Source of the DNA: Polaribacter sp. NJDZ03 | Lineage (GTDB): Bacteria; Bacteroidota; Bacteroidia; Flavobacteriales; Flavobacteriaceae | Direction of reading: 5' to 3' | Length of the DNA: 64,000 bases | NCBI RefSeq assembly: GCF_019263805.1 | Contig: NZ_CP079195.1 | Span: 3,521,001 to 3,585,000, forward strand | Shown here: positions 1 to 64,000 of the stretch, piece after piece | How positions within the stretch are numbered: position 1 is the stretch's first letter | How the letters are laid out: every line of letters begins with the position of its first letter | Position numbers and translations under genes: made by a program | The notes under the pieces: model-generated | Told to the model about the DNA's origin: nothing | Seen by the model: only the letters and a program-made list of their open reading frames with translations | The model's database searches: none

Positions 1-884
1 ATAAAATAGCTGAATACGGTTTTACAAAACCAATTGGTTTTCAGATAAAAGGAGAAGGGAAACCTTACATACCAAATCCAAAAGATAAAGAATGGAGTAA
101 AATTTCATTAGAATGGATGTCTTGGGGATATGGTATTTCTATAACACCAATGCAAACGTTAATGTTTTATAATGCTATTGCAAACAATGGTGTAATGGTA
201 AAACCAAGATTTGTAAAAGAATTAAGAAAAGAAGATAAGGTTGAAAAGGTTTTTAAAACAGAGGTTTTAAATCCGAAAATAGCTTCTGATGAGACTTTAA
301 GTAAGTTAAAAAAGGTATTGGAAAACGTAGTGGAAAAAGGTACGGGTAGAGGTATTTATTCTCCTAATTTTTCTATGGCTGGTAAAACCGGTACTGCTAA
401 AAAATATGTTCCTAGAACTAAAAATAGTAAAGGTGAGTGGGAAGGCGGTTTTTATTCAAGTAAACGTTATGTAGCTTCTTTTGCTGGTTTTTTTCCTGCG
501 GATAATCCAAAATACTCTTGTATTGTAGTTATTCATGACCCAAAGAAAAAGAAAGGATATTACGGGGCAACAGTTGCTGGACCTGTTTTTAAGGAAATTG
601 CACAGAAGATTTATACAACAACTCCTATAGATAATCAATCTGTGGATGATAAAATAGAATTTGCAGCTATAGATAAAGAGTATTTAGATTTTGATAAAGA
701 AATAAATAAGGAGTATCAAGAGGTTCCAGATGTTAGAGGGATGTCTGGTATGGATGCTTTGGCTTTGTTAGAAAACATCGGATTAAAGGTACAGTTTACA
801 GGTGTTGGTAAAGTGAAGTCTCAATCACTAAGAAAAGGAGAGAAATTAGTTAAAGGACGAACCATTATTTTAAAACTTTCATAA
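1..884 (+). CDS. ftsI: Penicillin-binding protein FtsI/PBP3, C-terminal part (5' truncated by window edge)
   Basis: This is the C-terminal part of the septal peptidoglycan transpeptidase that cross-links new wall at the division site. The reading frame is open from base 3, so the gene enters from outside the window. Visible parts are the end of the transpeptidase domain with the KTGT active-site motif (codons at 384-395) and one PASTA domain from about 723 (VPDVRGMSGMDAL) to the stop at 882. The SxxK and SxN motifs must lie upstream. It heads the dcw cluster and murE follows directly. A downstream ATG at 117 is internal and not the start. Identification is firm from motifs and neighbours. Confidence 0.93.
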   Translation, partial: KIAEYGFTKPIGFQIKGEGKPYIPNPKDKEWSKISLEWMSWGYGISITPMQTLMFYNAIANNGVMVKPRFVKELRKEDKVEKVFKTEVLNPKIASDETLSKLKKVLENVVEKGTGRGIYSPNFSMAGKTGTAKKYVPRTKNSKGEWEGGFYSSKRYVASFAGFFPADNPKYSCIVVIHDPKKKKGYYGATVAGPVFKEIAQKIYTTTPIDNQSVDDKIEFAAIDKEYLDFDKEINKEYQEVPDVRGMSGMDALALLENIGLKVQFTGVGKVKSQSLRKGEKLVKGRTIILKLS

Positions 885-885
885 A

Positions 886-2352
886 CTGAAGAATTTAAAA
901 GACATATTATATCAGGTTGCTATTGATCAAGTATTTGGAGGTACAAATATTGATATAAATGCTGTTGTTTTCGATTCTAGAAAAATTGAAAAGAATGACG
1001 TTTTTATTGCTCAAAAGGGAGTTTCAGTAGATGGTCATTTATATATTGAAAAAGCCATTAGTTTAGGTGCAGTTGCAATTATTTGTGAAGATTTTCCTGC
1101 GGATAAAAAAACAGGAATTACATATATTCAGGTTGCAGATGCGAATGTTGCTTTGGCGATAATGGCGTCTAATTTTTATGAAAATCCGTCAAAAAAGATG
1201 CCTTTAGTAGGTGTTACGGGTACAAATGGAAAAACTACGATCGCATCACTTTTGTATCAATTATTTAAAAAAGCAGGTTATAAAGTAGGTTTGCTTTCAA
1301 CAGTAAAAATTTTGGTTGATGATGTTGAGTTTAAAGCAACGCATACAACTCCAGATTCTGTGACTATCAACAGTTATTTAGATAAAATGATTGATGCAGG
1401 TGTAGATTATTGTTTTATGGAAGTGAGTTCTCATGGAATTCATCAGAAAAGAACAGAGGGATTAACGTTTGCTGGTGGAATTTTTACAAACCTATCGCAC
1501 GATCATTTAGATTATCATAAAACGTTTGCAGAATACAGGGATGTAAAGAAAGTGTTTTTTGACTCATTGCCTAAATCTGCATTTGCGCTTACCAATATCG
1601 ATGATAAAAATGGCGACTTTATGTTGCAAAATACGAAAGCAAAAAAAGTGACTTATGCTTTAAAAACATTAGCAGATTATAAAGCTAAGATTTTAGAGAA
1701 GCAGTTTTCGGGTACACTTTTAAAAATAAATGAAACAGAAGTTTGGACTAAGTTAATCGGTCAGTTTAACGCATCTAACTTATTAGCAATTTTTGCAACA
1801 GCAGAATTGTTAGGATTAGAGAAATTAGAAATTTTAACAATTATCAGTCAGTTAGAAAATGTAAGTGGTCGTTTTGAGTATGTTATATCAGAAGATGGAG
1901 TTACGGCAATTGTAGATTATGCACATACGCCAGATGCTTTAAAAAATGTACTAGAAACCATTAATGATATTAGAACTGGTAATGAAAAACTGATAACAGT
2001 TGTTGGTTGTGGTGGCGACAGAGATGTTACTAAAAGACCAAAAATGGCACATATTGCTTCTCAGTTAAGTAGTCAGGCGATTTTTACATCAGATAATCCT
2101 AGAACGGAAAACGCACAGACTATTTTAGATGAAATGGAAGTAGGTATTGCTGCTGAAAATTATAAAAAAACATTGTCAATTTTAGACAGAAGACAAGCAA
2201 TAAAAACTGCGTGTAAGTTTTCTGAAAGTGGAGATATTATACTAATAGCAGGAAAAGGACATGAAAATTATCAAGAAATTAATGGAGTGAGAACTCATTT
2301 TGATGATTTAGAAGAAGTAAAGAACTGTTTCAAGCAATTAAAAAATAATTAA
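886..2352 (+). CDS. murE: UDP-N-acetylmuramoyl-L-alanyl-D-glutamate--2,6-diaminopimelate ligase, CTG start
   Basis: This cytoplasmic Mur ligase adds meso-diaminopimelate to UDP-MurNAc-L-Ala-D-Glu. The ATP loop [10 protein letters not shown] and the DNPR motif (about residues 403-406), which selects meso-DAP, are present. The first in-frame ATG is at 1153, but the frame is open and Mur-like from 886 ([18 protein letters not shown], then [15 protein letters not shown]). An in-frame stop at 871 limits the start to 874 or later. The only plausible initiator is CTG at 886, one base after the ftsI stop, giving 488 residues, the usual MurE length. Starting at 1153 would delete the N-terminal UDP-binding domain. 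The identity is certain; the CTG start is inferred. Confidence 0.93.
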
Positions 2353-2354
2353 GA

Positions 2355-3581
2355 ATGCTATATTATTTATTTGAATATTTAAAAAATATAATGGATTTCC
2401 CTGGTGCTGGATTGTTTCAGTTTATCACATTTAGAGCAGCGGGAGCTTTTATTTTATCATTATTAATTTCAACAATTTATGGTAGAAGAATTATAGATTT
2501 TTTAAGAAACCAGCAAGTAGGAGAAACTGTAAGAGATTTAGGTTTAGATGGGCAGAAACAAAAAACGGGTACGCCAACAATGGGAGGTGTTATTATCATT
2601 TTAGCAACATTAATTCCGGTTTTGTTATTAGCTAAATTAGATAATGTCTATGTAATTTTATTAATTATTACTACCGTTTGGATGGGATTAATTGGTTTTC
2701 TAGACGATTATATAAAAGTTTTCAAAAAAGATAAAGGCGGTTTAAGCGGTAAGTTTAAAGTCTTAGGTCAGGTTGGTTTAGGTGTTATTGTAGGTTCTAT
2801 GTTATATTTTAATGATGGAGTTACCATAAAAGAGCAATTACCAAAAGAGCAGCAAATAGTAAATAAGGATGGACGAAAAATTGTTTTTGGAGAAGCGCAT
2901 AAATCTACTAAGACTACGGTTCCATTTTTTAAAGACAATGAGTTAGAGTATTCGAAAGCCTTCAGTTTTTTAGGTGATGGATACGAGAAGTATGGATGGA
3001 TTGTTTTCATTTTTGTAACTGTTTTTATTGTGACAGGAATTTCAAATGGTGCCAATTTAACAGATGGAATTGATGGTTTAGCTACCGGTTCATCTGCCAT
3101 AATAGTGTTAACCTTAGCGGTGTTTGCATGGGTTTCTGGGAATATCATTTTTGCAGATTACTTAGATGTTATGTACATACCAGATTCTGGAGAAATGACT
3201 GTTTTTATATTGGCGTTTGCAGGAGCGTTAATTGGTTTTCTGTGGTACAATACCTATCCAGCTCAGGTTTTTATGGGAGATACGGGAAGTTTAACAATTG
3301 GTGGAATTATAGCGGTTATTGCAATTGCCATTCGTAAGGAATTATTGTTGCCAATTTTAGCAGGAATATTTGTGGTGGAAAACCTTTCTGTAATTATGCA
3401 AGTTTCTTGGTTTAAATACACAAAAAAGAAGTTTGGAGAAGGAAGAAGAATTTTTAAAATGGCGCCTTTACATCATCATTATCAAAAATTAAATTATCAC
3501 GAAAGTAAAATTGTAGTCCGTTTTTGGATTGTAGGAATTTTACTAGCAGTATTTACAATTGTTACTTTAAAATTAAGATAA
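2355..3581 (+). CDS. mraY: Phospho-N-acetylmuramoyl-pentapeptide-transferase
   Basis: This polytopic inner-membrane enzyme transfers phospho-MurNAc-pentapeptide to undecaprenyl phosphate to make lipid I. Family motifs seen are the [11 protein letters not shown] segment, the Asp pair in [31 protein letters not shown] and the His-rich [10 protein letters not shown] loop. At 408 residues it is longer than the E. coli enzyme (about 360). The extra length is a loop of about 50 residues after the third or fourth membrane segment, as in other Bacteroidota. The ATG lies two bases after the murE stop and murD begins directly after the mraY stop, so the genes are translationally packed. Confidence 0.96.
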
Positions 3582-4916
3582 ATGAAAAGACTTGTAATTC
3601 TTGGTGGAGGAGAAAGTGGTGTTGGTACAGCGCTTTTAGGTAAACAAAAGGGATACGAGATCTTTGTTTCAGATAAAAATAAAATAGCAAAAGAGTATAA
3701 AGAAGTTCTTTTAAATAACGAGATCGATTTTGAGGAAAATCAGCATACAGAAAGCAAAATTTTAAATGCAGATGTAGTGATGAAAAGTCCTGGAATTCCA
3801 GATACGGTTGCTTTAATTCAGCAATTAAAAGAAAATTCAATTCCTGTTATTTCAGAAATTGAATTTGCAGCGCAGTTTACAGCCGCAACAATTGTAGGGA
3901 TTACAGGTTCTAATGGAAAAACAACGACCACATTATTACTGCATCATATTTTAAAGAAAGCAGGATTAAATGTAGGTGTTGCAGGTAATATTGGAGACAG
4001 TTTTGCGCAACAAGTAGCTGAAGAATCTTATGAAAACTATGTGTTAGAATTAAGTAGTTTTCAGTTAGACGGAATAGAAAATTTTAATAGTCATATTGCA
4101 ATTTTAACAAATATTACACCAGATCATTTAGATAGGTACGAATACGATTTTAATAAATATATAGATTCAAAATTTAGAATCACAAAGAATCAGACAGCAA
4201 CCGATTATTTAATTTATGATGCAGATGATGAGGCAATCAATAATTGGTTAAAAGAACATAAAACAAGCGCGAAATTAGTTCCGTTTTCGCTTGAAAAAGA
4301 ATTAGAGTATGGAGCGTATATCAAAGACAACAATATTATTATCAATATAAATAAAGACAAAATTAACATGCCGTTATCAACTTTATCAGTAAAAGGAAAA
4401 CACAATACAAAAAATGCTATGGCAGCTACTATGGCAGCTCAATTGTTAAAAGCTAGAAAGCAAGTTATAATAGAGAGTTTAGAAGATTTTGAAGGAGCAG
4501 AGCATCGCTTAGAAAATGTAGCAAAAGTTAGAGGCGTAGAGTATATAAATGATTCTAAAGCTACTAATGTAAACGCAACGTATTATGCGTTAGAATGCAT
4601 GGAGAAAACCACTGTTTGGATTGTTGGTGGTGTAGATAAAGGGAACGATTATAATGATTTGTTGCCTTTGGTAAGAGAAAAAGTAAAAGCAATTGTTTGC
4701 TTAGGTATTGATAACGATAAAATTAAAAACACTTTTGGTAATGTGGTAGATATTATAGTAGAAACTGCAGGGGCAGAAGAAGCTGTAAAAGTATCTCACA
4801 AATTAGCAGAAAGTGGAGAAGCTGTTTTATTGTCGCCAGCATGTGCAAGTTTCGATTTGTTTGATAATTATGAAGATAGAGGTCGTCAATTTAAGAAGGC
4901 AGTAAGAAGTTTATAA
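3582..4916 (+). CDS. murD: UDP-N-acetylmuramoylalanine--D-glutamate ligase
   Basis: This cytoplasmic ATP-dependent ligase adds D-glutamate to UDP-MurNAc-L-Ala. The N-terminal UDP-binding fold starts MKRLVILGGGESGVG. The ATP loop GITGSNGKTTT is at about residues 106-116, and NDSKATN and HRLENV follow in the central and C-terminal domains. The length of 444 residues is normal. The start codon abuts the mraY stop. The 79-base gap that follows, before ftsW, is the longest in this part of the cluster and shows no convincing terminator. Confidence 0.96.
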   Translation: MKRLVILGGGESGVGTALLGKQKGYEIFVSDKNKIAKEYKEVLLNNEIDFEENQHTESKILNADVVMKSPGIPDTVALIQQLKENSIPVISEIEFAAQFTAATIVGITGSNGKTTTTLLLHHILKKAGLNVGVAGNIGDSFAQQVAEESYENYVLELSSFQLDGIENFNSHIAILTNITPDHLDRYEYDFNKYIDSKFRITKNQTATDYLIYDADDEAINNWLKEHKTSAKLVPFSLEKELEYGAYIKDNNIIININKDKINMPLSTLSVKGKHNTKNAMAATMAAQLLKARKQVIIESLEDFEGAEHRLENVAKVRGVEYINDSKATNVNATYYALECMEKTTVWIVGGVDKGNDYNDLLPLVREKVKAIVCLGIDNDKIKNTFGNVVDIIVETAGAEEAVKVSHKLAESGEAVLLSPACASFDLFDNYEDRGRQFKKAVRSL

Positions 4917-4995
4917 AAATTGTTTATTCGTGTAATTATTTATGCGTATAATTATAAGGTAAAGTTTAATATTTTAGAAATTTAAGTACTATTTA

Positions 4996-6180
4996 ATGAA
5001 AACCATTTTTCAATATATAAAAGGAGATAAAACCATTTGGGCAATTGTTGCTATTTTGGCAATATTCTCATTTATGCCAGTTTATAGCGCAAGCACAAAC
5101 TTGGAGTATGTTGTTGGTTCTGGTTCTTCTTTTGGGTATTTGATAAAGCATATTGTGTTGTTAATAATGGGTTTTGCTATTATTTACGGAGTTCACAAAG
5201 TGCCTTATCGATTTTTCTCTGGTGGCTCAGTTATCATGCTTCCTGTAATTGTCTTTTTATTGATTTATACGCTGTCTCAGGGTACAACAATTGGGGGAGC
5301 AAATGCAAGTAGATGGATTAGTATTGGAGGAATTGGTTTTCAAACCTCTACTTTGGCAGGTTTAGTGTTAATGGTTTATGTAGCAAGGTATTTGTCTAAG
5401 AATAAGGATAACACAATTGGTTTTAAAGATAGTTTATGGCAATTATGGTTGCCAGTTGCAGTTGTTTTAGTCTTAATTTTACCAGCAAACTTTTCTACAA
5501 CAGCCATTATTTTTACCATGATTTTAATTGTAACTTTTATTGGTGGTTATCCAGTTAAGTACTTAGGATTTATAATAGGAGCAGGAATTGGTTTGTTGTT
5601 AATTTTTATTTTAGCAGCCAAAGCATTTCCAGATTTAATGCCAAATAGAGTGCAAACTTGGGAAAACAGAATCGCTAGTTTTTCTGATGATGACGGCAAG
5701 GAGCAATATCAAGTAGAGAAAGCAAAAATAGCAATTGCTATGGGAGAAACATTTGGTGTTGGTCCGGGTAAAAGTGTTCAAAAGAATTTTTTACCACAAT
5801 CTACATCAGATTTTATTTTTGCAATAATTGTAGAAGAATATGGCTTAGTTGGTGGATTTTTAATAGTATCCATCTATTTTATTTTACTGTTTAGAATTTT
5901 TGTAGTCATTAGAAAAACAACTACAATTTTTGGCACGTTGTTAGTGTTGGGAGTTGGACTTCCAATCATTTTTCAAGCTTCCATAAATATGGCAGTTGCA
6001 ACTAATTTATTCCCGGTAACGGGGCAAACTTTACCGCTAATTAGTAGTGGTGGTACTTCTATTTGGATGACCTGTTTTGCATTAGGGATGATTTTAAGTG
6101 TAAGTGCTTCCAAAGAAGAAACAGAAGAAGATATTTTAGATGATAACCCTTTAAACATACTTCATGAAACACTCGATTAA
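4996..6180 (+). CDS. ftsW: SEDS-family lipid II polymerase FtsW
   Basis: This polytopic membrane glycosyltransferase of the SEDS family polymerises lipid II at the septum together with the FtsI at the start of the cluster. There are about ten hydrophobic segments. The conserved late motif [23 protein letters not shown] is present and a short acidic tail follows. A position between murD and murG argues for FtsW rather than RodA. The last 17 bases overlap the start of murG. Confidence 0.93.
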
Positions 6181-7264
6181 TATATTAATCTCTGGAGGAG
6201 GTACAGGAGGACACATTTATCCTGCTATTGCTATTGCAAACGAATTAAAGTTGCGTTACCCAAATGCAAAATTTTTATTTGTAGGCGCAAAGGATAAAAT
6301 GGAAATGGAAAAAGTTCCGCAAGCGGGATATGAAATAAAAGGATTGTGGATTTCTGGAATACAAAGAAGGTTAACTATAGACAATTTGTCTTTTCCTTTT
6401 AAGTTGATCAGTAGTTTATGGAATGCTTCTAAGATTATTAGAAAATTTAAACCAGATGTAGCAATTGGTACAGGTGGTTTTGCAAGTGGGCCAACTTTAA
6501 TAATGGCTAATAGAAAAGGGATTCCTACTTTAATACAAGAACAGAATTCGTTTCCTGGAATTACCAATAAATTATTAAGTAAAAAAGCGCACAAAATTTG
6601 TGTTGCTTATGATAATTTAGAACGTTTTTTTCCTGCTGATAAAATTGTAAAAACAGGAAACCCTGTTCGTCAAGATTTATTATCTATTCATTCTAAAACA
6701 GCCGAAGGAAAACTGTTTTTTAAATTAGAAAAAGAGCAAAAAACTATTTTAGTTTTAGGAGGTAGTTTAGGAGCAAGAAAAATTAATCAATTGGTAGAAG
6801 CTAATCTAGAATTCTTTAAAAAACAAGGCGTTCAGGTTATTTGGCAATGTGGTAAATTATATTTTGAAGAATATAAAAAATTCAACGAAATAGAAGGTGT
6901 TCAGGTGTATCAGTTTTTAAATAGAATGGATTTTGCCTACGCTGCATCGGATATTATTATTTCTAGAGCAGGTGCAAGTTCGGTTTCAGAATTGTGTATT
7001 GTAGGTAAGCCGGTATTGTTTATTCCTTCACCAAATGTTTCGGAAGATCATCAAACAAAAAATGCAAAGTCAATTGCAGATAAACATGGTGCAATTTTGT
7101 TAAAAGAAAGTGAATTAGAGTCGTTTCCAATCGTTTTTGAAACATTATTAAAAGATAAAGGAAAACAAAGTAATTTATCTGAAAATATAAAAGAATTAGC
7201 GCTTCCAGGAGCAACAACAGCTATTGTTAATGAAGTAGAAAAATTATTAAATAGCCCATCTTAA
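6164..7264 (+). CDS. murG: UDP-N-acetylglucosamine--lipid I transferase; last residues supplied by a repeat
   Basis: This membrane-associated GT28 glycosyltransferase converts lipid I to lipid II. It has the glycine-rich loop [11 protein letters not shown] at residues 10-20 and the UDP-GlcNAc region [11 protein letters not shown]. Its 366 residues are the usual length. The final codons for Ser-Pro-Ser and the stop lie inside the left arm of a palindromic repeat starting at 7253, so the native C-terminus has been slightly altered. The start overlaps ftsW by 17 bases. Confidence 0.95.
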
Positions 7265-7425
7265 TCTTCCCAAAGGGAAGAAATATGATTGTGAAATCTG
7301 TGAGAGAAAGCGAAGTGAAAATTTGAAAATAAAGAGATATAAATATTTAAATAGTAAAATTGATAAATAGAAAAATACATAACAGTGAGCAAGTCCTTCC
7401 CTTTGGGAAGGATTTAGGATGGGCT
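7253..7425. repeat. Inverted-repeat element spanning the murG-murC junction
   Basis: The left arm at 7253-7280 (begins AGCCCATCTTAATC, ends CCCAAAGGGAAG) is nearly the reverse complement of the right arm at 7396-7425 (begins CTTCCCTTTGGGAAGG, ends GGATGGGCT), with two gap positions and a few mismatches. About 115 AT-rich bases separate them. Each arm contains its own small palindrome around CCCAAAGGG. There is no transposase. The left arm carries the murG stop codon and the right arm lies in frame inside murC. It resembles the short palindromic interspersed elements common in Flavobacteriaceae; the exact family is not known to me. Confidence 0.8.
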
Positions 7426-8757
7426 TATATTTATTTTGTCGGAATTGGAGGCATAGGAATGAGTGCAATTGCTCGTTACTTTGCGTCTAATGGGAAAAGT
7501 GTGGCTGGTTATGATAAAACTGCAACTCAAATTACTTTAGATTTAGAAGATTTGGGTGCTGAAATTCATTTTGAAGATGCTGTAAAAAATATTCCTATTT
7601 CATTTTTAGATAGTAAAAAAACGTTGGTAGTGTATACGCCTGCCGTTTCTAAAAATCATGCTGAACTAAGTTATTTTTTAGATAATGGCTTTACAGTTTT
7701 AAAAAGAGCTGAAATTTTAGGGAAAATAACGGAAACAACTTTCTGTTTAGCGGTTGCGGGGACACATGGTAAAACTACGACTTCTGCTATTTTAGGTCAT
7801 ATTATGAATACAGTTAATGCGACTTCCTTTTTAGGTGGAATTGCAGAAAACTATAATTCTAACCTAATTTTAGGGGATGATAAAGTAAGCGTTGTAGAAG
7901 CAGATGAGTTTGATCGATCTTTCTTAAAACTGAGTCCTAATATTGCATGTGTAACCTCTATGGATGCAGATCATTTAGATATTTATGGAGACTCAGAAGC
8001 TTTAAACGAATCGTTTGTTGAGTTTACGAACAAAGTAGAAAACACGTTAATTGTTGCAAAAGGCTTGCCTTTAGAGGGCTTGACGTATGCTGTTAATGAA
8101 GCTGCAGATTATGTCGCATTCAATTTAAAAATAGAAAGCGGTAAATATATTTTTGATGTGAAAACACCTTCATCAGAAATAAAAAATATTGAATTTCATT
8201 TACCAGGTCAGCATAATGTGATGAATGCATTGGCGGCAATAGCTATGGCAGATGTTTATGGAATTTCGTTATCGGTAATTAAAGAACGATTATCAACTTT
8301 TAAAGGAGTAAAACGAAGATTTTCGTATAAAATCAAAACAAATGATTTTGTATTGATTGATGATTATGCACATCATCCAACAGCAATAAATGCTGTAGAG
8401 AGTTCTGTTAGAGAAATGTACCCTAACGAAAAAGTGTTGGTTGTTTTTCAGCCACATTTGTTTTCTAGAACAAAAGATTTTATTGAAGATTTTGCATCTG
8501 CATTATCAAAATTCGATGAGGTTTTATTGTTAGATATTTATCCTGCAAGAGAAGAACCAATTGCCGGAGTAGACTCTGAATGGTTATTAAATAAAGTTGT
8601 TTGTAAGAATAAAAAACTGACTAAAAAAAATAATTTAATAAAAGATATTAATAATTCATCAGCAAAAGTAGTTGTAATGTTAGGTGCGGGAGATATTGGA
8701 GTGATGGTAAATGAAGTAGAAAAAGAACTTTTAAAAGCGATGGAAAATGAAGTTTAA
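7360..8757 (+). CDS. murC: UDP-N-acetylmuramate--L-alanine ligase with repeat-encoded N-terminal insert, TTG start
   Basis: This cytoplasmic Mur ligase adds L-Ala to UDP-MurNAc. The UDP loop YFVGIGGIGMSAIARYF, the ATP loop AGTHGKTTTSAIL and DDYAHHPTAI are intact. The frame is closed by a stop at 7348, and no ATG lies before the UDP loop, so TTG at 7360 is the best start. That yields INRKIHN, which matches the usual start of the family, then about 15 extra residues (SEQVLPFGKDLGWAYI) before the UDP loop. Residues 13-22 of this insert are read from the right arm of the palindromic element. The last 11 bases overlap ftsQ. Function is very likely retained because the gene appears to be the only copy in a complete cluster. 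Confidence 0.92.
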   Translation: MINRKIHNSEQVLPFGKDLGWAYIYFVGIGGIGMSAIARYFASNGKSVAGYDKTATQITLDLEDLGAEIHFEDAVKNIPISFLDSKKTLVVYTPAVSKNHAELSYFLDNGFTVLKRAEILGKITETTFCLAVAGTHGKTTTSAILGHIMNTVNATSFLGGIAENYNSNLILGDDKVSVVEADEFDRSFLKLSPNIACVTSMDADHLDIYGDSEALNESFVEFTNKVENTLIVAKGLPLEGLTYAVNEAADYVAFNLKIESGKYIFDVKTPSSEIKNIEFHLPGQHNVMNALAAIAMADVYGISLSVIKERLSTFKGVKRRFSYKIKTNDFVLIDDYAHHPTAINAVESSVREMYPNEKVLVVFQPHLFSRTKDFIEDFASALSKFDEVLLLDIYPAREEPIAGVDSEWLLNKVVCKNKKLTKKNNLIKDINNSSAKVVVMLGAGDIGVMVNEVEKELLKAMENEV

Positions 8758-9472
8758 GAAGTTTTTTAAATACATAGCATTCCTTTTGTTAATAGGTGGT
8801 TTGGGCTTTTTATCTAGTTTTTCTGAAAAAAGAAATTTGAATAAAAAAGTAACAGATATTATTATAGAATTTGAGGCTGGAGACAATCAATTTTTAACAC
8901 ATTCTATGGTTGATAAATTGTTAATACAAAATGATACAACTGTGAAAAACCAAGCGAAATCTGTGATAAATTTATACAGTTTGGAAAAAACGGTTTCTGA
9001 AAACCCTTATGTTGAAAATGCAGCAGTATTTTTAACCATATCGGGCACCCTAAAAACAATCATAAAACAGCGTACACCTGTTGCAAGAATTATAAATAAA
9101 AAAGATTCTTATTATGTTGATAAACAAGGTGTAAAGATACCTTTATCTAGTAATTTTTCAGCAAGAGTAATGCTGGTTTCTGGTGTTAAAAAAGAGGAGG
9201 AAGTTAAAGAAATATTACCATTAATATCCTTTATTTTAGAGGATGATTTTTTGCGAAAAGAAGTCGTGGGAATAGAGAAATTTGACGATGGTGAGTATCA
9301 ATTTTCCGTGAGAAGTGGAAATTATAAAATTGATTTTGGAAAATTATCTGAAATTGATGTGAAATTTAAGAAGTTAAAAGCGTTTTATAACAAGACATTT
9401 GAAGATAAAACGATTGAAGAATACAAAACGATTAATTTAAAATATCACAACCAAGTTGTGTGCGCAAAATAA
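8747..9472 (+). CDS. ftsQ: Cell division protein FtsQ
   Basis: This is a divisome scaffold with a short cytoplasmic start, one membrane segment (about residues 9-26, YIAFLLLIGGLGFLSSF) and a periplasmic part of about 210 residues. Sequence similarity to proteobacterial FtsQ is low, as is usual in Bacteroidota. The call rests on topology, size (241 residues) and the place between murC and ftsA. It overlaps the end of murC by 11 bases and ends six bases before ftsA. Confidence 0.88.
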   Translation: MKFKKFFKYIAFLLLIGGLGFLSSFSEKRNLNKKVTDIIIEFEAGDNQFLTHSMVDKLLIQNDTTVKNQAKSVINLYSLEKTVSENPYVENAAVFLTISGTLKTIIKQRTPVARIINKKDSYYVDKQGVKIPLSSNFSARVMLVSGVKKEEEVKEILPLISFILEDDFLRKEVVGIEKFDDGEYQFSVRSGNYKIDFGKLSEIDVKFKKLKAFYNKTFEDKTIEEYKTINLKYHNQVVCAK

Positions 9473-9478
9473 ATCAAA

Positions 9479-10834
9479 ATGGAGAACAATAAAATAGCAA
9501 TTGGTTTAGATATTGGTACAACCAAAATCGCAGCAATGATTGGTCGTAAGAATGAATATGGCAAGATTGAAGTTATAGGAATCGGTAAAGCTAAAAGTTT
9601 AGGTGTTAAACGTGGGGTTGTAAGTAATATTACGCAAACCATACAGTCTATTCAGCAAGCAGTAGAAGAGGCAGAAAGTGTTTCTGGTGTTAAGATTCAT
9701 GAAGTTGTTGTAGGTATTGCTGGGCAACATATTCGTAGTTTACATCACAGTGATTATATTACAAGAAATAATGCAGATGAGGTAATTGATGAAAATGATA
9801 TTGATGACTTAATAAACCAGGTTCATAAATTAGTAATGTTGCCAGGAGAAGAAATTATTCATGTTTTACCACAAGAATATAAAGTAGATTCTCAGGCAGA
9901 TATTAAAGAGCCAATAGGTATGTATGGAGGTCGTTTAGAAGCGAATTTTCATGTAGTTGTTGGGCAAGTTTCTTCTATTAGAAATATTGGGCGTTGTGTT
10001 AAAAGTGCAGGTTTAGGTTTAAGTGAAATAACCTTAGAACCTTTGGCATCTGCAAATGCAGTGTTAAGTCAGGAAGAAAAAGAAGCAGGAGTTGCATTGA
10101 TTGATATTGGAGGAGGAACAACAGATTTAGCTATTTTTAAAGATGGAATTATTAGACATACAGCTGTAATTCCTTTTGGAGGAAATGTAATTACAGAAGA
10201 TATAAAAGAAGGCTGTTCTATTATAGAGAAGCAAGCAGAATTATTAAAAATAAAGTTTGGTTCTGCATGGCCAGGAGAAAATAAAGAAACAGAAATAGTA
10301 TCTATACCAGGTTTAAGAGGTAGAGAGCCTAAAGAAATTACTTTAAAAAATTTATCAAGAATTATACATGCAAGAGTTCAAGAAATTATTGAGCATGTAT
10401 ATTTAGAGATAAAAAATTATGGACATGAAACTGCAAAAGGAAAACTAATTGCAGGTATTGTGTTAACAGGTGGAGGGGCACAATTAAAGCACTTACGCCA
10501 GTTGGTAGAGTATATTACAGGTATGGATGCAAGAATTGGATATCCTAATGAACATTTGGCAGGAGAATCTGATGAACTTTTATCTAGTCCGGCTTTTGCG
10601 ACAACTGTTGGTCTATTAATGGAAGGTTTAGAAAAACAAAAACCTGTTGTTGAGGTTATAGAAGAACCTGAGGTAGAACAACCTGTGGTACAAGATTCAA
10701 TTGAGACTAAAGCAGAAGAACCCATTGAAGAGGAACGAGAACCGGAACCAGTTCCAAGACCTAAACCAAAAAAGAAGTCGTTTTTTGAAAAGTTTACAGA
10801 AAGTTTAAAAGATTTTTTGGACAACGCAGAATAA
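9479..10834 (+). CDS. ftsA: Cell division protein FtsA
   Basis: This actin-fold ATPase tethers FtsZ to the membrane. The phosphate-1 motif GLDIGTTKIAAMIG is at the N-terminus, and IDIGGGTTDLAIF is in the middle. A Glu/Pro-rich linker follows at about residues 385-430. The C-terminus ends in an amphipathic membrane-targeting helix (FFEKFTESLKDFLDNAE). The length of 451 residues is slightly above the E. coli protein because of the linker. It lies 6 bases after ftsQ and 64 bases before ftsZ. Confidence 0.95.
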   Translation: MENNKIAIGLDIGTTKIAAMIGRKNEYGKIEVIGIGKAKSLGVKRGVVSNITQTIQSIQQAVEEAESVSGVKIHEVVVGIAGQHIRSLHHSDYITRNNADEVIDENDIDDLINQVHKLVMLPGEEIIHVLPQEYKVDSQADIKEPIGMYGGRLEANFHVVVGQVSSIRNIGRCVKSAGLGLSEITLEPLASANAVLSQEEKEAGVALIDIGGGTTDLAIFKDGIIRHTAVIPFGGNVITEDIKEGCSIIEKQAELLKIKFGSAWPGENKETEIVSIPGLRGREPKEITLKNLSRIIHARVQEIIEHVYLEIKNYGHETAKGKLIAGIVLTGGGAQLKHLRQLVEYITGMDARIGYPNEHLAGESDELLSSPAFATTVGLLMEGLEKQKPVVEVIEEPEVEQPVVQDSIETKAEEPIEEEREPEPVPRPKPKKKSFFEKFTESLKDFLDNAE

Positions 10835-10898
10835 AGATTGAGATTAAGAAAAGAGAACAAAAATCAAAAAAATAATAATAAACAATATATCGGTTATT

Positions 10899-12752
10899 AT
10901 GAGCGCAGAATTCGATAACATTTCATTTGACATGCCTAAGACACAATCTAACACAATTAAAGTAATTGGAGTTGGTGGAGGCGGTAGCAACGCAGTAAAC
11001 CACATGTTTACACAACAAATTAAAGGAGTAGACTTTGTAATCTGTAATACAGATGCACAGGCTTTAGAAAACAGTCCTGTTCCTAATAAAATTCAATTAG
11101 GAGTAAGTTTAACTTCTGGTTTAGGTGCAGGTGCAAATCCAGAAGTGGGTGCACAAGCAGCTAAAGAAAGTATGCAAGAAATTCAGCAAATGCTAAATAC
11201 CCAAACCAAAATGGTATTTATTACTGCTGGTATGGGGGGTGGTACTGGTACAGGAGCAGCTCCTATTATTGCAAAAATTGCAAAAGATATGGATGTGCTT
11301 ACTGTAGGTATTGTTACGATGCCTTTTGCCTTTGAAGGTAGAAGACGTGCTAAACAAGCTCAGTTAGGAATTGATCAATTGCGCCAAAATGTTGATTCTC
11401 TAATTGTTATAAACAATAATAAACTTCGTGAAGTTTACGGAAACCTTGGTTTTAAAGCTGGTTTCTCTAAAGCAGATGAGGTTTTATCTACAGCTTCTCG
11501 TGGAATTGCAGAGGTAATTACGCATCACTATAAACAAAATATAGATTTACATGATGCTAAAACTGTACTTTCTAATAGTGGAACTGCAATTATGGGTTCT
11601 GCAAAAGAAGAAGGTCAGACTAGAGCTAAAACAGCTATTATTAAAGCATTAGATTCTCCTTTATTAAATGATAATAAAATTACAGGAGCAAAGAATGTAT
11701 TGTTGTTAATTGTATCTGGTACTAATGAGGTAACTTTAGATGAAATTGGTGAAATAAACGATTATATACAAGATGAAGCCGGTTATGATGCCAATATTAT
11801 TATGGGTATTGGAGAAGATGAAGAATTAGGTGATGCAATTGCTGTTACTATTGTTGCTACAGGTTTTGCTGCAGATCAACAAAGTACAATTACAAATACG
11901 GAAGTAAAAAAAATTGTGCACACCCTTGAAGATGAGCAAAAAGCTACCTATGATTTTAGTGAAAAAACAATTACAAAAGCGCCTTCTTTAAACGAGCCAC
12001 TAACAAGTGCTGTAGAGGAAAAAGTAGTTCATTCTTTAGAAGAGGAAGTAGTGGTGCCAAAAACAAACTTGGTTAAAACTACCAATGAAATTGTAAATAT
12101 GGCAGTTGTTTATGATGATGTTGAAGTAGAAGTTGCCTCTGAAGATGATTTTGTTATTACAGACATAACTCCAGTTCAAGAAATACAAGTTGTAGAAGAA
12201 TTAAAAGCAGTTGAACCTAATTTATTATTTGATTTACCCTTAAAACCACAGGCAGAAGTAGAAACTCCAAAAATTAAGGAGGTTGAAGCGATACAGGCAG
12301 AAGAGGTTGTTTTTGAGAGAAAAGTGGTAGAAAAGCGTTATGTTTTAGAAGATTTTGATGCGCAGCCAACTATTGGTAAAAGTTCTGGTATGGTAGAGCG
12401 AAAAGTTGCTGAAGAGGAAATTAATTTTGAATTAAAAACAAGAACTCCTCAGGCACAAGTAAACCAAATAGAAACGCAAAGTGAAGAAGTTTCTCCTTTA
12501 GATTTAACAATTACTGAATTGCAAAAGAGAGCTGAAGAGAGACGTAAAACAATGAAAGGTTTCAATTATAAATTCAATGATCAAATGAATAAGAACATTG
12601 ATGAAATTGAGCGTCAGCCAGCTTATAAAAGGTTAGGGATAAATTTAGATACAAATAGTCCTATTAGTAGTACAAAAACATCTATTCAAAAGAATACCGA
12701 TGAAATTAGTTTTAAATCTAATAATTCTTTTTTACATGACAATGTAGACTAA
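10899..12752 (+). CDS. ftsZ: Cell division GTPase FtsZ with long C-terminal linker
   Basis: This tubulin homologue forms the Z ring. It has GVGGGGSNAVNHM at the nucleotide site and the tubulin signature GGGTGTGAAP at about residues 111-120. The GTPase core ends near residue 330. A Glu/Val-rich linker of about 250 residues follows. The conserved tail QPAYKRLGINLD, the likely FtsA-binding peptide, lies about 35 residues before the end. At 617 residues it is far longer than the 383 of E. coli, as in other Bacteroidota. It is the last gene of the cluster; an intrinsic terminator lies about 30 bases downstream. Confidence 0.96.
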   Translation: MSAEFDNISFDMPKTQSNTIKVIGVGGGGSNAVNHMFTQQIKGVDFVICNTDAQALENSPVPNKIQLGVSLTSGLGAGANPEVGAQAAKESMQEIQQMLNTQTKMVFITAGMGGGTGTGAAPIIAKIAKDMDVLTVGIVTMPFAFEGRRRAKQAQLGIDQLRQNVDSLIVINNNKLREVYGNLGFKAGFSKADEVLSTASRGIAEVITHHYKQNIDLHDAKTVLSNSGTAIMGSAKEEGQTRAKTAIIKALDSPLLNDNKITGAKNVLLLIVSGTNEVTLDEIGEINDYIQDEAGYDANIIMGIGEDEELGDAIAVTIVATGFAADQQSTITNTEVKKIVHTLEDEQKATYDFSEKTITKAPSLNEPLTSAVEEKVVHSLEEEVVVPKTNLVKTTNEIVNMAVVYDDVEVEVASEDDFVITDITPVQEIQVVEELKAVEPNLLFDLPLKPQAEVETPKIKEVEAIQAEEVVFERKVVEKRYVLEDFDAQPTIGKSSGMVERKVAEEEINFELKTRTPQAQVNQIETQSEEVSPLDLTITELQKRAEERRKTMKGFNYKFNDQMNKNIDEIERQPAYKRLGINLDTNSPISSTKTSIQKNTDEISFKSNNSFLHDNVD

Positions 12753-12781
12753 GTATTCCTTATTTTATTTAAAATATCTAT

Positions 12782-12811
12782 AAAAGCCACATTTTTAATG
12801 TGGCTTTTATA
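12782..12811 (+). terminator. Intrinsic terminator after ftsZ
   Basis: A hairpin with arms AAAAGCCACAT and ATGTGGCTTTT around a short T/A loop follows the ftsZ stop by 30 bases. The right arm ends in T4. It would end the dcw transcript before the T9SS gene. Confidence 0.8.
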
Positions 12812-12823
12812 ATATAATTAAGT

Positions 12824-12855
12824 TTTGGTTAAACCTTTATCTTTTCATATATTAG
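12824..12855 (+). promoter_or_regulatory. Candidate Bacteroidota promoter for the T9SS gene, with C-run leader
   Basis: TTTG at 12824-12827 and TATATTAG at 12848-12855 are 20 bases apart; the second is one mismatch from TAnnTTTG. The expected leader would carry ACCCCCCAAAAG at about 12882-12893. A second -7-like box, TACTTTTG at 12916-12923, lies closer to the ATG but lacks a -33 TTTG at the right distance. Confidence 0.4.
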
Positions 12856-12939
12856 TGTTGGTCTACACTTTAGCGCCATTAACCCCCCAAAAGAGTATTT
12901 TTTTTTAAAATAAAATACTTTTGTTAAAAATACTGACAG

Positions 12940-15588
12940 ATGGAATCAAAACTACCTAAACATTTTAAGTTAATAACCTTTTTATTGGTTATAATAACTA
13001 CGCTTTCTTTAAAAGCACAAGAAGAACCTTTTAATTGTGATTATAATGCATATTTATTTCAAAGGAATGATATTTATGCTTTAGATTTAGCTTCTGGAAG
13101 TTCTTATATTGTAAAAGAAGATATTACCCCTGGATCTATTAACGCAGTAGGGTATAATCCTGCAGATGGATACATTTGGGGATCATTAAGTACACCTGCA
13201 AAAACAATTGTAAGAATTGGTAAAAACTTTAATGTAGAAACTTTTTATGTAGATGAGTTACCAAATTCTAGTAGATATGTAGGTGATGTTAGTTCAGAAG
13301 GAATCTACTATTTAAAAGGAGGTGGAACAAGTTATTATAAAATAGATTTAAATCCGGAATCGCAGAACTATACAAAATATATTAGTAGTGAAACCTTGTC
13401 AAAAAATATTAGTGTTCACGATTGGGCTTTTAACTCTGTAGATGGTCATTTATATACGGTAGAAAAAAAGACCAATATATTATATAGAATTAATGCTACT
13501 ACAGGAGAAGTAATTAGTTTAGGAGAAGTACCAATTTTAGCCGGTTTAACCTATACATATGGTGCCGTTTATTTTGATAAGTCAGGGCGTTTTTATGTTT
13601 CTGCCAATCAAACGGGTACTGTATATGTTATTCAAAGTGTACAAACACTAGAACCAGGAAGTCAGTTAGACTCTAACCTTTTTGCTTACGGACCTTCAAG
13701 CAGTTCTAATGATGGAGCAAGGTGCCCTACAGCTCCTGTACCTCAAGAAGATTGTTCTAACGGATTAGATGATGATGGAGACGGATTGGTAGATTGTGAT
13801 GATCCAGCGTGTTCTGGAGTAGCTGTTTGTCCTGTATTAGCGCCACAAGTTTCTAGTGGTAATGATGGTGGTTTAGAAAGTAATGACCGTCTTTCTCAGC
13901 AAATCAATCAAAGAAACTATTTAAGGAAAAAGGGGAATTATAAGTTTGATAAATTAAAAGCTAAAAAAGTTATAAAAAGTAAAAAATATAAGAAGTCTGC
14001 CGCTAAAAGTACAAACTTCGATTTAAAAGATTTAATTCCTTTAGACGTAATTGCTGGTACAACAACAGTAGAATCGTCTCCATTAGATTTAATAGCAATT
14101 ACAAATGCTACTGAACTTTACTCTGTAGATTATGTAAAAGATGGAGAAACGATTGCAGTTGTCTTGGCTACTAAAACAGAAAATGGAGTGTATGAACACA
14201 CGAAGTTTATTTGTGATAGATTGTTAGGAGCAGAATTATTGTCTGTTTCTACCATAGAACTTTTTCAACAAGAAAGTGAAGAAGGAGAAGAAGAGCAAGA
14301 AGGCGATGGGGTACACTTTATTAAGTCAATTATAAAGAATAGTAATGGAACTAAAGAGTTTGTGTTAAGTTTTTCTGGAAGATTGATTAATGGTGATAAA
14401 AATTTTGAAATAGATAGTCATTGGAATATTGATAAATACCAAGCAGGTGCTACTTATTATAATTTTCAAATCTGGTCTAATAGTGTAGATGACTTGTTAA
14501 CTTTAGGAGAAGAAGCTTTGGCTTTGTTTGAAATTCAGAAGCCTATTTTAGATTATGAAACATCTTCTCCGCCACCTGTATTTGTTAAAAAAGGGAAGTA
14601 TGTTAATGGTACTTTAGAACTAGAGCTAATTAATGTTAGAAGAAGTAAAAGTGTGGTAATAGATGCTGGTTTTAAAAGAACTGAAACTTCAGCTACAGAG
14701 TATTTTAATGACAAAATAGACTTAAAAGGTAATTACTTAGAATCTTTAGTTATAGAAACTGGAAATATTTTTGATATTGGTTTTAGAATAGAAAATGAAT
14801 ACAATTTAACGCCAGATGATTTATTTATGTCAGATGGTGTTTGGGGAAAAGATGATTCTCCAGAAGGAACAATCGTTAGTGAGTTTGCAATAACACAAAA
14901 TGAGAATATTTATACAGGAAGTGGTTATAGAGTAGAAAGAAATATTGCTTTAAAAGCAACTACAAGTGCGTATGTTTCTGCTTTTAGATCTTTAACACCT
15001 AGGTTTACAGCTGTAGATTTATCTAAGTTTTCTACGTTGGAATTAGATGCAAAAGGAACGGGAGATGTAGAAATAACAATTGTTAAAGAAAGTATAGGTG
15101 CTTGGGAAAACCAATTTAGAACTACTGTAAAATTAAACGATACAGAGAGTCATTATGCCATTCCTTTTTCTCATTTTGTTTCTGCATTAGGTGGCAGTAT
15201 AGATTTATCTGATACCGTAAATATTGTGTTTACAATGTCTTCTGATGGAACTACAGTGTTAGAAAAACAACTGAATTTAAAAGACATACAATTTACAGCA
15301 CGACCGTTAGCGGTTGACACTAATGTTATTGCTGAAAATGAAGTGTTATTAGTACCTAACCCAATGAAATATAGCTCGGAGTTAAGTTTTTATTCAGAAA
15401 CAAATGCAACAACTAAAATTGAAGTTTATAATATAACTGGTTCTTTAATTAGAGAAATTAAAACGCAAACAATAATTGGAAACAATAGGGTATCTATGTT
15501 AAGGGAAGGTTTAAAATCTGGTATTTATTTTATAAAAATAAGAAATGATTTTAGAAATTATAAAATAGTTAAATTAGTGATGAAATAA
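12940..15588 (+). CDS. Secreted type IX secretion (T9SS type A) sorting-domain protein
   Basis: This is a large exported protein of unknown function. It starts with a signal peptide of about 26 residues ending LSLKAQ. Residues of about 30-260 form a propeller-like region of the DUF6923 kind (NDIYALDLASGSS, INAVGYNPADGYIWG). An Asp/Cys-rich calcium-binding type stretch follows (DCSNGLDDDGDGLVDCDDPAC, about 274-295), then a Lys-rich segment. A beta-sandwich domain near 660-790 resembles carbohydrate-binding folds. The last 80 residues (LLVPNPMKYSSELSF to SGIYFIKI and KIVKLVMK) form a T9SS C-terminal sorting domain. The likely fate is the cell surface or medium. The T9SS call is strong; the substrate is unknown. 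Confidence 0.85.
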   Translation: MESKLPKHFKLITFLLVIITTLSLKAQEEPFNCDYNAYLFQRNDIYALDLASGSSYIVKEDITPGSINAVGYNPADGYIWGSLSTPAKTIVRIGKNFNVETFYVDELPNSSRYVGDVSSEGIYYLKGGGTSYYKIDLNPESQNYTKYISSETLSKNISVHDWAFNSVDGHLYTVEKKTNILYRINATTGEVISLGEVPILAGLTYTYGAVYFDKSGRFYVSANQTGTVYVIQSVQTLEPGSQLDSNLFAYGPSSSSNDGARCPTAPVPQEDCSNGLDDDGDGLVDCDDPACSGVAVCPVLAPQVSSGNDGGLESNDRLSQQINQRNYLRKKGNYKFDKLKAKKVIKSKKYKKSAAKSTNFDLKDLIPLDVIAGTTTVESSPLDLIAITNATELYSVDYVKDGETIAVVLATKTENGVYEHTKFICDRLLGAELLSVSTIELFQQESEEGEEEQEGDGVHFIKSIIKNSNGTKEFVLSFSGRLINGDKNFEIDSHWNIDKYQAGATYYNFQIWSNSVDDLLTLGEEALALFEIQKPILDYETSSPPPVFVKKGKYVNGTLELELINVRRSKSVVIDAGFKRTETSATEYFNDKIDLKGNYLESLVIETGNIFDIGFRIENEYNLTPDDLFMSDGVWGKDDSPEGTIVSEFAITQNENIYTGSGYRVERNIALKATTSAYVSAFRSLTPRFTAVDLSKFSTLELDAKGTGDVEITIVKESIGAWENQFRTTVKLNDTESHYAIPFSHFVSALGGSIDLSDTVNIVFTMSSDGTTVLEKQLNLKDIQFTARPLAVDTNVIAENEVLLVPNPMKYSSELSFYSETNATTKIEVYNITGSLIREIKTQTIIGNNRVSMLREGLKSGIYFIKIRNDFRNYKIVKLVMK

Positions 15589-15617
15589 GGCGATTTTTTA
15601 TTATTGTAATTCCTATA

Positions 15618-15652
15618 ATATCCCATAATTAGAAAATAATTATGGGATATTT
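15618..15652. terminator. Long perfect hairpin after the T9SS gene
   Basis: The arms at 15618-15632 (ending CATAATTA) and 15638-15652 pair perfectly over 15 bases around GAAAA, and the hairpin is followed by a T-rich stretch. It lies 30 bases beyond the T9SS gene stop and is probably its terminator. Confidence 0.8.
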
Positions 15653-15655
15653 ATT

Positions 15656-16093
15656 ATTATATATTTTACGTAAGTGGTCTCTTGTTTAGGTGATTATATG
15701 GATAAAAGTGTATTTGGTTGTTCTTTAAATGGAATAAAGAATTTTATTAAACGTAATAAAGTTACAGGTAGTCTAAGGTTTAAAGTTAATGGGCTGATAT
15801 AAAGTTTTTTAATGCTAATTAATAATATCTTTGACTTATATTACAAGAAGCTTGTTATAAAAGAATAAAAATATATCCCCTAGTTGTCCCCCAATGTTTG
15901 TTAAAACCACGTCTTTCGGTAGATGTGGTTTTTTAGTTTTATTTATTTTGTTTAAAGAAAGATGTATTTTGTAATTAATTGATAATTTGTTATATAGGTT
16001 TGCGTGAAGGATTGAAGCAATTGTTTGAGCTCTTTTTTTTTTACAAAAAAGCGAGTGCGAAAAGCCTGACCTTTAGGGCACGCCCAAACAAAA
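15656..16093. other. Gene-poor interval with a possible small transcript
   Basis: No credible protein gene is seen here. TATCTTTG at 15826-15833 looks like a -7 box. About 70 bases later a terminator-like hairpin follows (see next entry). The segment 16047-16090 is unusually GC-rich for the region (GCGAGTGCGAAAAGCCTGACC then GGGCACGCCC) and may be a worn copy of an interspersed element. Confidence 0.5.
15841..15936 (+). ncRNA. Putative small RNA ending in an intrinsic terminator (low confidence)
   Basis: Downstream of TATCTTTG (15826-15833) lie a small hairpin (ACAAGAAGCTTGT), two C-rich patches (TCCCC and TCCCCC), and a terminator with arms AAAACCAC (15903-15910) and GTGGTTTT (15925-15932) followed by T-rich sequence. 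No gene precedes the terminator on this strand after the earlier terminator at 15618-15652, so the terminator needs a transcript of its own. The -33 element is not clear and no RNA family was recognised. Confidence 0.3.
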
Positions 16094-16121
16094 AAAATCC
16101 ATCTAATTAAAGATGGATTTT
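16094..16121 (-). terminator. Intrinsic terminator for the aminotransferase gene
   Basis: The arms AAAATCCATCT (16094-16104) and AGATGGATTTT (16111-16121) pair perfectly around AATTAA. It lies 24 bases beyond the stop of the - strand aminotransferase gene, with A-rich sequence on the + strand side giving a U-run in the - transcript. Confidence 0.85.
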
Positions 16122-16144
16122 AATATAAATATATGTTTTAAAGA

Positions 16145-17332
16145 TTAGCTTAACGCTTCTTTAATTCTTTTTACTGCTTCTCTAATTTGTAATTCTGAAG
16201 CGGCATAAGATAAACGGATACAGTTAGGCGTACCAAAAGCTTCACCCGTTACAGTTGCTACATTTGCTCTTTCTAAAATGAATAAAGAAAAGTCGCTTGC
16301 GTTTTCAATTTTATAACCGTTAATTGTTTTACCAAAGAATGCAGAAACATCTGGAAAAACGTAAAAAGCTCCTTCAGGAACGTTTACTTTAAAGCCATCT
16401 ATTTCTCTTAATAAACCAATAATGATATCTCTACGAGTTTTAAACTCATCTACCATATATTGAATTTTAGAAACTGGAGCTAAAACGGCTGTAATTGCAG
16501 CTCTTTGAGCAATACAATTTGTACCAGAAGTAATTTGACCTTGCATTTTAGTACATGCTTTAGCAATCCATTCTGGAGCACCAATATAACCAATTCTCCA
16601 ACCTGTCATAGCAAATGCTTTTGCCAAACCATTTACGGTAATGGTTCTGTCGTACATGCTTTCAATTGCTGCAAAACTAAATGGTTTAGAATCGTAATTG
16701 ATATGTTCATAGATTTCATCTGATAAGATAAAAATCTGTGGGTGTTTTTCTAAAACTGCTGCCAACGCTCTGTATTCTGCTTCACTATAAATAGTTCCAC
16801 TTGGGTTGTTTGGTGAGTTAAAGAAAATCATTTTTGTTTTAGGTGTAATAGAAGCTTCTAACTGTTCTGGAGTGATTTTAAAATCATTCTCTATAGAAGA
16901 AGGGATTTCTACATACGTTGCCTCGCATAAAATTGCAATTGCAGAGTAACTTACCCAATAAGGAGCTGGTAATAAAACTTCATCTCCTGGGTTTAATAAT
17001 ACTTGTGCAATGTTTGCAATAGATTGTTTTGCTCCTGTAGAAACAACAACTTGACTTGGTTTATAAACTAAATCATTGTCACGTTTAAACTTTACACAAA
17101 TAGCTTCTTTTAAATCTGCATACCCATCTACTGGAGAATACGAATTGTAATTTTGATTGATAGCTTCAATGGCAGCGTCTTTAATAAAATCTGGTGTATT
17201 AAAATCTGGTTCTCCCAAACTTAAACCAATAATATCTTTTCCTTCTGCTCTTAATTCTCTTGTTTTAGCAGCCATTGCTAAGGTTTGAGATACAGGTAAA
17301 CTGTTAATTCTGTCCGATAATGGATTTTTCAT
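16145..17332 (-). CDS. aspC: Aspartate/aromatic aminotransferase, class I PLP enzyme
   Basis: This cytoplasmic PLP-dependent transaminase most likely interconverts aspartate and oxaloacetate. The PLP lysine is K238 in NGLAKAFAMTGWRIGY. The cofactor-binding Asn in NNPSGT, the Asp in SDEIYEHINY and the substrate Arg in NCIRLSYA are present. The length of 395 residues fits the family (subgroup I gamma, many of which also take aromatic substrates). It follows the desaturase gene by 26 bases on the same strand, so the two may share a transcript. Confidence 0.88.
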   Translation of the reverse strand: MKNPLSDRINSLPVSQTLAMAAKTRELRAEGKDIIGLSLGEPDFNTPDFIKDAAIEAINQNYNSYSPVDGYADLKEAICVKFKRDNDLVYKPSQVVVSTGAKQSIANIAQVLLNPGDEVLLPAPYWVSYSAIAILCEATYVEIPSSIENDFKITPEQLEASITPKTKMIFFNSPNNPSGTIYSEAEYRALAAVLEKHPQIFILSDEIYEHINYDSKPFSFAAIESMYDRTITVNGLAKAFAMTGWRIGYIGAPEWIAKACTKMQGQITSGTNCIAQRAAITAVLAPVSKIQYMVDEFKTRRDIIIGLLREIDGFKVNVPEGAFYVFPDVSAFFGKTINGYKIENASDFSLFILERANVATVTGEAFGTPNCIRLSYAASELQIREAVKRIKEALS

Positions 17333-17358
17333 TTTACTGTTAGTTGTTGTTGTGTTAC

Positions 17359-18450
17359 TTATGCTATTTCTGGGTTTTTACCCAAAGCTCCCAAATGTCT
17401 AAAATGTTCTATAACGGCTTTACGCATAGTAGCGTATTCATTATAAGGTAAATTAAATTCCTTGGCAGTTTCTTTTACAATTTTAGCTAATTTATTATAA
17501 TGTACATGAGAAATATGCGGGAAAATATGATGTTCAACTTGATGATTTAAACCACCTGTATAGAAGTTTACCAATGAATTAGTAGGGGCAAAGTTAGATG
17601 TTGTGTATAATTGGTGGACTGCCCAAGTGTGTTCTAAATTACCGTCTTTATCTGGAAGTGGCATTTCTGTATTTGGTACAATGTGTGCTAATTGAAAAAC
17701 CAAACTCAAAATCATACCAGCAGTATAATGCATTACAAAAAAGCCAATTAAAACTTTCCACCATGCAATGTCTAAAACTAATAAAGGTAAAACAATCCAA
17801 AGTGCGTAATATACAACTTTAGAAATGACTAACTTAGTCCATTCTGTAGCAGGGTTTGGAAATTTACCATAAGATAATTTACGTTTTAAATAACGATGCA
17901 TTTGCTTAATATCTGTAGTAATTGCCCAGTTTATGGTTAACAATCCGTACAAGAAGATAGAATAATATTTCTGAATTTTATGAATTGGTAACCATGAAGA
18001 ATGTTGAGAAAAACGAATAATTCGTCCTGCATCTATATCTTCATCATGCCCTTCTACATTTGTATAGGTATGGTGTAAAACATTGTGTTGTACTTTCCAG
18101 TTATACACGTTTCCGGCAAGTATATAGATACTGCTTCCCATTAATTTATTTACCCATTTCCTTTTAGAAAAAGAATCGTGATTTGCATCATGCATCACAT
18201 TCATACCAACACCGGCCATTCCTATTCCGGTTACTACCATTAAAAGTGCCATTAGCCATTGCGGCATCGAGACTGTTAAAATTAAAATAAAAGGAACCAA
18301 GAAAAGAGAAAACATAACAATTGCTTTGGTGTACAATTTCCAGTTTCCTGTTTTTTGTAATTCGTTTTCTTTAAAATATGTATTTACTCGTTTGTTTAGA
18401 GTTCTAAAGAATTTAGCTTTATCTACTCTAGAAAAATTTATTGTTTTCAT
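17359..18450 (-). CDS. Membrane fatty-acid desaturase (acyl-CoA or acyl-lipid)
   Basis: This is a di-iron membrane desaturase. Three histidine boxes are seen: HDANH (about residues 87-91), HNVLHH (122-127) and HQVEHH (303-308); the last has Gln as the first box residue variant typical of front-end or linoleoyl-CoA-type desaturases. Two hydrophobic hairpins lie at about 43-80 and 205-255. The frame extends to an ATG at 18471, but a TATTTTTG promoter box on this strand covers 18469-18476. The ATG at 18450 (MKTINFSRVDKAKF) is therefore chosen, giving 363 residues. The likely role is membrane lipid unsaturation for cold adaptation (inference). Confidence 0.88.
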   Translation of the reverse strand: MKTINFSRVDKAKFFRTLNKRVNTYFKENELQKTGNWKLYTKAIVMFSLFLVPFILILTVSMPQWLMALLMVVTGIGMAGVGMNVMHDANHDSFSKRKWVNKLMGSSIYILAGNVYNWKVQHNVLHHTYTNVEGHDEDIDAGRIIRFSQHSSWLPIHKIQKYYSIFLYGLLTINWAITTDIKQMHRYLKRKLSYGKFPNPATEWTKLVISKVVYYALWIVLPLLVLDIAWWKVLIGFFVMHYTAGMILSLVFQLAHIVPNTEMPLPDKDGNLEHTWAVHQLYTTSNFAPTNSLVNFYTGGLNHQVEHHIFPHISHVHYNKLAKIVKETAKEFNLPYNEYATMRKAVIEHFRHLGALGKNPEIA

Positions 18451-18468
18451 TTTTATGTTTATAATATG

Positions 18469-18476
18469 CAAAAATA
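18469..18476 (-). promoter_or_regulatory. -7 promoter box of the desaturase gene
   Basis: CAAAAATA on + is TATTTTTG on -, an exact TAnnTTTG match 18 bases before the chosen ATG at 18450. No clear TTTG was found at the -33 position. It is back to back with the rsmG box at 18544-18551. Confidence 0.5.
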
Positions 18477-18543
18477 TACTTTTTGAAATGGAGTTTTATA
18501 ATAAACGGCATATTTTGTTTAGAATTGTTCCAATACAAATAAC

Positions 18544-18551
18544 TATTTTTG
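18544..18551 (+). promoter_or_regulatory. -7 promoter box of rsmG
   Basis: TATTTTTG matches TAnnTTTG and ends 20 bases before the rsmG ATG. A TTG at 18525-18527 lies 16 bases upstream. It supports starting rsmG at 18572 rather than at the ATG at 18326, which lies upstream inside the opposite gene. Confidence 0.5.
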
Positions 18552-18571
18552 CAATTCAAATATATTTATTA

Positions 18572-19201
18572 ATGGAAATTATACTCAAGTATTTTAAGGA
18601 CTTAACCACAACCCAAATAGAACAGTTTTCTAAACTTCAAGAATTATACCAAGATTGGAATTTAAAAATAAATGTTGTTTCTAGAAAAGATATAGACGAA
18701 CTGTATTTACGCCATGTATTACATTCTTTAGCAATAGCAAAAGTGGTGCAATTTAAACCAGGTTCTAAAGTGATGGATGTTGGTACTGGAGGAGGTTTTC
18801 CTGGTATTCCATTAGCAATTTTATTTCCAGAAACACAGTTTCATTTGGTAGATTCTATTGGTAAAAAGATAAAAGTAGTAAATGAAGTTGTAGCTGGTTT
18901 AGGTTTAGAAAACGTAAAAACTACAAACGGAAGAGTAGAAGAGGTAAAAGATACTTATGATTTTATTGTAAGTAGAGCAGTAGCACAAATGGAAACGTTT
19001 GTGGGCTGGACGAAAGGTAGAATTTCTAAAAAGCAAAATCACGATTTAAAAAACGGAATTTTATATTTAAAAGGTGGTGATTTATCTGAAGAATTAAAAT
19101 TATATACGTCTGCGACGATTTATGATTTACCAGATTTTTTTGAAGAAGACTTTTATGAAACAAAAAAAGTAGTGCATTTAGGGATGAAGTTTAAAGGGTA
19201 G
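18572..19201 (+). CDS. rsmG: 16S rRNA (guanine527-N7)-methyltransferase
   Basis: This SAM-dependent methyltransferase modifies G527 of 16S rRNA. The SAM loop VMDVGTGGGFPGIPLAI, LVDSIGKKIKVV and SRAVAQ are family motifs. The open frame reaches back to 18326, but that part overlaps the divergent desaturase gene and its promoter and encodes a hydrophobic non-homologous stretch. The ATG at 18572 gives 209 residues (MEIILKYFKDLTTTQ), the normal family length. Confidence 0.93.
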   Translation: MEIILKYFKDLTTTQIEQFSKLQELYQDWNLKINVVSRKDIDELYLRHVLHSLAIAKVVQFKPGSKVMDVGTGGGFPGIPLAILFPETQFHLVDSIGKKIKVVNEVVAGLGLENVKTTNGRVEEVKDTYDFIVSRAVAQMETFVGWTKGRISKKQNHDLKNGILYLKGGDLSEELKLYTSATIYDLPDFFEEDFYETKKVVHLGMKFKG

Positions 19202-19244
19202 TCTTTAAATTAACCTAATAGAGCTCTTCTTATTAAAAGAATAT

Positions 19245-19288
19245 TTAAATAGAAAAGATGCACCAATGAGTGTATCTTTTCTATTTAA
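19245..19288. terminator. Bidirectional terminator between rsmG and the DUF1826 gene
   Basis: Arms at 19245-19263 and 19270-19288 form a 19-base stem with one G-T pair around CAATGA. The core is AGAAAAGATGCAC with GTGTATCTTTTCT. It sits between convergent genes and has T-rich flanks on both strands. Confidence 0.85.
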
Positions 19289-19349
19289 TTCAATTTATAT
19301 TTTAAAAAGGATATACTCTTCTATATTATTTTTTCCAATTGTTTTGCAG

Positions 19350-20051
19350 TTAACAGATCATCATTAATCGATGTTCTCCATTTTTTTCTTCTGGAGCACG
19401 GTGCAAACAAGGTAATACTTTGCTTTCAGGATGATCAATTGCTAGTTTCCATAAATGACCAACACCTAAATTAATAGGCTGTGCATTAGGCTTGGCTTGA
19501 TAATGTAAGTCAAAGAAAAATTCACTTAAAAAGGATTCAAAACCAGCTTCAGATTCCTCTCCATATAGTTTTTTGAGTTCCGCTCGTATTTCTGGAATTA
19601 ATATTTTTTGTGTGCCTTGAGAATTTGATAAAATAGCACTAGAAGCGCCATGATATGTGCATAAAAAAGTATCTGCAGGTATGGGAGAACGATCTACATG
19701 AAAAGAGTAAACATCTGTAGGGAAAAAAGGAAAAGCATCATCTCTCTCATAATTTTTTATAATGTTTAGAGTAGGAGATTTTCCGTTATTTTGTAGTGTT
19801 TTATAGTCATTTAAAAGAATTTCTCTAGCAATTTGACCTTGTTTACTTAACTGAAGATCTAGAAGTTCTTCAGGAAGAAGTTCTATCATATTACCACTAA
19901 GTGCAACCTTTTTTACAATTTCAGAAAAATCACCTTTTAATTCACGAGTCCAACAAAGGGCATTTACATTTCCCTGAAAAGGAATGGAAAGTAACTCTTT
20001 AAAATTAGTAACAGATTTAATTTGATGCTCAGAATGAGGAGAATTGATCAT
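19350..20051 (-). CDS. DUF1826 family protein, function unknown
   Basis: This is a 233-residue cytoplasmic-looking protein without signal peptide or membrane segments. The segments FFPTDVYSFHVDRSPIPADTF, CTYHGASS, the Cys-Leu-His near LPCLHRAPE and the terminal HRLMMIC match what I know of the DUF1826 family, a possible metal-binding or redox fold. It lies 130 bases downstream of pullulanase on the same strand but no functional link is evident. The family assignment is from memory, not a search. Confidence 0.65.
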   Translation of the reverse strand: MINSPHSEHQIKSVTNFKELLSIPFQGNVNALCWTRELKGDFSEIVKKVALSGNMIELLPEELLDLQLSKQGQIAREILLNDYKTLQNNGKSPTLNIIKNYERDDAFPFFPTDVYSFHVDRSPIPADTFLCTYHGASSAILSNSQGTQKILIPEIRAELKKLYGEESEAGFESFLSEFFFDLHYQAKPNAQPINLGVGHLWKLAIDHPESKVLPCLHRAPEEKNGEHRLMMIC

Positions 20052-20181
20052 AATAGTTTCTTACTTTATACGGATATGATATTTATAAATAACTTAAATC
20101 CGTAGAATACAAAAATCTATTTTTTTCTTTTAGAAACAAACTAAAAGGGTGTTTAATTAAGAATTATAAAGCAGTGATTTT

Positions 20182-22443
20182 TTAATTTAACCTAGCTAAT
20201 TCTTCCAGAAAAAATAATAAATATTTTTCTAAGGAAGCATTTCTTTTGGATTTAACGGTCATTAAGAAAGAAGATTTTAGTTCTATAGATTTGTTAAAAA
20301 GGGCTTCTTTTGTATTTAATTCACCCCACATTTTATCCCAAAATTCAATAGCTTCTTTTGGCGTATATTTATTTTTAGATGCAATATATGTTGTTTCAAT
20401 TTGGGCTTCACAATTAATAAAACGACTTTTAGCATCACCAGTTTCAATAAAAAGTTTTTCTACCAAACCTAATAGTTGCTTTTTATAATATTTTTCTTGT
20501 GTATTTATTTTTTTCTGAAACAAAACCATCATAGAAATTGCAGGAACAATTACATTATCTGTAACATTTTCTGTTCCTTCAAAATCAAAAGAATCTTTTA
20601 AGACTGCAATTTTCCAAGATTGGTCTAACTCATAGTTTATGTCATAGTTTTGTCTGTTAAAAATGACCAATATTTTTGACCAGGTATCCTTATTTGCATT
20701 GTTTTTTAGCTGATAAGAAACCAAACCATCATCTATTTTTTTAAATTTTAAATTATCTTGCACCTCTTTTGCTGTTGGCATTCTAAAAGCAGGATGTTTT
20801 TTTCTTAACTTGATAAGGTTTTTATAGTATGCTAAAACATCTGCATTTAGTACTTTTAAATTCCAATCTATTTCATTGATGGCATCTGGAGATTTGTATG
20901 AATTATGATCTCCTTTTTTGGTACTCATTATTTCTGATCCCTCATGTAAAAAAGGTGTTCCTTGGGATGTAAGAACAATGGCTGTAGACAATTTATGCAT
21001 TGCTTTAATTTCATCTAAAGAAGCATCTGGTCTAGACACTTTTAATTTGTCGTATAGCGTATAATTATCATGACAAGAAACATAATTAATAGCTTGCCAA
21101 GGTTGTTGCGCCCAAGCTTTATTTGAATAATTAACGTATTGATAATTTAATTGAGGATGCTCTATAGCACCTACAATGCCACATTTAATAGATTCTTCTG
21201 TAAACTTTGCACCATTAACAAAACCGGTGCTATTGTCTTCAAAAACGCCCCCTTTTATTGCATCTCTAATATCATCACAAAAAGCAGCAATTTTTGGCAT
21301 TTGAGGAATGTGTTTTTTTAAGGCGCGCTTTTCTTCTGGAAGCGGAGAGTCTCCACCAACCCAACCTTCACCATAAATAAGTGCATTTGGGTTTATCTTT
21401 TTAACTTCTTCTGCTATTAAATTCATGGTTTCAATATCATGAATGGCCATTAAATCGAAACGAAAACCATCTAAATGATATTCTTCTGTCCAATATTTTA
21501 CAGACTCAAGCATAAATTTTTGCGTCATTTTTCTTTCAGAAGAAGTTTCGTTACCACAACCAGAAGCGTTAGAATAACTACCATCGTTATTAAAACGATA
21601 ATAATAACCTGGGTTTTCTAAATTAAAATTAGAAGTTTCTTTTACGCCAGTATGATTATATACAACATCTAAAACAACTCCAATTCCGGCATCATGAAAT
21701 GCTTGTACCATGGTTTTAAATTCTTTAATCCTAACTTCTGCTTTAAAAGGATTTGTAGAAAAAGAACCTTCCGGGACGTTGTAGTTTTGGGGATCGTAGC
21801 CCCAATTGAATTGAGGAGTTTCTAAATGAGTTTCATCAATAGAATATTGATCAAAGGTGGGGAGTAAATGTACATGTGTAATTCCTAATCTTTTGATGTG
21901 ATCGATTGCAGTAGGAACATTTTGAGTACTTTTTACGCCCTTTTCTACTAATCCTAAATATTTACCAGGATACGATGAATTCGCTTCTTTTTGAATGGTA
22001 ATATTCCGAATATGTAATTCATAAATGATGGCACTATTTGGTACGTTTAATTCTACGTAGGTGTCTTTATTCCAATTTCTAGGATTTGTTTCATCCGCAT
22101 TAAAAACCATGGCTCTGTTACCGTTTACACCCACTGCTTTTGCATAAATTCCAGGAGTTTCGGTTAACCAATGATCATCAATATAAGTTTGATATGTATA
22201 ATAAGTTCCGTTTAAATCTCGTTGAACCTTTTTTTGCCAAAGGCCATTTTTTTCAGCAATTAGATCTAACGTTTCAAAAACTTCAGAATCATTTCCGGTT
22301 TTATAGAGGTTTAGCTTTACTGCAGTTGCTCTAGGAGACCAAATTTTAAAAATTGTTTCTTCTTTAGAGTAGTCTAACCAAAGACTTTTATCTGTTGTTG
22401 GGTATTCTTCAAAAGAAGAAAAATTATGTAGGTCCTTTTCCAT
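20182..22443 (-). CDS. pulA: Type I pullulanase (GH13) with extra C-terminal domain
   Basis: This enzyme hydrolyses alpha-1,6 branch points in pullulan, glycogen or starch. An N-terminal CBM48-like domain (IFKIWSPRATAVKLNLY, about residues 30-110) precedes the GH13 barrel. Motifs are DVVYNHTG, the nucleophile Asp in GFRFDLMAIHD, the acid Glu in IYGEGW and the late SCHDN. No signal peptide is seen, which points to intracellular glycogen use. The last 100 residues or so (from about 645, KKINTQEKYYKKQLL) are a Lys-rich helical extension not expected in the usual pullulanase of about 650 residues. Confidence 0.9.
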   Translation of the reverse strand: MEKDLHNFSSFEEYPTTDKSLWLDYSKEETIFKIWSPRATAVKLNLYKTGNDSEVFETLDLIAEKNGLWQKKVQRDLNGTYYTYQTYIDDHWLTETPGIYAKAVGVNGNRAMVFNADETNPRNWNKDTYVELNVPNSAIIYELHIRNITIQKEANSSYPGKYLGLVEKGVKSTQNVPTAIDHIKRLGITHVHLLPTFDQYSIDETHLETPQFNWGYDPQNYNVPEGSFSTNPFKAEVRIKEFKTMVQAFHDAGIGVVLDVVYNHTGVKETSNFNLENPGYYYRFNNDGSYSNASGCGNETSSERKMTQKFMLESVKYWTEEYHLDGFRFDLMAIHDIETMNLIAEEVKKINPNALIYGEGWVGGDSPLPEEKRALKKHIPQMPKIAAFCDDIRDAIKGGVFEDNSTGFVNGAKFTEESIKCGIVGAIEHPQLNYQYVNYSNKAWAQQPWQAINYVSCHDNYTLYDKLKVSRPDASLDEIKAMHKLSTAIVLTSQGTPFLHEGSEIMSTKKGDHNSYKSPDAINEIDWNLKVLNADVLAYYKNLIKLRKKHPAFRMPTAKEVQDNLKFKKIDDGLVSYQLKNNANKDTWSKILVIFNRQNYDINYELDQSWKIAVLKDSFDFEGTENVTDNVIVPAISMMVLFQKKINTQEKYYKKQLLGLVEKLFIETGDAKSRFINCEAQIETTYIASKNKYTPKEAIEFWDKMWGELNTKEALFNKSIELKSSFLMTVKSKRNASLEKYLLFFLEELARLN

Positions 22444-22636
22444 TTCATTCTGATTGAAAGTACTGGAAAGTTCTTCATTTTTATTGTAATATGCAACGGA
22501 ATTATTAAAAATATTTATTCGTAGAGAGATGGCTAATGGTTTAATTATCTGAGGCTTGCATCGTAATTAAAAATAGTTGTTTCACAAGCATACCTCTTAT
22601 CCTTGGAGGGAAGTTACTGGTTAGGAAATAAACAGG

Positions 22637-23548
22637 TTATTCAGGTAAATCGAAAGGATGTTGAAAACCTGTTTTTGTTAAATTAATGCTGTATAAATTT
22701 TTAGTGGCAGTTATAAATAACGTTTTTTTATCAGGTTTTCCAAAAGTACAATTGGTGGTTTGTTCTGGAAATAAGATAGACCCCGTTTTAGTTCCTTGTT
22801 TATTGAAAATTTGAATTGTTAATTTAGAACATACATATAAGTTTCCTTCTGTGTCTAAAGCCATTCCGTCTGCTTGAGATTTTGGTTCACCATCATTAGC
22901 GTTGGTTAAACTAGTAAAAACGGTTTTGTTTGTAATTGTTCCGTCTGTTTGGTTAATGTTAAACTTATAAATATCATGCGTATCAGAATCGTTTACAAAA
23001 AGATGTTTTCCATCATTAGAAATTAAGAGTCCATTTGGGAATGTGAATCCTGATTCGGTTGGCACAGTTAGTTTTCCTTCTGGAGTGATGTAATATACTC
23101 TTCTCTTTGTCTGAAAAGGTGGGGTTCTTCTTGTTGGATCTGTAAAGTAAATTCCACCTTTTTTATCGATACAAACCTCATTTGGGTTGTCAAAACGTTT
23201 TCCTTTATATTCTGTAAATAAGGTTTCAATTAAAGTTCCATCTACTTTTCTTCTAACAATATTTCCTGCTCTAAATCCGCAGACTACTAAATTATAATCT
23301 TGGTCAAACATCAATCCATTGCAACCATCTGTTTTATTATCAAAAGCAAGTGCAAACGTATTGTTGGTTACAGAGTATTTGTATACTTTTTTATCAGGAA
23401 TATCGGAAAAATAAATAAATTCAGCACCATCCCAAGCCGGACCTTCAATAAATCGAAATTGATTTGTACTTAATTTTACAGGCGTTTGTGCTTTGCTTTG
23501 GTAAGAAAAAGCAATGATAAGTAGAAGTGATAAGATTCTTGATTTCAT
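22637..23548 (-). CDS. Exported SMP-30/gluconolactonase/LRE family protein
   Basis: This is a six-bladed beta-propeller lactonase-like protein. A signal peptide of about 20 residues ends YQSKAQ, so it acts in the periplasm. Metal-site motifs of the family are visible: EGPAWD, GCNGLMFD, RFDNPNEVCIDKKGGIYFTDP and FPNGLLISNDGKHLFVNDSDT. The length of 303 residues is normal. It is 113 bases downstream of glutaminase on the same strand. The true substrate lactone cannot be told from sequence. Confidence 0.85.
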   Translation of the reverse strand: MKSRILSLLLIIAFSYQSKAQTPVKLSTNQFRFIEGPAWDGAEFIYFSDIPDKKVYKYSVTNNTFALAFDNKTDGCNGLMFDQDYNLVVCGFRAGNIVRRKVDGTLIETLFTEYKGKRFDNPNEVCIDKKGGIYFTDPTRRTPPFQTKRRVYYITPEGKLTVPTESGFTFPNGLLISNDGKHLFVNDSDTHDIYKFNINQTDGTITNKTVFTSLTNANDGEPKSQADGMALDTEGNLYVCSKLTIQIFNKQGTKTGSILFPEQTTNCTFGKPDKKTLFITATKNLYSINLTKTGFQHPFDLPE

Positions 23549-23661
23549 AAGACGTTTTTAGAATTACGAAAATAGTAAGGAAGTAAAGCTAAAAAAGAGT
23601 ATTTATTACCCTTTAAATAGCTGTTTTTATCTAATTATAAAATAGTATTATTCTAATTTTT

Positions 23662-24579
23662 CTAAAAAATTGAAGAAGCTGTTTTTGAGGTGAATTTTTC
23701 TAAAAACAACATTCCTTTATAAGAATTTCCTTTTTTATTCAATTTCGGACTCCAAATAGCAATACAATATTTATCTGGATGAATGGCTACAATGCCGCCT
23801 CCAACACCACTTTTACCTGGCAATCCAACACGAAAAGCAAACTCACCAGATTCATCATAAAAACCACAAGTAAGCATAATCGCATTAATTCTTTTAGTTT
23901 GGCTCTCTGTTATTACTCTTTCTCCTTTTGCGGTAGTAAAATTATCAACAGTTAAAAATAAAAATATTTGCGAAAGTTCTTTGCAAGTCATTTCTAAAGA
24001 ACAAGTATGAAAATAGAGATCTAAAACTTCATCAACATTATTTTTAATGTTACCAAAAGATTTTATAAAATTACATAGTGCTATATTTCTAAAGCCTGTA
24101 ATAGTTTCAGATTCGGCTACTTTTTCATTGTAATTTAATGTAGGGTTGTTAGAGATTTCTCTGCAAAAATTTAAAAAATCTGCTTTTGGGTTTTTAAGAT
24201 GACTTACCAAAATATCGCAAATTACAATGGCTCCAGCGTTTATAAATGGATTTCTGGGTTTTCCTAAATCTGCTTCTAATTGTAATAAAGAGTTAAATGG
24301 ATTTCCAGAGGGTTCTACATCTACTCTTTCCCATAACTTTAAACCTTCAAACTTGTAAGCTAAGCTTAGTGTTAGCACTTTAGAAATACTTTGTATAGAA
24401 AATTTTGTTTCAAAATCTCCAATTCCAAAATTTTCATTTTTAATGTTTGTTATACTTATACCAAAACTATTTCCATCTACAAAAGCCAATTCCGGAATAT
24501 AGTTGGCTACTTTACCATTATCATCAATATTTTTAAGATCTGCATAAACGCATTCAATTACTTCCTTATAATTTTCCAT
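23662..24579 (-). CDS. glsA: Glutaminase A
   Basis: This enzyme hydrolyses L-glutamine to glutamate and ammonia with a serine beta-lactamase-like fold. The catalytic SxxK is in FSIQSISKVLTLSLAY. GNPFNSLLQLE, the NPFINAGAIV segment and the late GKSGVGGGIVAI are typical. Its 305 residues are the family length. A TACTTTTG promoter box on this strand is at 24636-24643. There is no signal peptide. Confidence 0.94.
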   Translation of the reverse strand: MENYKEVIECVYADLKNIDDNGKVANYIPELAFVDGNSFGISITNIKNENFGIGDFETKFSIQSISKVLTLSLAYKFEGLKLWERVDVEPSGNPFNSLLQLEADLGKPRNPFINAGAIVICDILVSHLKNPKADFLNFCREISNNPTLNYNEKVAESETITGFRNIALCNFIKSFGNIKNNVDEVLDLYFHTCSLEMTCKELSQIFLFLTVDNFTTAKGERVITESQTKRINAIMLTCGFYDESGEFAFRVGLPGKSGVGGGIVAIHPDKYCIAIWSPKLNKKGNSYKGMLFLEKFTSKTASSIF

Positions 24580-24652
24580 TGTTTTTTTATGATATTAGGC
24601 ATCGCAAACTTATTCTAAAAATTTAAAACGAACAACAAAAGTACAAACCAAT

Positions 24653-24773
24653 AAAAAGGAACTACATGGCTGTAATTCCTTCTTATATATTTGTGTCATT
24701 TTAAAATGAGACTTTTTGTTCATTAAAAAATCATGATTCTAAAAATGAGATGCTGAAACAAGTTGACAATGAT
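24653..24773 (-). repeat. Composite terminator repeat, copy 1
   Basis: On + it starts with AAAAAGGAACTACA, loop TGGC, TGTAATTCCTT, and continues into GTGTCATT...AAAATGAGAC and a diverged AGTTGACAATGA end. Read on -, the hairpin is followed by a U-run and lies about 170 bases after the RES toxin stop. It is the most diverged of three copies (others at 25944 and 27472). Confidence 0.7.
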
Positions 24774-24857
24774 AATGCTTATTTTTTTATAATCTTTTGA
24801 ATCATTTTGATACATTTACTGCTTACGGAAAAATTGTTTTTTTTTGGCTGTTTTTTA

Positions 24858-25316
24858 TTATTGAAATATTCTATTATCAAAAGGAAAGTCTGTTATTTCT
24901 ATTATTTTAATTTTTTTAAATTCTTTATGATAAGGATTTATCAAATAATTAAAATCTCCTTGTACTACGGCAGAAGGGACTTTTAAAATACATGCCTCCA
25001 TAGCATCTATAAAGTTATCTCCAATTTTTTTTGTGTTAGAATTAGACGGATTACTGTTCCAATTTTCTGAAAGTTTTTTTGCATCAATTTTTTGTATAGA
25101 AACAATGTCCGGAACAAGTATTGTAATCATTACATAATCTTTGGGTAAAGTAGCAATTGTTAAATGTACAGCAACTTCTGCCATGGCTAGTGCTCTACTT
25201 TCTGCGGTGTAAATAATTTCAGTTCCTTTAGAGTTCCATCTATTATTAGATTTGGCAGCTCCTTTTCCATTAAATGCTGTTGCATATTTTCGTTTAGATA
25301 ATCTAAATAGCTTCAT
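24858..25316 (-). CDS. RES-domain toxin (NAD+-consuming), type II toxin-antitoxin
   Basis: This is a 152-residue RES-domain protein. The family takes its name from conserved Arg, Glu and Ser; here the candidates are the Arg in NNRWNSKG, the Glu in YTAESRALAMAEVAVHL and the Ser in VPSAVV. Characterised RES toxins deplete NAD+. The start codon overlaps the stop of the upstream antitoxin by one base, the usual layout of RES/Xre pairs. The toxin activity is inferred from family and context. Confidence 0.85.
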   Translation of the reverse strand: MKLFRLSKRKYATAFNGKGAAKSNNRWNSKGTEIIYTAESRALAMAEVAVHLTIATLPKDYVMITILVPDIVSIQKIDAKKLSENWNSNPSNSNTKKIGDNFIDAMEACILKVPSAVVQGDFNYLINPYHKEFKKIKIIEITDFPFDNRIFQ

Positions 25317-25822
25317 TAGGCAAAAATTCCATGCTCTATTCTATTTAATTCTTCCATTACTAATTCTTTACCGTAAGAATCTTTTATAAGTTCTGCTGGT
25401 TTTAAATTATTAAGAGCATAAGACGGTGTATTTAACCACAAATAAAATTGCTCTGTAGAATTGAAAACTTCTTTACCAAGGTTGTTTACTTCTGCTATTT
25501 CTATAATTTTTTCTGTATGAATTGGTTTAAAAACGAAATTTGCATCGTTACTATATCTTTGTAAAGATTTTGTAGAAATATTTAAATAGTTTGCCCAATC
25601 TTCTTCTGTAAAAGGAATGATGCTTTTTATAGCATTGAATATTTTAAAAGGTAAACCACTTTTAATAACCTGAATAATAAGCATTTTGTTATCAAAAAAT
25701 TCTGAAAATGTAATATTTTCTTTATTGAAGCTAAAAGGAGAATTTAATACATAACTACTTATTGCTTCGTTTACAATAGTAAAATCTGATGAGTTTTCTT
25801 TATAATCCATAATAGTATCCAT
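25316..25822 (-). CDS. Antitoxin of the Xre/MbcA/ParS type, partner of the RES toxin
   Basis: This is a 168-residue antitoxin with a degenerate Xre-like helix-turn-helix (FTEEDWANYLNISTKSLQRYS, about residues 72-92) and a C-terminal DUF2384 region (IAEVNNLGKEVFNSTEQFYLWLNTPSYALNNLKPAELI) that binds the toxin in related systems. A TATATTTG promoter box on - at 25830-25837 lies so close that the ATG at 25822 would be nearly leaderless; the ATG at 25810 (MDYKENSSDF) is an alternative. It probably represses the operon. Confidence 0.85.
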   Translation of the reverse strand: MDTIMDYKENSSDFTIVNEAISSYVLNSPFSFNKENITFSEFFDNKMLIIQVIKSGLPFKIFNAIKSIIPFTEEDWANYLNISTKSLQRYSNDANFVFKPIHTEKIIEIAEVNNLGKEVFNSTEQFYLWLNTPSYALNNLKPAELIKDSYGKELVMEELNRIEHGIFA

Positions 25823-25829
25823 TTGACCT

Positions 25830-25837
25830 CAAATATA
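25830..25837 (-). promoter_or_regulatory. -7 promoter box of the toxin-antitoxin operon
   Basis: CAAATATA on + is TATATTTG on -, 7 bases before the first antitoxin ATG. A clear -33 TTTG was not found. Confidence 0.45.
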
Positions 25838-25943
25838 CGACTTTTGTCTTGGTTTTTAAGGGTAATTATAAATATTATGTTAAAATTAGAAGGGTTTATT
25901 GATCTTAATATTTCATTTTCAATTAAATATAAATTATTGTAAC

Positions 25944-26061
25944 TAAAAAAAAAGGAACTACATTATTGTAATTCCTTTTTATTTATCGATGTTATTTAGA
26001 AATGAGACTTTTTTGTTGATTGAGAAATCTCAATATTTTTACTTAAAAATTGCTCTTCATT
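25944..26061 (-). repeat. Composite terminator repeat, copy 2
   Basis: The hairpin AAAAGGAACTACA / TGTAATTCCTTTT with loop TTAT is followed on + by GTTATTTAGAAATGAGAC and GATTGAGAAATCTCAAT. On - the hairpin has a long U-run and lies about 235 bases after the aldolase stop. The rest of 25838-26216 holds no gene. Confidence 0.75.
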
Positions 26062-26216
26062 TGACTATTTTTAATAGAACCTACTTTAATTTAATTTCAA
26101 TTTACTTTTGATGTTTTACCTGTTTTCAAAAGAAGTTTAATCAGCGATAAAGCAGTGGTAATTGAATAATTTGAATTTTTAGTATAAATAACGGCCAGTT
26201 TATTTATAAGCGTTTT

Positions 26217-27107
26217 TTAAGTAATTGAAGCTTTATAAATACTGTCTATAGCACTGTCTAAAGCCAATGAAAACTCATCTGTACTTTGTTGAAATTTTAG
26301 ATTGTTTAAAAGGGCTCTAGAAAAACTAGCTATTACGCCTTTATTCTTAGCTAATAAGATGTTTGCTGTTTCTATATCATAACCTCCAGAAAGTGCAAAT
26401 ACTCTAATAACTTTAGGGTGGTTTACTAGGCCTTTATAAAAATCTGGAACTGTTGGTAATGTTAATTTTAAAATAACAGATTTATTTTCGTCTAACTTAT
26501 CTAATTCTAAAAGAATATTTTGCTTTAAAAGAGCTTCAATTTCAATTTTGTCTTTCGCATGAATATCCACTTCTGGTTCTAGAATAGGAATCAAACCGCA
26601 TTCAAGAATATCTAAACCAAAGGCAAATTGTTGTTTTACAATATCTCTAATTCCGTTTAAATTGTTTTCATAAACTACAGAACGCATTTTTGTACCGAAT
26701 ATGCCTAATTTTTTAGCTTCAGATAAACGAGACTTCATGTTAGGTATGGGTTTCATTAATTTAGCACCCTCTTTAAGATTTTCTAATCCTTTATCAATTT
26801 TTAAAAAAGTGACAATATTTTTTTTTAATAAATAAGAAGGTACAGGCTTTTTATCAATTAAACCATTCATTGTTTTTTCAAAAAGAATAACACCTAAAAT
26901 TTTATTTTGAGTAAAGTTTTTATCAGAAATTACTCGAGTACGCATATCATGAATGAGTTGGAACATCTCTGTTTTATCTTTATATTGATCTTCTGCAATA
27001 CCGTAACCTAATAGTGCTTTTGGTGTACTTCCACCACTCTGATCTAAAGCGGCAATAAACCCTTTACCTTCTTTAATACTTTTTAATTGCTCTTGAAATG
27101 TGTACAT
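26217..27107 (-). CDS. Fructose-bisphosphate aldolase, class I
   Basis: This Schiff-base aldolase splits fructose 1,6-bisphosphate in glycolysis and gluconeogenesis. FIAALDQSGGSTPKAL, ILGVILFEKTMNG and ILEPEVDIHAKDK match class I enzymes, with the Schiff-base Lys most likely in KSVILKLTLP. The 296 residues match the short bacterial class I form. No metal-binding His cluster of class II is seen. It stands alone with its own downstream terminator repeat. Confidence 0.92.
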   Translation of the reverse strand: MYTFQEQLKSIKEGKGFIAALDQSGGSTPKALLGYGIAEDQYKDKTEMFQLIHDMRTRVISDKNFTQNKILGVILFEKTMNGLIDKKPVPSYLLKKNIVTFLKIDKGLENLKEGAKLMKPIPNMKSRLSEAKKLGIFGTKMRSVVYENNLNGIRDIVKQQFAFGLDILECGLIPILEPEVDIHAKDKIEIEALLKQNILLELDKLDENKSVILKLTLPTVPDFYKGLVNHPKVIRVFALSGGYDIETANILLAKNKGVIASFSRALLNNLKFQQSTDEFSLALDSAIDSIYKASIT

Positions 27108-27471
27108 GACATTATAATTTTTTGAATTAAAAAAAATAGTTTTTTGTTCACATAAAGGTCTAAAAAGTTAATTTATTCAGCAACAAATAGAACATAAAAA
27201 AACCGTTAAATTTTATCTAATAATTAGCTGTTTTTTTTACTGAAAGTATTATGTTATTTTGATAATGAGTATCTTAGAGGTGTTTGAATTGATGAGCGTA
27301 ATAGAATTATACTAGATGCTATTTTTTTTAAATGTAAATAATTTTATTCAAATTAAATTTATTAAATAACGGCTAATGTTCTAGCCTTGCTAGCACAAAT
27401 GCCATTCTCTGTTGTTAACTTAGGTAATTTGTATTTACACACGTATTAGAAAATCCTTATAAAAAAGAGCA
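27108..27471. other. AT-rich interval, no gene seen
   Basis: This lies between the aldolase gene start and the terminator repeat of lysS. It contains only short frames full of stops and no recognisable RNA or promoter with both boxes. Confidence 0.6.
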
Positions 27472-27608
27472 ATAAAAAAAGGAACTACATTGCTGTAATT
27501 CCTTTTGTGTAATTTATTTGTCATTTCGAAATGAGACGGTTTTGTCTATTGAGAAATCTCATAATTTATAACTAAAATATGAGATTCTGAAACAAGTTCA
27601 GAATGACA
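27472..27608 (-). repeat. Composite terminator repeat, copy 3 (most complete)
   Basis: On +, A-run then AAAAGGAACTACA-TTGC-TGTAATTCCTTTT (27476-27505) is followed by TTGTCATTTCGAAATGAGAC, GAGAAATCTCATAATT, ATGAGATTCTGAAAC and TTCAGAATGAC. The second half is itself an inverted-repeat unit of the GTCATT type common in Flavobacteriaceae. On - the hairpin plus U7 ends lysS transcription about 120 bases after its stop. Confidence 0.8.
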
Positions 27609-27626
27609 AGTCTTATCAAAGCATTA

Positions 27627-29321
27627 TTATACAATCTCTACAAACAAACCTTCGTCTGTTTTAGAAACTTTAGCTACTTTATGTTTCGTTAAACCTTTAA
27701 TGGTTTTATCCCATTTTTTGTTAGACAAGCCAGATTTTACTTTTAAGTCATTTAACTCAATCTTTTCTGCTTTTGTAATAATAGCTAAAACTGCTTTTTC
27801 ATCATCATTCAATTCAACAGCTACAGTTTTCTTTTCTGGTCTCATTTGAGGGAAGAAAAGTACTTCTTGTATCGATTGATTGTTGGTTAAAAACATAATT
27901 AAACGGTCCATTCCAATACCCATTCCAGACGTTGGTGGCATTCCGTATTCTAATGCTCTTAAGAAATCTTCATCAATAAACTCCGTTGCTTCATCATCAC
28001 CTTTCTGAGCCAATTTAAGTTGGTGCTCAAAACGCTCACGTTGGTCAATTGGGTCATTTAATTCAGAATATGCATTTGCAATTTCTTTACCACAAACCAT
28101 TAATTCAAAACGCTCCGTTAATTCTGGGTTGTCTCTGTGTTCTTTACAAAGAGGAGACATTTCTTTCGGATAATCGGTAATAAAAGTAGGCTGAATGTAA
28201 TTTGCTTCACATTTTTCACCAAAAATTTCATCAATTAATTTTCCTTTTCCCATGGTTTCATCAACAGGAATATTCATGCCTTTTGCAGCCGTTCTAATTT
28301 CATCTTCTGTTTTTCCAGTAATGTCAAAACCAGTAAAATGTTTAATAGAATCTGCCATTGTTACTCTTGCGTACGGTGCTTTAAAATCTATTTGGTGTTC
28401 ACCAAAAGTAGCTTCAGAAGTTCCGTTTACAGCTATTGCACAATGCTCTAAAAGTTTTTCAGAAAAATCCATCATCCAATTGTAATCTTTGTAAGAAACA
28501 TAGATTTCCATGGCTGTAAATTCAGGATTATGAGTTCTGTCCATTCCTTCATTTCTAAAGTTTTTAGAGAATTCATAGACACCATCAAAACCACCAACAA
28601 TTAGTCTTTTTAAGTACAATTCATTAGCAATTCTCATATATAACGGAATGTCTAACGAGTTATGATGTGTCATAAAAGGTCTTGCCGCTGCACCACCAGG
28701 AATTGGTTGTAAAACCGGAGTTTCAACTTCAAAATAACCAGCATCATTAAAGAAAGAACGCATGGCATTAAACAATTTAGTTCTTTTAATAAACACCTCT
28801 TTTACATGAGGGTTTACCACTAAATCTGCATATCGTTGTCTGTATCTTAATTCTGGATCTGTAAAAGCATCATAAGTAACACCATCTTTTACCTTAGGTA
28901 AAGGCAATGGTTTTAAAGATTTACTTAATAAGGTAAAGTTCTTAACACGCACTGTTTTTTCTCCCACTTTAGTGGTAAATAATTCGCCTTCAATCCCTAC
29001 AAAATCACCTAAATCTAGTAATTTTTTAAAAACATCATTGTACAAGGTTTTATCTTCACTCGTACAAATTTCATCTCTGTTAAAATACACTTGTATTCTA
29101 CCTTCTCCATCTTGCAATTGCGCAAAAGAAGCCTTTCCTTGTATGTTGATAGACATTAATCTACCAGCAATAATTACCTTTTTCCCTTCAACATAATCTT
29201 TTTTTATTTCCTTAGAATTAGAATCTAAAGGATATAAATCTGCAGGATACGGATTGATGCCTAAAGCGCGTAATTTTACAAGCTTTTCTCTACGTACAAC
29301 TTCTTGTTCTGATAATTGCAT
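27627..29321 (-). CDS. lysS: Lysine--tRNA ligase, class II
   Basis: This enzyme charges tRNA-Lys. The N-terminal OB fold is at about residues 45-160. Class II motif 2 is in FRNEGMDRTHNPEFTAMEIY and motif 3 in GMGIGMDRLIMFL. A C-terminal helical tail of about 65 residues (from VAVELNDDEKAV) is an extension seen in Bacteroidota LysRS. The frame reaches an ATG at 29387, but a TATCTTTG promoter box lies at 29357-29364 on this strand. The ATG at 29321 (MQLSEQEVVRREKL) is therefore used, giving 564 residues. Confidence 0.94.
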   Translation of the reverse strand: MQLSEQEVVRREKLVKLRALGINPYPADLYPLDSNSKEIKKDYVEGKKVIIAGRLMSINIQGKASFAQLQDGEGRIQVYFNRDEICTSEDKTLYNDVFKKLLDLGDFVGIEGELFTTKVGEKTVRVKNFTLLSKSLKPLPLPKVKDGVTYDAFTDPELRYRQRYADLVVNPHVKEVFIKRTKLFNAMRSFFNDAGYFEVETPVLQPIPGGAAARPFMTHHNSLDIPLYMRIANELYLKRLIVGGFDGVYEFSKNFRNEGMDRTHNPEFTAMEIYVSYKDYNWMMDFSEKLLEHCAIAVNGTSEATFGEHQIDFKAPYARVTMADSIKHFTGFDITGKTEDEIRTAAKGMNIPVDETMGKGKLIDEIFGEKCEANYIQPTFITDYPKEMSPLCKEHRDNPELTERFELMVCGKEIANAYSELNDPIDQRERFEHQLKLAQKGDDEATEFIDEDFLRALEYGMPPTSGMGIGMDRLIMFLTNNQSIQEVLFFPQMRPEKKTVAVELNDDEKAVLAIITKAEKIELNDLKVKSGLSNKKWDKTIKGLTKHKVAKVSKTDEGLFVEIV

Positions 29322-29356
29322 TTGCTGTTTAGTTTTCTGATGTTTATTTAAGTGAG

Positions 29357-29364
29357 CAAAGATA
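29357..29364 (-). promoter_or_regulatory. -7 promoter box of lysS
   Basis: CAAAGATA on + is TATCTTTG on -. It ends 35 bases before the chosen ATG and lies downstream of the first possible ATG at 29387, so it decides the start. Confidence 0.5.
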
Positions 29365-29417
29365 CAATCAAATGAATTAATAGACAATTGAGAATAAAAT
29401 AAAAAACAACATCTTTA

Positions 29418-29448
29418 TTTGAGAATATTAAAAAACATCGTATATTTG
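29418..29448 (+). promoter_or_regulatory. Consensus Bacteroidota promoter of a small RNA
   Basis: TTTG at 29418-29421 and TATATTTG at 29441-29448 are exactly 19 bases apart, a perfect match to TTTG-N19-TAnnTTTG. No protein gene on + follows for over 1 kb. Confidence 0.75.
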
Positions 29449-29452
29449 TCGG

Positions 29453-29563
29453 CTGCTTTTTGTTAGGGCAGCATTAGTTGTGTTGTTTTGGCACTTTAGT
29501 AAAAGTGTCGTGGTTTTGTTAACCAATGGAAAGCTTCCCTGAAACGGGACGCTTTTTTTTTGC
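29453..29563 (+). ncRNA. Putative small structured RNA, about 110 nt, family not recognised
   Basis: It begins just after a perfect promoter and ends in a terminator (AGCTTCCC, loop TGAAAC, GGGACGCT, then T9 near 29555). Three further hairpins are visible: GCTGC/GCAGC, GGCACTTT/AAAGTGTC and TGGTT/AACCA. It overlaps no ORF and is divergent from lysS. It lacks the GGAA tetraloop signature of SRP RNA domain IV that I would expect. Candidate known families to test are 6S-Flavo and small SRP RNA; I cannot decide from the sequence. The 5' end is estimated from the promoter. Confidence 0.55.
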
Positions 29564-29647
29564 TTTTTAGTCACTGTTAAGTATTTTTACTTATGTGATG
29601 TGGCATTCTTACTTCAATTTTATATTTTACTTTTTTGTAGCTATTTC

Positions 29648-29745
29648 CAGCTTTCCGTTATATCTTTTTTCTTCTGTTCTCGATACAAATTTTTCATTCT
29701 TCAAAATTCACTCGAACTGACAGAAAAAAGGATGCCACTTCAATC
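29648..29745. repeat. Nested palindromic repeats (one repeat inside another)
   Basis: The outer unit (AGCTTTCCGTTATATCTTTTT ... AAAAAGGATGCCACTTCAATC) matches the unit at 58657-58720 between trpE and trpG. Here its middle is replaced by a second unit, GTTCTCGATACAA ... TCACTCGAACTGACAG, which also occurs at 60570-60620. The rest of 29564-29830 shows no gene. Confidence 0.7.
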
Positions 29746-29830
29746 TGGGCTAGACTTGTTTGCTGGCTTATAGTACTGGAGTGATTTTTATTCTGTATCT
29801 ATGTTTTCTATGTTTCTATGTGTTCAATTT

Positions 29831-30331
29831 TTAAAAGAAGTTTTCTTTAAACTCCCAAAACTGAACAACAAACAGCACAAAATAAATAACAGAAATAGAG
29901 AATTTAATCGTCGTAGAAGCTAAAAACCCAATAAATGCCCCAAAAGAAGCTTTTAAAGCTCGGTTTGTGTCTTTACTATCATAAAGCAATTCCCCAATTA
30001 GCGCACCTAAAAAAGTACCAATCAACATACCAAACGGAATAGGAGAGAGCAAGCCAACAATTAATCCGATTGTAGTTCCATAGACTCCATATTTAGTTCC
30101 GCCAAAACGTTTTGTTCCCATAGCAGGAATAAAATAATCGAGAATCCAAATTAGAATGGCTAGTCCTAAAGTAATACCTAAGAAAGTCCAATCCATCGGA
30201 ATAATCTTAGTAAAATGTAATAAAAGTAATCCCAACCAACTTGTTAAAGGACCTGGTAAAACCGGTAAAAATGAGCCAATAATTCCTAGACAAACAAAAA
30301 GAAAGCCTAGAAGTAATAAAAATATATCCAT
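29831..30331 (-). CDS. DUF456 family integral membrane protein
   Basis: This is a 166-residue very hydrophobic protein with about five membrane segments and glycine-rich turns. IIGSFLPVLPGPLTSWLGLLLL near the start and GMLIGTFLGALIGELLY in the middle match DUF456 proteins, whose function is unknown. It is a single-gene unit divergent from the BlaI/M56 pair, and its upstream region (30332-30426) adjoins the BlaI operators. Confidence 0.8.
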   Translation of the reverse strand: MDIFLLLLGFLFVCLGIIGSFLPVLPGPLTSWLGLLLLHFTKIIPMDWTFLGITLGLAILIWILDYFIPAMGTKRFGGTKYGVYGTTIGLIVGLLSPIPFGMLIGTFLGALIGELLYDSKDTNRALKASFGAFIGFLASTTIKFSISVIYFVLFVVQFWEFKENFF

Positions 30332-30426
30332 AGTTTTTAAAATAATTATACTGCTTTAAAATCAATAATAGTGGCAGTTTTCTAACAATTAGACGATTAC
30401 AAATTAGGTTTGTTACAATAATTATC

Positions 30427-30491
30427 AACTAAAAAATTAGTTCAAACTAAATATTTAGTTATATTTGTATTTTTGAACTATAAACTTAGTT
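30427..30491 (+). promoter_or_regulatory. Three BlaI-type operators around the promoter
   Basis: Three 16-base sites share AACTA and TAGTT ends: AACTAAAAAATTAGTT (30427-30442), the perfect palindrome AACTAAATATTTAGTT (30445-30460) and AACTATAAACTTAGTT (30476-30491). The middle one abuts the -7 box TATATTTG (30460-30467) and the third lies in the start-site region. Autorepression by the BlaI-like product is the likely role. Confidence 0.75.
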
Positions 30492-30497
30492 GAAATT

Positions 30498-30860
30498 ATG
30501 AGCAAACAATTAACAAAAGCAGAAGAACAAATTATGCAAGTACTTTGGGATTTAAAAGAAGCTTCCGTAAAAGAAGTCATAGATAAATTACCCGAACCGA
30601 AACCGGCATATAACACCGTTTCTACTATTATTAGGATTTTAGAAACTAAAGAATTTGTAGGTCATAAACCAGTTGGAAGGGGTTTTTTATATTTTCCGGT
30701 AATTGAAAAAGAAACCTACAGCAACCAAAGTTTACACAAATTAATGAATGGTTATTTCGACGGTTCGTTTAAAAGTATGGTTTCCTTTTTTGTAAAAGAA
30801 AATAAAATGGATGTTTCTGAATTAGAAGCTATTTTAAAAGAAGTGAATAAAAAAGAGTAG
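30498..30860 (+). CDS. BlaI/MecI/CopY family transcriptional repressor
   Basis: This is a 120-residue winged-helix repressor (QLTKAEEQIMQVLWDLKEASVKEVIDKL, then AYNTVSTIIRILETKEFVGH) with a C-terminal dimerisation helix. The family is released from DNA by proteolysis triggered by a BlaR1-like membrane protease, encoded next. Three palindromic operators lie directly upstream. Neighbours do not include a beta-lactamase, so the regulated genes are unknown. Confidence 0.92.
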   Translation: MSKQLTKAEEQIMQVLWDLKEASVKEVIDKLPEPKPAYNTVSTIIRILETKEFVGHKPVGRGFLYFPVIEKETYSNQSLHKLMNGYFDGSFKSMVSFFVKENKMDVSELEAILKEVNKKE

Positions 30861-31020
30861 GCAGTAATTCAGTATTCAGTTGGCAGTCTCAGTTGGCAGT
30901 CTCAATTATTATGAATAATAAAAGTATTCAGTAGACAGTCTCAGTTTTCATTTGCTGCCAGTACTAGTGATTCCACTTTTGGGTGGAATTGTATAGAGAA
31001 TATTTTTAAAATCAAAAACT
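30861..31020 (+). repeat. Short direct repeats between blaI-like and M56 genes
   Basis: Tandem copies of CAGTTGGCAGTCTCA and a variant CAGTAGACAGTCTCAG (about 30877-30951) fill the gap. They look like a worn interspersed flavobacterial repeat. No terminator is seen, so the two genes may still share a transcript. Confidence 0.6.
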
Positions 31021-32424
31021 ATGATCAATTACATTTTACAAGTTATATTATTTCAAGTATTCTTCTTGGTTATTTATGATTTCTTCCTCAGTAAAGAAAC
31101 ATTTTTTACTAAGAACAGATGGTATTTGTTAGCTACACCAATTTGCTCTTTTGTGTTGCCATTTATAAAAATACCAACGTTTCAAAAAGCAGTTCCGCAA
31201 GAATTTATTATCTATTTACCAGAAATCGTTTTATCACCAGAAAAAGTTATAGAGAAAACGACAATGTTTCAATCTGAGAATTATGTAAGTACTTTATTTT
31301 GGATTGGAGTTACTCTTTTTTCAATCTTATTTTTAATTAAGTTTTTTAAAATTATCAACTTAATCAGGAAAAATGAAATTGTTAAAAAGCCGTCTTATTC
31401 TCTAGTTTTACTACCTAAAGAAACCAAAGCATTTTCATTTTTTAATTTTATATTTTTAGGAAAAGAAATTCCAGATTCTCAACAAAAACAAATTATTGCT
31501 CACGAATTTGTACACAGTAAAGAAAAACATTCACTCGATTTATTATTTTTTGAGTTTTTAAAAATTGCGATGTGGTTTAACCCAATGATTTATTTCTATC
31601 AGAAAAGAATCACTTTACTACATGAGTACATTTCTGACGAAGTCGCAGCAAAATCAGCAACCAAAGAAATGTATATCAATAATTTACTATCCAACTTTTT
31701 TCAAGTTGAAAACATAGCGTTTGTCAATCAATTTTATAAAAAAACCTTAATTAAAAAAAGAATTATTATGATGAAGAAAACACAATCTAAAAAAATGAAT
31801 CAATTAAAATATTTGGTCTTGATTCCAGTCTTAGCAAGTATGCTTTTTTATACTTCTTGTGCGTCAAAAACTACAGTAAATCGACTAACTGAATCTGAAA
31901 AAATTGCACAAGAAAATTTAAAAAATGTTGCTTTAGAAAATCAAAATTTAAAGGATTCCATTAGTAAGTTAAATGATGAAATAGCATTTAATTTAAATTC
32001 TAATAAATTTCTGAAAAAGAAACTATATGATAAAGTTGATGAAAGAGTAAAAGCTGAGAGAGATGGTAATTTTGTTTCTTTTATGATAATTGACAAAGCA
32101 CCTACTTTCCCTGGCTGTGAATCTGGAGATAAAAAATGTTTTTCTAAAGGTGTTCAAAAACATTTCGGGAAATATTTTGATGCAGATATGGTAAATACAC
32201 TTGGTTTAGATGCTGGTAGAAAAAGAGTTTTTGTTGGCTTTAAAATAGATAGTGAAGGGAATGTTTTAGATATTGCGGCAAGAGCTCCACATCCAAAAAT
32301 TAAAGCAGAGGTTATTAGGGTAATGAAGTCTTTACCTAAAATGATTCCAGGAGAACAAGATGGTAAAAAAGTAGGAGTAAAATATTCAATTCCGTTTGTA
32401 GTATTAGTAGAGAAAAAAGTTTAG
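31021..32424 (+). CDS. BlaR1-type M56 membrane metallopeptidase with C-terminal TonB-like domain
   Basis: This is a membrane sensor protease. Three N-terminal membrane segments precede the zinc motif HEFVH (residues 161-165) and the downstream Glu/Asp in LLHEYISDEVA. A fourth hydrophobic segment (about 265-285, YLVLIPVLASMLFYTSC) crosses back to the periplasm, followed by a coiled coil (ENLKNVALENQNLKDSISKL) and a domain of about 110 residues (FVGFKIDSEGNVLDIAARAPHPKI) resembling TonB C-terminal folds. It is paired with the BlaI-like repressor. In place of the penicillin sensor of BlaR1 it has this TonB-like domain, so the signal is unknown. Confidence 0.88.
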   Translation: MINYILQVILFQVFFLVIYDFFLSKETFFTKNRWYLLATPICSFVLPFIKIPTFQKAVPQEFIIYLPEIVLSPEKVIEKTTMFQSENYVSTLFWIGVTLFSILFLIKFFKIINLIRKNEIVKKPSYSLVLLPKETKAFSFFNFIFLGKEIPDSQQKQIIAHEFVHSKEKHSLDLLFFEFLKIAMWFNPMIYFYQKRITLLHEYISDEVAAKSATKEMYINNLLSNFFQVENIAFVNQFYKKTLIKKRIIMMKKTQSKKMNQLKYLVLIPVLASMLFYTSCASKTTVNRLTESEKIAQENLKNVALENQNLKDSISKLNDEIAFNLNSNKFLKKKLYDKVDERVKAERDGNFVSFMIIDKAPTFPGCESGDKKCFSKGVQKHFGKYFDADMVNTLGLDAGRKRVFVGFKIDSEGNVLDIAARAPHPKIKAEVIRVMKSLPKMIPGEQDGKKVGVKYSIPFVVLVEKKV

Positions 32425-32572
32425 AATAAGAAAATTGTATTTTTATTTAAAATGGTTAAAGTCGGAGTTAAAAACTCCGGCTTTTTCTTGCTTTAATAGG
32501 TTCTTTTCTGTGTGTTAAATCTTTAGAATAAAAGTCGTTAAAGTTTTGTAAATTCACATTTTAATTAAAAGT

Positions 32573-33049
32573 ATGTATTTAAGGTTTTTATCTTTTTTAA
32601 TAATGATGGTTTTTATCACTTCGTGTGATTTATTTTGCCCTCCAAAAAGCAATAATAGTACAGCTTTAGATACGATTGTAGATTTTTCTTCTGTAGATAC
32701 TTTTCCTTCTTTTAAAGGTTGCGACGCTATCATTGATAAACAAGAAAAAATGGATTGTTTTAGAACAACTATCCATAAGAAGATAGGAGCGGAGTTGCAG
32801 CAACATTCATTGGCTGTTAAGGATTCTATTAATGAAATTGTTTATGTAGATGTAATAATTAATTCTGAAGGAATTTTTAGCTTAGACACTATTCAGGCTT
32901 CTGAAAACCTTAAAAAGGAATTACCAGAATTAGATAGTTTACTAAAAGCGAGTGTAGAGAAACTTCCAAAAATCTATCCAGCAAACAAACGAGGAATTCC
33001 GGTTACTACTAAATATAGATTGCCGATTAGAATTCAATTAACAGAATAA
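32573..33049 (+). CDS. Lipoprotein with a domain related to the M56 protein's tail
   Basis: This is a 158-residue lipoprotein. A short signal sequence ends in the lipobox FITSC, with Cys18 as the lipid anchor. The remainder (FPSFKGCDAI, MDCFRTTIHKKI, IVYVDVIINSEGIFSLDTIQAS, TTKYRLPIRIQL) follows the same pattern as the C-terminal domain of the preceding M56 protein (FPGCESGDKKCFSKGVQKHFGK, FKIDSEGNVLDIAARA, GVKYSIPFVV). It is 148 bases downstream on the same strand, after a hairpin-like GGAGTTAAAAACTCC at about 32464-32478. It may titrate or modulate the sensor (speculative). Confidence 0.75.
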   Translation: MYLRFLSFLIMMVFITSCDLFCPPKSNNSTALDTIVDFSSVDTFPSFKGCDAIIDKQEKMDCFRTTIHKKIGAELQQHSLAVKDSINEIVYVDVIINSEGIFSLDTIQASENLKKELPELDSLLKASVEKLPKIYPANKRGIPVTTKYRLPIRIQLTE

Positions 33050-33055
33050 TTATTT

Positions 33056-33331
33056 CCTGCCATTCGAAAAGGAGAAATTACATAAGGGAGCTAAAGTAAA
33101 AAAGAGCAACTTTATGAGATTTCTCCCGAAAAGGTTCGAAATGACAAAACTGGACGCTGAAAAATACAATCGTGTTATTTCATTTCGAATTATTTAGACA
33201 TTCCATAACTGGGCTACCACAAAACAAAGCAACAATAATTGTCATTTCGACGTTAAGAGAAATCTCATAACAGTGATAACAAAATGCTAATCAAACTTTA
33301 TGTTATTTCTCTCTCCGTTCGAAATGACAAA
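33056..33331. repeat. Two GTCATTTCGA-type palindromic elements
   Basis: Unit one (about 33056-33146) runs from TGCCATTCGAAAAGGAGAAAT to ATTTCTCCCG...TTCGAAATGACA. Unit two (about 33238-33331) runs from TGTCATTTCGACG...GAGAAATCTCATAAC to GTTATTTCTCTC...TTCGAAATGACA. Each is an inverted repeat with a spacer. They fill the interval between the convergent lipoprotein and obg genes, and no ORF is seen. Confidence 0.75.
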
Positions 33332-33372
33332 ACTGCACATCATCATTTTTTTCCTTTTATCAAGCATAAAAA

Positions 33373-33400
33373 AAACTCAAACAATTGAATGTTTGAGTTT
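33373..33400 (-). terminator. Intrinsic terminator of obg
   Basis: The arms AAACTCAAAC and GTTTGAGTTT pair perfectly over ten bases around AATTGAAT, with an A-run on + giving a U-run on -. It lies about 45 bases after the obg stop. Confidence 0.85.
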
Positions 33401-33443
33401 CTATTTTTAATAAATATTGAATGACAAAAGGCAATTGCGTTGC

Positions 33444-34433
33444 CTAATTCAACATTTTCCAAAGTTTATCTTTCAATTCTTGTAAGCCTTTTTGAGCAAC
33501 AGAAGATATAAATATAGCCTCGACACCTTTTGGTAAATCTGCTTTTATTTCTGCTTCTAACTCCTCATCTAACATATCTGTTTTAGAAATAGCCAATAAA
33601 CGGTCTTTATCTAACAATTCTGGATTGTGTAGTTTTAGCTCATTTAAAAGAATTTCGTATTCTTTATTAATGTCATTACTATCTGCAGGAACTAAGAATA
33701 ATAACGCCGAATTACGTTCTATATGACGTAAAAAACGATGTCCTAAACCTTTTCCTTCTGCTGCACCTTCTATAATTCCAGGAATATCTGCAATTACAAA
33801 TGTTTGATGATTTCTGTGTTCTACAATTCCTAAATTTGGTTTTAAAGTAGTAAAAGCATAATCTGCAATTTTTGGTTTTGCAGAGGTTAATACAGATAAT
33901 AAAGTAGACTTTCCTGCATTAGGGAAACCAACCAAACCAACATCTGCTAATAGTTTTAATTCCATTCTAAACCAACCATCAAAACCATCCATTCCTGGTT
34001 GTGCGTATCTTGGTGTTTGGTTGGTAGAAGATTTAAAGTTCCAGTTTCCTAGTCCTCCTTTTCCTCCACGTAATAAAACTACTTCTTTTTGATGTTCTGT
34101 AATTTCTACAATAACTTCATCTGTATCTGCATCTTTAATGATGGTACCTAAAGGTACATCAATATAAATATCATCTGCATCTGCACCAGAACTTCTACTG
34201 GCACTTCCGCCACCACCTCCTTCGGCTCTAAAGTGACGTTTAAATTTTAAGTGAAACAAGGTCCACATGTTTTTATCACCTCGTAAAATAATGTGTCCTC
34301 CACGTCCACCATCTCCACCGTCAGGTCCACCTTTGGTAATATACTTTTCTCTATGTAAGTGCATAGAACCTTGTCCGCCTTTACCAGAAGAAGCGTATAT
34401 TTTTATGTAATCGACAAAATTTCCTTCAGTCAT
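33444..34433 (-). CDS. obgE: GTPase Obg
   Basis: This is an essential ribosome-associated GTPase for late 50S assembly. The glycine-rich Obg fold (residues 1-160) is followed by the G domain with G1 [11 protein letters not shown]3 [16 protein letters not shown] and the NKxD-equivalent AISKTDML. It ends soon after the G domain (329 residues) and so lacks the C-terminal OCT domain, as in many Bacteroidota. It follows hpt-adk on the same strand with a gap of 97 bases. Confidence 0.96.
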
Positions 34434-34530
34434 AATTGTTGTTTAATCGTGTAAATGTTTAAATGTTTAATTGCCCTATGTAATATACGTTTAAAGGTTA
34501 CTCAGTTAAACAATTACACAGTTACACATT

Positions 34531-35649
34531 TTAAAGTGTATCAAATACTTTTGCAATTCTTTGTGTAATTTCTTCAATAGAACCCAAACCATTAACGCCG
34601 TAGTATTTATTTTGAGCGTCAAAATAATCTTTTAAAACAGCTGTTTTTGTATTGTATTCGTTAAAACGGTTTCTAATTTTACTTTCATCAGTATCATCTG
34701 TTCTACCGCTTGTTTTTCCTCTTTCTAATAAACGAGTTACTAAAGCATCTTCCGGAACTTCTAAAGCTACCATTCCGTTTATTTGTTCACCTTTTTCAGC
34801 TAAAAAAATATCTAAAGCTTCTGCTTGAGATTCTGTTCTTGGAAAACCATCAAAAATAAAGCCATTTGCATCAGTATTTTTTTCAACTTCTGCTTTTAGC
34901 ATATTTATGGTTACTTCATCCGGAACTAAATCTCCTTCATCCATATATTTTTTAGCTAACAAACCTAATTCTGTTTTATTTTTAATGTTAAAACGGAATA
35001 CATCTCCTGTAGAGATATGTACTAAGTTGTACATGTCTTTTAAAAAATCTGCTTGTGTTCCTTTTCCTGCACCTGGAGGGCCAAATAATACGATATTTTT
35101 CATTTTAGGTTGTGTTGATAATTGATAAATTGCTGGGTAATTTCTACCTAAACCATTATAATCTAATCCGTAACCAACAATAAATTTATCTTCAATACTT
35201 TTTCCGATATAATCTATTGGAAGTTCTTTTCTAAATACGTCTGGTTTAAAAAATAACGTTGCAATTTTTAATTGTTTTAAATTTTTATCTCTAAAGATAT
35301 TATAAATTTCTTGAAGCGTGTTTCCTGTATCTATAATATCTTCTAATATAATTACAGTTCTTCCTGATAAATCTTCATTAATACCTACTAATTGTTTTAC
35401 ATTTTCAGTAGAAGACGTTCCTTCATAAGAAGCTAATTTTACAAAAGAAATTTCACAATCTCCATTAAACTCTCTAATAAAATCTGCTGCAAATAAAAAA
35501 CATCCATTTAAAATTCCTATAAAAATAGGAACTTCACCTTTTGGTAAGTCAGCTTTTACTTGAATGGCTAATTGCTTTACGATTACTGCAATTTCTTCCT
35601 TATTAATAAAGGGTTTAAAATATAGATCTTGAAGTTTTATAATACTCAT
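34531..35649 (-). CDS. Bifunctional hypoxanthine phosphoribosyltransferase / adenylate kinase
   Basis: Two purine enzymes lie in one 372-residue chain. Residues 1-180 are a hypoxanthine phosphoribosyltransferase with the PRPP loop VIILEDIIDTGNT (99-111). From Met183 a complete adenylate kinase follows, with P-loop GPPGAGKGT (190-198), DGFPRT and a lid without zinc cysteines. The fusion would couple salvage of hypoxanthine or guanine to control of AMP/ADP. An internal start at Met183 could in principle give a separate kinase. The fusion is known from other Flavobacteriaceae annotations. Confidence 0.92.
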   Translation of the reverse strand: MSIIKLQDLYFKPFINKEEIAVIVKQLAIQVKADLPKGEVPIFIGILNGCFLFAADFIREFNGDCEISFVKLASYEGTSSTENVKQLVGINEDLSGRTVIILEDIIDTGNTLQEIYNIFRDKNLKQLKIATLFFKPDVFRKELPIDYIGKSIEDKFIVGYGLDYNGLGRNYPAIYQLSTQPKMKNIVLFGPPGAGKGTQADFLKDMYNLVHISTGDVFRFNIKNKTELGLLAKKYMDEGDLVPDEVTINMLKAEVEKNTDANGFIFDGFPRTESQAEALDIFLAEKGEQINGMVALEVPEDALVTRLLERGKTSGRTDDTDESKIRNRFNEYNTKTAVLKDYFDAQNKYYGVNGLGSIEEITQRIAKVFDTL

Positions 35650-35747
35650 TAGGTTGTAATTTTAATTGCTATTTGTTCAATGAAAAAAACCGTTTTTAAT
35701 CTGATAGTTACAAATTAAAAACGGTTTCAATATATCTAGAAATAAAT

Positions 35748-38723
35748 TTAATTATTTTTTTCTTCTTTTTTAGAAGTGTCATACATAATTGGTGTTGCCA
35801 CAAATAATGAAGAGTAAGTACCTACTACTACACCAATAATTAAGGCAAACATAAATCCTTTAATAGAATCTCCTCCAAATAAGAAGATTGCTAACATTAC
35901 TAATAATGTTGTTAAAGATGTGTTTATGGTTCTACCTAAAGTAGAACTCAGTCCTTTGTCTACAACTTCGCTGTATTTCCAATTAGGGTGTGTTCCTGTA
36001 AATTCTCTAATTCTATCAAAAATTACCACGGTATCATTCAGAGAGTATCCCACTACTGTTAGAATTGCAGCAATAAACGATTGGCCTATTTCCATATCAA
36101 AAGGCATAAAGCTGTATGTGATAGAGAATACACTTAATACTATTAATACGTCATGGAATACTGCAACTACAGCACCTATTGAGAAAGAAACTTTTCTAAA
36201 ACGTAATAAGATGTATAAGAAAACTACTAGTAAAGAGCCAAATACTGCATATAATGCTGATGTTTTAATATCATCTGCAATGGTTGGTTCTACTTTCATA
36301 TAACTCATTACTCCAGATCCTTCTTTTTCGAAACCTGGTTTAAAGTCTTGGTAAGTAGTTGTTCTTAAATAAGATTTTAACCCTGTAAATAATGCACTTT
36401 GCACTTGGTCATCTACATCTTGTCCGTCTTCATCAATTTTATAAACAGTTGTTATTTTTAATTGACGATCAGAACCATATGTTTTTACTTCTGGTGCCGT
36501 ACCAAAAGCATCTTTTAATGTAGAAGCTACTTCTGTAGCATTCATGCTTTGATCGAAACGAACAACGTAAGAACGTCCTCCTTTAAAATCTACACCTTGC
36601 TTTAACCCTACTGAGAAAATAGAAATAATACCTGCAATAATTATTGCTCCAGAAACAATGTAAGCAATCTTACGTTTCTTTAAGAATTCAATATTTATAT
36701 TTTGGAACCATCCTTTAGAGATAGAGGTGTTAAACGTTATGTTAGCTCCTTTATTAACAGATCTATCAATTAACAAACGGGTAATAAATACCGCTGTAAA
36801 TAAAGATGTTGCAATACCAATCATTAATGTTAACGCAAAACCTTTAATTGGTCCTGTACCAAAAACATATAAGATAATACCTGTTAAAAGCGTTGTAATA
36901 TTTGCATCTATAATTGCAGATAAAGCTCCTTTTATAGAGAATCCTTCTCCTACAGATTGTTTTAATCCTTTTTTAATTGATAAACTTTCCTTAATCCTTT
37001 CAAAGATAATAACGTTTGCATCTACAGACATACCAATGGTTAAGATAATACCTGCAATACCAGGCAATGTTAACACGGCGTTGAAAGAAGCTAATATTCC
37101 GAAGATAAATAAGATGTTTACTGCTAAAGCGATGTCTGCATATAAACCAGCTTTACCATAGTATAACATCATCCAAACTAATACTAATAAAATAGCTAGT
37201 CCAAAAGATTGAATACTGTGATCTATAGATTCTTGTCCTAAAGATGGTCCAACAACTTCTGCTTGAATAATTCTTGCAGCTGCAGGTAATTTACCCGCTT
37301 TTAATACAGTTGCAATATCTTCTGCTTCTGTAATAGTCATACTTCCACCTGAGATAGAAGTTCTACCACCTGTAATTGGTGTATTTACAGAAGGAGCAGT
37401 ATATACATAGTTATCTAAAACAACAGCAACAAATTTACCTTGGTTTTCGGTAGTCATTTTAGCCCATTGTTTAGTACCAGAACTATTCATCGTCATACTA
37501 ACTTCTGGCTTATTTAATTGGTCAAATACTTGAGAAGCATCTAAAATAACATCACCCTCAATATTTGCATTACCATTACGACTTCCTTTAATGGCATATA
37601 ATCCAATTAGATCACTTCCATCTGTACCTTTGTTAGATTTATAATCCCATAAGAATTTAACATACTTTAATTCGTTAGGCAATAAAGCTTTTACGTCTTT
37701 TCTACTTAATAAATCATTTACCATTGCAGTATCTAACACTCTAGCTTGTCCTACTAAAGAACTAACTTGTTGTTGAGATTGTGCTACGTTAGGAAATAAA
37801 TAAGTGAAAAGATTTTTTTGATTAACAGCTGTAGAATCTACTGTTTCCCCTAATAAATCATCAATATCATCTGTTTTTGTAGAGTCTATAACTTTCTCTA
37901 TAACTGTGTTGTCTTTTAAAAGTTCTGCAACTTTAGCATTTGCAGAGAAAAAGAAGTTTTGAACTTCTGCATTGGTGTATACTTCCCAAAACTGTAATTC
38001 TGCTTTACTAGTAATTAAACGAGTAACACGCTCAATATCTTTAGCTCCTGGTAATTCAATTTGAATTCTACCAGAATTTCCAATTCTTTGAATGTTAGGT
38101 TGTGTAACACCAAATTTATCAATTCTACTTCTTAATACTTCAAACGCAGTACCAATAGAACTGTTAATTTCTTTTTGTAAAGTTTCTTTTACTGTAGCAT
38201 TTGCTTCGTTAAAAGTAATTTTATCGCTTAAAGCTTTTGTTCCAAAAATAGAAGGGTCACTTAATTTAGTGTCTCCAGCAACTTTTTCAAACTCTTCAAA
38301 AAATAAGTCTAAATAAGTAGCATTACTACTTTTTTGAGCTTCATCTGCAGCGTCTAATGCTTGGTTAAAAGCAACGTTTTTAGAATCGTTAGCTAAGCTT
38401 CTTAAAACTTCTTTTACAGATACTTGTAAAATAGCGTTAATACCACCTTTTAAATCTAGACCAAGATTCATTTCTTTGTCTTTTACATCATTGTAGCTGT
38501 AAGAGGCAACACCTAAATTAATAATCTCTTGGTTTGCAACACTGTCTAAGTACTTTCTCTCAAAAGTAGCTTTTTGTCTTGCATTAATATTATCACCTTT
38601 GCTCTCTGCGTAAGCTACAGCGTCATCTTCAACCTTAGTGGCTAAAAATGTAAATGATAATTGGTATAAACTTACTAACCCAAAAAGGATAGCAAATAAC
38701 TTTATAAGTCCTTTATTCTGCAT
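35748..38723 (-). CDS. secDF: Protein translocase subunit SecDF (fused)
   Basis: This proton-driven accessory of the Sec translocon is one 991-residue chain of SecD (to about residue 650) and SecF. There is an N-terminal membrane anchor, a long P1 domain (MNLGLDLKGGINAILQV, VLRSRIDKFGVTQPNIQRIG) and two sets of six membrane segments. SecD end motifs such as GIILTIGMSVDANVIIFERI and SecF GYSLNDTVVIFDRIRE are seen. The P1 domain carries an insert of about 100 residues, usual in Bacteroidota. A promoter is found at 38761-38792. Confidence 0.96.
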   Translation of the reverse strand: MQNKGLIKLFAILFGLVSLYQLSFTFLATKVEDDAVAYAESKGDNINARQKATFERKYLDSVANQEIINLGVASYSYNDVKDKEMNLGLDLKGGINAILQVSVKEVLRSLANDSKNVAFNQALDAADEAQKSSNATYLDLFFEEFEKVAGDTKLSDPSIFGTKALSDKITFNEANATVKETLQKEINSSIGTAFEVLRSRIDKFGVTQPNIQRIGNSGRIQIELPGAKDIERVTRLITSKAELQFWEVYTNAEVQNFFFSANAKVAELLKDNTVIEKVIDSTKTDDIDDLLGETVDSTAVNQKNLFTYLFPNVAQSQQQVSSLVGQARVLDTAMVNDLLSRKDVKALLPNELKYVKFLWDYKSNKGTDGSDLIGLYAIKGSRNGNANIEGDVILDASQVFDQLNKPEVSMTMNSSGTKQWAKMTTENQGKFVAVVLDNYVYTAPSVNTPITGGRTSISGGSMTITEAEDIATVLKAGKLPAAARIIQAEVVGPSLGQESIDHSIQSFGLAILLVLVWMMLYYGKAGLYADIALAVNILFIFGILASFNAVLTLPGIAGIILTIGMSVDANVIIFERIKESLSIKKGLKQSVGEGFSIKGALSAIIDANITTLLTGIILYVFGTGPIKGFALTLMIGIATSLFTAVFITRLLIDRSVNKGANITFNTSISKGWFQNINIEFLKKRKIAYIVSGAIIIAGIISIFSVGLKQGVDFKGGRSYVVRFDQSMNATEVASTLKDAFGTAPEVKTYGSDRQLKITTVYKIDEDGQDVDDQVQSALFTGLKSYLRTTTYQDFKPGFEKEGSGVMSYMKVEPTIADDIKTSALYAVFGSLLVVFLYILLRFRKVSFSIGAVVAVFHDVLIVLSVFSITYSFMPFDMEIGQSFIAAILTVVGYSLNDTVVIFDRIREFTGTHPNWKYSEVVDKGLSSTLGRTINTSLTTLLVMLAIFLFGGDSIKGFMFALIIGVVVGTYSSLFVATPIMYDTSKKEEKNN

Positions 38724-38760
38724 TTTATATGTATTTTATTATCAAATTTTTAAAAACGAG

Positions 38761-38792
38761 CAAATATATAGTTTCTCGCAAAATCTGACAAT
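38761..38792 (-). promoter_or_regulatory. Promoter of secDF
   Basis: On -, ATTG (38792-38789) and TATATTTG (38768-38761) are 20 bases apart, a good Bacteroidota promoter about 37 bases before the ATG. Confidence 0.6.
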
Positions 38793-38878
38793 TATTTTTG
38801 TTGATTGTTTTTTGTAATTATGAGTTTGGTACTCATGATTTTAAAGAAGATATACAAAAATGTAAATGATTACATTTG

Positions 38879-39481
38879 TTATACATGAAAGCTTTTGGGG
38901 CCTGCTCTAACTTCGGGTTCGTTGTAAGAGGATCTATCCTTAATAAAAGGATAGTTTTTGTAAACACTGTAAGTAGTTTTAAATAGTTGATTTTCTTTGT
39001 TTTGGTCTATTTTTTTAAGAAAAGCAAAAGAGTTGTAATTTGTAATTTTGTCTAAATTATATTTAATTTCAATTACAAAATGGAAGTCAGAATTAGAAAT
39101 ATCAGTTTTGTTTGTTATTTCATGAATATCAATATGGTACTTAGAAGAAGTTCTGTTTTTTTCTTTATGATTAGAATTTTGATTTAAAACTAATGCATGT
39201 TCTTTAGCCAGTTTTTTCTTAATATTATCAATATGTATAGTACTATAGTAAGAAATTTTTAAGGTTCCGCTGTCTGTTTCATCTATTTTAATATTTGAAA
39301 CACCAATTTTTAGTAATTTTTCTTTTACATCAGCAATGGTGTTTTGAATATCTTTTTTATCGATTTTAACATCAACAAATTTTAGCACTATTTCTTGATT
39401 AGGTATGGTTACCTCTTCATGAAATGCTCCAAAACATATAAATAGTAAGAATAAAGTACCAATGTACCATTTTGTTCTCAT
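38879..39481 (-). CDS. Membrane-anchored protein of unknown function upstream of secDF
   Basis: I do not recognise this 200-residue protein. It starts with a hydrophobic signal or anchor (WYIGTLFLLFICFGAFHEE), and the rest is soluble, charged and probably periplasmic. Residues of about 47-90 (VKEKLLKIGVSNIKIDETDSGTLKI then IDNIKKKL) follow the pattern of the P1 repeat in SecD (LRSRIDKFGVTQPNIQRIGNSGRI then ERVTRLI). That hints at a related ferredoxin-like unit but is weak. It precedes secDF on the same strand by 155 bases, with the secDF promoter in between. Confidence 0.7.
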   Translation of the reverse strand: MRTKWYIGTLFLLFICFGAFHEEVTIPNQEIVLKFVDVKIDKKDIQNTIADVKEKLLKIGVSNIKIDETDSGTLKISYYSTIHIDNIKKKLAKEHALVLNQNSNHKEKNRTSSKYHIDIHEITNKTDISNSDFHFVIEIKYNLDKITNYNSFAFLKKIDQNKENQLFKTTYSVYKNYPFIKDRSSYNEPEVRAGPKSFHV

Positions 39482-39905
39482 GTGTCAAATATATAAAAAA
39501 AGTTTGCTTTATCGTTCTGTAATAAAGAATCTAATTTAATTTTATTGATAGGAACTTTAACTGATTATAATGTAATTTTAAATACAAGATAATTGTCATA
39601 TTCTGGCTTCTTAAAACTCGTTATATTTACGCTCTTCTTATGTTATAATTCTATCTTTTTACATGTTTTGTTTAGTTGTTTATTACTTTGTGTTCTAGTT
39701 TTTTAAAATCTATTAGACTAGGTATTGTGCGTTTGTTTTATTACTTAGAATAGCATCATTATATTGTGCTTTTTTTATAAAATTTTGAGTTTTTTAATTG
39801 CGTTTTATGTGTGGTAATCGAGTTTTATTTGTGAATTTGTTAAAAATTTTAACATAATTATAGTTATTTGATTATATTAATAAATTAAAAGGTTTTATTT
39901 AATGA
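39482..39905. other. AT-rich interval, no gene seen
   Basis: More than 400 bases of very AT-rich sequence lie between divergent unknown genes. The only clear signal is the promoter at its right end (39906-39935). Confidence 0.6.
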
Positions 39906-39935
39906 TTTGATTGTTGTATAATTTAAGTATATTTG
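39906..39935 (+). promoter_or_regulatory. Promoter and C8A9 leader of an unknown gene
   Basis: TTTG at 39906-39909 and TATATTTG at 39928-39935 are 18 bases apart. The expected transcript begins near 39940 and contains eight C then nine A at 39949-39965. The box lies inside the first codons of the open frame that begins at 39911, so translation must start later. Confidence 0.6.
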
Positions 39936-39976
39936 TTATTATACAATACCCCCCCCAAAAAAAAATATTATACCAA

Positions 39977-40612
39977 TTGAGTACTCTTTCCCTTTTAAAG
40001 CCTTGCTTGTTTTTTCGTTTTCTAAAAAAGAATAATTATAAAGACGCAAGTTATTCTTATAGGTCTTTTTTTAGTATTAAAAATATTAATTACTATTTAT
40101 TGTTGTTTGAAGAACTTAAGCTAAGGAAGGTAGTTACTACCGAGAATGAAATTTTTTTTACTTCTAAGTTTAAATTCGGTAGTACAATTAGAAGTGTTAA
40201 AAGTGGTCTTAAAGATGATTTTCATACTGTTAAAACGCTTTGTGGTACGGTTATTTTATATTCTAAAACTATAATTGGAAGTGACAAAGTTATCTTGGAA
40301 CTTCATTTTTATAAAAAAAAGTTAGTTCTTTTTAGGTATACTTTTTCTAATATGAATAATAGAAGTAAAATTGAAAATATCTTAAGGGAAAAATATTTAA
40401 ATATTGACTCTAAGGTTTGTTTTTCAGAGTGTGCTATTAATGATTCTCATGGTAATTCTATCTTTGTAGATGATAAGGTTAATTTTTCTGTATTATACTT
40501 TTCTTTCAATTTTGAATTTCATGATTATGTTATTAATCTTAAAAAAATAAATGAAGAAAAAATTCTTGCTGAAAAATTAAATTGGAAGGCAGAAATTATG
40601 AAAAGACTTTAA
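39977..40612 (+). CDS. Hypothetical protein, no recognised domain, uncertain TTG start
   Basis: I do not recognise this gene. The frame is open from 39911, but the promoter covers that start. The next possible in-frame initiator is TTG at 39977, giving about 211 residues; the first in-frame ATG (MNNRSKI) is far inside. The protein is rich in Lys, Phe and Tyr (NNYKDASYSYRSFFSIKN, FSSKFKFGSTIRSVKSGLKDDF type composition) with no signal peptide and no clear membrane segment. Base composition is even more AT-rich than its neighbours, which suggests transfer or decay. A truncated upstream part cannot be excluded. Confidence 0.5.
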   Translation: MSTLSLLKPCLFFRFLKKNNYKDASYSYRSFFSIKNINYYLLLFEELKLRKVVTTENEIFFTSKFKFGSTIRSVKSGLKDDFHTVKTLCGTVILYSKTIIGSDKVILELHFYKKKLVLFRYTFSNMNNRSKIENILREKYLNIDSKVCFSECAINDSHGNSIFVDDKVNFSVLYFSFNFEFHDYVINLKKINEEKILAEKLNWKAEIMKRL

Positions 40613-40661
40613 TGCTATTCTTTTTGATTGAATAGTAAAACTGAGTTTTTATTGCTGATTG

Positions 40662-42773
40662 TTATTCATTTTTTAAAATGAGAGTAATACTTAACCTTAT
40701 TTCTCCATAAGAAACTTGCTCATTTAGTTTTTCGAAAATGGGTTTCAATTCTATTTTTCTTTCTAACTCGTCAAAAGCAATTCGTACTTTATCTACAACT
40801 TTTGCGTCCACAAGTTTTTCTAATTCCACCTCTTTTCCTTCCATATACAATTGAGAAAGGTGTGAAAAAATAGTTGTGATAGATAAATTTCTTTTTTCTG
40901 CAATTTCTGCCGGTTTTAAACCTTCTTTAAATAAATCAAAAGTTTTTTGAATGGTGCTGACTTTTCTAGGTTTTGCCACGCTTTTAAATTTACGAATTAC
41001 GTTCATAAATTCGTCACCATACTTTTCCATTTTGTTCATTCCAACACCAGAAATAGCTAAAAATTCATTTTCGGTTGTTGGAAGTTCACTTGCCATTAAT
41101 TTTAATGTTTTGTCATTAAAAATGATGTACGCTGGCATGTTTTCTTCTTTAGCGATGGAATATCTTATTTTTTTGAGTTCTGTGAATAAGTCTTTATTTG
41201 CTTCACCTTCAATAGTTGTTTTTACGGTTTTTGCTTTCTTCTTTTTATCATCAGAAGTTAGAGGTGTTGTTAGTCGTATGGTTTTTTCTCCTTTTAAAAC
41301 TTCCCACCCGATGGGTGATATTTTTAAGGCAGAATTTTCGCTATACATAATTTCTATCAAACCTTGATTTGCCATTTGAATTACATAATCCCGCCAATCA
41401 AAAAAACTAACATCTTTTCCTATTCCGTACGTTTTTAGATTAAAATATTGTTTGGAATGGATATCTGCATTGTTACTTCCTCTTAAGACATTAATTAACA
41501 TAGTAATTCCGTCTTTTTCTTTCATTCTTGCAATTCCAGAAAGTGCTTTTTGAGTTATAACAGTACCTTCAAAATCTTTAGGAGGATTTTCGCAAACATC
41601 ACAATTTCCACAATTTTCTGTGAGATGCTCTCCAAAATAAGATAATAATATTTTTCTTCTACATGATTTAGCTTCTGCAAATTGAAGCATTCTGTTTAGT
41701 TTTTCTTTTTGCATATCGCTATTTGCACCACCATCTGCAAATTGGCTGTATAGTACAAAATCTCTCATGTTGTAGTAGAGGATAGTTTCTGATGGCAAAC
41801 CGTCCCTTCCTGCTCTTCCTATTTCTTGATAATAGCCTTCTAAGTTTTTAGGTAAATTATAATGAATTACAAATCGAACATTCGATTTGTCAATACCCAT
41901 TCCAAAGGCAATCGTAGCTACAATTATTTTGGTGTCGTCATTTATAAAATCCGTTTGTGTTTTTTCTCTTTCTTCATTATTCATTCCGGCGTGATAAAAT
42001 GCTACAGAATGACCTCTTTGCTTCAGGTAACCGGCTACTTCTTCGGTGTTTTTTCTACTCAAACAGTAAATAATACCACTCTGTTCTTTTCTTCGCTCTA
42101 TAAAATTACCAATTTCTTGTAGCTTTTTTTGTTTTGGAACTTGACCTTTAACTTCTATGCTTAAGTTTTTTCTGTCAAAAGAAGAAATAAATAATTTAGA
42201 GTTTGTTAAGCCCAATTGTTCTTCAATATCTTTTCTAGCAGATTTATCCGCAGTAGCGGTTAAAGCCATAAAAGGTACTTTCGGTAAAGAGTTTCTAAAG
42301 ACTTTTAGTTGTGTGTACTCGGGTCTAAAATCGTGTCCCCACATACTAACACAGTGTGCTTCATCAATAGCGACTAATTTTATGTTTAATTCTTTTAGCC
42401 AAGTATTGCTTACGGATATTAATTTTTCTGGGGATAAATACAAAAGCTGTAATTCTCCATTCATTGCTCTACCAATTACATCGTTTTCTTCTTGCGGAGA
42501 AATGGAGCTGTTAAAGAAATCAGCTTTTATTCCGTTAGATTTTAATGCTTGTACTTGGTCTTTCATTAATGAAATCAATGGAGAAACTACAATGGTAATT
42601 CCATCAAAAACCAATGCAGGAATTTGGAAACAAATTGATTTTCCTCCTCCAGTGGGCATTAATACAAAACTGTCTTTACCGTCTATGGTTCTATTAATTA
42701 TTTCTTCCTGTAAAGGACGAAAGTTGTCGTAACCGTAAACGTTTTTTAAAAGGGTATGAGTTTGATTTTTCAC
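40662..42773 (-). CDS. recQ: ATP-dependent DNA helicase RecQ
   Basis: This is a 3'-5' DNA helicase for repair and fork restart. It has Walker A in MPTGGGKSICFQIP, the DEAH box in VAIDEAHCVSMWGHDFRPEY, the arginine-finger region QEIGRAGRDGLPS, and the zinc-binding cysteines in CRRKILLSYFGEHLTENCGNCDVCENPP. A winged-helix domain and an HRDC domain (about 525-600) follow, plus a C-terminal helix-turn-helix segment. The length of 703 residues is usual for the long Bacteroidota form. A TATATTTG box lies on - at 42793-42800. Confidence 0.96.
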   Translation of the reverse strand: MKNQTHTLLKNVYGYDNFRPLQEEIINRTIDGKDSFVLMPTGGGKSICFQIPALVFDGITIVVSPLISLMKDQVQALKSNGIKADFFNSSISPQEENDVIGRAMNGELQLLYLSPEKLISVSNTWLKELNIKLVAIDEAHCVSMWGHDFRPEYTQLKVFRNSLPKVPFMALTATADKSARKDIEEQLGLTNSKLFISSFDRKNLSIEVKGQVPKQKKLQEIGNFIERRKEQSGIIYCLSRKNTEEVAGYLKQRGHSVAFYHAGMNNEEREKTQTDFINDDTKIIVATIAFGMGIDKSNVRFVIHYNLPKNLEGYYQEIGRAGRDGLPSETILYYNMRDFVLYSQFADGGANSDMQKEKLNRMLQFAEAKSCRRKILLSYFGEHLTENCGNCDVCENPPKDFEGTVITQKALSGIARMKEKDGITMLINVLRGSNNADIHSKQYFNLKTYGIGKDVSFFDWRDYVIQMANQGLIEIMYSENSALKISPIGWEVLKGEKTIRLTTPLTSDDKKKKAKTVKTTIEGEANKDLFTELKKIRYSIAKEENMPAYIIFNDKTLKLMASELPTTENEFLAISGVGMNKMEKYGDEFMNVIRKFKSVAKPRKVSTIQKTFDLFKEGLKPAEIAEKRNLSITTIFSHLSQLYMEGKEVELEKLVDAKVVDKVRIAFDELERKIELKPIFEKLNEQVSYGEIRLSITLILKNE

Positions 42774-42943
42774 TTTTTCAACAATTAGAGATCAAATATA
42801 CGGGTTTAGATATTTGTAAAGTTATATCTATTTGGTTTCCTAGAAAAGATGGGGTAGAAGTATAGCTGTAAAAAAAAGCCTCAAAGATATTCTTTGAGGC
42901 TTTAATGACTATAGTTTGTTGTAAAAGTCTATAAGACTATTTA

Positions 42944-43870
42944 TTACAATTCTAACAAAGCGTTAGTAGCTTTTACTCCTTTTGCAGAAGCTTGAATTTG
43001 AGTTTTTTCAGCATCAGATAATTTAATTTCTACAATGCTTTCAATTCCGTTTTTACCTAAAACAACAGGAACTCCAATACATAAATCATTTAAACCGAAT
43101 TCACCTTCTAATAAAGAAGAACAAGGGAATATTTTTTTAGTATCACAAGCAATTGCTTGTACCATTGCAGAAACTGCTGCACCTGGAGCGTACCAAGCAG
43201 AAGTACCTAATAAACCAGTTAAGGTTGCACCACCAACTTTAGTGTCTTGTAAAACTTGTTCTAATCTTTCTTCAGAAATAAATTCTGAAACAGGAACAGA
43301 GTTACGAGTTGCTAAACGAGTTAAAGGAACCATACCAGTGTCTGAGTGACCACCAATTACCATACCGTCAACATCAGAAATAGGCGCACCTAAAGCTTCT
43401 GCTAATCTGTATTTAAAACGAGCAGAATCTAAAGCACCACCCATTCCAATAATTTTATTTTTTGGTAACCCAGTAGTTTTATGAACTAAATAAGTCATTG
43501 TATCCATTGGGTTAGAAACCACAATGATAATTGTGTTTGGAGAGTGTTCTATTAAGTTTGCTGAAACTGTTTTTACAATTCCTGCGTTTATACCAATTAA
43601 TTCTTCACGAGTCATTCCTGGTTTACGTGGAATACCAGAGGTAATTACACAAACATCAGAATTAGCTGTTTTAGAATAGTCATTTGTACTTCCTGTAATT
43701 TTTGTGTCAAAACTATTTAAAGAAGCAGTTTGCATTAAATCCATTGCTTTACCTTCTGCAAAACCTTCTTTAATGTCTAATATAACAACTTCGGATGCAA
43801 AATCCTTAATAGCGATGTATTCTGCACAACTTGCGCCTACTGCACCAGCTCCTACTACTGAAACTTTCAT
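42944..43870 (-). CDS. mdh: Malate dehydrogenase (LDH-like type)
   Basis: This TCA-cycle enzyme oxidises malate to oxaloacetate with NAD+. The Rossmann loop VVGAGAVGASCAEYIA, ITSGIPRKPGMTREEL, the substrate region GMGGALDSARF and the catalytic His in IGGHSDTGMVP are seen. The 308 residues fit the LDH-like MDH group. A TACTTTTG promoter box is at 43911-43918 on this strand. It stands alone. Confidence 0.95.
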   Translation of the reverse strand: MKVSVVGAGAVGASCAEYIAIKDFASEVVILDIKEGFAEGKAMDLMQTASLNSFDTKITGSTNDYSKTANSDVCVITSGIPRKPGMTREELIGINAGIVKTVSANLIEHSPNTIIIVVSNPMDTMTYLVHKTTGLPKNKIIGMGGALDSARFKYRLAEALGAPISDVDGMVIGGHSDTGMVPLTRLATRNSVPVSEFISEERLEQVLQDTKVGGATLTGLLGTSAWYAPGAAVSAMVQAIACDTKKIFPCSSLLEGEFGLNDLCIGVPVVLGKNGIESIVEIKLSDAEKTQIQASAKGVKATNALLEL

Positions 43871-43910
43871 ATATATTATTTTTAAGATTTATAATCATTT
43901 TGTTCTCTAA

Positions 43911-43918
43911 CAAAAGTA
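43911..43918 (-). promoter_or_regulatory. -7 promoter box of mdh
   Basis: CAAAAGTA on + is TACTTTTG on -, 40 bases before the mdh ATG. No clean -33 TTTG was found. A hairpin (AAAAAGACACT / AGTGTCTTTTT) at about 43953-43983 just upstream could end transcription from the preceding gene. Confidence 0.5.
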
Positions 43919-44127
43919 CGAAAATTACTTAAGATTTTGGTTCTAAAAAAGTAAAAAGACACTCTAAAAAAGTGTCTTTTTACGAAAAGGATTTCGATTT
44001 TTTTTATCTGAAAATAAATGAGATACCTAAAAAAATAGATGGTATTTTTATAGTGTAAATTTTACATTTTATTTCATTTTTAGACCATCTAATGCGGTAG
44101 CTTTGTAAGTTAATTTTAGTGCGTTTT

Positions 44128-45165
44128 TTATCTGATACTAATTGCAATACCTAAACTAGCTGTGTTGTATTCTTGAATTGAATAACTACCAAATATTTTG
44201 AAGAATCCTAAGCTTAATCTAGCGCCTATTGTAGATGTAAAACCTCTTGACTCAAAATCTAAGTTCGTAGGAACATTTAAAGATTCTTTAACGGTGTCGT
44301 TTGGTGCTGGTTGTCCTGTTTCATAGATACCTGTAAATGTACCATTCATTTTATAAGTAGAGCTACCGCTATTATATCCAATACCTCCGTAAATGTTTAT
44401 AATAGGAAAGTTTAAAGAGGCAATTGCTTGTGCTGTAAATGCTTTTAATTTAAACTGAGTTAACCCATTTCTAATTTCAAGGTTATCTGAGTCATAATCT
44501 CCAATTCCATAGTCTACGTCCATGGTTGTGTAAGCTGCTAATAACGATACGTGTAGTGGTAATTTGTCTATTGGTCCAAACCAACTTGTAATTTCTTTTT
44601 TAAGACCTAAACCTAACATGTTTACAGAACCATCGTCTTCTCCGATATTGATTTTAGGTAACACTCTAACCATTGCTTCTAGTTTCCAAGGTAAACCTAT
44701 GGTTACTTGTGCTATAGGTGCAGGTACGCCTTTAGCAGGTAGGTCTTCTAATGCTCCTCCTGGTGAATCGAAGTTTGCCGTAACATTTTTACCATTAACA
44801 GTTGTGTTAACTGTCATAGATGTTGTTTGGTTTGGTCCAGCAAAAGTAGATGCTGTTGGTGAGCTAGAGGTTACAGAGGTTAATCCTAAAGCAGAAATGT
44901 TAAAAAGTTCTTTTTCCGAAGGAATCATTGCAGAACTTGCTCCTACTGCAATATCAAAACCAAAAGTCTTATGTACTTCGGCAGTGTGGTACCATCCGTT
45001 ATTCATGGCGTTGATAAAACCTTCCATTGCAGGTGCAAAATAGGCTTGCATTAATTTTTGTGAATCGGCTTTTTCTGCTAGTAAGATAGATTCAAAACCA
45101 TCTTGTGCTTTTGTGTTAAGTGTAAAGGCGAATACGCCGATAAAAATTAAAATGCTTTTTTTCAT
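44128..45165 (-). CDS. Exported DUF6588-like outer-membrane protein
   Basis: This is a 345-residue exported protein with a signal peptide of about 20 residues ending LNTKAQ. Alternating hydrophobic strands and aromatic-rich repeats suggest an outer-membrane beta-barrel. The opening ILLAEKADSQKLMQAYFAPAMEGFINAMNNGWYHTAEVHKTFGFD and the final STIGARLSLGFFKIFGSYSIQEYNTASLGIAISIR match proteins I know as DUF6588 in this group. Function is unknown. It lies between gyrB and mdh on the same strand but with wide gaps. Confidence 0.7.
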   Translation of the reverse strand: MKKSILIFIGVFAFTLNTKAQDGFESILLAEKADSQKLMQAYFAPAMEGFINAMNNGWYHTAEVHKTFGFDIAVGASSAMIPSEKELFNISALGLTSVTSSSPTASTFAGPNQTTSMTVNTTVNGKNVTANFDSPGGALEDLPAKGVPAPIAQVTIGLPWKLEAMVRVLPKINIGEDDGSVNMLGLGLKKEITSWFGPIDKLPLHVSLLAAYTTMDVDYGIGDYDSDNLEIRNGLTQFKLKAFTAQAIASLNFPIINIYGGIGYNSGSSTYKMNGTFTGIYETGQPAPNDTVKESLNVPTNLDFESRGFTSTIGARLSLGFFKIFGSYSIQEYNTASLGIAISIR

Positions 45166-45383
45166 TGGTCTGTTTGGGTATTATTATTGGTTAAAGTTAT
45201 GTTAAAGTGATTGCTAAAATAAATAATTTTATCAATAAACAAACTTTTAAGTACTAAAAAGGGGAAAATCACTATATATAAGTATGTGAAAAATGTATAG
45301 AAGTATATGTAATTTAAAGTAAAAAAAATACACATTTCTATTGCTAGGAATGTGTATGATATAAAATTATCTAGATTGAAATC

Positions 45384-48025
<2,642 letters not shown>

Positions 48026-48053
48026 TTTGTACCATTTTTTCTGTATATATTTG
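48026..48053 (+). promoter_or_regulatory. Promoter of the gat operon
   Basis: TTTG at 48026-48029 and TATATTTG at 48046-48053 are 16 bases apart, slightly short of the usual 19. Transcription should start near 48058, about 13 bases before the leader ATG. Confidence 0.6.
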
Positions 48054-48070
48054 TCATCAGTATAACAAAA

Positions 48071-48118
48071 ATGACAAACAATAATAACAATCGTAATTTC
48101 AATAATCCTAATTGTTAG
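48071..48118 (+). CDS. Asn-rich leader peptide (MTNNNNNRNFNNPNC)
   Basis: This is a 15-codon ORF with ATG at 48071 and TAG at 48116. Nine of fifteen codons are Asn, five of them consecutive. It lies between the promoter and the intrinsic terminator of the gat operon. Its layout equals that of the trp leader at 57028. The proposed role is sensing Asn-tRNA: a ribosome stalled on Asn codons leaves the segment after the stop codon free. Too short for standard gene finders. Translation is inferred. Confidence 0.75.
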   Translation: MTNNNNNRNFNNPNC

Positions 48119-48180
48119 GACGGAAGGTTGTTGTTTAGAAATATATAAATAAAGCCTTCCTAATCGGAAGGCTTTTTTTT
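48105..48180 (+). promoter_or_regulatory. Transcription attenuator of the gat operon (Asn)
   Basis: Three pairing segments are seen. TCCTAA (48106-48111) can pair with TTAGGA (48115-48120) across the leader stop. GGAAGG (48122-48127) directly after it can pair with CCTTCC (48155-48160), forming an antiterminator. The terminator stem is AAAGCCTTCC (48151-48160) with GGAAGGCTTT (48166-48175), perfect over ten bases, followed by T-run to 48180. A ribosome at the TAG stop would cover GGAAGG and let the terminator form. A ribosome stalled at the Asn codons would leave GGAAGG free. Confidence 0.75.
48151..48180 (+). terminator. Intrinsic terminator in the gat leader
   Basis: A ten-base perfect stem (AAAGCCTTCC / GGAAGGCTTT) around TAATC is followed by eight T in total. 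It stands 18 bases before the first structural gene of the operon, which only makes sense as an attenuator. Confidence 0.88.
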
Positions 48181-48198
48181 GAATCTAAAAATAAAGAC

Positions 48199-48465
48199 AT
48201 GAGTAAAATAATGACGGTAGACATTTTGTCTAGTATTAAAGGAGCAAAACCATCGGAATCGGTGAATCAGTTATTTGAGGTAATTAAAAAAGCAAATACA
48301 TCAAATACTACTTCTAATACCAATCATAATAATGCGGTGTCTTTAGATGATTTAAGAGAAGATGTGGTTATTGATAGTCCGCAAGCGGAAAAGCAAATCA
48401 TTATCGAAAACTTCCCAAAAGAAAAAAACGGCTATTTAGTAGTTTCTAAAGTGATAGAAGAATAA
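48199..48465 (+). CDS. gatC: Divergent GatC-like subunit of Asp-tRNA(Asn)/Glu-tRNA(Gln) amidotransferase
   Basis: This is an 88-residue protein. The second half, SLDDLREDVVIDSPQAEKQ, then FPKEKNGYLVVSKVIEE, fits the GatC C-terminus (LRED, then a Gly-Tyr before the VPKVIE-type end). The first half is unusual: helix 1 of GatC (HIAKLARL type) is missing or replaced by MTVDILSSIKGAKPSES, and helix 2 (VNQLFEVIKKA) is followed by an Asn/Thr-rich tract NTSNTTSNTNHNN. It is first in the operon and ends one base before the gatA ATG. GatC normally braces GatA against GatB. The call rests on the tail and the context. Confidence 0.75.
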   Translation: MSKIMTVDILSSIKGAKPSESVNQLFEVIKKANTSNTTSNTNHNNAVSLDDLREDVVIDSPQAEKQIIIENFPKEKNGYLVVSKVIEE

Positions 48466-48466
48466 T

Positions 48467-49867
48467 ATGGAATCGCAAATACATAAAATTCATCAGCAAT
48501 TGGTGAACAAAGAAATTTCGTGTACAAAATTAGTACAAGAAAGATTAGATTTATTAAAATTGAACACCCACAATACTGTCAATTCACTTTTAGATACGTT
48601 AGCGTTAGAATTAGCTACAAAAGTAGATGCTAAAATAGCAGACGGACAAGAAATTGGTTTGTTAGAGGGAATTCCATTCGGAATTAAAGATGTGTACATG
48701 GTACAAGGAACTTTAACAACGGCAAGTTCAGATTTATTGAAAAAATACAAATCGCCATATACAGCAACTGCCATTCAGAAATTATTTGATGCAGGTGCCA
48801 TTCCGTTAGTAAAAGAAAATTGTGATAGTTTTGGACATGGTTCTTCTTCTGAAAACACCATTTTCGGAGCTGTTAAAAATGCAATAAATACAGAGTTGGT
48901 TTCTGGAGGATCTAGTGGAGGTTCTGCTGTAAATGTAGCCAAAGACTTTACTGTATTTTCAATTGGTGGAGATACAGGAGGTTCTGTGCGTCAACCGGCA
49001 GGTTACAATAAAATATACGGATTAAAACCAACCTACGGAAGAATTTCTAGATTCGGATTAATGGCATACGCATCTTCTACAGATTGTGTTGGGCCAATTG
49101 CAAAATCAATCGAAGATATTAGAATTGTTTTAAATGTGATGAGTGGTCAAGATATTAAAGATCAAACTACGTATCCATCAGAAGCAATATCCGAAGAAAC
49201 TATTTTAAATGCTGATAGAATTAAAACTGTTGGTTATTTTAAAAACTTCATTGAAAATGATGCTATTGACGCAAAAGTAAAAGCAGATTTCTTAGCATCG
49301 ATAGAAAAAATAAAAGCCAAAGGAATTGAAGTTAAAGAATTAGATTTCTTTGAATCTGATACCTTAGTTTCTACGTATTATACATTGGCAATGGCAGAAA
49401 CAGCATCGAACCTTTCTAGATTAGATGGTACCAATTACGGAAACAGAATAGAAGGTGATACTTTAAAAGATACGTATTCTATAACACGATCGGAAAACTT
49501 TTCTGAAGAATCTAAACGTAGAATTGTTGGTGGAAATCAAGTGTTATCGCAAGGTTTTTCTGATGAAATCTATTTAAAAGGATTAAATGTTAGAGATCAG
49601 ATTGTAGCTAATTTTGAAAAAGATTTTAAAGTAGTTGATATTATTTTATCACCTGTAACTCCAAATTCGCCACCAAAAATAGGTGATAGTTTAAAAGATC
49701 CGTTGGCAATGTATTTGTCAGATGCATATACGGTTGGTTTTAGTTTAGGTCAATTACCAACATTAACAGTGCCGCAAGGAACGGAAACAGGATTACAAAT
49801 TACGGCAGCAAAAAATAATGACGAACTTGTTTTGAAGTTTGCTAACTTCTTAAAAGATACGATATAA
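48467..49867 (+). CDS. gatA: Amidotransferase subunit GatA (amidase)
   Basis: This is the glutaminase/amidase subunit that releases ammonia from Gln for amidation of Asp-tRNA(Asn) or Glu-tRNA(Gln). The Ser-cisSer-Lys triad is K74 (GIKDVY), S149 (SGGSSGGSAVNVA) and S173 (GGDTGGSVRQPAGYN), each five residues earlier than in the S. aureus enzyme. The length of 466 residues is slightly short. The stop overlaps the next ATG by one base (TAATG), so translation of the fused GatB-AspRS is coupled. Confidence 0.93.
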   Translation: MESQIHKIHQQLVNKEISCTKLVQERLDLLKLNTHNTVNSLLDTLALELATKVDAKIADGQEIGLLEGIPFGIKDVYMVQGTLTTASSDLLKKYKSPYTATAIQKLFDAGAIPLVKENCDSFGHGSSSENTIFGAVKNAINTELVSGGSSGGSAVNVAKDFTVFSIGGDTGGSVRQPAGYNKIYGLKPTYGRISRFGLMAYASSTDCVGPIAKSIEDIRIVLNVMSGQDIKDQTTYPSEAISEETILNADRIKTVGYFKNFIENDAIDAKVKADFLASIEKIKAKGIEVKELDFFESDTLVSTYYTLAMAETASNLSRLDGTNYGNRIEGDTLKDTYSITRSENFSEESKRRIVGGNQVLSQGFSDEIYLKGLNVRDQIVANFEKDFKVVDIILSPVTPNSPPKIGDSLKDPLAMYLSDAYTVGFSLGQLPTLTVPQGTETGLQITAAKNNDELVLKFANFLKDTI

Positions 49868-52800
49868 TGGAACTGGAACAATTAAATGAGCTTATTAAAA
49901 AGCACGACTTAGAGTTAGTAATCGGTATTGAAACACACGTTCGATTAAATACAAAATCAAAGTTATTCTGTTCTTGTGCAAATCAAGAAATAGAGCAACC
50001 AAATCAGAATATATGTTCGGTTTGTACCGGACAAATGGGGGTTTTACCATCTATAAATAAAGAAGCAATTACCAAAGCTGTTTATTTTGGAAAAGCGGTG
50101 AAATCTACTTTTTCTAATGAAGTTATTTCTTGGGATCGTAAACATTACGAGTATCCAGATAACCCAAAGAACATTCAAATTACGCAGTTTCATAATCCTG
50201 TAATTCCAGACGGAGAAGTTTCTTGTTATAGAAATGATGGAACTCAGTTTACAGTAAGTTTAACACAAACTCATATTGAGGAAGATGCTGCAAAATTGAT
50301 GCACGAAAAGAAAGTTTCTTTAGTCGATTTTAACAAAGCAGGTGTTCCGTTAATCGAGATTGTAACAGATCCTTGTATTCGTCATATAGAAGACGCTTCT
50401 ACGTATGCACAATACATTCAAAGAATTGTTCAGAATTTAAAAATATCTGAAGCAAACCTTGAAAAAGGGGAGTTTAAGTCTGATGTTTCTGTATCACTTA
50501 GAAAAACAAACAGTGCAGATTTAAACCCAAGAACAGAAATCAAAAACTTAAATTCTTTTAAGTTTATGGTAGATGCTTTAAAGGAAGAAATTGAAAAACA
50601 ATTAAACTATTACGTAGAAAATAAAGCGTTTAGACCAGACCAAACTACGGTTTTATGGGATGCAGATTTAAAGCAAACCAAAACCATGCGTAAAAAGGAA
50701 TTTGAAGCAGATTATCGTTTTATTTCTGAGCCAGATTTACCTTTTGTCAACATTAAAAAAGTAGTAGATAGTATTGAGGTTGATGTTAGTTCATTGCCTT
50801 TTGCAGTAGAATCTATTTTGATAAATGGAGGTGTTTTACCACAAGATGCAAAGTTTTTTACAGCAGATTCTTTACGTTCAGAAACATTTGTTACCATTAA
50901 TAATGTTGTTAAAGATCCATCTTTTGTAGCAAAAACGTTAACAAATAATATTAAGCCAGAAGAATATACAAGTATTGGACATATTGGTGATTTAAGCACT
51001 ATTTTTTCTTTATTAAAAGAAGATAAAGTAACGATTGTTTTAGTACAAAACGCGATAAAATCGTTGTTAGAAGATGCTAAATTCGATTATACAGGGTATT
51101 TTAAAGCGAATACTATTTCAGAAGCGCAAATTGAAGAAGCTATTTTAAAAGTAGTTTCTGACAACGAAGCAATTGCAAACGATATTAAAGCAGGAAACCA
51201 AGGTAAAGCTGGTATTCTGGTTGGTAAAGTAATTGCAATTATAGGTAAAGGAGCTTCAGGAAAAGTAATTCGTACTGGAATTCTAAATGCTATAAGTAAT
51301 GAGTCATTAGCGGTTAGTGAAGAATCAAAAGCTAATAGCGAAGAAAAACAAGTAGCCAATAGCGAAAAGCTAAAAACGGAAGAAGAATTACCAAAAGTTC
51401 CTATTATTATAAAGGAAAACTACAGGACTCATAAAATCTCTGAACTATCAGAAGATTCAATAAATGAAGAAGTTACGTTGTCTGGTTGGGTTGCAAGTGT
51501 TAGAGATCATGGAGAATTAATTTTTATTGATTTACGCGATTCAAGCAACCAAGTTTTTCAAGTACGTTTAAGTAAAGAAACATTTCCTAATTTAGATGAG
51601 CTTGTAAAATTAAAATCAGAATCGGTTATTTCAGTTACCGGTAAAGTTGTACAACGTAATGAAAGTGATTACAATGCAGGTTTAAGAACTGGAAAATTAG
51701 AATTAGAAACAGCTGCGTTAGAAATTTTAAATTTATCTAAAACGCTTCCTTTTGAAATAAAAAGAGCCATGAAAACGAACGAAACGACTCGTTTTCAATA
51801 CAAGTTTTTAGATCATAGAAATGATGAAGTTCGTAAGGCAATTGTAAACCGTCATAGAGTAATCAAGCTAATGCGAGATATTTTAGACGAAGAAGAGTTT
51901 TTAGAAATTGAAACTCCAATTTTAACTGCCGGAACAGACGAAGGAGCAAGAGAATTTATTGTCCCTACTAGAAAACAAGCAGGTTCTTTTTATACATTAC
52001 CACAAGCGCCACAGCAGTTTAAACAAATGTTGATGGTTGGTGGTTTTGAAAAATATTTCCAAATTGCACGTTGTTTTAGAGATGAAGATTCTCGTGGAGA
52101 CAGACAGCCAGAATTTACACAATTAGATATTGAAATGGCGTACGCAAGTATGCAGCAAATTATCGATTTAAACACTAAAATGTTTAATGAAATTGTGCAA
52201 AAAATATACGGTAAAAAATGGACTTTACGTCCGTTTGAAGTAATTACGTATAAAGATGCGATGGATAAATATGGTTGTGATAGACCAGATTTAAGATATG
52301 GTTTACAAATGCAAGATATTACAGACATTGTAAAAGATACCACTTTCCAGGTTTTTAGCAAACCAATTGAAGACGGCGGAATTGTAAAATGTATTAAAGT
52401 TTCTGCAGCAGAGCAAGGAAACAAACGTATGTCTAAAGGACAAATTGAAAACTTAACTGCCATTGCACAGCAAAATGGTTTAGGAGGTTTGGCATATATT
52501 TTTGTAAATGAAAACGATTTACAATCTCCAATTATTAAGTTTTTAGGTGAAGAAATTGCGGCTAATATTATAAAAGCAACTGACGCACAAGTTGGTGATG
52601 TTGTCTTTTTCTCAGCAGCAGATTATTCAACCGCTAACAAAGCATTAGATGCTGTTCGTCAAGAAATGGGACGTTTATTAAAGTTAATTAATCCGAAAGA
52701 ATTAAGACCAGCTTGGGTAGTAGATTTTCCAATGTTTGAAAAAACAGACGAAGGACGTTGGACGTTTACACACAATCCTTTTTCTATGCCAGCAATCTAC

Positions 52801-53202
52801 GATTTAGAAAAGCACATGACTGGAGAAGGTGAGGAGATAGGTACAATCATCGCGCAGCAATACGATTTAATCTTAAACGGTTATGAAATTGGTGGAGGTT
52901 CTGTTCGTGCTCACAAAGCTGAAATTTTAGAAGCTACCTATAAAAATATGGGTTACGATAAAGAAGGAATGCTAAAAAGTGTTGGAACGATGTATAAAGC
53001 TTTCCAATACGGAGCGCCACCTCACGGAGGAATTGCTTGGGGAGTAGATCGTTTAATGATGATTTTAGAGAAAAAAGCTTCTATTAGAGAAGTAATGGCT
53101 TTCCCTAAAACAGGTTCTTCTGAAGATTTATTATTTAATGCGCCTTCTATTTTGAGTGATAAAAAAGTGGAGGAGATGAATGTTAAAATTATGAGGAAGT
53201 AA
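49867..53202 (+). CDS. Fused GatB amidotransferase subunit / aspartyl-tRNA synthetase
   Basis: This single 1111-residue chain joins GatB (about 1-478) to AspRS (about 518-1111). GatB has the start VIGIETHVRL, the zinc cysteines CSCANQE and ICSVCTGQMG, DFNKAGVPLIEIVTDP and a YqeY-like tail (to RTGILNAI). A Glu/Ser/Lys-rich linker (479-517) follows. AspRS has the OB anticodon domain (VTLSGWVASVRDHGELIFIDLRD), motif 2 FRDEDSRGDRQPEFTQLDIE, a GAD domain and motif 3 GIAWGVDRLMMILE. His548 in RDHGE is the residue found in non-discriminating bacterial AspRS, where E. coli has Leu. The likely pathway is Asp-tRNA(Asn) formed by the AspRS half and amidated by GatCAB. Both catalytic halves look complete. 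Confidence 0.93.
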   Translation: MELEQLNELIKKHDLELVIGIETHVRLNTKSKLFCSCANQEIEQPNQNICSVCTGQMGVLPSINKEAITKAVYFGKAVKSTFSNEVISWDRKHYEYPDNPKNIQITQFHNPVIPDGEVSCYRNDGTQFTVSLTQTHIEEDAAKLMHEKKVSLVDFNKAGVPLIEIVTDPCIRHIEDASTYAQYIQRIVQNLKISEANLEKGEFKSDVSVSLRKTNSADLNPRTEIKNLNSFKFMVDALKEEIEKQLNYYVENKAFRPDQTTVLWDADLKQTKTMRKKEFEADYRFISEPDLPFVNIKKVVDSIEVDVSSLPFAVESILINGGVLPQDAKFFTADSLRSETFVTINNVVKDPSFVAKTLTNNIKPEEYTSIGHIGDLSTIFSLLKEDKVTIVLVQNAIKSLLEDAKFDYTGYFKANTISEAQIEEAILKVVSDNEAIANDIKAGNQGKAGILVGKVIAIIGKGASGKVIRTGILNAISNESLAVSEESKANSEEKQVANSEKLKTEEELPKVPIIIKENYRTHKISELSEDSINEEVTLSGWVASVRDHGELIFIDLRDSSNQVFQVRLSKETFPNLDELVKLKSESVISVTGKVVQRNESDYNAGLRTGKLELETAALEILNLSKTLPFEIKRAMKTNETTRFQYKFLDHRNDEVRKAIVNRHRVIKLMRDILDEEEFLEIETPILTAGTDEGAREFIVPTRKQAGSFYTLPQAPQQFKQMLMVGGFEKYFQIARCFRDEDSRGDRQPEFTQLDIEMAYASMQQIIDLNTKMFNEIVQKIYGKKWTLRPFEVITYKDAMDKYGCDRPDLRYGLQMQDITDIVKDTTFQVFSKPIEDGGIVKCIKVSAAEQGNKRMSKGQIENLTAIAQQNGLGGLAYIFVNENDLQSPIIKFLGEEIAANIIKATDAQVGDVVFFSAADYSTANKALDAVRQEMGRLLKLINPKELRPAWVVDFPMFEKTDEGRWTFTHNPFSMPAIYDLEKHMTGEGEEIGTIIAQQYDLILNGYEIGGGSVRAHKAEILEATYKNMGYDKEGMLKSVGTMYKAFQYGAPPHGGIAWGVDRLMMILEKKASIREVMAFPKTGSSEDLLFNAPSILSDKKVEEMNVKIMRK

Positions 53203-53230
53203 GTTTTTTTAAGAATTCTTATAAATATAA

Positions 53231-53258
53231 AAATCTCGCGAAAGCGAGATTTTTTTTA
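53231..53258 (+). terminator. Intrinsic terminator of the gat operon
   Basis: A nine-base perfect stem AAATCTCGC / GCGAGATTT with GAAA tetraloop and a T8 tail, about 28 bases after the gatB-aspS stop. Confidence 0.92.
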
Positions 53259-53369
53259 TGGATTTAAAGTAATTTTTACTTTGAAAATATTAAATTTAGA
53301 TTTAATTATAATTGAAAGATTAATGTTAGGATTAATCTTAGATATATAATATTTAAAATAATAAGTAAA

Positions 53370-54524
53370 ATGGATAAGGTAAAAACTTTAGTAGATGAAT
53401 TTAAGTCAGATAAATTTACTAAAAAATTAAAAAGGAAGTTGAAAAGTAATTTAAGGAGTAAAAATTTTATGGATATTATGTCTATTTCAAGAAGAGAAAC
53501 TTCACATAGTTCATTTATTCATTGGATTTTAGATTTCAATAATAATTATGACTTAAAAAAAAATCCGTTAAAAATTTTTCTAAAATTATTATTAGAGAAT
53601 GATAATAGTAAAGAAGCTACTGTTGAATGGGAATTAAGGAATTGTTTATTAAATAATTTGCAATCAGGTAACTTAAAAATAAAAAATAAATTTTCTTATT
53701 TTAATACCGAAGAAAAAGTAGTTAAAGGTAGGGTAGATATAATTTTAAAGTTAAAAATTGAATATTTAGATTTAAAAAGAAAGAAAGTGATAAATTCTTT
53801 AAATATTCTTATAGAAAATAAAGTGGATAGTAAAGAAAATGATTCACAAACATTAAAGTATGAAGAATTTTTAAAGAATAAAAAAGGGATTATTTTATTT
53901 ACCTATTTATCTCCATCAAAGGAAGTACAATATAAGCCTAAATCTGATAAGTTTATTCATATTTCTTACCAAGAATTTTTAGATAAGGTAATACAGCCTT
54001 CTTTAAAAAGAACAGAGAATGATAAAGTTAAATTTTATTTAGGAGAATATATAACTAATTTAGGAATTGTTAATAAAAATATTATGGCATTAAGTCGCGA
54101 GGATAAAAAATTATTAGAAACGTTTTGGAATAAAAATCAAGAACTAATTAGATTAGCTCTAGAGGCTAGGTTAAATAATGAGGACTTATCTGAAACTGAA
54201 AAAAATAACACGAAAAATGTTATTGATTCAATTGAAAGGGAGACAGTTGGTAAGTATGTTCGTGCAACATTAGAGAAGTTTTTAATAGAAAAAATTTTAC
54301 CAGAAGAAGAAATAAATAGATTAACTGAAAAAGAATATTCAAAAAATGTTTTTGATATAAATTACCCTGTCTTGCATCAAATTAAACGAGAAAGCAAAAA
54401 AAGAAAAGACCATTATTGGAAAAAATCAGTAAAGTCATATGATAAAAAATATGTTATTTGTTGTGAATGGATAGAGGGAATTAGAGATAATTTTGAACAA
54501 TGGGAATTAACCTACTTAGATTAG
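53370..54524 (+). CDS. Orphan PD-(D/E)XK nuclease-family protein (PDDEXK_4-like)
   Basis: This is a 384-residue protein. The N-terminal RRETSHSSFIHWILDFNNNYDL is typical of the PDDEXK_4 group. The catalytic core shows Asp123 in GRVDIILKL, then Glu149-x-Lys151 in ILIENKVDSKENDSQTLKYEEF, the spacing of a PD-(D/E)XK site, with Gln160 and Tyr164 after it. No methylase or helicase partner is adjacent. The C-terminus (IKRESKKRKDHYWKKSVKSY) is basic. The Lys- and Asn-rich coding differs from the neighbouring operons and suggests an acquired gene. A role in defence is only a guess. Confidence 0.8.
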   Translation: MDKVKTLVDEFKSDKFTKKLKRKLKSNLRSKNFMDIMSISRRETSHSSFIHWILDFNNNYDLKKNPLKIFLKLLLENDNSKEATVEWELRNCLLNNLQSGNLKIKNKFSYFNTEEKVVKGRVDIILKLKIEYLDLKRKKVINSLNILIENKVDSKENDSQTLKYEEFLKNKKGIILFTYLSPSKEVQYKPKSDKFIHISYQEFLDKVIQPSLKRTENDKVKFYLGEYITNLGIVNKNIMALSREDKKLLETFWNKNQELIRLALEARLNNEDLSETEKNNTKNVIDSIERETVGKYVRATLEKFLIEKILPEEEINRLTEKEYSKNVFDINYPVLHQIKRESKKRKDHYWKKSVKSYDKKYVICCEWIEGIRDNFEQWELTYLD

Positions 54525-54546
54525 ATTTTTAATTCAAATTCTATTA

Positions 54547-54593
54547 AATCGCGTATTTGTAAATTATAAATAATAATTTACAAATACGCGATT
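54547..54593. terminator. Perfect 20-base hairpin after the nuclease gene
   Basis: The arms at 54547-54566 and 54574-54593 (core CGCGTATTTGTAAATTA and its complement) pair perfectly around TAAATAA. No strong T-run follows, so it may be an inverted repeat rather than a classical terminator. It lies 23 bases after the nuclease stop. Confidence 0.6.
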
Positions 54594-54727
54594 CTCCGTT
54601 TTTACACAGGTGCGTCATCTTCGCCTTAAAAGTGTGAAATTTTATGCTAAATATGTTAAAATTTCAAAAAATGGCTTATTTAAACTTTTAAATTGGATGT
54701 ATATAATATTAACTTATAAATAATATT

Positions 54728-55705
54728 ATGAACAAGTATCCAATTTTTTACATCATCAATGGTCAGTTTTATGAAAATTCTGATTCAAACTCTCGAAAAC
54801 TTAAAAAAGTTACACTTATTTTTGAGAATAACAACTCCAAAACAATAAGAGATAGTGCTTTAAAAAAGTTTACCGAAATCAGAGACAACTTTTTAGTTAA
54901 AAACAACGCTGCTGCACCAACATATCATGTTGTAAATAACATAGGTAAACTTACCTGTGTAGATGCTATTGAAAATGTTCCGTTTTTTACAAAACAGCAT
55001 AAGTTAAACTTAGCGCTTACTTTATCTTATGGAATCAAAGGAGATTCTCGCAATTATAATTTAATAGATTCAGATAAATATCCTTATAATAAAAATCTGT
55101 ATGCAATTTCTGCAATTGGTGATTCATTACATCAAGTAGAAGATAGTTTAAAAGTAAATTTAATTTTAGAAAAACAATTTTATGAAACTTTTAATGAAGA
55201 ATTACCTCAAGTTGATAACATCAAAGATTTTATCGCTATTGATTTCTTGAAAGATTATATTATTTCTAATTGTATGGGAAATACATCAAAAGAACTTCAG
55301 AAATTAAATATGCTTAAAAAAGTATTGAAAAATGAGGTTTTCGAAATTTTCTCTACTTCCCAATTTTATAGTTTTAATATTCTAGAAAATTCTATTGAAA
55401 TAGAAGCTAAAACTTTTTTAGAATGGTATTCTCTGAGTTGTAATCAAAAATTAGCAAAACAAATAAGTATTTATCAAAAAGAGTTAGAAAATATCACTCA
55501 CTTTTATAAAGTTCTACATGGTTCAGAAATTAAGTTTACACTTTCTGATACTCGATATGTTCAAAGAAATTTAAGGATACAAAATCTAAAACCTTTTTTT
55601 ACTAAAGGACAGATTTGTATTTATGAAGAAATGAAGAAGCTTAATACTGAAATCAATAAAGAACCAAGAGAAAGTATGAGGAGTTTAATCGAAAAATATT
55701 TATAA
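54728..55705 (+). CDS. Unknown protein, related to the next gene
   Basis: I do not recognise this 325-residue soluble protein. It has no signal peptide or membrane segment. The first 55 residues (IFYIINGQFYENSDSN, VTLIFENNNSKTIRDSALKKFTEI) share a pattern with the start of the following protein (IFYKVDGFLYRN, IHKEFREDCNRKSREKAFAYY). The ends of both also share a short motif (LKPFFTKGQICIYEEMKKL against VKPYITKTGLKIYEGEKII). The stop is one base before the next ATG, so the two form an operon. Confidence 0.75.
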   Translation: MNKYPIFYIINGQFYENSDSNSRKLKKVTLIFENNNSKTIRDSALKKFTEIRDNFLVKNNAAAPTYHVVNNIGKLTCVDAIENVPFFTKQHKLNLALTLSYGIKGDSRNYNLIDSDKYPYNKNLYAISAIGDSLHQVEDSLKVNLILEKQFYETFNEELPQVDNIKDFIAIDFLKDYIISNCMGNTSKELQKLNMLKKVLKNEVFEIFSTSQFYSFNILENSIEIEAKTFLEWYSLSCNQKLAKQISIYQKELENITHFYKVLHGSEIKFTLSDTRYVQRNLRIQNLKPFFTKGQICIYEEMKKLNTEINKEPRESMRSLIEKYL

Positions 55706-55706
55706 G

Positions 55707-56174
55707 ATGAATCCTCAAACTAAAATATTTTACAAAGTTGATGGTTTCTTATACCGAAACTTAAAATTTAAAGAAGAAGATTTAATAACAATTCATAAAG
55801 AGTTTAGAGAAGATTGTAATAGAAAATCAAGAGAAAAAGCATTTGCTTATTATAACAGTCTTTTAGAGGTTTTACTAGAAAGTATTGGACTTAAATATCA
55901 AAATGAAGAACAAGCAGAAAGAGATTTAAAATGTTTTTATAACTCGAATAAAAAAGAGCAACACCCTAGATTACCCAACGTAGTTTTTGATAATGACATT
56001 GATAAGCTAATTACACTTTCTTTTTGCTCGATAAATGTAAAACCATATATCACAAAAACAGGTTTAAAAATTTATGAAGGAGAAAAAATAATTGATGCTT
56101 TTGGTTATCAGTCTGAATCACTCGAAAAGAAAATAAATCGGAATTTATTGTTGGAGGAGATGATTGATGTATAA
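55707..56174 (+). CDS. Unknown protein, shorter paralogue of the preceding gene
   Basis: This 155-residue soluble protein has no recognised family. The N-terminal motif FYKVDGFLYRNLKFKEEDLITIHKEFRE and the C-terminal motif KPYITKTGLKIYEGEK both correspond to motifs in the preceding protein, with the middle part of about 170 residues missing. It could be a partner subunit or a regulator that competes for binding. The ATG follows the previous stop by one base. Confidence 0.72.
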   Translation: MNPQTKIFYKVDGFLYRNLKFKEEDLITIHKEFREDCNRKSREKAFAYYNSLLEVLLESIGLKYQNEEQAERDLKCFYNSNKKEQHPRLPNVVFDNDIDKLITLSFCSINVKPYITKTGLKIYEGEKIIDAFGYQSESLEKKINRNLLLEEMIDV

Positions 56175-56340
56175 TGATTGGTGACCAAAAACAGCTTTTT
56201 TGTAAAATTTTCCCCATTAGTAATCGTTTTTAACGAGTACAATAACCATTATTTAAAACACTAGATAACACAGCTACAAGGAACTGAATTCCATATTTAT
56301 TTTTAAATTCCATATATTTGTATACTTAAACCTTAATACT

Positions 56341-56592
56341 ATGGATTTAGCAGCTAGAAAAAACATATTTAAAGAGCGTTTCGATCAAATAAAAGACATC
56401 GATTTGGTTACCCGTTTTGAAGAATTTTTAGAGTTGCAATTATCTAATAAAAAGATTGTTGCTTATACAGTTCAAGGAGAACCTTTAACCAAAGAAATGT
56501 ATGTAGATAAGGTGCAAAATACTTTAAAATCTGTAGAAAAAGGAAATTTTACTACTGTAGAAGATTTAGAAATGGAATCAGAAAACTGGTAA
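56341..56592 (+). CDS. Antitoxin of a ParE/RelE-type toxin-antitoxin pair
   Basis: This is an 83-residue acidic small protein (LVTRFEEFLELQLSNKKIVAYTVQGEPLTKEMYVDKV, TTVEDLEMESENW). The stop abuts the ATG of a ParE-like toxin. The family resembles flavobacterial antitoxins that pair with ParE; no clear DNA-binding fold is visible. It is called from its layout and size. Confidence 0.75.
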   Translation: MDLAARKNIFKERFDQIKDIDLVTRFEEFLELQLSNKKIVAYTVQGEPLTKEMYVDKVQNTLKSVEKGNFTTVEDLEMESENW

Positions 56593-56898
56593 ATGTCTAC
56601 TTCAATAAATGTTATTTGGTCAGACGAAGCAAAAGCAGATTTAAAATATATTCATGACAGAATTCTTAGGAAAACCAAATCAAGAATCAATTCTAAAAAT
56701 GTTAAAAACGATATCATAAATTCAAGTAAAAATATCGAATTCGTTGAACAATATCAAGTAGATGAATTTTTAGGAAAACCATTTAGACGTATAATTGTTA
56801 GACATTTTAAATTGGTATATTTTGTTAAGGATAAATCATCTATAATTATATTAGAAGTATTTGATTCTTATAGAAATCCGATTGAATTAAGAAAGTAA
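56593..56898 (+). CDS. ParE/RelE-family toxin
   Basis: This is a 101-residue basic protein of the ParE/RelE fold: NVIWSDEAKADLKYIHDRI at the start, the central FLGKPFRRIIVRHFKLVYFVKDKSSIIILEVFDSYRNP at the end. Such toxins act on gyrase (ParE) or on mRNA in the ribosome (RelE); the sequence does not decide. It begins directly at the antitoxin stop. Confidence 0.85.
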   Translation: MSTSINVIWSDEAKADLKYIHDRILRKTKSRINSKNVKNDIINSSKNIEFVEQYQVDEFLGKPFRRIIVRHFKLVYFVKDKSSIIILEVFDSYRNPIELRK

Positions 56899-56918
56899 AT
56901 CTAAATAAAAGAATATTC

Positions 56919-56950
56919 AACCTACAAAGTTTCTATAACCTTGTAGGTTT
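56919..56950. repeat. ACCTACAAGG-type palindrome after the toxin gene
   Basis: ACCTACAAAGTTTCTATAACCTTGTAGGT is one arm of the element found twice each at 58742-58821 and 59418-59500. Here it stands alone 20 bases after the toxin stop and may work as a terminator before the trp promoter. Confidence 0.7.
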
Positions 56951-56988
56951 ACTTTTAAAACAAATTTCAAATAAAAATCAATCTAAAC

Positions 56989-57020
56989 ATTGCCTATTTT
57001 AAAAATCTATCTTACTTTTG
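56989..57020 (+). promoter_or_regulatory. Promoter of the trp operon
   Basis: ATTG at 56989-56992 and TACTTTTG at 57013-57020 are 20 bases apart. The leader ATG is only 7 bases after the box, so the leader peptide is almost leaderless. Confidence 0.75.
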
Positions 57021-57027
57021 TTTCACA

Positions 57028-57078
57028 ATGAAAAATAATACAATAAATACAGGTTGGTGGAACTCTCTTATATCATAA
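57028..57078 (+). CDS. trpL: trp leader peptide (MKNNTINTGWWNSLIS)
   Basis: This is a 16-codon ORF with two consecutive Trp codons at 57055-57060, between the trp promoter and an intrinsic terminator. Stalling at the Trp codons when Trp-tRNA is scarce should favour antitermination. This matches the Bacteroid-trp RNA class described from comparative genomics. Confidence 0.88.
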   Translation: MKNNTINTGWWNSLIS

Positions 57079-57143
57079 GTGAGAAGAAACCTATATGTAT
57101 ACAATATATTAAAAAAGGCTTATCTCACGATAAGCCTTTTTTT
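57065..57143 (+). promoter_or_regulatory. trp attenuator (Bacteroid-trp type)
   Basis: A first hairpin CTCTCTTAT/ATAAGTGAG covers the end of the leader ORF. GTGAGA (57079-57084), directly after the leader stop, can pair with TCTCAC (57123-57128), which lies in the left arm and loop of the terminator. The terminator stem is GGCTTATC/GATAAGCC with T7. Confidence 0.85.
57112..57143 (+). terminator. Intrinsic terminator in the trp leader
   Basis: An eight-base perfect stem GGCTTATC (57117-57124) / GATAAGCC (57129-57136), loop TCAC, flanked by A6 and T7. It lies 110 bases before trpE. Confidence 0.92.
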
Positions 57144-57186
57144 ATGATGATTTTTTAATCATTCAAAGAAAAAAATAAGAGAAATG

Positions 57187-57240
57187 TCCCCTCGAGCGCA
57201 GTCGAGAGGTTCGTAAAAAGTCTCGACTGCGCTCGACCAG
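57187..57240. repeat. Perfect palindromic repeat between trp attenuator and trpE
   Basis: TCGAGCGCAGTCGAGA (57192-57207) and TCTCGACTGCGCTCGA (57221-57236) pair perfectly over 16 bases around a 13-base loop, ending 16 bases before the trpE ATG. The same core (TTCGAGCGCAGTCGAGAA) is found inside trpF at 61871-61888. In the mRNA this hairpin would lie close to the trpE start. Confidence 0.85.
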
Positions 57241-57252
57241 ACAAAAAGTAAA

Positions 57253-58644
57253 ATGAAAAAATTACAATTTAAGACAATTCATAAAACAAAAATGGCAGAT
57301 ACAGTTACTCCAGTAGGGCTGTACTTACGTTTTAGAGATAAATTTGCCAATACATTATTGTTAGAAGGTTCAGATTATCACAGTAAAGAAGAAAGTTTTT
57401 CTTTTATTGCTGTAGAGCCAATTGTAACAATGAAAGTAGATGATTTTCAGTTTACGGTTTCTCATAAAGGAACACAAATTGACGAGCAACCTGTCAATAA
57501 AAATTTTTATGAATTATATGATAATTTCAAGAATACTTTAGAATTAGATTGTCCTGCCGAGTTAAAAGGCTACAACGGATTATACGGGTACACAACGTTT
57601 GATTCAGTTCAGTATTTCGAGAATATAAAATTCACAAATAAGAAAGCACCTTCTGCAATACCAGAAATGCAATACAGTTTTTATCGTTTTGTTATTGTTA
57701 TTAATCATTTTAATGATGAAATGACACTGATAGAAAACATAGAAGAAGGAACCGAATCTCGCATACACGAAGTAGAAACTATTATCGACGCACAATCTTT
57801 TAATACACAAAAATTCGAAATTGTAGGCGAAGAAACTTCAAACATCACAGGTGAGGAATTTAAAGAATATGTTAGAAAAGCAAAATCTCATTGTAAAAGA
57901 GGAGACGTTTTTCAATTGGTGTTATCACGTCAATTTCAACAAAAATTTAAAGGAGACGAATTCAATGTGTATAGAGCATTGCGTTCTATCAATCCATCGC
58001 CATATTTGTTTTATTTCGATTACGGATCTTTTAAATTAATGGGCTCTTCACCAGAAGCACAAATTAAAATATCCGCAGGTAAAGCAACCATTAATCCAAT
58101 TGCAGGTACGTTTAGACGCACCGGTGATATGGCAGAAGATATTAAATTGGGTAAAAAATTATCCGAAGATAAAAAGGAAACTGCAGAACACGTAATGTTG
58201 GTAGATTTAGCACGTAATGATTTAAGCAAACATGCCGATAAAGTTACCGTTGAGGTGTTTAAAGAAGTACAATACTTTAGCCACGTAATTCATTTGGTTT
58301 CTACCGTTAGAGGGAAAATTAAAGGAAATCCGATTGAGATTGTTGGAGACACTTTCCCTGCCGGAACGCTAAGTGGCGCACCAAAATACAAGGCAATGGA
58401 GTTAATTAATAAATACGAAAATCAAACCCGTGGTTTTTACGGTGGTGCAGTCGGTATTATCGGTTTAGACGGATCCGTAAATTTAGCAATTGCCATTCGT
58501 TCGTTTGTTAGTAAAAACAACGTTTTGTATTCGCAAGCCGGTGCCGGAATCGTAATTCATTCCGACGAAGCAAAAGAATTACAAGAAGTAAATAATAAGT
58601 TAGCAGCGTTAAAGAAAGCGTTGATTTTAGCAGAGAATATTTAG
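57253..58644 (+). CDS. trpE: Anthranilate synthase component I
   Basis: This is the chorismate-binding subunit that makes anthranilate with ammonia from TrpG. It has the core GSSPEAQIKISAGKATINPIAGTFRR, the conserved LVDLARNDL, and the C-terminal PAGTLSGAPKYKAMELI and GGAVGIIGLDGSVNLAIAIR. The N-terminal feedback region has LLEGSDYHSKEESFSF in place of the usual LLES motif, so Trp binding may persist. Its 463 residues are normal. It is the first gene of the operon, 109 bases after the attenuator. Confidence 0.95.
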   Translation: MKKLQFKTIHKTKMADTVTPVGLYLRFRDKFANTLLLEGSDYHSKEESFSFIAVEPIVTMKVDDFQFTVSHKGTQIDEQPVNKNFYELYDNFKNTLELDCPAELKGYNGLYGYTTFDSVQYFENIKFTNKKAPSAIPEMQYSFYRFVIVINHFNDEMTLIENIEEGTESRIHEVETIIDAQSFNTQKFEIVGEETSNITGEEFKEYVRKAKSHCKRGDVFQLVLSRQFQQKFKGDEFNVYRALRSINPSPYLFYFDYGSFKLMGSSPEAQIKISAGKATINPIAGTFRRTGDMAEDIKLGKKLSEDKKETAEHVMLVDLARNDLSKHADKVTVEVFKEVQYFSHVIHLVSTVRGKIKGNPIEIVGDTFPAGTLSGAPKYKAMELINKYENQTRGFYGGAVGIIGLDGSVNLAIAIRSFVSKNNVLYSQAGAGIVIHSDEAKELQEVNNKLAALKKALILAENI

Positions 58645-58645
58645 G

Positions 58646-58821
58646 GCGTTCGAGCGGGCTTTCCACTATATCTTTTTATTTTAAAAAGAAAATAAAAAGG
58701 ATGCCGTTTCAATCCCTAACGCAAATTGCAAGTTTGCCAATATCCTGAAAGGTTTTTAGAACCTTGTAGGTATAAATCAAAAATAGTAAAACACCTACAA
58801 GGTTTTTGAAACCTTGCAGGA
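58646..58821. repeat. Two repeat elements between trpE and trpG
   Basis: First, at about 58655-58720, comes the GGCTTTCCACTATATCTTTTT ... AAAAAGGATGCCG unit (also at 29648). Then, at 58742-58821, follow two palindromes, CCTGAAAGGTTTTTAGAACCTTGTAGGT and ACCTACAAGGTTTTTGAAACCTTGCAGG in shortened form, separated by 21 bases. The second pair has the same layout as the unit at 59418-59500. Confidence 0.8.
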
Positions 58822-58834
58822 GAAATAAAGAAAC

Positions 58835-59413
58835 ATGAAAATATTAATTTTAGATAATTACGATTCTTTTACCTACAATTTGGTTCACATGGTAGAAAAA
58901 ATTACAGGAAATTTTCCTGCAGTTTTTAGAAACGATGAAATCAGTATTGCAGATGTAGGAAACTACGACATGATTATGTTATCTCCAGGACCAGGTGTTC
59001 CAGATGAAGCAGGAATCTTAAAAGACGTAATAAAAACCTACGCAGGTGTAAAACCAATATTCGGAGTATGTTTGGGTTTACAGGCAATTACAGAAGTTTT
59101 TGGAGGGAAAATCATCAATTTAGAAGATGTTTTTCACGGAGTTGCAACAGAGATGAAAGTAACAGACAAAAACGCGACTATTTTTAAAGATGTTCCAGAA
59201 ACATTTTTAGCAGCACGTTACCATTCTTGGGCAGCAACAGATGAAGGTTTTCCAGAAGAAATACAAGTAACCGCAAGAGATGAAGACGGATTAATACAAG
59301 CAATTGAGCATAAAATATTTCCGATTTCTGCTGTACAGTTTCATCCAGAATCTATTTTAACAGATGTTGGTGAGCAATTGGTTACCAACTTTATTAACTC
59401 ATGCAAGGTCTAA
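58835..59413 (+). CDS. trpG: Anthranilate synthase component II (glutamine amidotransferase)
   Basis: This class I amidotransferase supplies ammonia to TrpE. It has the nucleophile Cys in FGVCLGLQAI, and His and Glu in QFHPESILT. The opening MKILILDNYDSFTYNLVH and the length of 192 residues are typical. It is separated from trpE and trpD by palindromic repeats rather than being tightly packed. Confidence 0.95.
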   Translation: MKILILDNYDSFTYNLVHMVEKITGNFPAVFRNDEISIADVGNYDMIMLSPGPGVPDEAGILKDVIKTYAGVKPIFGVCLGLQAITEVFGGKIINLEDVFHGVATEMKVTDKNATIFKDVPETFLAARYHSWAATDEGFPEEIQVTARDEDGLIQAIEHKIFPISAVQFHPESILTDVGEQLVTNFINSCKV

Positions 59414-59417
59414 GGAT

Positions 59418-59500
59418 ATCCTGCAAGGTTTCAAAAACCTTGTAGGTATAATTGACAAACAGTAATAAACACCTACAAGGTTCTGAAAAACCTTGCAGGA
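59418..59500. repeat. Paired palindromes between trpG and trpD
   Basis: CCTGCAAGGTTTCAAAAACC... and its partner ...GGTTCTGAAAAACCTTGCAGG enclose 22 AT-rich bases. Each half is a hairpin and the halves are inverted copies of each other. Reading through it in the trpD frame adds a false 20-residue start to TrpD. Confidence 0.85.
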
Positions 59501-59511
59501 ACAACAAACAA

Positions 59512-60501
59512 ATGAAACAGATATTAAACAAATTATATAGTCACGAGAGATTGTCTAAATCTGAAGCAACACAAATCTTAAAAGATATTGCCGCAGAGAA
59601 TTACAATGATGCCCATTTAGCGTCGTTTATGACTGTTTTTATGATGCGTCCTATTACGGCAGATGAACTTGCTGGTTTTAGAGATGCATTAATGGAGTTG
59701 GCTATAAAAGTAGATTTATCAGATTATAATACCATTGATATTGTAGGAACTGGTGGCGATGGAAAAGATACGTTTAACATATCAACCTTAACTTCTTTTA
59801 TAGTTGCCGGAACCGGACAAAAAGTAGCAAAACATGGTAATTATTCGGTGTCTTCTCAATCAGGTTCTTCTGATATGTTAGAAAGTTTTGGGTACAACTT
59901 TACCAATGATGAAACCATTTTAAGAGAACATTTAGAAAAGGCAAATATTTGTTTTTTACATGCGCCTAAATTTCATCCGGCAATGAAAGCTGTAAGTGCA
60001 ACAAGAAAAGCGTTGGCGTTAAAAACGTTCTTTAATATGTTAGGGCCTTTGGTAAACCCAAGTTCGCCTAAAAACCATATGTTAGGGACTTTTAATTTGG
60101 AAGTTGCACGTTTGTATAATTACATTTTACAAGAAGAAGATATCAATTACGGAATTATTCATGCTTTAGATGGGTATGATGAAATTTCGTTAACAAGCGG
60201 ATTTAAGTTCTTCACTAAAAACGGAGAACAAATTATAAATCCAGAAGATTTAGGACAGAAAAGAATTCAGCAATCAGAAATATTTGGAGGAAATTCAGTT
60301 GCTGATGCAGCAAAAATTTTTAAAATAATTATAGGAGGAAACGGAACAGAAGCGCAAAACAATGTGGTGTTAACAAATGCTGCTTTTGCATTAACTATTG
60401 TTGATGATACGAAGTCTTTTGAAACTGCTTTTAGTGAAGCAAAAGATTCTTTATTTGGGTTGAAAGCGAAACAAACATTAGAGAAGTTAGTGAATATTTA
60501 A
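59512..60501 (+). CDS. trpD: Anthranilate phosphoribosyltransferase
   Basis: This enzyme transfers phosphoribose from PRPP to anthranilate. It has GTGGDGKDTFNIST (PRPP site), KHGNYSVSSQSGSSDMLE and NMLGPLVNPSSP. The frame opens at 59452, but the first 20 codons only translate the palindromic repeat. The ATG at 59512 (MKQILNKLYSHERLSK) gives 329 residues, the family length. Confidence 0.95.
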   Translation: MKQILNKLYSHERLSKSEATQILKDIAAENYNDAHLASFMTVFMMRPITADELAGFRDALMELAIKVDLSDYNTIDIVGTGGDGKDTFNISTLTSFIVAGTGQKVAKHGNYSVSSQSGSSDMLESFGYNFTNDETILREHLEKANICFLHAPKFHPAMKAVSATRKALALKTFFNMLGPLVNPSSPKNHMLGTFNLEVARLYNYILQEEDINYGIIHALDGYDEISLTSGFKFFTKNGEQIINPEDLGQKRIQQSEIFGGNSVADAAKIFKIIIGGNGTEAQNNVVLTNAAFALTIVDDTKSFETAFSEAKDSLFGLKAKQTLEKLVNI

Positions 60502-60508
60502 AAAAGTA

Positions 60509-60660
60509 AGACCCTTCAGGTTTTAAAAACCTTAAGGGTCTCTTAAAAGATAAATAATTAGTAAAAAAGTTCTCGATACAATTTTGAATCAAAATCATTC
60601 GAACTGACAGAAACAAGATCACAAAACTGTCACATTGAGTGAGTTTAGACAAATGATAAA
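60509..60660. repeat. Palindrome and decayed repeats between trpD and trpC
   Basis: AGACCCTTCAGGTTTT / AAAACCTTAAGGGTCT (60509-60541) is a hairpin with one mismatch, 8 bases after trpD. It is followed by GTTCTCGATACAA ... TCATTCGAACTGACAG (about 60570-60620, as at 29680-29730) and a partial GTCACATTGAGTGAG piece. The first hairpin has no T-run and so should not stop transcription. Confidence 0.75.
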
Positions 60661-60688
60661 TTTATATTGAGTTAAAATTAAGATAGTA

Positions 60689-61477
60689 ATGACAATTTTA
60701 GATAAAATAATCGCATTTAAAAAGAAGGAAATTGCTAAGATAAAAGCAGAAGTTCCTGTTCAGAATTTAGTAAAAAGTCCAAGTTTTGGAAGAACACCTT
60801 TTTCATTAAAAAAATCTTTGTTAGAAGTTGGTTCTACCGGGATTATTGCAGAGTTTAAACGTCAATCTCCATCAAAAGGAATCATTAACGACCAAGCAAC
60901 CATTGCAGAGGTTACTAATGGGTATTTAGATGCAAATGTAGCTGCACAATCTATCTTAACAGATACTTCTTTCTTTGGCGGAACGATGGCAGATTTAATG
61001 GAAGCGAGAATCATCAATCAACAAAAACCTATTCTTAGAAAAGATTTTATTGTTGATGGATTTCAAATTGTTGAAGCAAAAGCCATTGGAGCTGATGTAA
61101 TTTTATTAATTGCGTCTTGTTTAACAGCAGCGGAGTTAAAAAACTACGGAAATTTAGCAGCAGATTTAGGTTTGGAAGTTTTGTATGAAATTCATACACA
61201 AGAAGATTTAGACAAGATTAATGATTTAGATAATAAGATTATCGGAATTAATAACAGAAACTTAAATACTTTTGAAGTTGATTTAGAGCATTCTATTAAA
61301 TTGGCAGGTCAGATTCCTGATACGTGTTTAAAGGTTTCAGAAAGCGGAATCTCTGATCCAAAGATTATTATGGGATTAAAGGAATATGGTTTTCATGGGT
61401 TTTTAATTGGAGAGACTTTTATGAAAACGGAGAATCCTGGAGAAGCTTGTTTAGATTTTATCAATCAAATTAGATAA
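60689..61477 (+). CDS. trpC: Indole-3-glycerol-phosphate synthase
   Basis: This (beta/alpha)8 enzyme forms the indole ring from CdRP. It has AEFKRQSPSKGII with the catalytic Lys, LRKDFIVDGFQI, GINNRNLNTFEVDLE, SESGISDP and the phosphate site GFLIGETFM. The 262 residues are normal. It is not fused to TrpF, unlike in E. coli; trpF follows after a repeat-filled gap of 120 bases. Confidence 0.96.
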   Translation: MTILDKIIAFKKKEIAKIKAEVPVQNLVKSPSFGRTPFSLKKSLLEVGSTGIIAEFKRQSPSKGIINDQATIAEVTNGYLDANVAAQSILTDTSFFGGTMADLMEARIINQQKPILRKDFIVDGFQIVEAKAIGADVILLIASCLTAAELKNYGNLAADLGLEVLYEIHTQEDLDKINDLDNKIIGINNRNLNTFEVDLEHSIKLAGQIPDTCLKVSESGISDPKIIMGLKEYGFHGFLIGETFMKTENPGEACLDFINQIR

Positions 61478-61483
61478 CGTTAT

Positions 61484-61583
61484 GTCAGTTCGAGTGAATT
61501 TTGAGGTACAAAAAATTTTTATCGAGAACAGAATAACTTCTCGATACAATTTTCTCATAAAGTCGAAAATCACTCGAAGTGAC
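61484..61583. repeat. Nested inverted repeat between trpC and trpF
   Basis: The outer arms GTCAGTTCGAGTGAATTTT (from 61484) and AAAATCACTCGAAGTGAC (to 61583) enclose an inner perfect palindrome TATCGAGAA / TTCTCGATA around CAGAATAAC (about 61520-61547). It has the same outer motif as the copies at 29680 and 60570. Confidence 0.85.
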
Positions 61584-61597
61584 AAAAAGATAATATT

Positions 61598-62305
61598 ATG
61601 AAATTAAAGGTTTGCGGAATGAAATTCACAGAAAATATCCAACAAGTTGCCGCGTTGCAACCTGATTATTTGGGCTTTATTTTCTATGAAAAGTCAAAAA
61701 GAAATTTTGAAGGAATTATTCCGGAATTTTCTAATTCGATAAAAAAAACAGGTGTTTTTGTAAATGAATATATCGAGATTGTTATTTCTTTAGTGGAAGA
61801 ATACAGATTAGAAGCTATTCAGTTACACGGAGATGAATCTGTTGATTATATAAAAGAATTAAAATGTCAGTTCGAGCGCAGTCGAGAACTAAAGATTGAA
61901 GAAAATAAGACGATAAAAAAGCAAAAAAACAAGCACTACATCTCTAAAAATGAAGTTGAAATAATTAAAGTATTCGGAATTAAAGACGAATTCGATTTTG
62001 ATGTTTTAAAACCCTATTTAGAAGTAGTAGATTTCTTTTTGTTTGATACCAAAGGAAAAGAAAGAGGCGGAAACGGAACCAAGTTTGATTGGTCTGTTTT
62101 AGAAAAATATCCTTTTGATATACCTTTCTTTTTAAGTGGAGGAATCGGTTTAGAAGATGTAGAGGAAGTACAAAAAATATTGAAATCTAATTTACCAATT
62201 TACGCTTTAGATGTAAATAGTAAATTTGAAAGTAAACCAGGAGTTAAGATTATAGAAGAGTTAGAAAAGTTTAAAAGTAACGTCATTACGAATGCAGTGA
62301 AGTAA
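61598..62305 (+). CDS. trpF: Phosphoribosylanthranilate isomerase with repeat-derived insert and tail
   Basis: This enzyme isomerises phosphoribosylanthranilate to CdRP. Its (beta/alpha)8 motifs are present: KVCGMKF with the general-base Cys6, QLHGDES, the general-acid Asp in FLFDTKG, and FFLSGGIG. Between YIKEL and EVEIIKVFG there is an insert of about 28 residues (90-117) beginning CQFERSRE, read from a palindromic repeat core at 61865-61888, then a Lys/Asn-rich stretch. The final NVITNAVK and the stop come from another repeat (62281 on). Total 235 residues, against about 205 for the family. The insert sits in a loop after strand 4, so activity may be kept. Confidence 0.9.
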   Translation: MKLKVCGMKFTENIQQVAALQPDYLGFIFYEKSKRNFEGIIPEFSNSIKKTGVFVNEYIEIVISLVEEYRLEAIQLHGDESVDYIKELKCQFERSRELKIEENKTIKKQKNKHYISKNEVEIIKVFGIKDEFDFDVLKPYLEVVDFFLFDTKGKERGGNGTKFDWSVLEKYPFDIPFFLSGGIGLEDVEEVQKILKSNLPIYALDVNSKFESKPGVKIIEELEKFKSNVITNAVK

Positions 62306-62346
62306 TCTGCTTATTTGTTAAGAGATTGCTTCGTTCCTCGCTATGA
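62281..62346. repeat. GTCATTGCGAGG-type inverted repeat between trpF and trpB
   Basis: GTCATTACGAATGCAGTGAAG... and AGATTGCTTCGTTCCTCGC...TATGAC are imperfect inverted arms around a short spacer (CTGCTTATTTGTTA). The left arm carries the last eight trpF codons and its stop. It ends about 17 bases before trpB. Confidence 0.85.
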
Positions 62347-62362
62347 CACAATTATATAAGAT

Positions 62363-63547
62363 ATGAAATCAAAATTTCACCCAGACAAAAATGGTTATTA
62401 CGGACAATTTGGAGGCGCATTCATTCCAGAATTGTTGTATCCAAATGTGAAAGAATTAGAAGATAATTATATTCAAATATTAGAATCTGATGAATTTCAA
62501 GAAGAATACAAATCGTTATTAAAAGATTACGTGGGACGCCCAAGTCCGTTGTATTTGGCAAACCGTTTATCAGAAAAATATGGTGCTTTTATTTATTTAA
62601 AACGAGAAGATTTAAACCATACAGGTGCACATAAAATAAACAATACTATTGGTCAGATTTTAGTAGCTAAGAAATTAGGTAAAACGAAGATTATAGCAGA
62701 AACAGGTGCAGGACAACACGGAGTTGCTACTGCTACAGTTTGTGCATTAATGGGCTTAGAATGTACTGTTTTTATGGGCGAAAAAGACATTGAGCGTCAG
62801 GCACCAAATGTTGCTCGTATGAAAATGTTGGGGGCAAAAGTAATTCCCGCTTTAAGCGGAAGTAGAACGTTAAAAGATGCAACAAACGAAGCAATAAGAT
62901 ATTGGATTCAGCATCCAGAAACGTTTTATTTAATTGGTTCTGTAGTTGGTCCGCACCCGTATCCAGATATGGTTGCACGTTTACAAGCAGTAATATCCGA
63001 AGAAATTAAATGGCAATTAAAAGAGAAAACAGGTAAAGAAAACCCGGATACAATTATAGCTTGTGTTGGTGGAGGTTCTAATGCTGCAGGTGCTTTTTAT
63101 CATTATATGGATGACGAAGAAGTCGAATTAATAGCCGTAGAAGCTTCTGGTTTAGGCGTTCATTCTGGTGAAAGTGCTGCCACTTCTCAATTAGGAGAAG
63201 TAGGAATTATACATGGTTCTAAAACTATTTTAATGCAAGATGAATACGGTCAAATTGTAGAACCATATTCTATTTCTGCAGGTTTAGATTATCCTGGAGT
63301 TGGTCCTTTACACGCCTTTTTATATGAAAGTAAAAGAGCCAAGTTTATGGATGCAACTGATAAGGAAGCGCTAGCTGCTGCGTATGAATTAACTAGAATA
63401 GAAGGAATTATTCCTGCGTTAGAAAGTGCACACGCGTTGGCTGTTTTATCGAAAATAAAATTTAAAAAAGACCAAGTTGTAGTGGTTAATTTATCGGGTA
63501 GAGGAGATAAAGATTTAGAAACATATATCAATCATTTAGAAGATTAA
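62363..63547 (+). CDS. trpB: Tryptophan synthase beta chain
   Basis: This PLP enzyme joins indole and serine to tryptophan. The PLP lysine is in [11 protein letters not shown], the catalytic Glu in AETGAGQHG, and the phosphate loop in [12 protein letters not shown]. Its 394 residues are normal. The stop TAA shares its last base with the next ATG. The trpA gene is not in the window and may lie just beyond the following gene. Confidence 0.96.
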
Positions 63548-64000
63548 TGAACTCTAAAATAGCACATATAGAAAATGAGTTGGTGTCTTTAAGAAACGAT
63601 TTAAAGAACCATCAACTTTATAAAAAACTAAATTCTATAGCGGATATTAAAACCTTTATGGAAGGACATGTTTTTGCTGTTTGGGATTTTATGTCGCTTT
63701 TAAAAGCGTTACAAATTAACTTAACAACAGTTTCAATTCCTTGGATTCCGAAGAAGAACACCAACTTAGTCCGTTTTATAAACGAAATTACGTTGGCAGA
63801 AGAAAGTGACGTTAATAAAGATGGTGTTTTAAAAAGTCATTATGAAATGTATTTAGATGCAATGCAAGAAATGAATGCAGATTGCGCTAAAATAGCAGGA
63901 TTTATTGATGAGGTTTCTAAGGGAGAAGACGTTGTAAGATCGATTGAAAAATTATCAATCCATAAAAGTATAAAAGACTTTATAGGTTATACTTTTAAGG
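63547..64000 (+). CDS. DUF3050 protein, heme-oxygenase-like fold (3' truncated by window edge)
   Basis: The frame opens with ATG overlapping the trpB stop (TAATG) and runs to the window end for 151 codons without a stop. The protein ([51 protein letters not shown]) matches the DUF3050 family, which is thought to have a heme-oxygenase-like helical fold. The His and Glu in HVFAVWDFMSLLK and ESDVNKDG are candidate ligands. It is in place of trpA right after trpB and is translationally coupled to it, which suggests a role linked to tryptophan metabolism. The family call is from memory. Confidence 0.75.
   Translation, partial: MNSKIAHIENELVSLRNDLKNHQLYKKLNSIADIKTFMEGHVFAVWDFMSLLKALQINLTTVSIPWIPKKNTNLVRFINEITLAEESDVNKDGVLKSHYEMYLDAMQEMNADCAKIAGFIDEVSKGEDVVRSIEKLSIHKSIKDFIGYTFK

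Follow-up and report, generated by a model that had tools for sequence, protein, structure and literature searches.

An asparagine-codon leader peptide and predicted transcription attenuator ahead of a gatCAB-aspRS operon in flavobacteria

Directly upstream of a gatC-gatA-gatB/aspRS operon in Polaribacter sp. NJDZ03 there is a short open reading frame made up largely of asparagine codons, and the locus raises the linked questions of what this reading frame does there and what purpose the operon serves. The window, by which we mean the whole stretch of 64,000 nucleotides analyzed here, contains the complete unit, and its segment 48046–48180 is very probably a trp-type ribosome-mediated transcription attenuator that senses Asn-tRNA(Asn) and controls an asparagine-making operon. 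From the leader, the alternative helices, their conservation and the co-occurrence of genes, all read at the sequence level, we infer the ribosome stalling, the termination, the polymerase pausing and the AspRS specificity that this reading entails.

Re-reading the sequence confirms the arrangement given in a preliminary description of the locus: a promoter, a 15-codon ORF with nine Asn codons (five in a row, at codons 3–7), GGAAGG three bases past the stop codon, and a ten-base terminator containing CCTTCC (Table 1). The promoter box TATATTTG matches TAnnTTTG, which we take to be the consensus of the Bacteroidota-type −7 box, and is 17 nt upstream of the leader ATG; the sigma-70 promoter scan does not cover promoters of this type, and the box was read in the sequence. 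The leader peptide is MTNNNNNRNFNNPNC, its stop codon occupies 48116–48118, and after the TAG there is GAC and then GGAAGG at 48122–48127. The terminator stem (AAAGCCTTCC/GGAAGGCTTT; 10 bp, 48151–48160 with 48166–48175) is followed by a T run that extends to 48180. There are three terminator-like sites in the 1.2 kb around the leader against 0.2 expected, and two of these are the leader stem on both strands.

Table 1. Features of the leader unit and the operon in the window
Feature	Position	Strand	Evidence and remarks
Promoter box TATATTTG, Bacteroidota-type −7	48046..48053	+	read from sequence
Leader ORF MTNNNNNRNFNNPNC	48071..48118	+	ATG 48071, 15 codons, 9 Asn, TAG stop
Region 1: Asn codons pairing with region 2 (predicted)	48076..48091	+	minimum-energy fold, RNAalifold consensus
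Stop-codon hairpin CCTAA...TTAGG (predicted)	48107..48119	+	covariation, RNAalifold consensus
Region 2: GGAAGGTTGTTGTTTA, common to 1:2 and 2:3 (predicted)	48122..48137	+	folds, RNAalifold consensus
Region 3: left arm of terminator and partner of region 2 in antiterminator (predicted)	48146..48160	+	fold
Region 4 and T run: right arm of intrinsic terminator (predicted)	48166..48180	+	fold, compensatory changes
gatC, 88 aa, divergent, Asn-rich linker	48199..48465	+	Pfam GatC, NCBIfam gatC
gatA, 466 aa	48467..49867	+	NCBIfam gatA, Pfam Amidase
gatB/aspRS fusion, 1111 aa, single polypeptide	49867..53202	+	family matches

The preliminary description anticipated conserved Asn-rich ORFs upstream of orthologous operons, and such ORFs are common. 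A search of 249 family genomes for GatA relatives gave 40 positives at E 1e-60, the genome of the window among them, and of 233 GatA relatives from named genome contigs the best 80 were kept. In 118 cases, one of them the window, the sequence upstream of gatC was readable; L086, where gatC is cut at a contig end, and G170, whose contig starts inside gatA, were dropped beforehand. Sixty-one of the 118 upstreams (56 distinct) contain an Asn leader, in many genera, and the leader is Asn-rich in each. All 56 distinct leaders stop with TAG, all are accompanied by GGAAGG or a close variant and by CCTTCC in the terminator, and all have TATATTTG or TATCTTTG no more than 120 nt upstream of the leader ATG, at 15–19 nt in 45 of them; a TTG 16–22 nt upstream of the promoter box is present in just 12. 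The Asn run varies in length and has single Arg, Ile, Ser, Leu or Thr positions within it.

The leader is absent from the other 57 of the 118 gatC upstreams, where the whole unit is missing, and this counts against the attenuator reading. The preliminary description had set two kinds of homologous locus against itself, those without the leader and those with non-Asn codons; the first kind is thus frequent, and leaders of the second kind were not found among these upstreams. A single leaderless upstream, L129, has a short ORF rich in one amino acid (Leu), and it is located after the terminator at that locus. A promoter sequence resembling TTTTGTAATTTT lies no more than 90 nt from gatC in 55 of the 57, and a terminator at up to 200 nt is present in five. 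A rapid GatA tree of 117 labelled rows, built without bootstrap, requires 16 changes of state for the presence or absence of the leader, seven of which are forced by well-supported branches; the other counts given here are not corrected for kinship. Leader-bearing rows are at the base of the family clade and there are none in the outgroup family; most simply, the leader was gained early and then lost repeatedly.

A covariance model of the leader unit (R1) identifies 26 of the 249 family genomes at E ≤2.5e-14, with the next best match at 1.9e-5. These are 25 of the 40 GatA-positive genomes together with G124, in which the contig ends soon after gatC. More than 100 weak matches fall between 1.9e-5 and 0.01. 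Those in G114, G246 and G087, and a second one in the genome of the window, are plain terminators lacking Asn ORFs and were rejected.

Folding predicts a layout of four segments that form alternative helices: region 1, made of the Asn codons, with region 2, region 2 with region 3, and region 3 with region 4. The pairing of the Asn codons, a feature that the preliminary description missed, involves GUUGUUGUUU in the minimum-energy fold of the leader in the window, and the consensus of region 2 is GGAAGGUURUUGUU. In all 56 single-sequence folds of the leaders, the Asn-codon side pairs with 6 nt or more of region 2, and the predicted 1:2 structure has a z below −2 at 48 of 56 loci. With the alignment as its sole input, RNAalifold pairs an ACAAU stretch in the Asn codons with RUUGU, and the UUUC spanning the Phe codon with the GGAAG positions of region 2; it also returns a UCCUA/UAGGA hairpin across the stop codon, and the terminator. 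The consensus of 1:2, stop hairpin and 3:4 pairs in 98.9% of cells, compared to a shuffle mean of 97.8%, and none of 500 shuffles reaches this value. Slid versions of the consensus structure pair in 45–67% of cells, a comparison in which the structure is favoured by its derivation from the same alignment.

The hairpin around the stop codon, also missed earlier, covaries: a change of CCT to TCT (Pro to Ser) is accompanied by AGG to AGA in 3 of 3 loci, two of which are near relatives. It is not an effect of the stop codon, because the UUAGG hairpin is still kept at two loci where the stop lies farther downstream. The terminator (3:4) has a fold z of −4.3 in the window and a z below −2 at all 56 loci, and the covariation anticipated for its stem is seen as compensatory, two-sided changes in two stem pairs (three loci in all) and in the loop-closing pair. 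The 2:3 antiterminator is also predicted to be stable (−15.7 kcal/mol, z −5.8 in the window; z below −2 at 53 of 56 loci). The expected covariation of GGAAGG with CCTTCC did not materialize, because CCTTCC is invariant across the loci; no 2:3 pair has two-sided changes, 90.5% of cells are paired, and 445 of 500 shuffles pair equally. The support for 2:3 is therefore that of energy and conservation.

There is a further sign of constraint within the Asn run. Up to and including position −4, AAC accounts for 92 of the 194 Asn codons, and beyond it for one of the 306 (Fisher 4e-44, with the split picked after the codons had been seen and no correction for kinship). As this skew is within an all-Asn stretch, the synonymous choice looks constrained at the RNA level. 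When Asn codons are permuted within leaders, 38% of permutations on average give a region 1/2 duplex at least as stable, and thus the placement of AAC is only mildly optimised for that duplex.

The residues conserved outside the Asn run suggest another explanation, that of nascent-chain arrest, in which the conserved NFNNPN peptide itself and not the supply of Asn-tRNA stalls the ribosome. F and P are indeed as conserved as N (Phe at 56 of 56 loci and Pro at 53), and this is not simply a product of how the leaders were collected: the first rule for cutting them required F, and P or S, behind the Asn run, yet a rule of Asn content (at least five Asn and at least 40%) that required no other residue returned the same 61 leaders, none without F-N-N-P/S. 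However, pairing of the RNA accounts for the same residues, since UUC pairs with GGAA of region 2 and CCU with AGG of the stop hairpin, and the three loci with Ser in place of Pro are precisely those with AGA in place of AGG. The Asn run also varies in length and content, unlike a strict arrest peptide, and we consider peptide arrest very unlikely.

In the preferred reading, that of attenuation through the Asn codons, the conserved leader and the antiterminator and terminator alternatives support a model as follows. With plentiful Asn-tRNA the ribosome would get to the TAG and mask GGAAGG in region 2, so that 3:4 forms and transcription stops at the T run. With scarce Asn-tRNA the ribosome would stall in the Asn run and mask region 1, 2:3 would form in place of the terminator, and gatCAB-aspRS would be transcribed. 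Without a ribosome, the Asn codons of region 1 and the UUUC around the Phe codon would pair with region 2, leaving region 3 free and the operon off. The stop-codon hairpin, inside the 1:2 structure, may pause RNA polymerase and so keep it in step with the ribosome; both this covarying hairpin and the 1:2 pairing lend the model further support. As a ribosome covers some twelve bases past its A site, GGAAGG should stay free for stalls at the majority of the Asn codons, but not for a ribosome at the stop codon. Two elements of a translation-dependent mechanism are present, namely a short, putatively translated Asn-rich ORF and an intrinsic terminator between it and gatC. On the product side, a non-discriminating AspRS fused to GatB would load Asp on tRNA(Asn), and GatCAB would amidate it to Asn-tRNA(Asn). 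Because the enzymes of the operon would make the charged tRNA itself, the molecule sensed would be the operon's direct product.

The enzyme assignments vary in strength. gatC is recognized by Pfam GatC at 24.8 bits (cut-off 23) and by NCBIfam gatC at 25.2 bits, below the cut-off of 47.1. For gatA, the NCBIfam gatA score of 430.6 bits is under the curated cut-off of 481.1, yet it is the best family. The fused AspRS half reads RDHG, as in PDB 4wj3, at a position where the E. coli chains and 1efw have RDLG and the separate AspRS of the same genome has RDKG. We take the RDHG residue to mark a non-discriminating AspRS and 4wj3 to be an Asp/Asn-type AspRS, and the species of the 4wj3, E. coli and 1efw chains are likewise assumed. 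That separate AspRS has 584 aa and shares 39% identity with the fused enzyme. U1-A72 is present in both of the tRNA(Asn) genes that this genome was found to contain (acceptor stems read by eye), the pair that bacterial GatCAB needs in tRNA(Asn) according to an excerpt of PMC4206432.

GatB-AspRS fusions are also found outside the family, in 9 of 375 genomes of the class among the matches listed, all of them in one other family (G432, G403, G340, G259, G373, G459, G486, G304, and G534, which is partial; 58–69% identity). At least G259 and G373 also have a separate AspRS. Eight of the nine upstreams were examined, and in these there is no Asn-rich ORF and no terminator. The fusion is possibly a covalent transamidosome. 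We also note that the GatC linker is about 41% Asn on average (113 distinct GatC, crudely delimited), whether or not a leader is present, despite the expected role of the operon in making asparagine. Immediately past the operon, at 53370–54524, there is a gene for a PD-(D/E)XK nuclease superfamily protein (Pfam PF14281), and the two ORFs beyond it have no family matches.

What the operon is for is suggested by which genomes have it. The genome of the window has both AsnRS (608.9 bits) and GlnRS (702.1 bits), and GatCAB is therefore not needed to form either Asn-tRNA or Gln-tRNA. AsnA and canonical AsnB (defined as a hit to the G240 AsnB at E 1e-120) are both absent from it, and nothing in it is over the AsnB cut-off of 267, with three weak superfamily hits of which the best is 65 bits. 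Canonical AsnB is present in 185 of the 249 family genomes, comprising none of the 40 with gatA and 185 of the 209 without (Fisher 8e-30, not corrected for kinship). AsnA is present in 15 of the 249 and in none of the 40 gat genomes, and 17 genomes have neither gat, canonical AsnB nor AsnA, one being G124 with its cut gat operon. One point against the attenuator reading, with its asparagine-making operon, is that the wider AsnB superfamily model TIGR01536 is over its cut-off in 209 of the 249 genomes, including 14 of the 40 gat genomes, in which these proteins are not canonical AsnB. Two genera hold both states: in g1 the genome of the window has gat and G131 has AsnB (with two internal stop codons), and in g7 G006 has gat and G240 has AsnB. 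The G131 match to canonical asnB (G131:C1:285799-287433) contains an internal TGA and TAA and is possibly a decayed gene.

Since it is present where canonical AsnB is missing, gatCAB-aspRS is best read, on these patterns of gene content, as a tRNA-dependent asparagine-biosynthesis operon. This modifies the preliminary description, which took Asn-tRNA by transamidation to be the operon's likely pathway: in view of the AsnRS, GlnRS and second AspRS of the same genome, the operon is not the sole source of Asn-tRNA in the cell, and asparagine synthesis is the better account. A precedent is given in an excerpt of PMC4206432, where genomes with AsnRS, GlnRS and GatCAB but without asparagine synthetase, Bacteroidetes included, are proposed to make asparagine on the tRNA. 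Some flavobacteria without the usual asparagine synthetase appear to do the same.

The alternative is a role of the operon in forming Gln-tRNA(Gln) or in supplying Asn-tRNA generally, with the Asn leader incidental or in another role. GatCAB is established as able to serve both tRNAs, and no AsnRS match was found in three of the gat genomes (G180, G228 and G237), where gat must therefore supply Asn-tRNA. However, AsnRS is present in 37 of the 40 gat genomes, the genome of the window (the one checked for it) has GlnRS, GatB is fused to AspRS and not to GluRS, and the strict exclusion of canonical AsnB fits asparagine biosynthesis. We rate this explanation as improbable as peptide arrest. All three genomes lacking an AsnRS match are leaderless (p 0.046, not corrected for kinship), so that the operon would be their only source of Asn-tRNA and apparently unattenuated; a link between loss of the leader and loss of AsnRS is suggestive only.

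Less likely again is attenuation of another kind, by tRNA binding in the manner of a T-box or by a protein, in which case the short ORF would be coincidental. At gathering scores the Asn leader unit has no match to any Rfam family, the T-box model and the Bacteroid-trp model RF01692 among them, and frame, start and stop are kept across 56 loci, with the Asn codons themselves forming region 1. The idea of an ordinary terminator of the upstream unit beside a chance Asn-rich ORF gains a little from an A+T-rich genome and A+T-rich Asn codons, but its probability is negligible: gyrB, upstream, is on the opposite strand, no ORF of 8–30 codons in the window other than MTNNNNNRNFNNPNC has eight or more Asn codons, whichever the strand (20 dinucleotide shuffles give three in total, ~0.15 per shuffle), and conservation of the unit already refutes it.

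The attenuator favoured here, with its Asn-codon sensor, may not be confined to gat operons. Among the weak R1 matches, those in G241 (2.6e-4) and G053 (0.009) precede asnA. An Asn-rich ORF followed by a terminator is present in 4 of the 14 asnA upstreams examined in the family (15 asnA genomes), with two in tandem in G241, G007 and G033 and one in G053. In the rest of the class there are 4 among 17 upstreams examined (18 hits), single in G306 and G365 and tandem in G521 and G559. The asnA upstreams of G048 and G255 are outside these counts. For asnB the number is 1 of 20 upstreams examined (G234). These cases are weaker than that of gat because they were found by the Asn-content rule and terminator folding, and not by conservation. 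Each ORF of the tandem units (L163 in G241, L165 in G007, L169 in G033, L225 in G521 and L226 in G559) has its own terminator, and the second ORF has a Pro-Pro stretch (PPPGG, SPPG, TPPGG, SPP); in G241 and G007 this second ORF reads through the terminator. At L184 (G234) the ORF is MFSYLINNKNNNNYYAMP, and it and a strong terminator are ahead of a canonical asnB.

On balance we lean towards an attenuation regulon for Asn-tRNA in Bacteroidota. Leaders of one logic would stand before unrelated routes to asparagine, namely the tRNA-dependent gatCAB-aspRS, asnA (at times as a tandem pair) and now and then asnB; GatB and a non-discriminating AspRS would form a built-in transamidosome, and the attenuator would have been shed repeatedly for a plain promoter. 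With those two enzymes in one polypeptide, the attenuator would consequently read the direct product of the enzymes it controls.

The preliminary description knew of no Asn leader on a gat operon, and the literature covered here agrees. Besides the absence of an Rfam match, no Asn leader on gat or asnA genes was found in the openly licensed literature (subscription papers and supplements excluded). An excerpt of the F. psychrophilum transcriptome study (PMC9723704) describes leader-peptide attenuation before amino-acid operons generally, and the string 'asparag' does not occur in its main text; in an excerpt of the B. thetaiotaomicron map (PMC7366714) there is no mention of an Asn leader. The mechanism is classic and the general idea of tRNA-made asparagine is already in PMC4206432, as excerpted; an Asn leader on a gat operon appears to be new. 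The same excerpt describes tRNA-dependent asparagine synthesis beside AsnRS in Bdellovibrio, Deinococcus and Thermus, which share with the genome of the window the combination of AsnRS, GlnRS and GatCAB without asparagine synthetase. In that excerpt (PMC4206432) a second AspRS, archaeal in type, is reported for 5 of 18 such genomes, every one of them from Deinococcus-Thermus, whereas here the second AspRS is of bacterial type, fused to GatB, and encoded in an operon with a probable Asn attenuator.

The locus should provide a clear genetic case of an operon for tRNA-dependent amino acid synthesis that is controlled by translation of the codons its product serves. It would explain why GatCAB is retained in flavobacteria with AsnRS and GlnRS, as it stands where asparagine synthetase is missing. 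The prediction that asparagine exerts control across a widespread family can be tested, and the leader would offer an Asn sensor that reads translation. The natural GatB-AspRS fusion also offers a system in which channelling could be studied.

Several known systems invite comparison. The AspRS-GatCAB operon of C. acetobutylicum is reportedly under T-box control by tRNA(Asn) status (work attributed to Saad et al., 2012 and 2013), with uncharged tRNA said to bind the RNA directly; here, in another phylum, translation of Asn codons is the proposed sensor. The Bacteroid-trp RNA (RF01692) is likewise a Bacteroidota leader RNA with a short leader peptide, and differs in having Trp codons where the gat leader has Asn codons. 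The earlier statement that Bacteroid-trp leaders occur in Bacteroidota is borne out within the window, where the only match to RF01692 is at 57008–57124 with the leader MKNNTINTGWWNSLIS (read by eye). The window also contains two Flavo-1 RNAs (Rfam RF01705) on the minus strand, at 29640–29755 and 58648–58727. The closest likeness is to the trp-type ribosome-mediated attenuators, such as the trp, his, leu and thr leaders of E. coli, with which the Asn unit shares a leader peptide dominated by the amino acid under control, four RNA segments with predicted pairings that exclude one another, a stop codon adjoining segment 2, and an intrinsic terminator. It departs from them in its specificity for Asn, in the additional covarying hairpin around the stop codon, and in its target, a putative tRNA-dependent amidation operon whose product would be the very aminoacyl-tRNA that is sensed.
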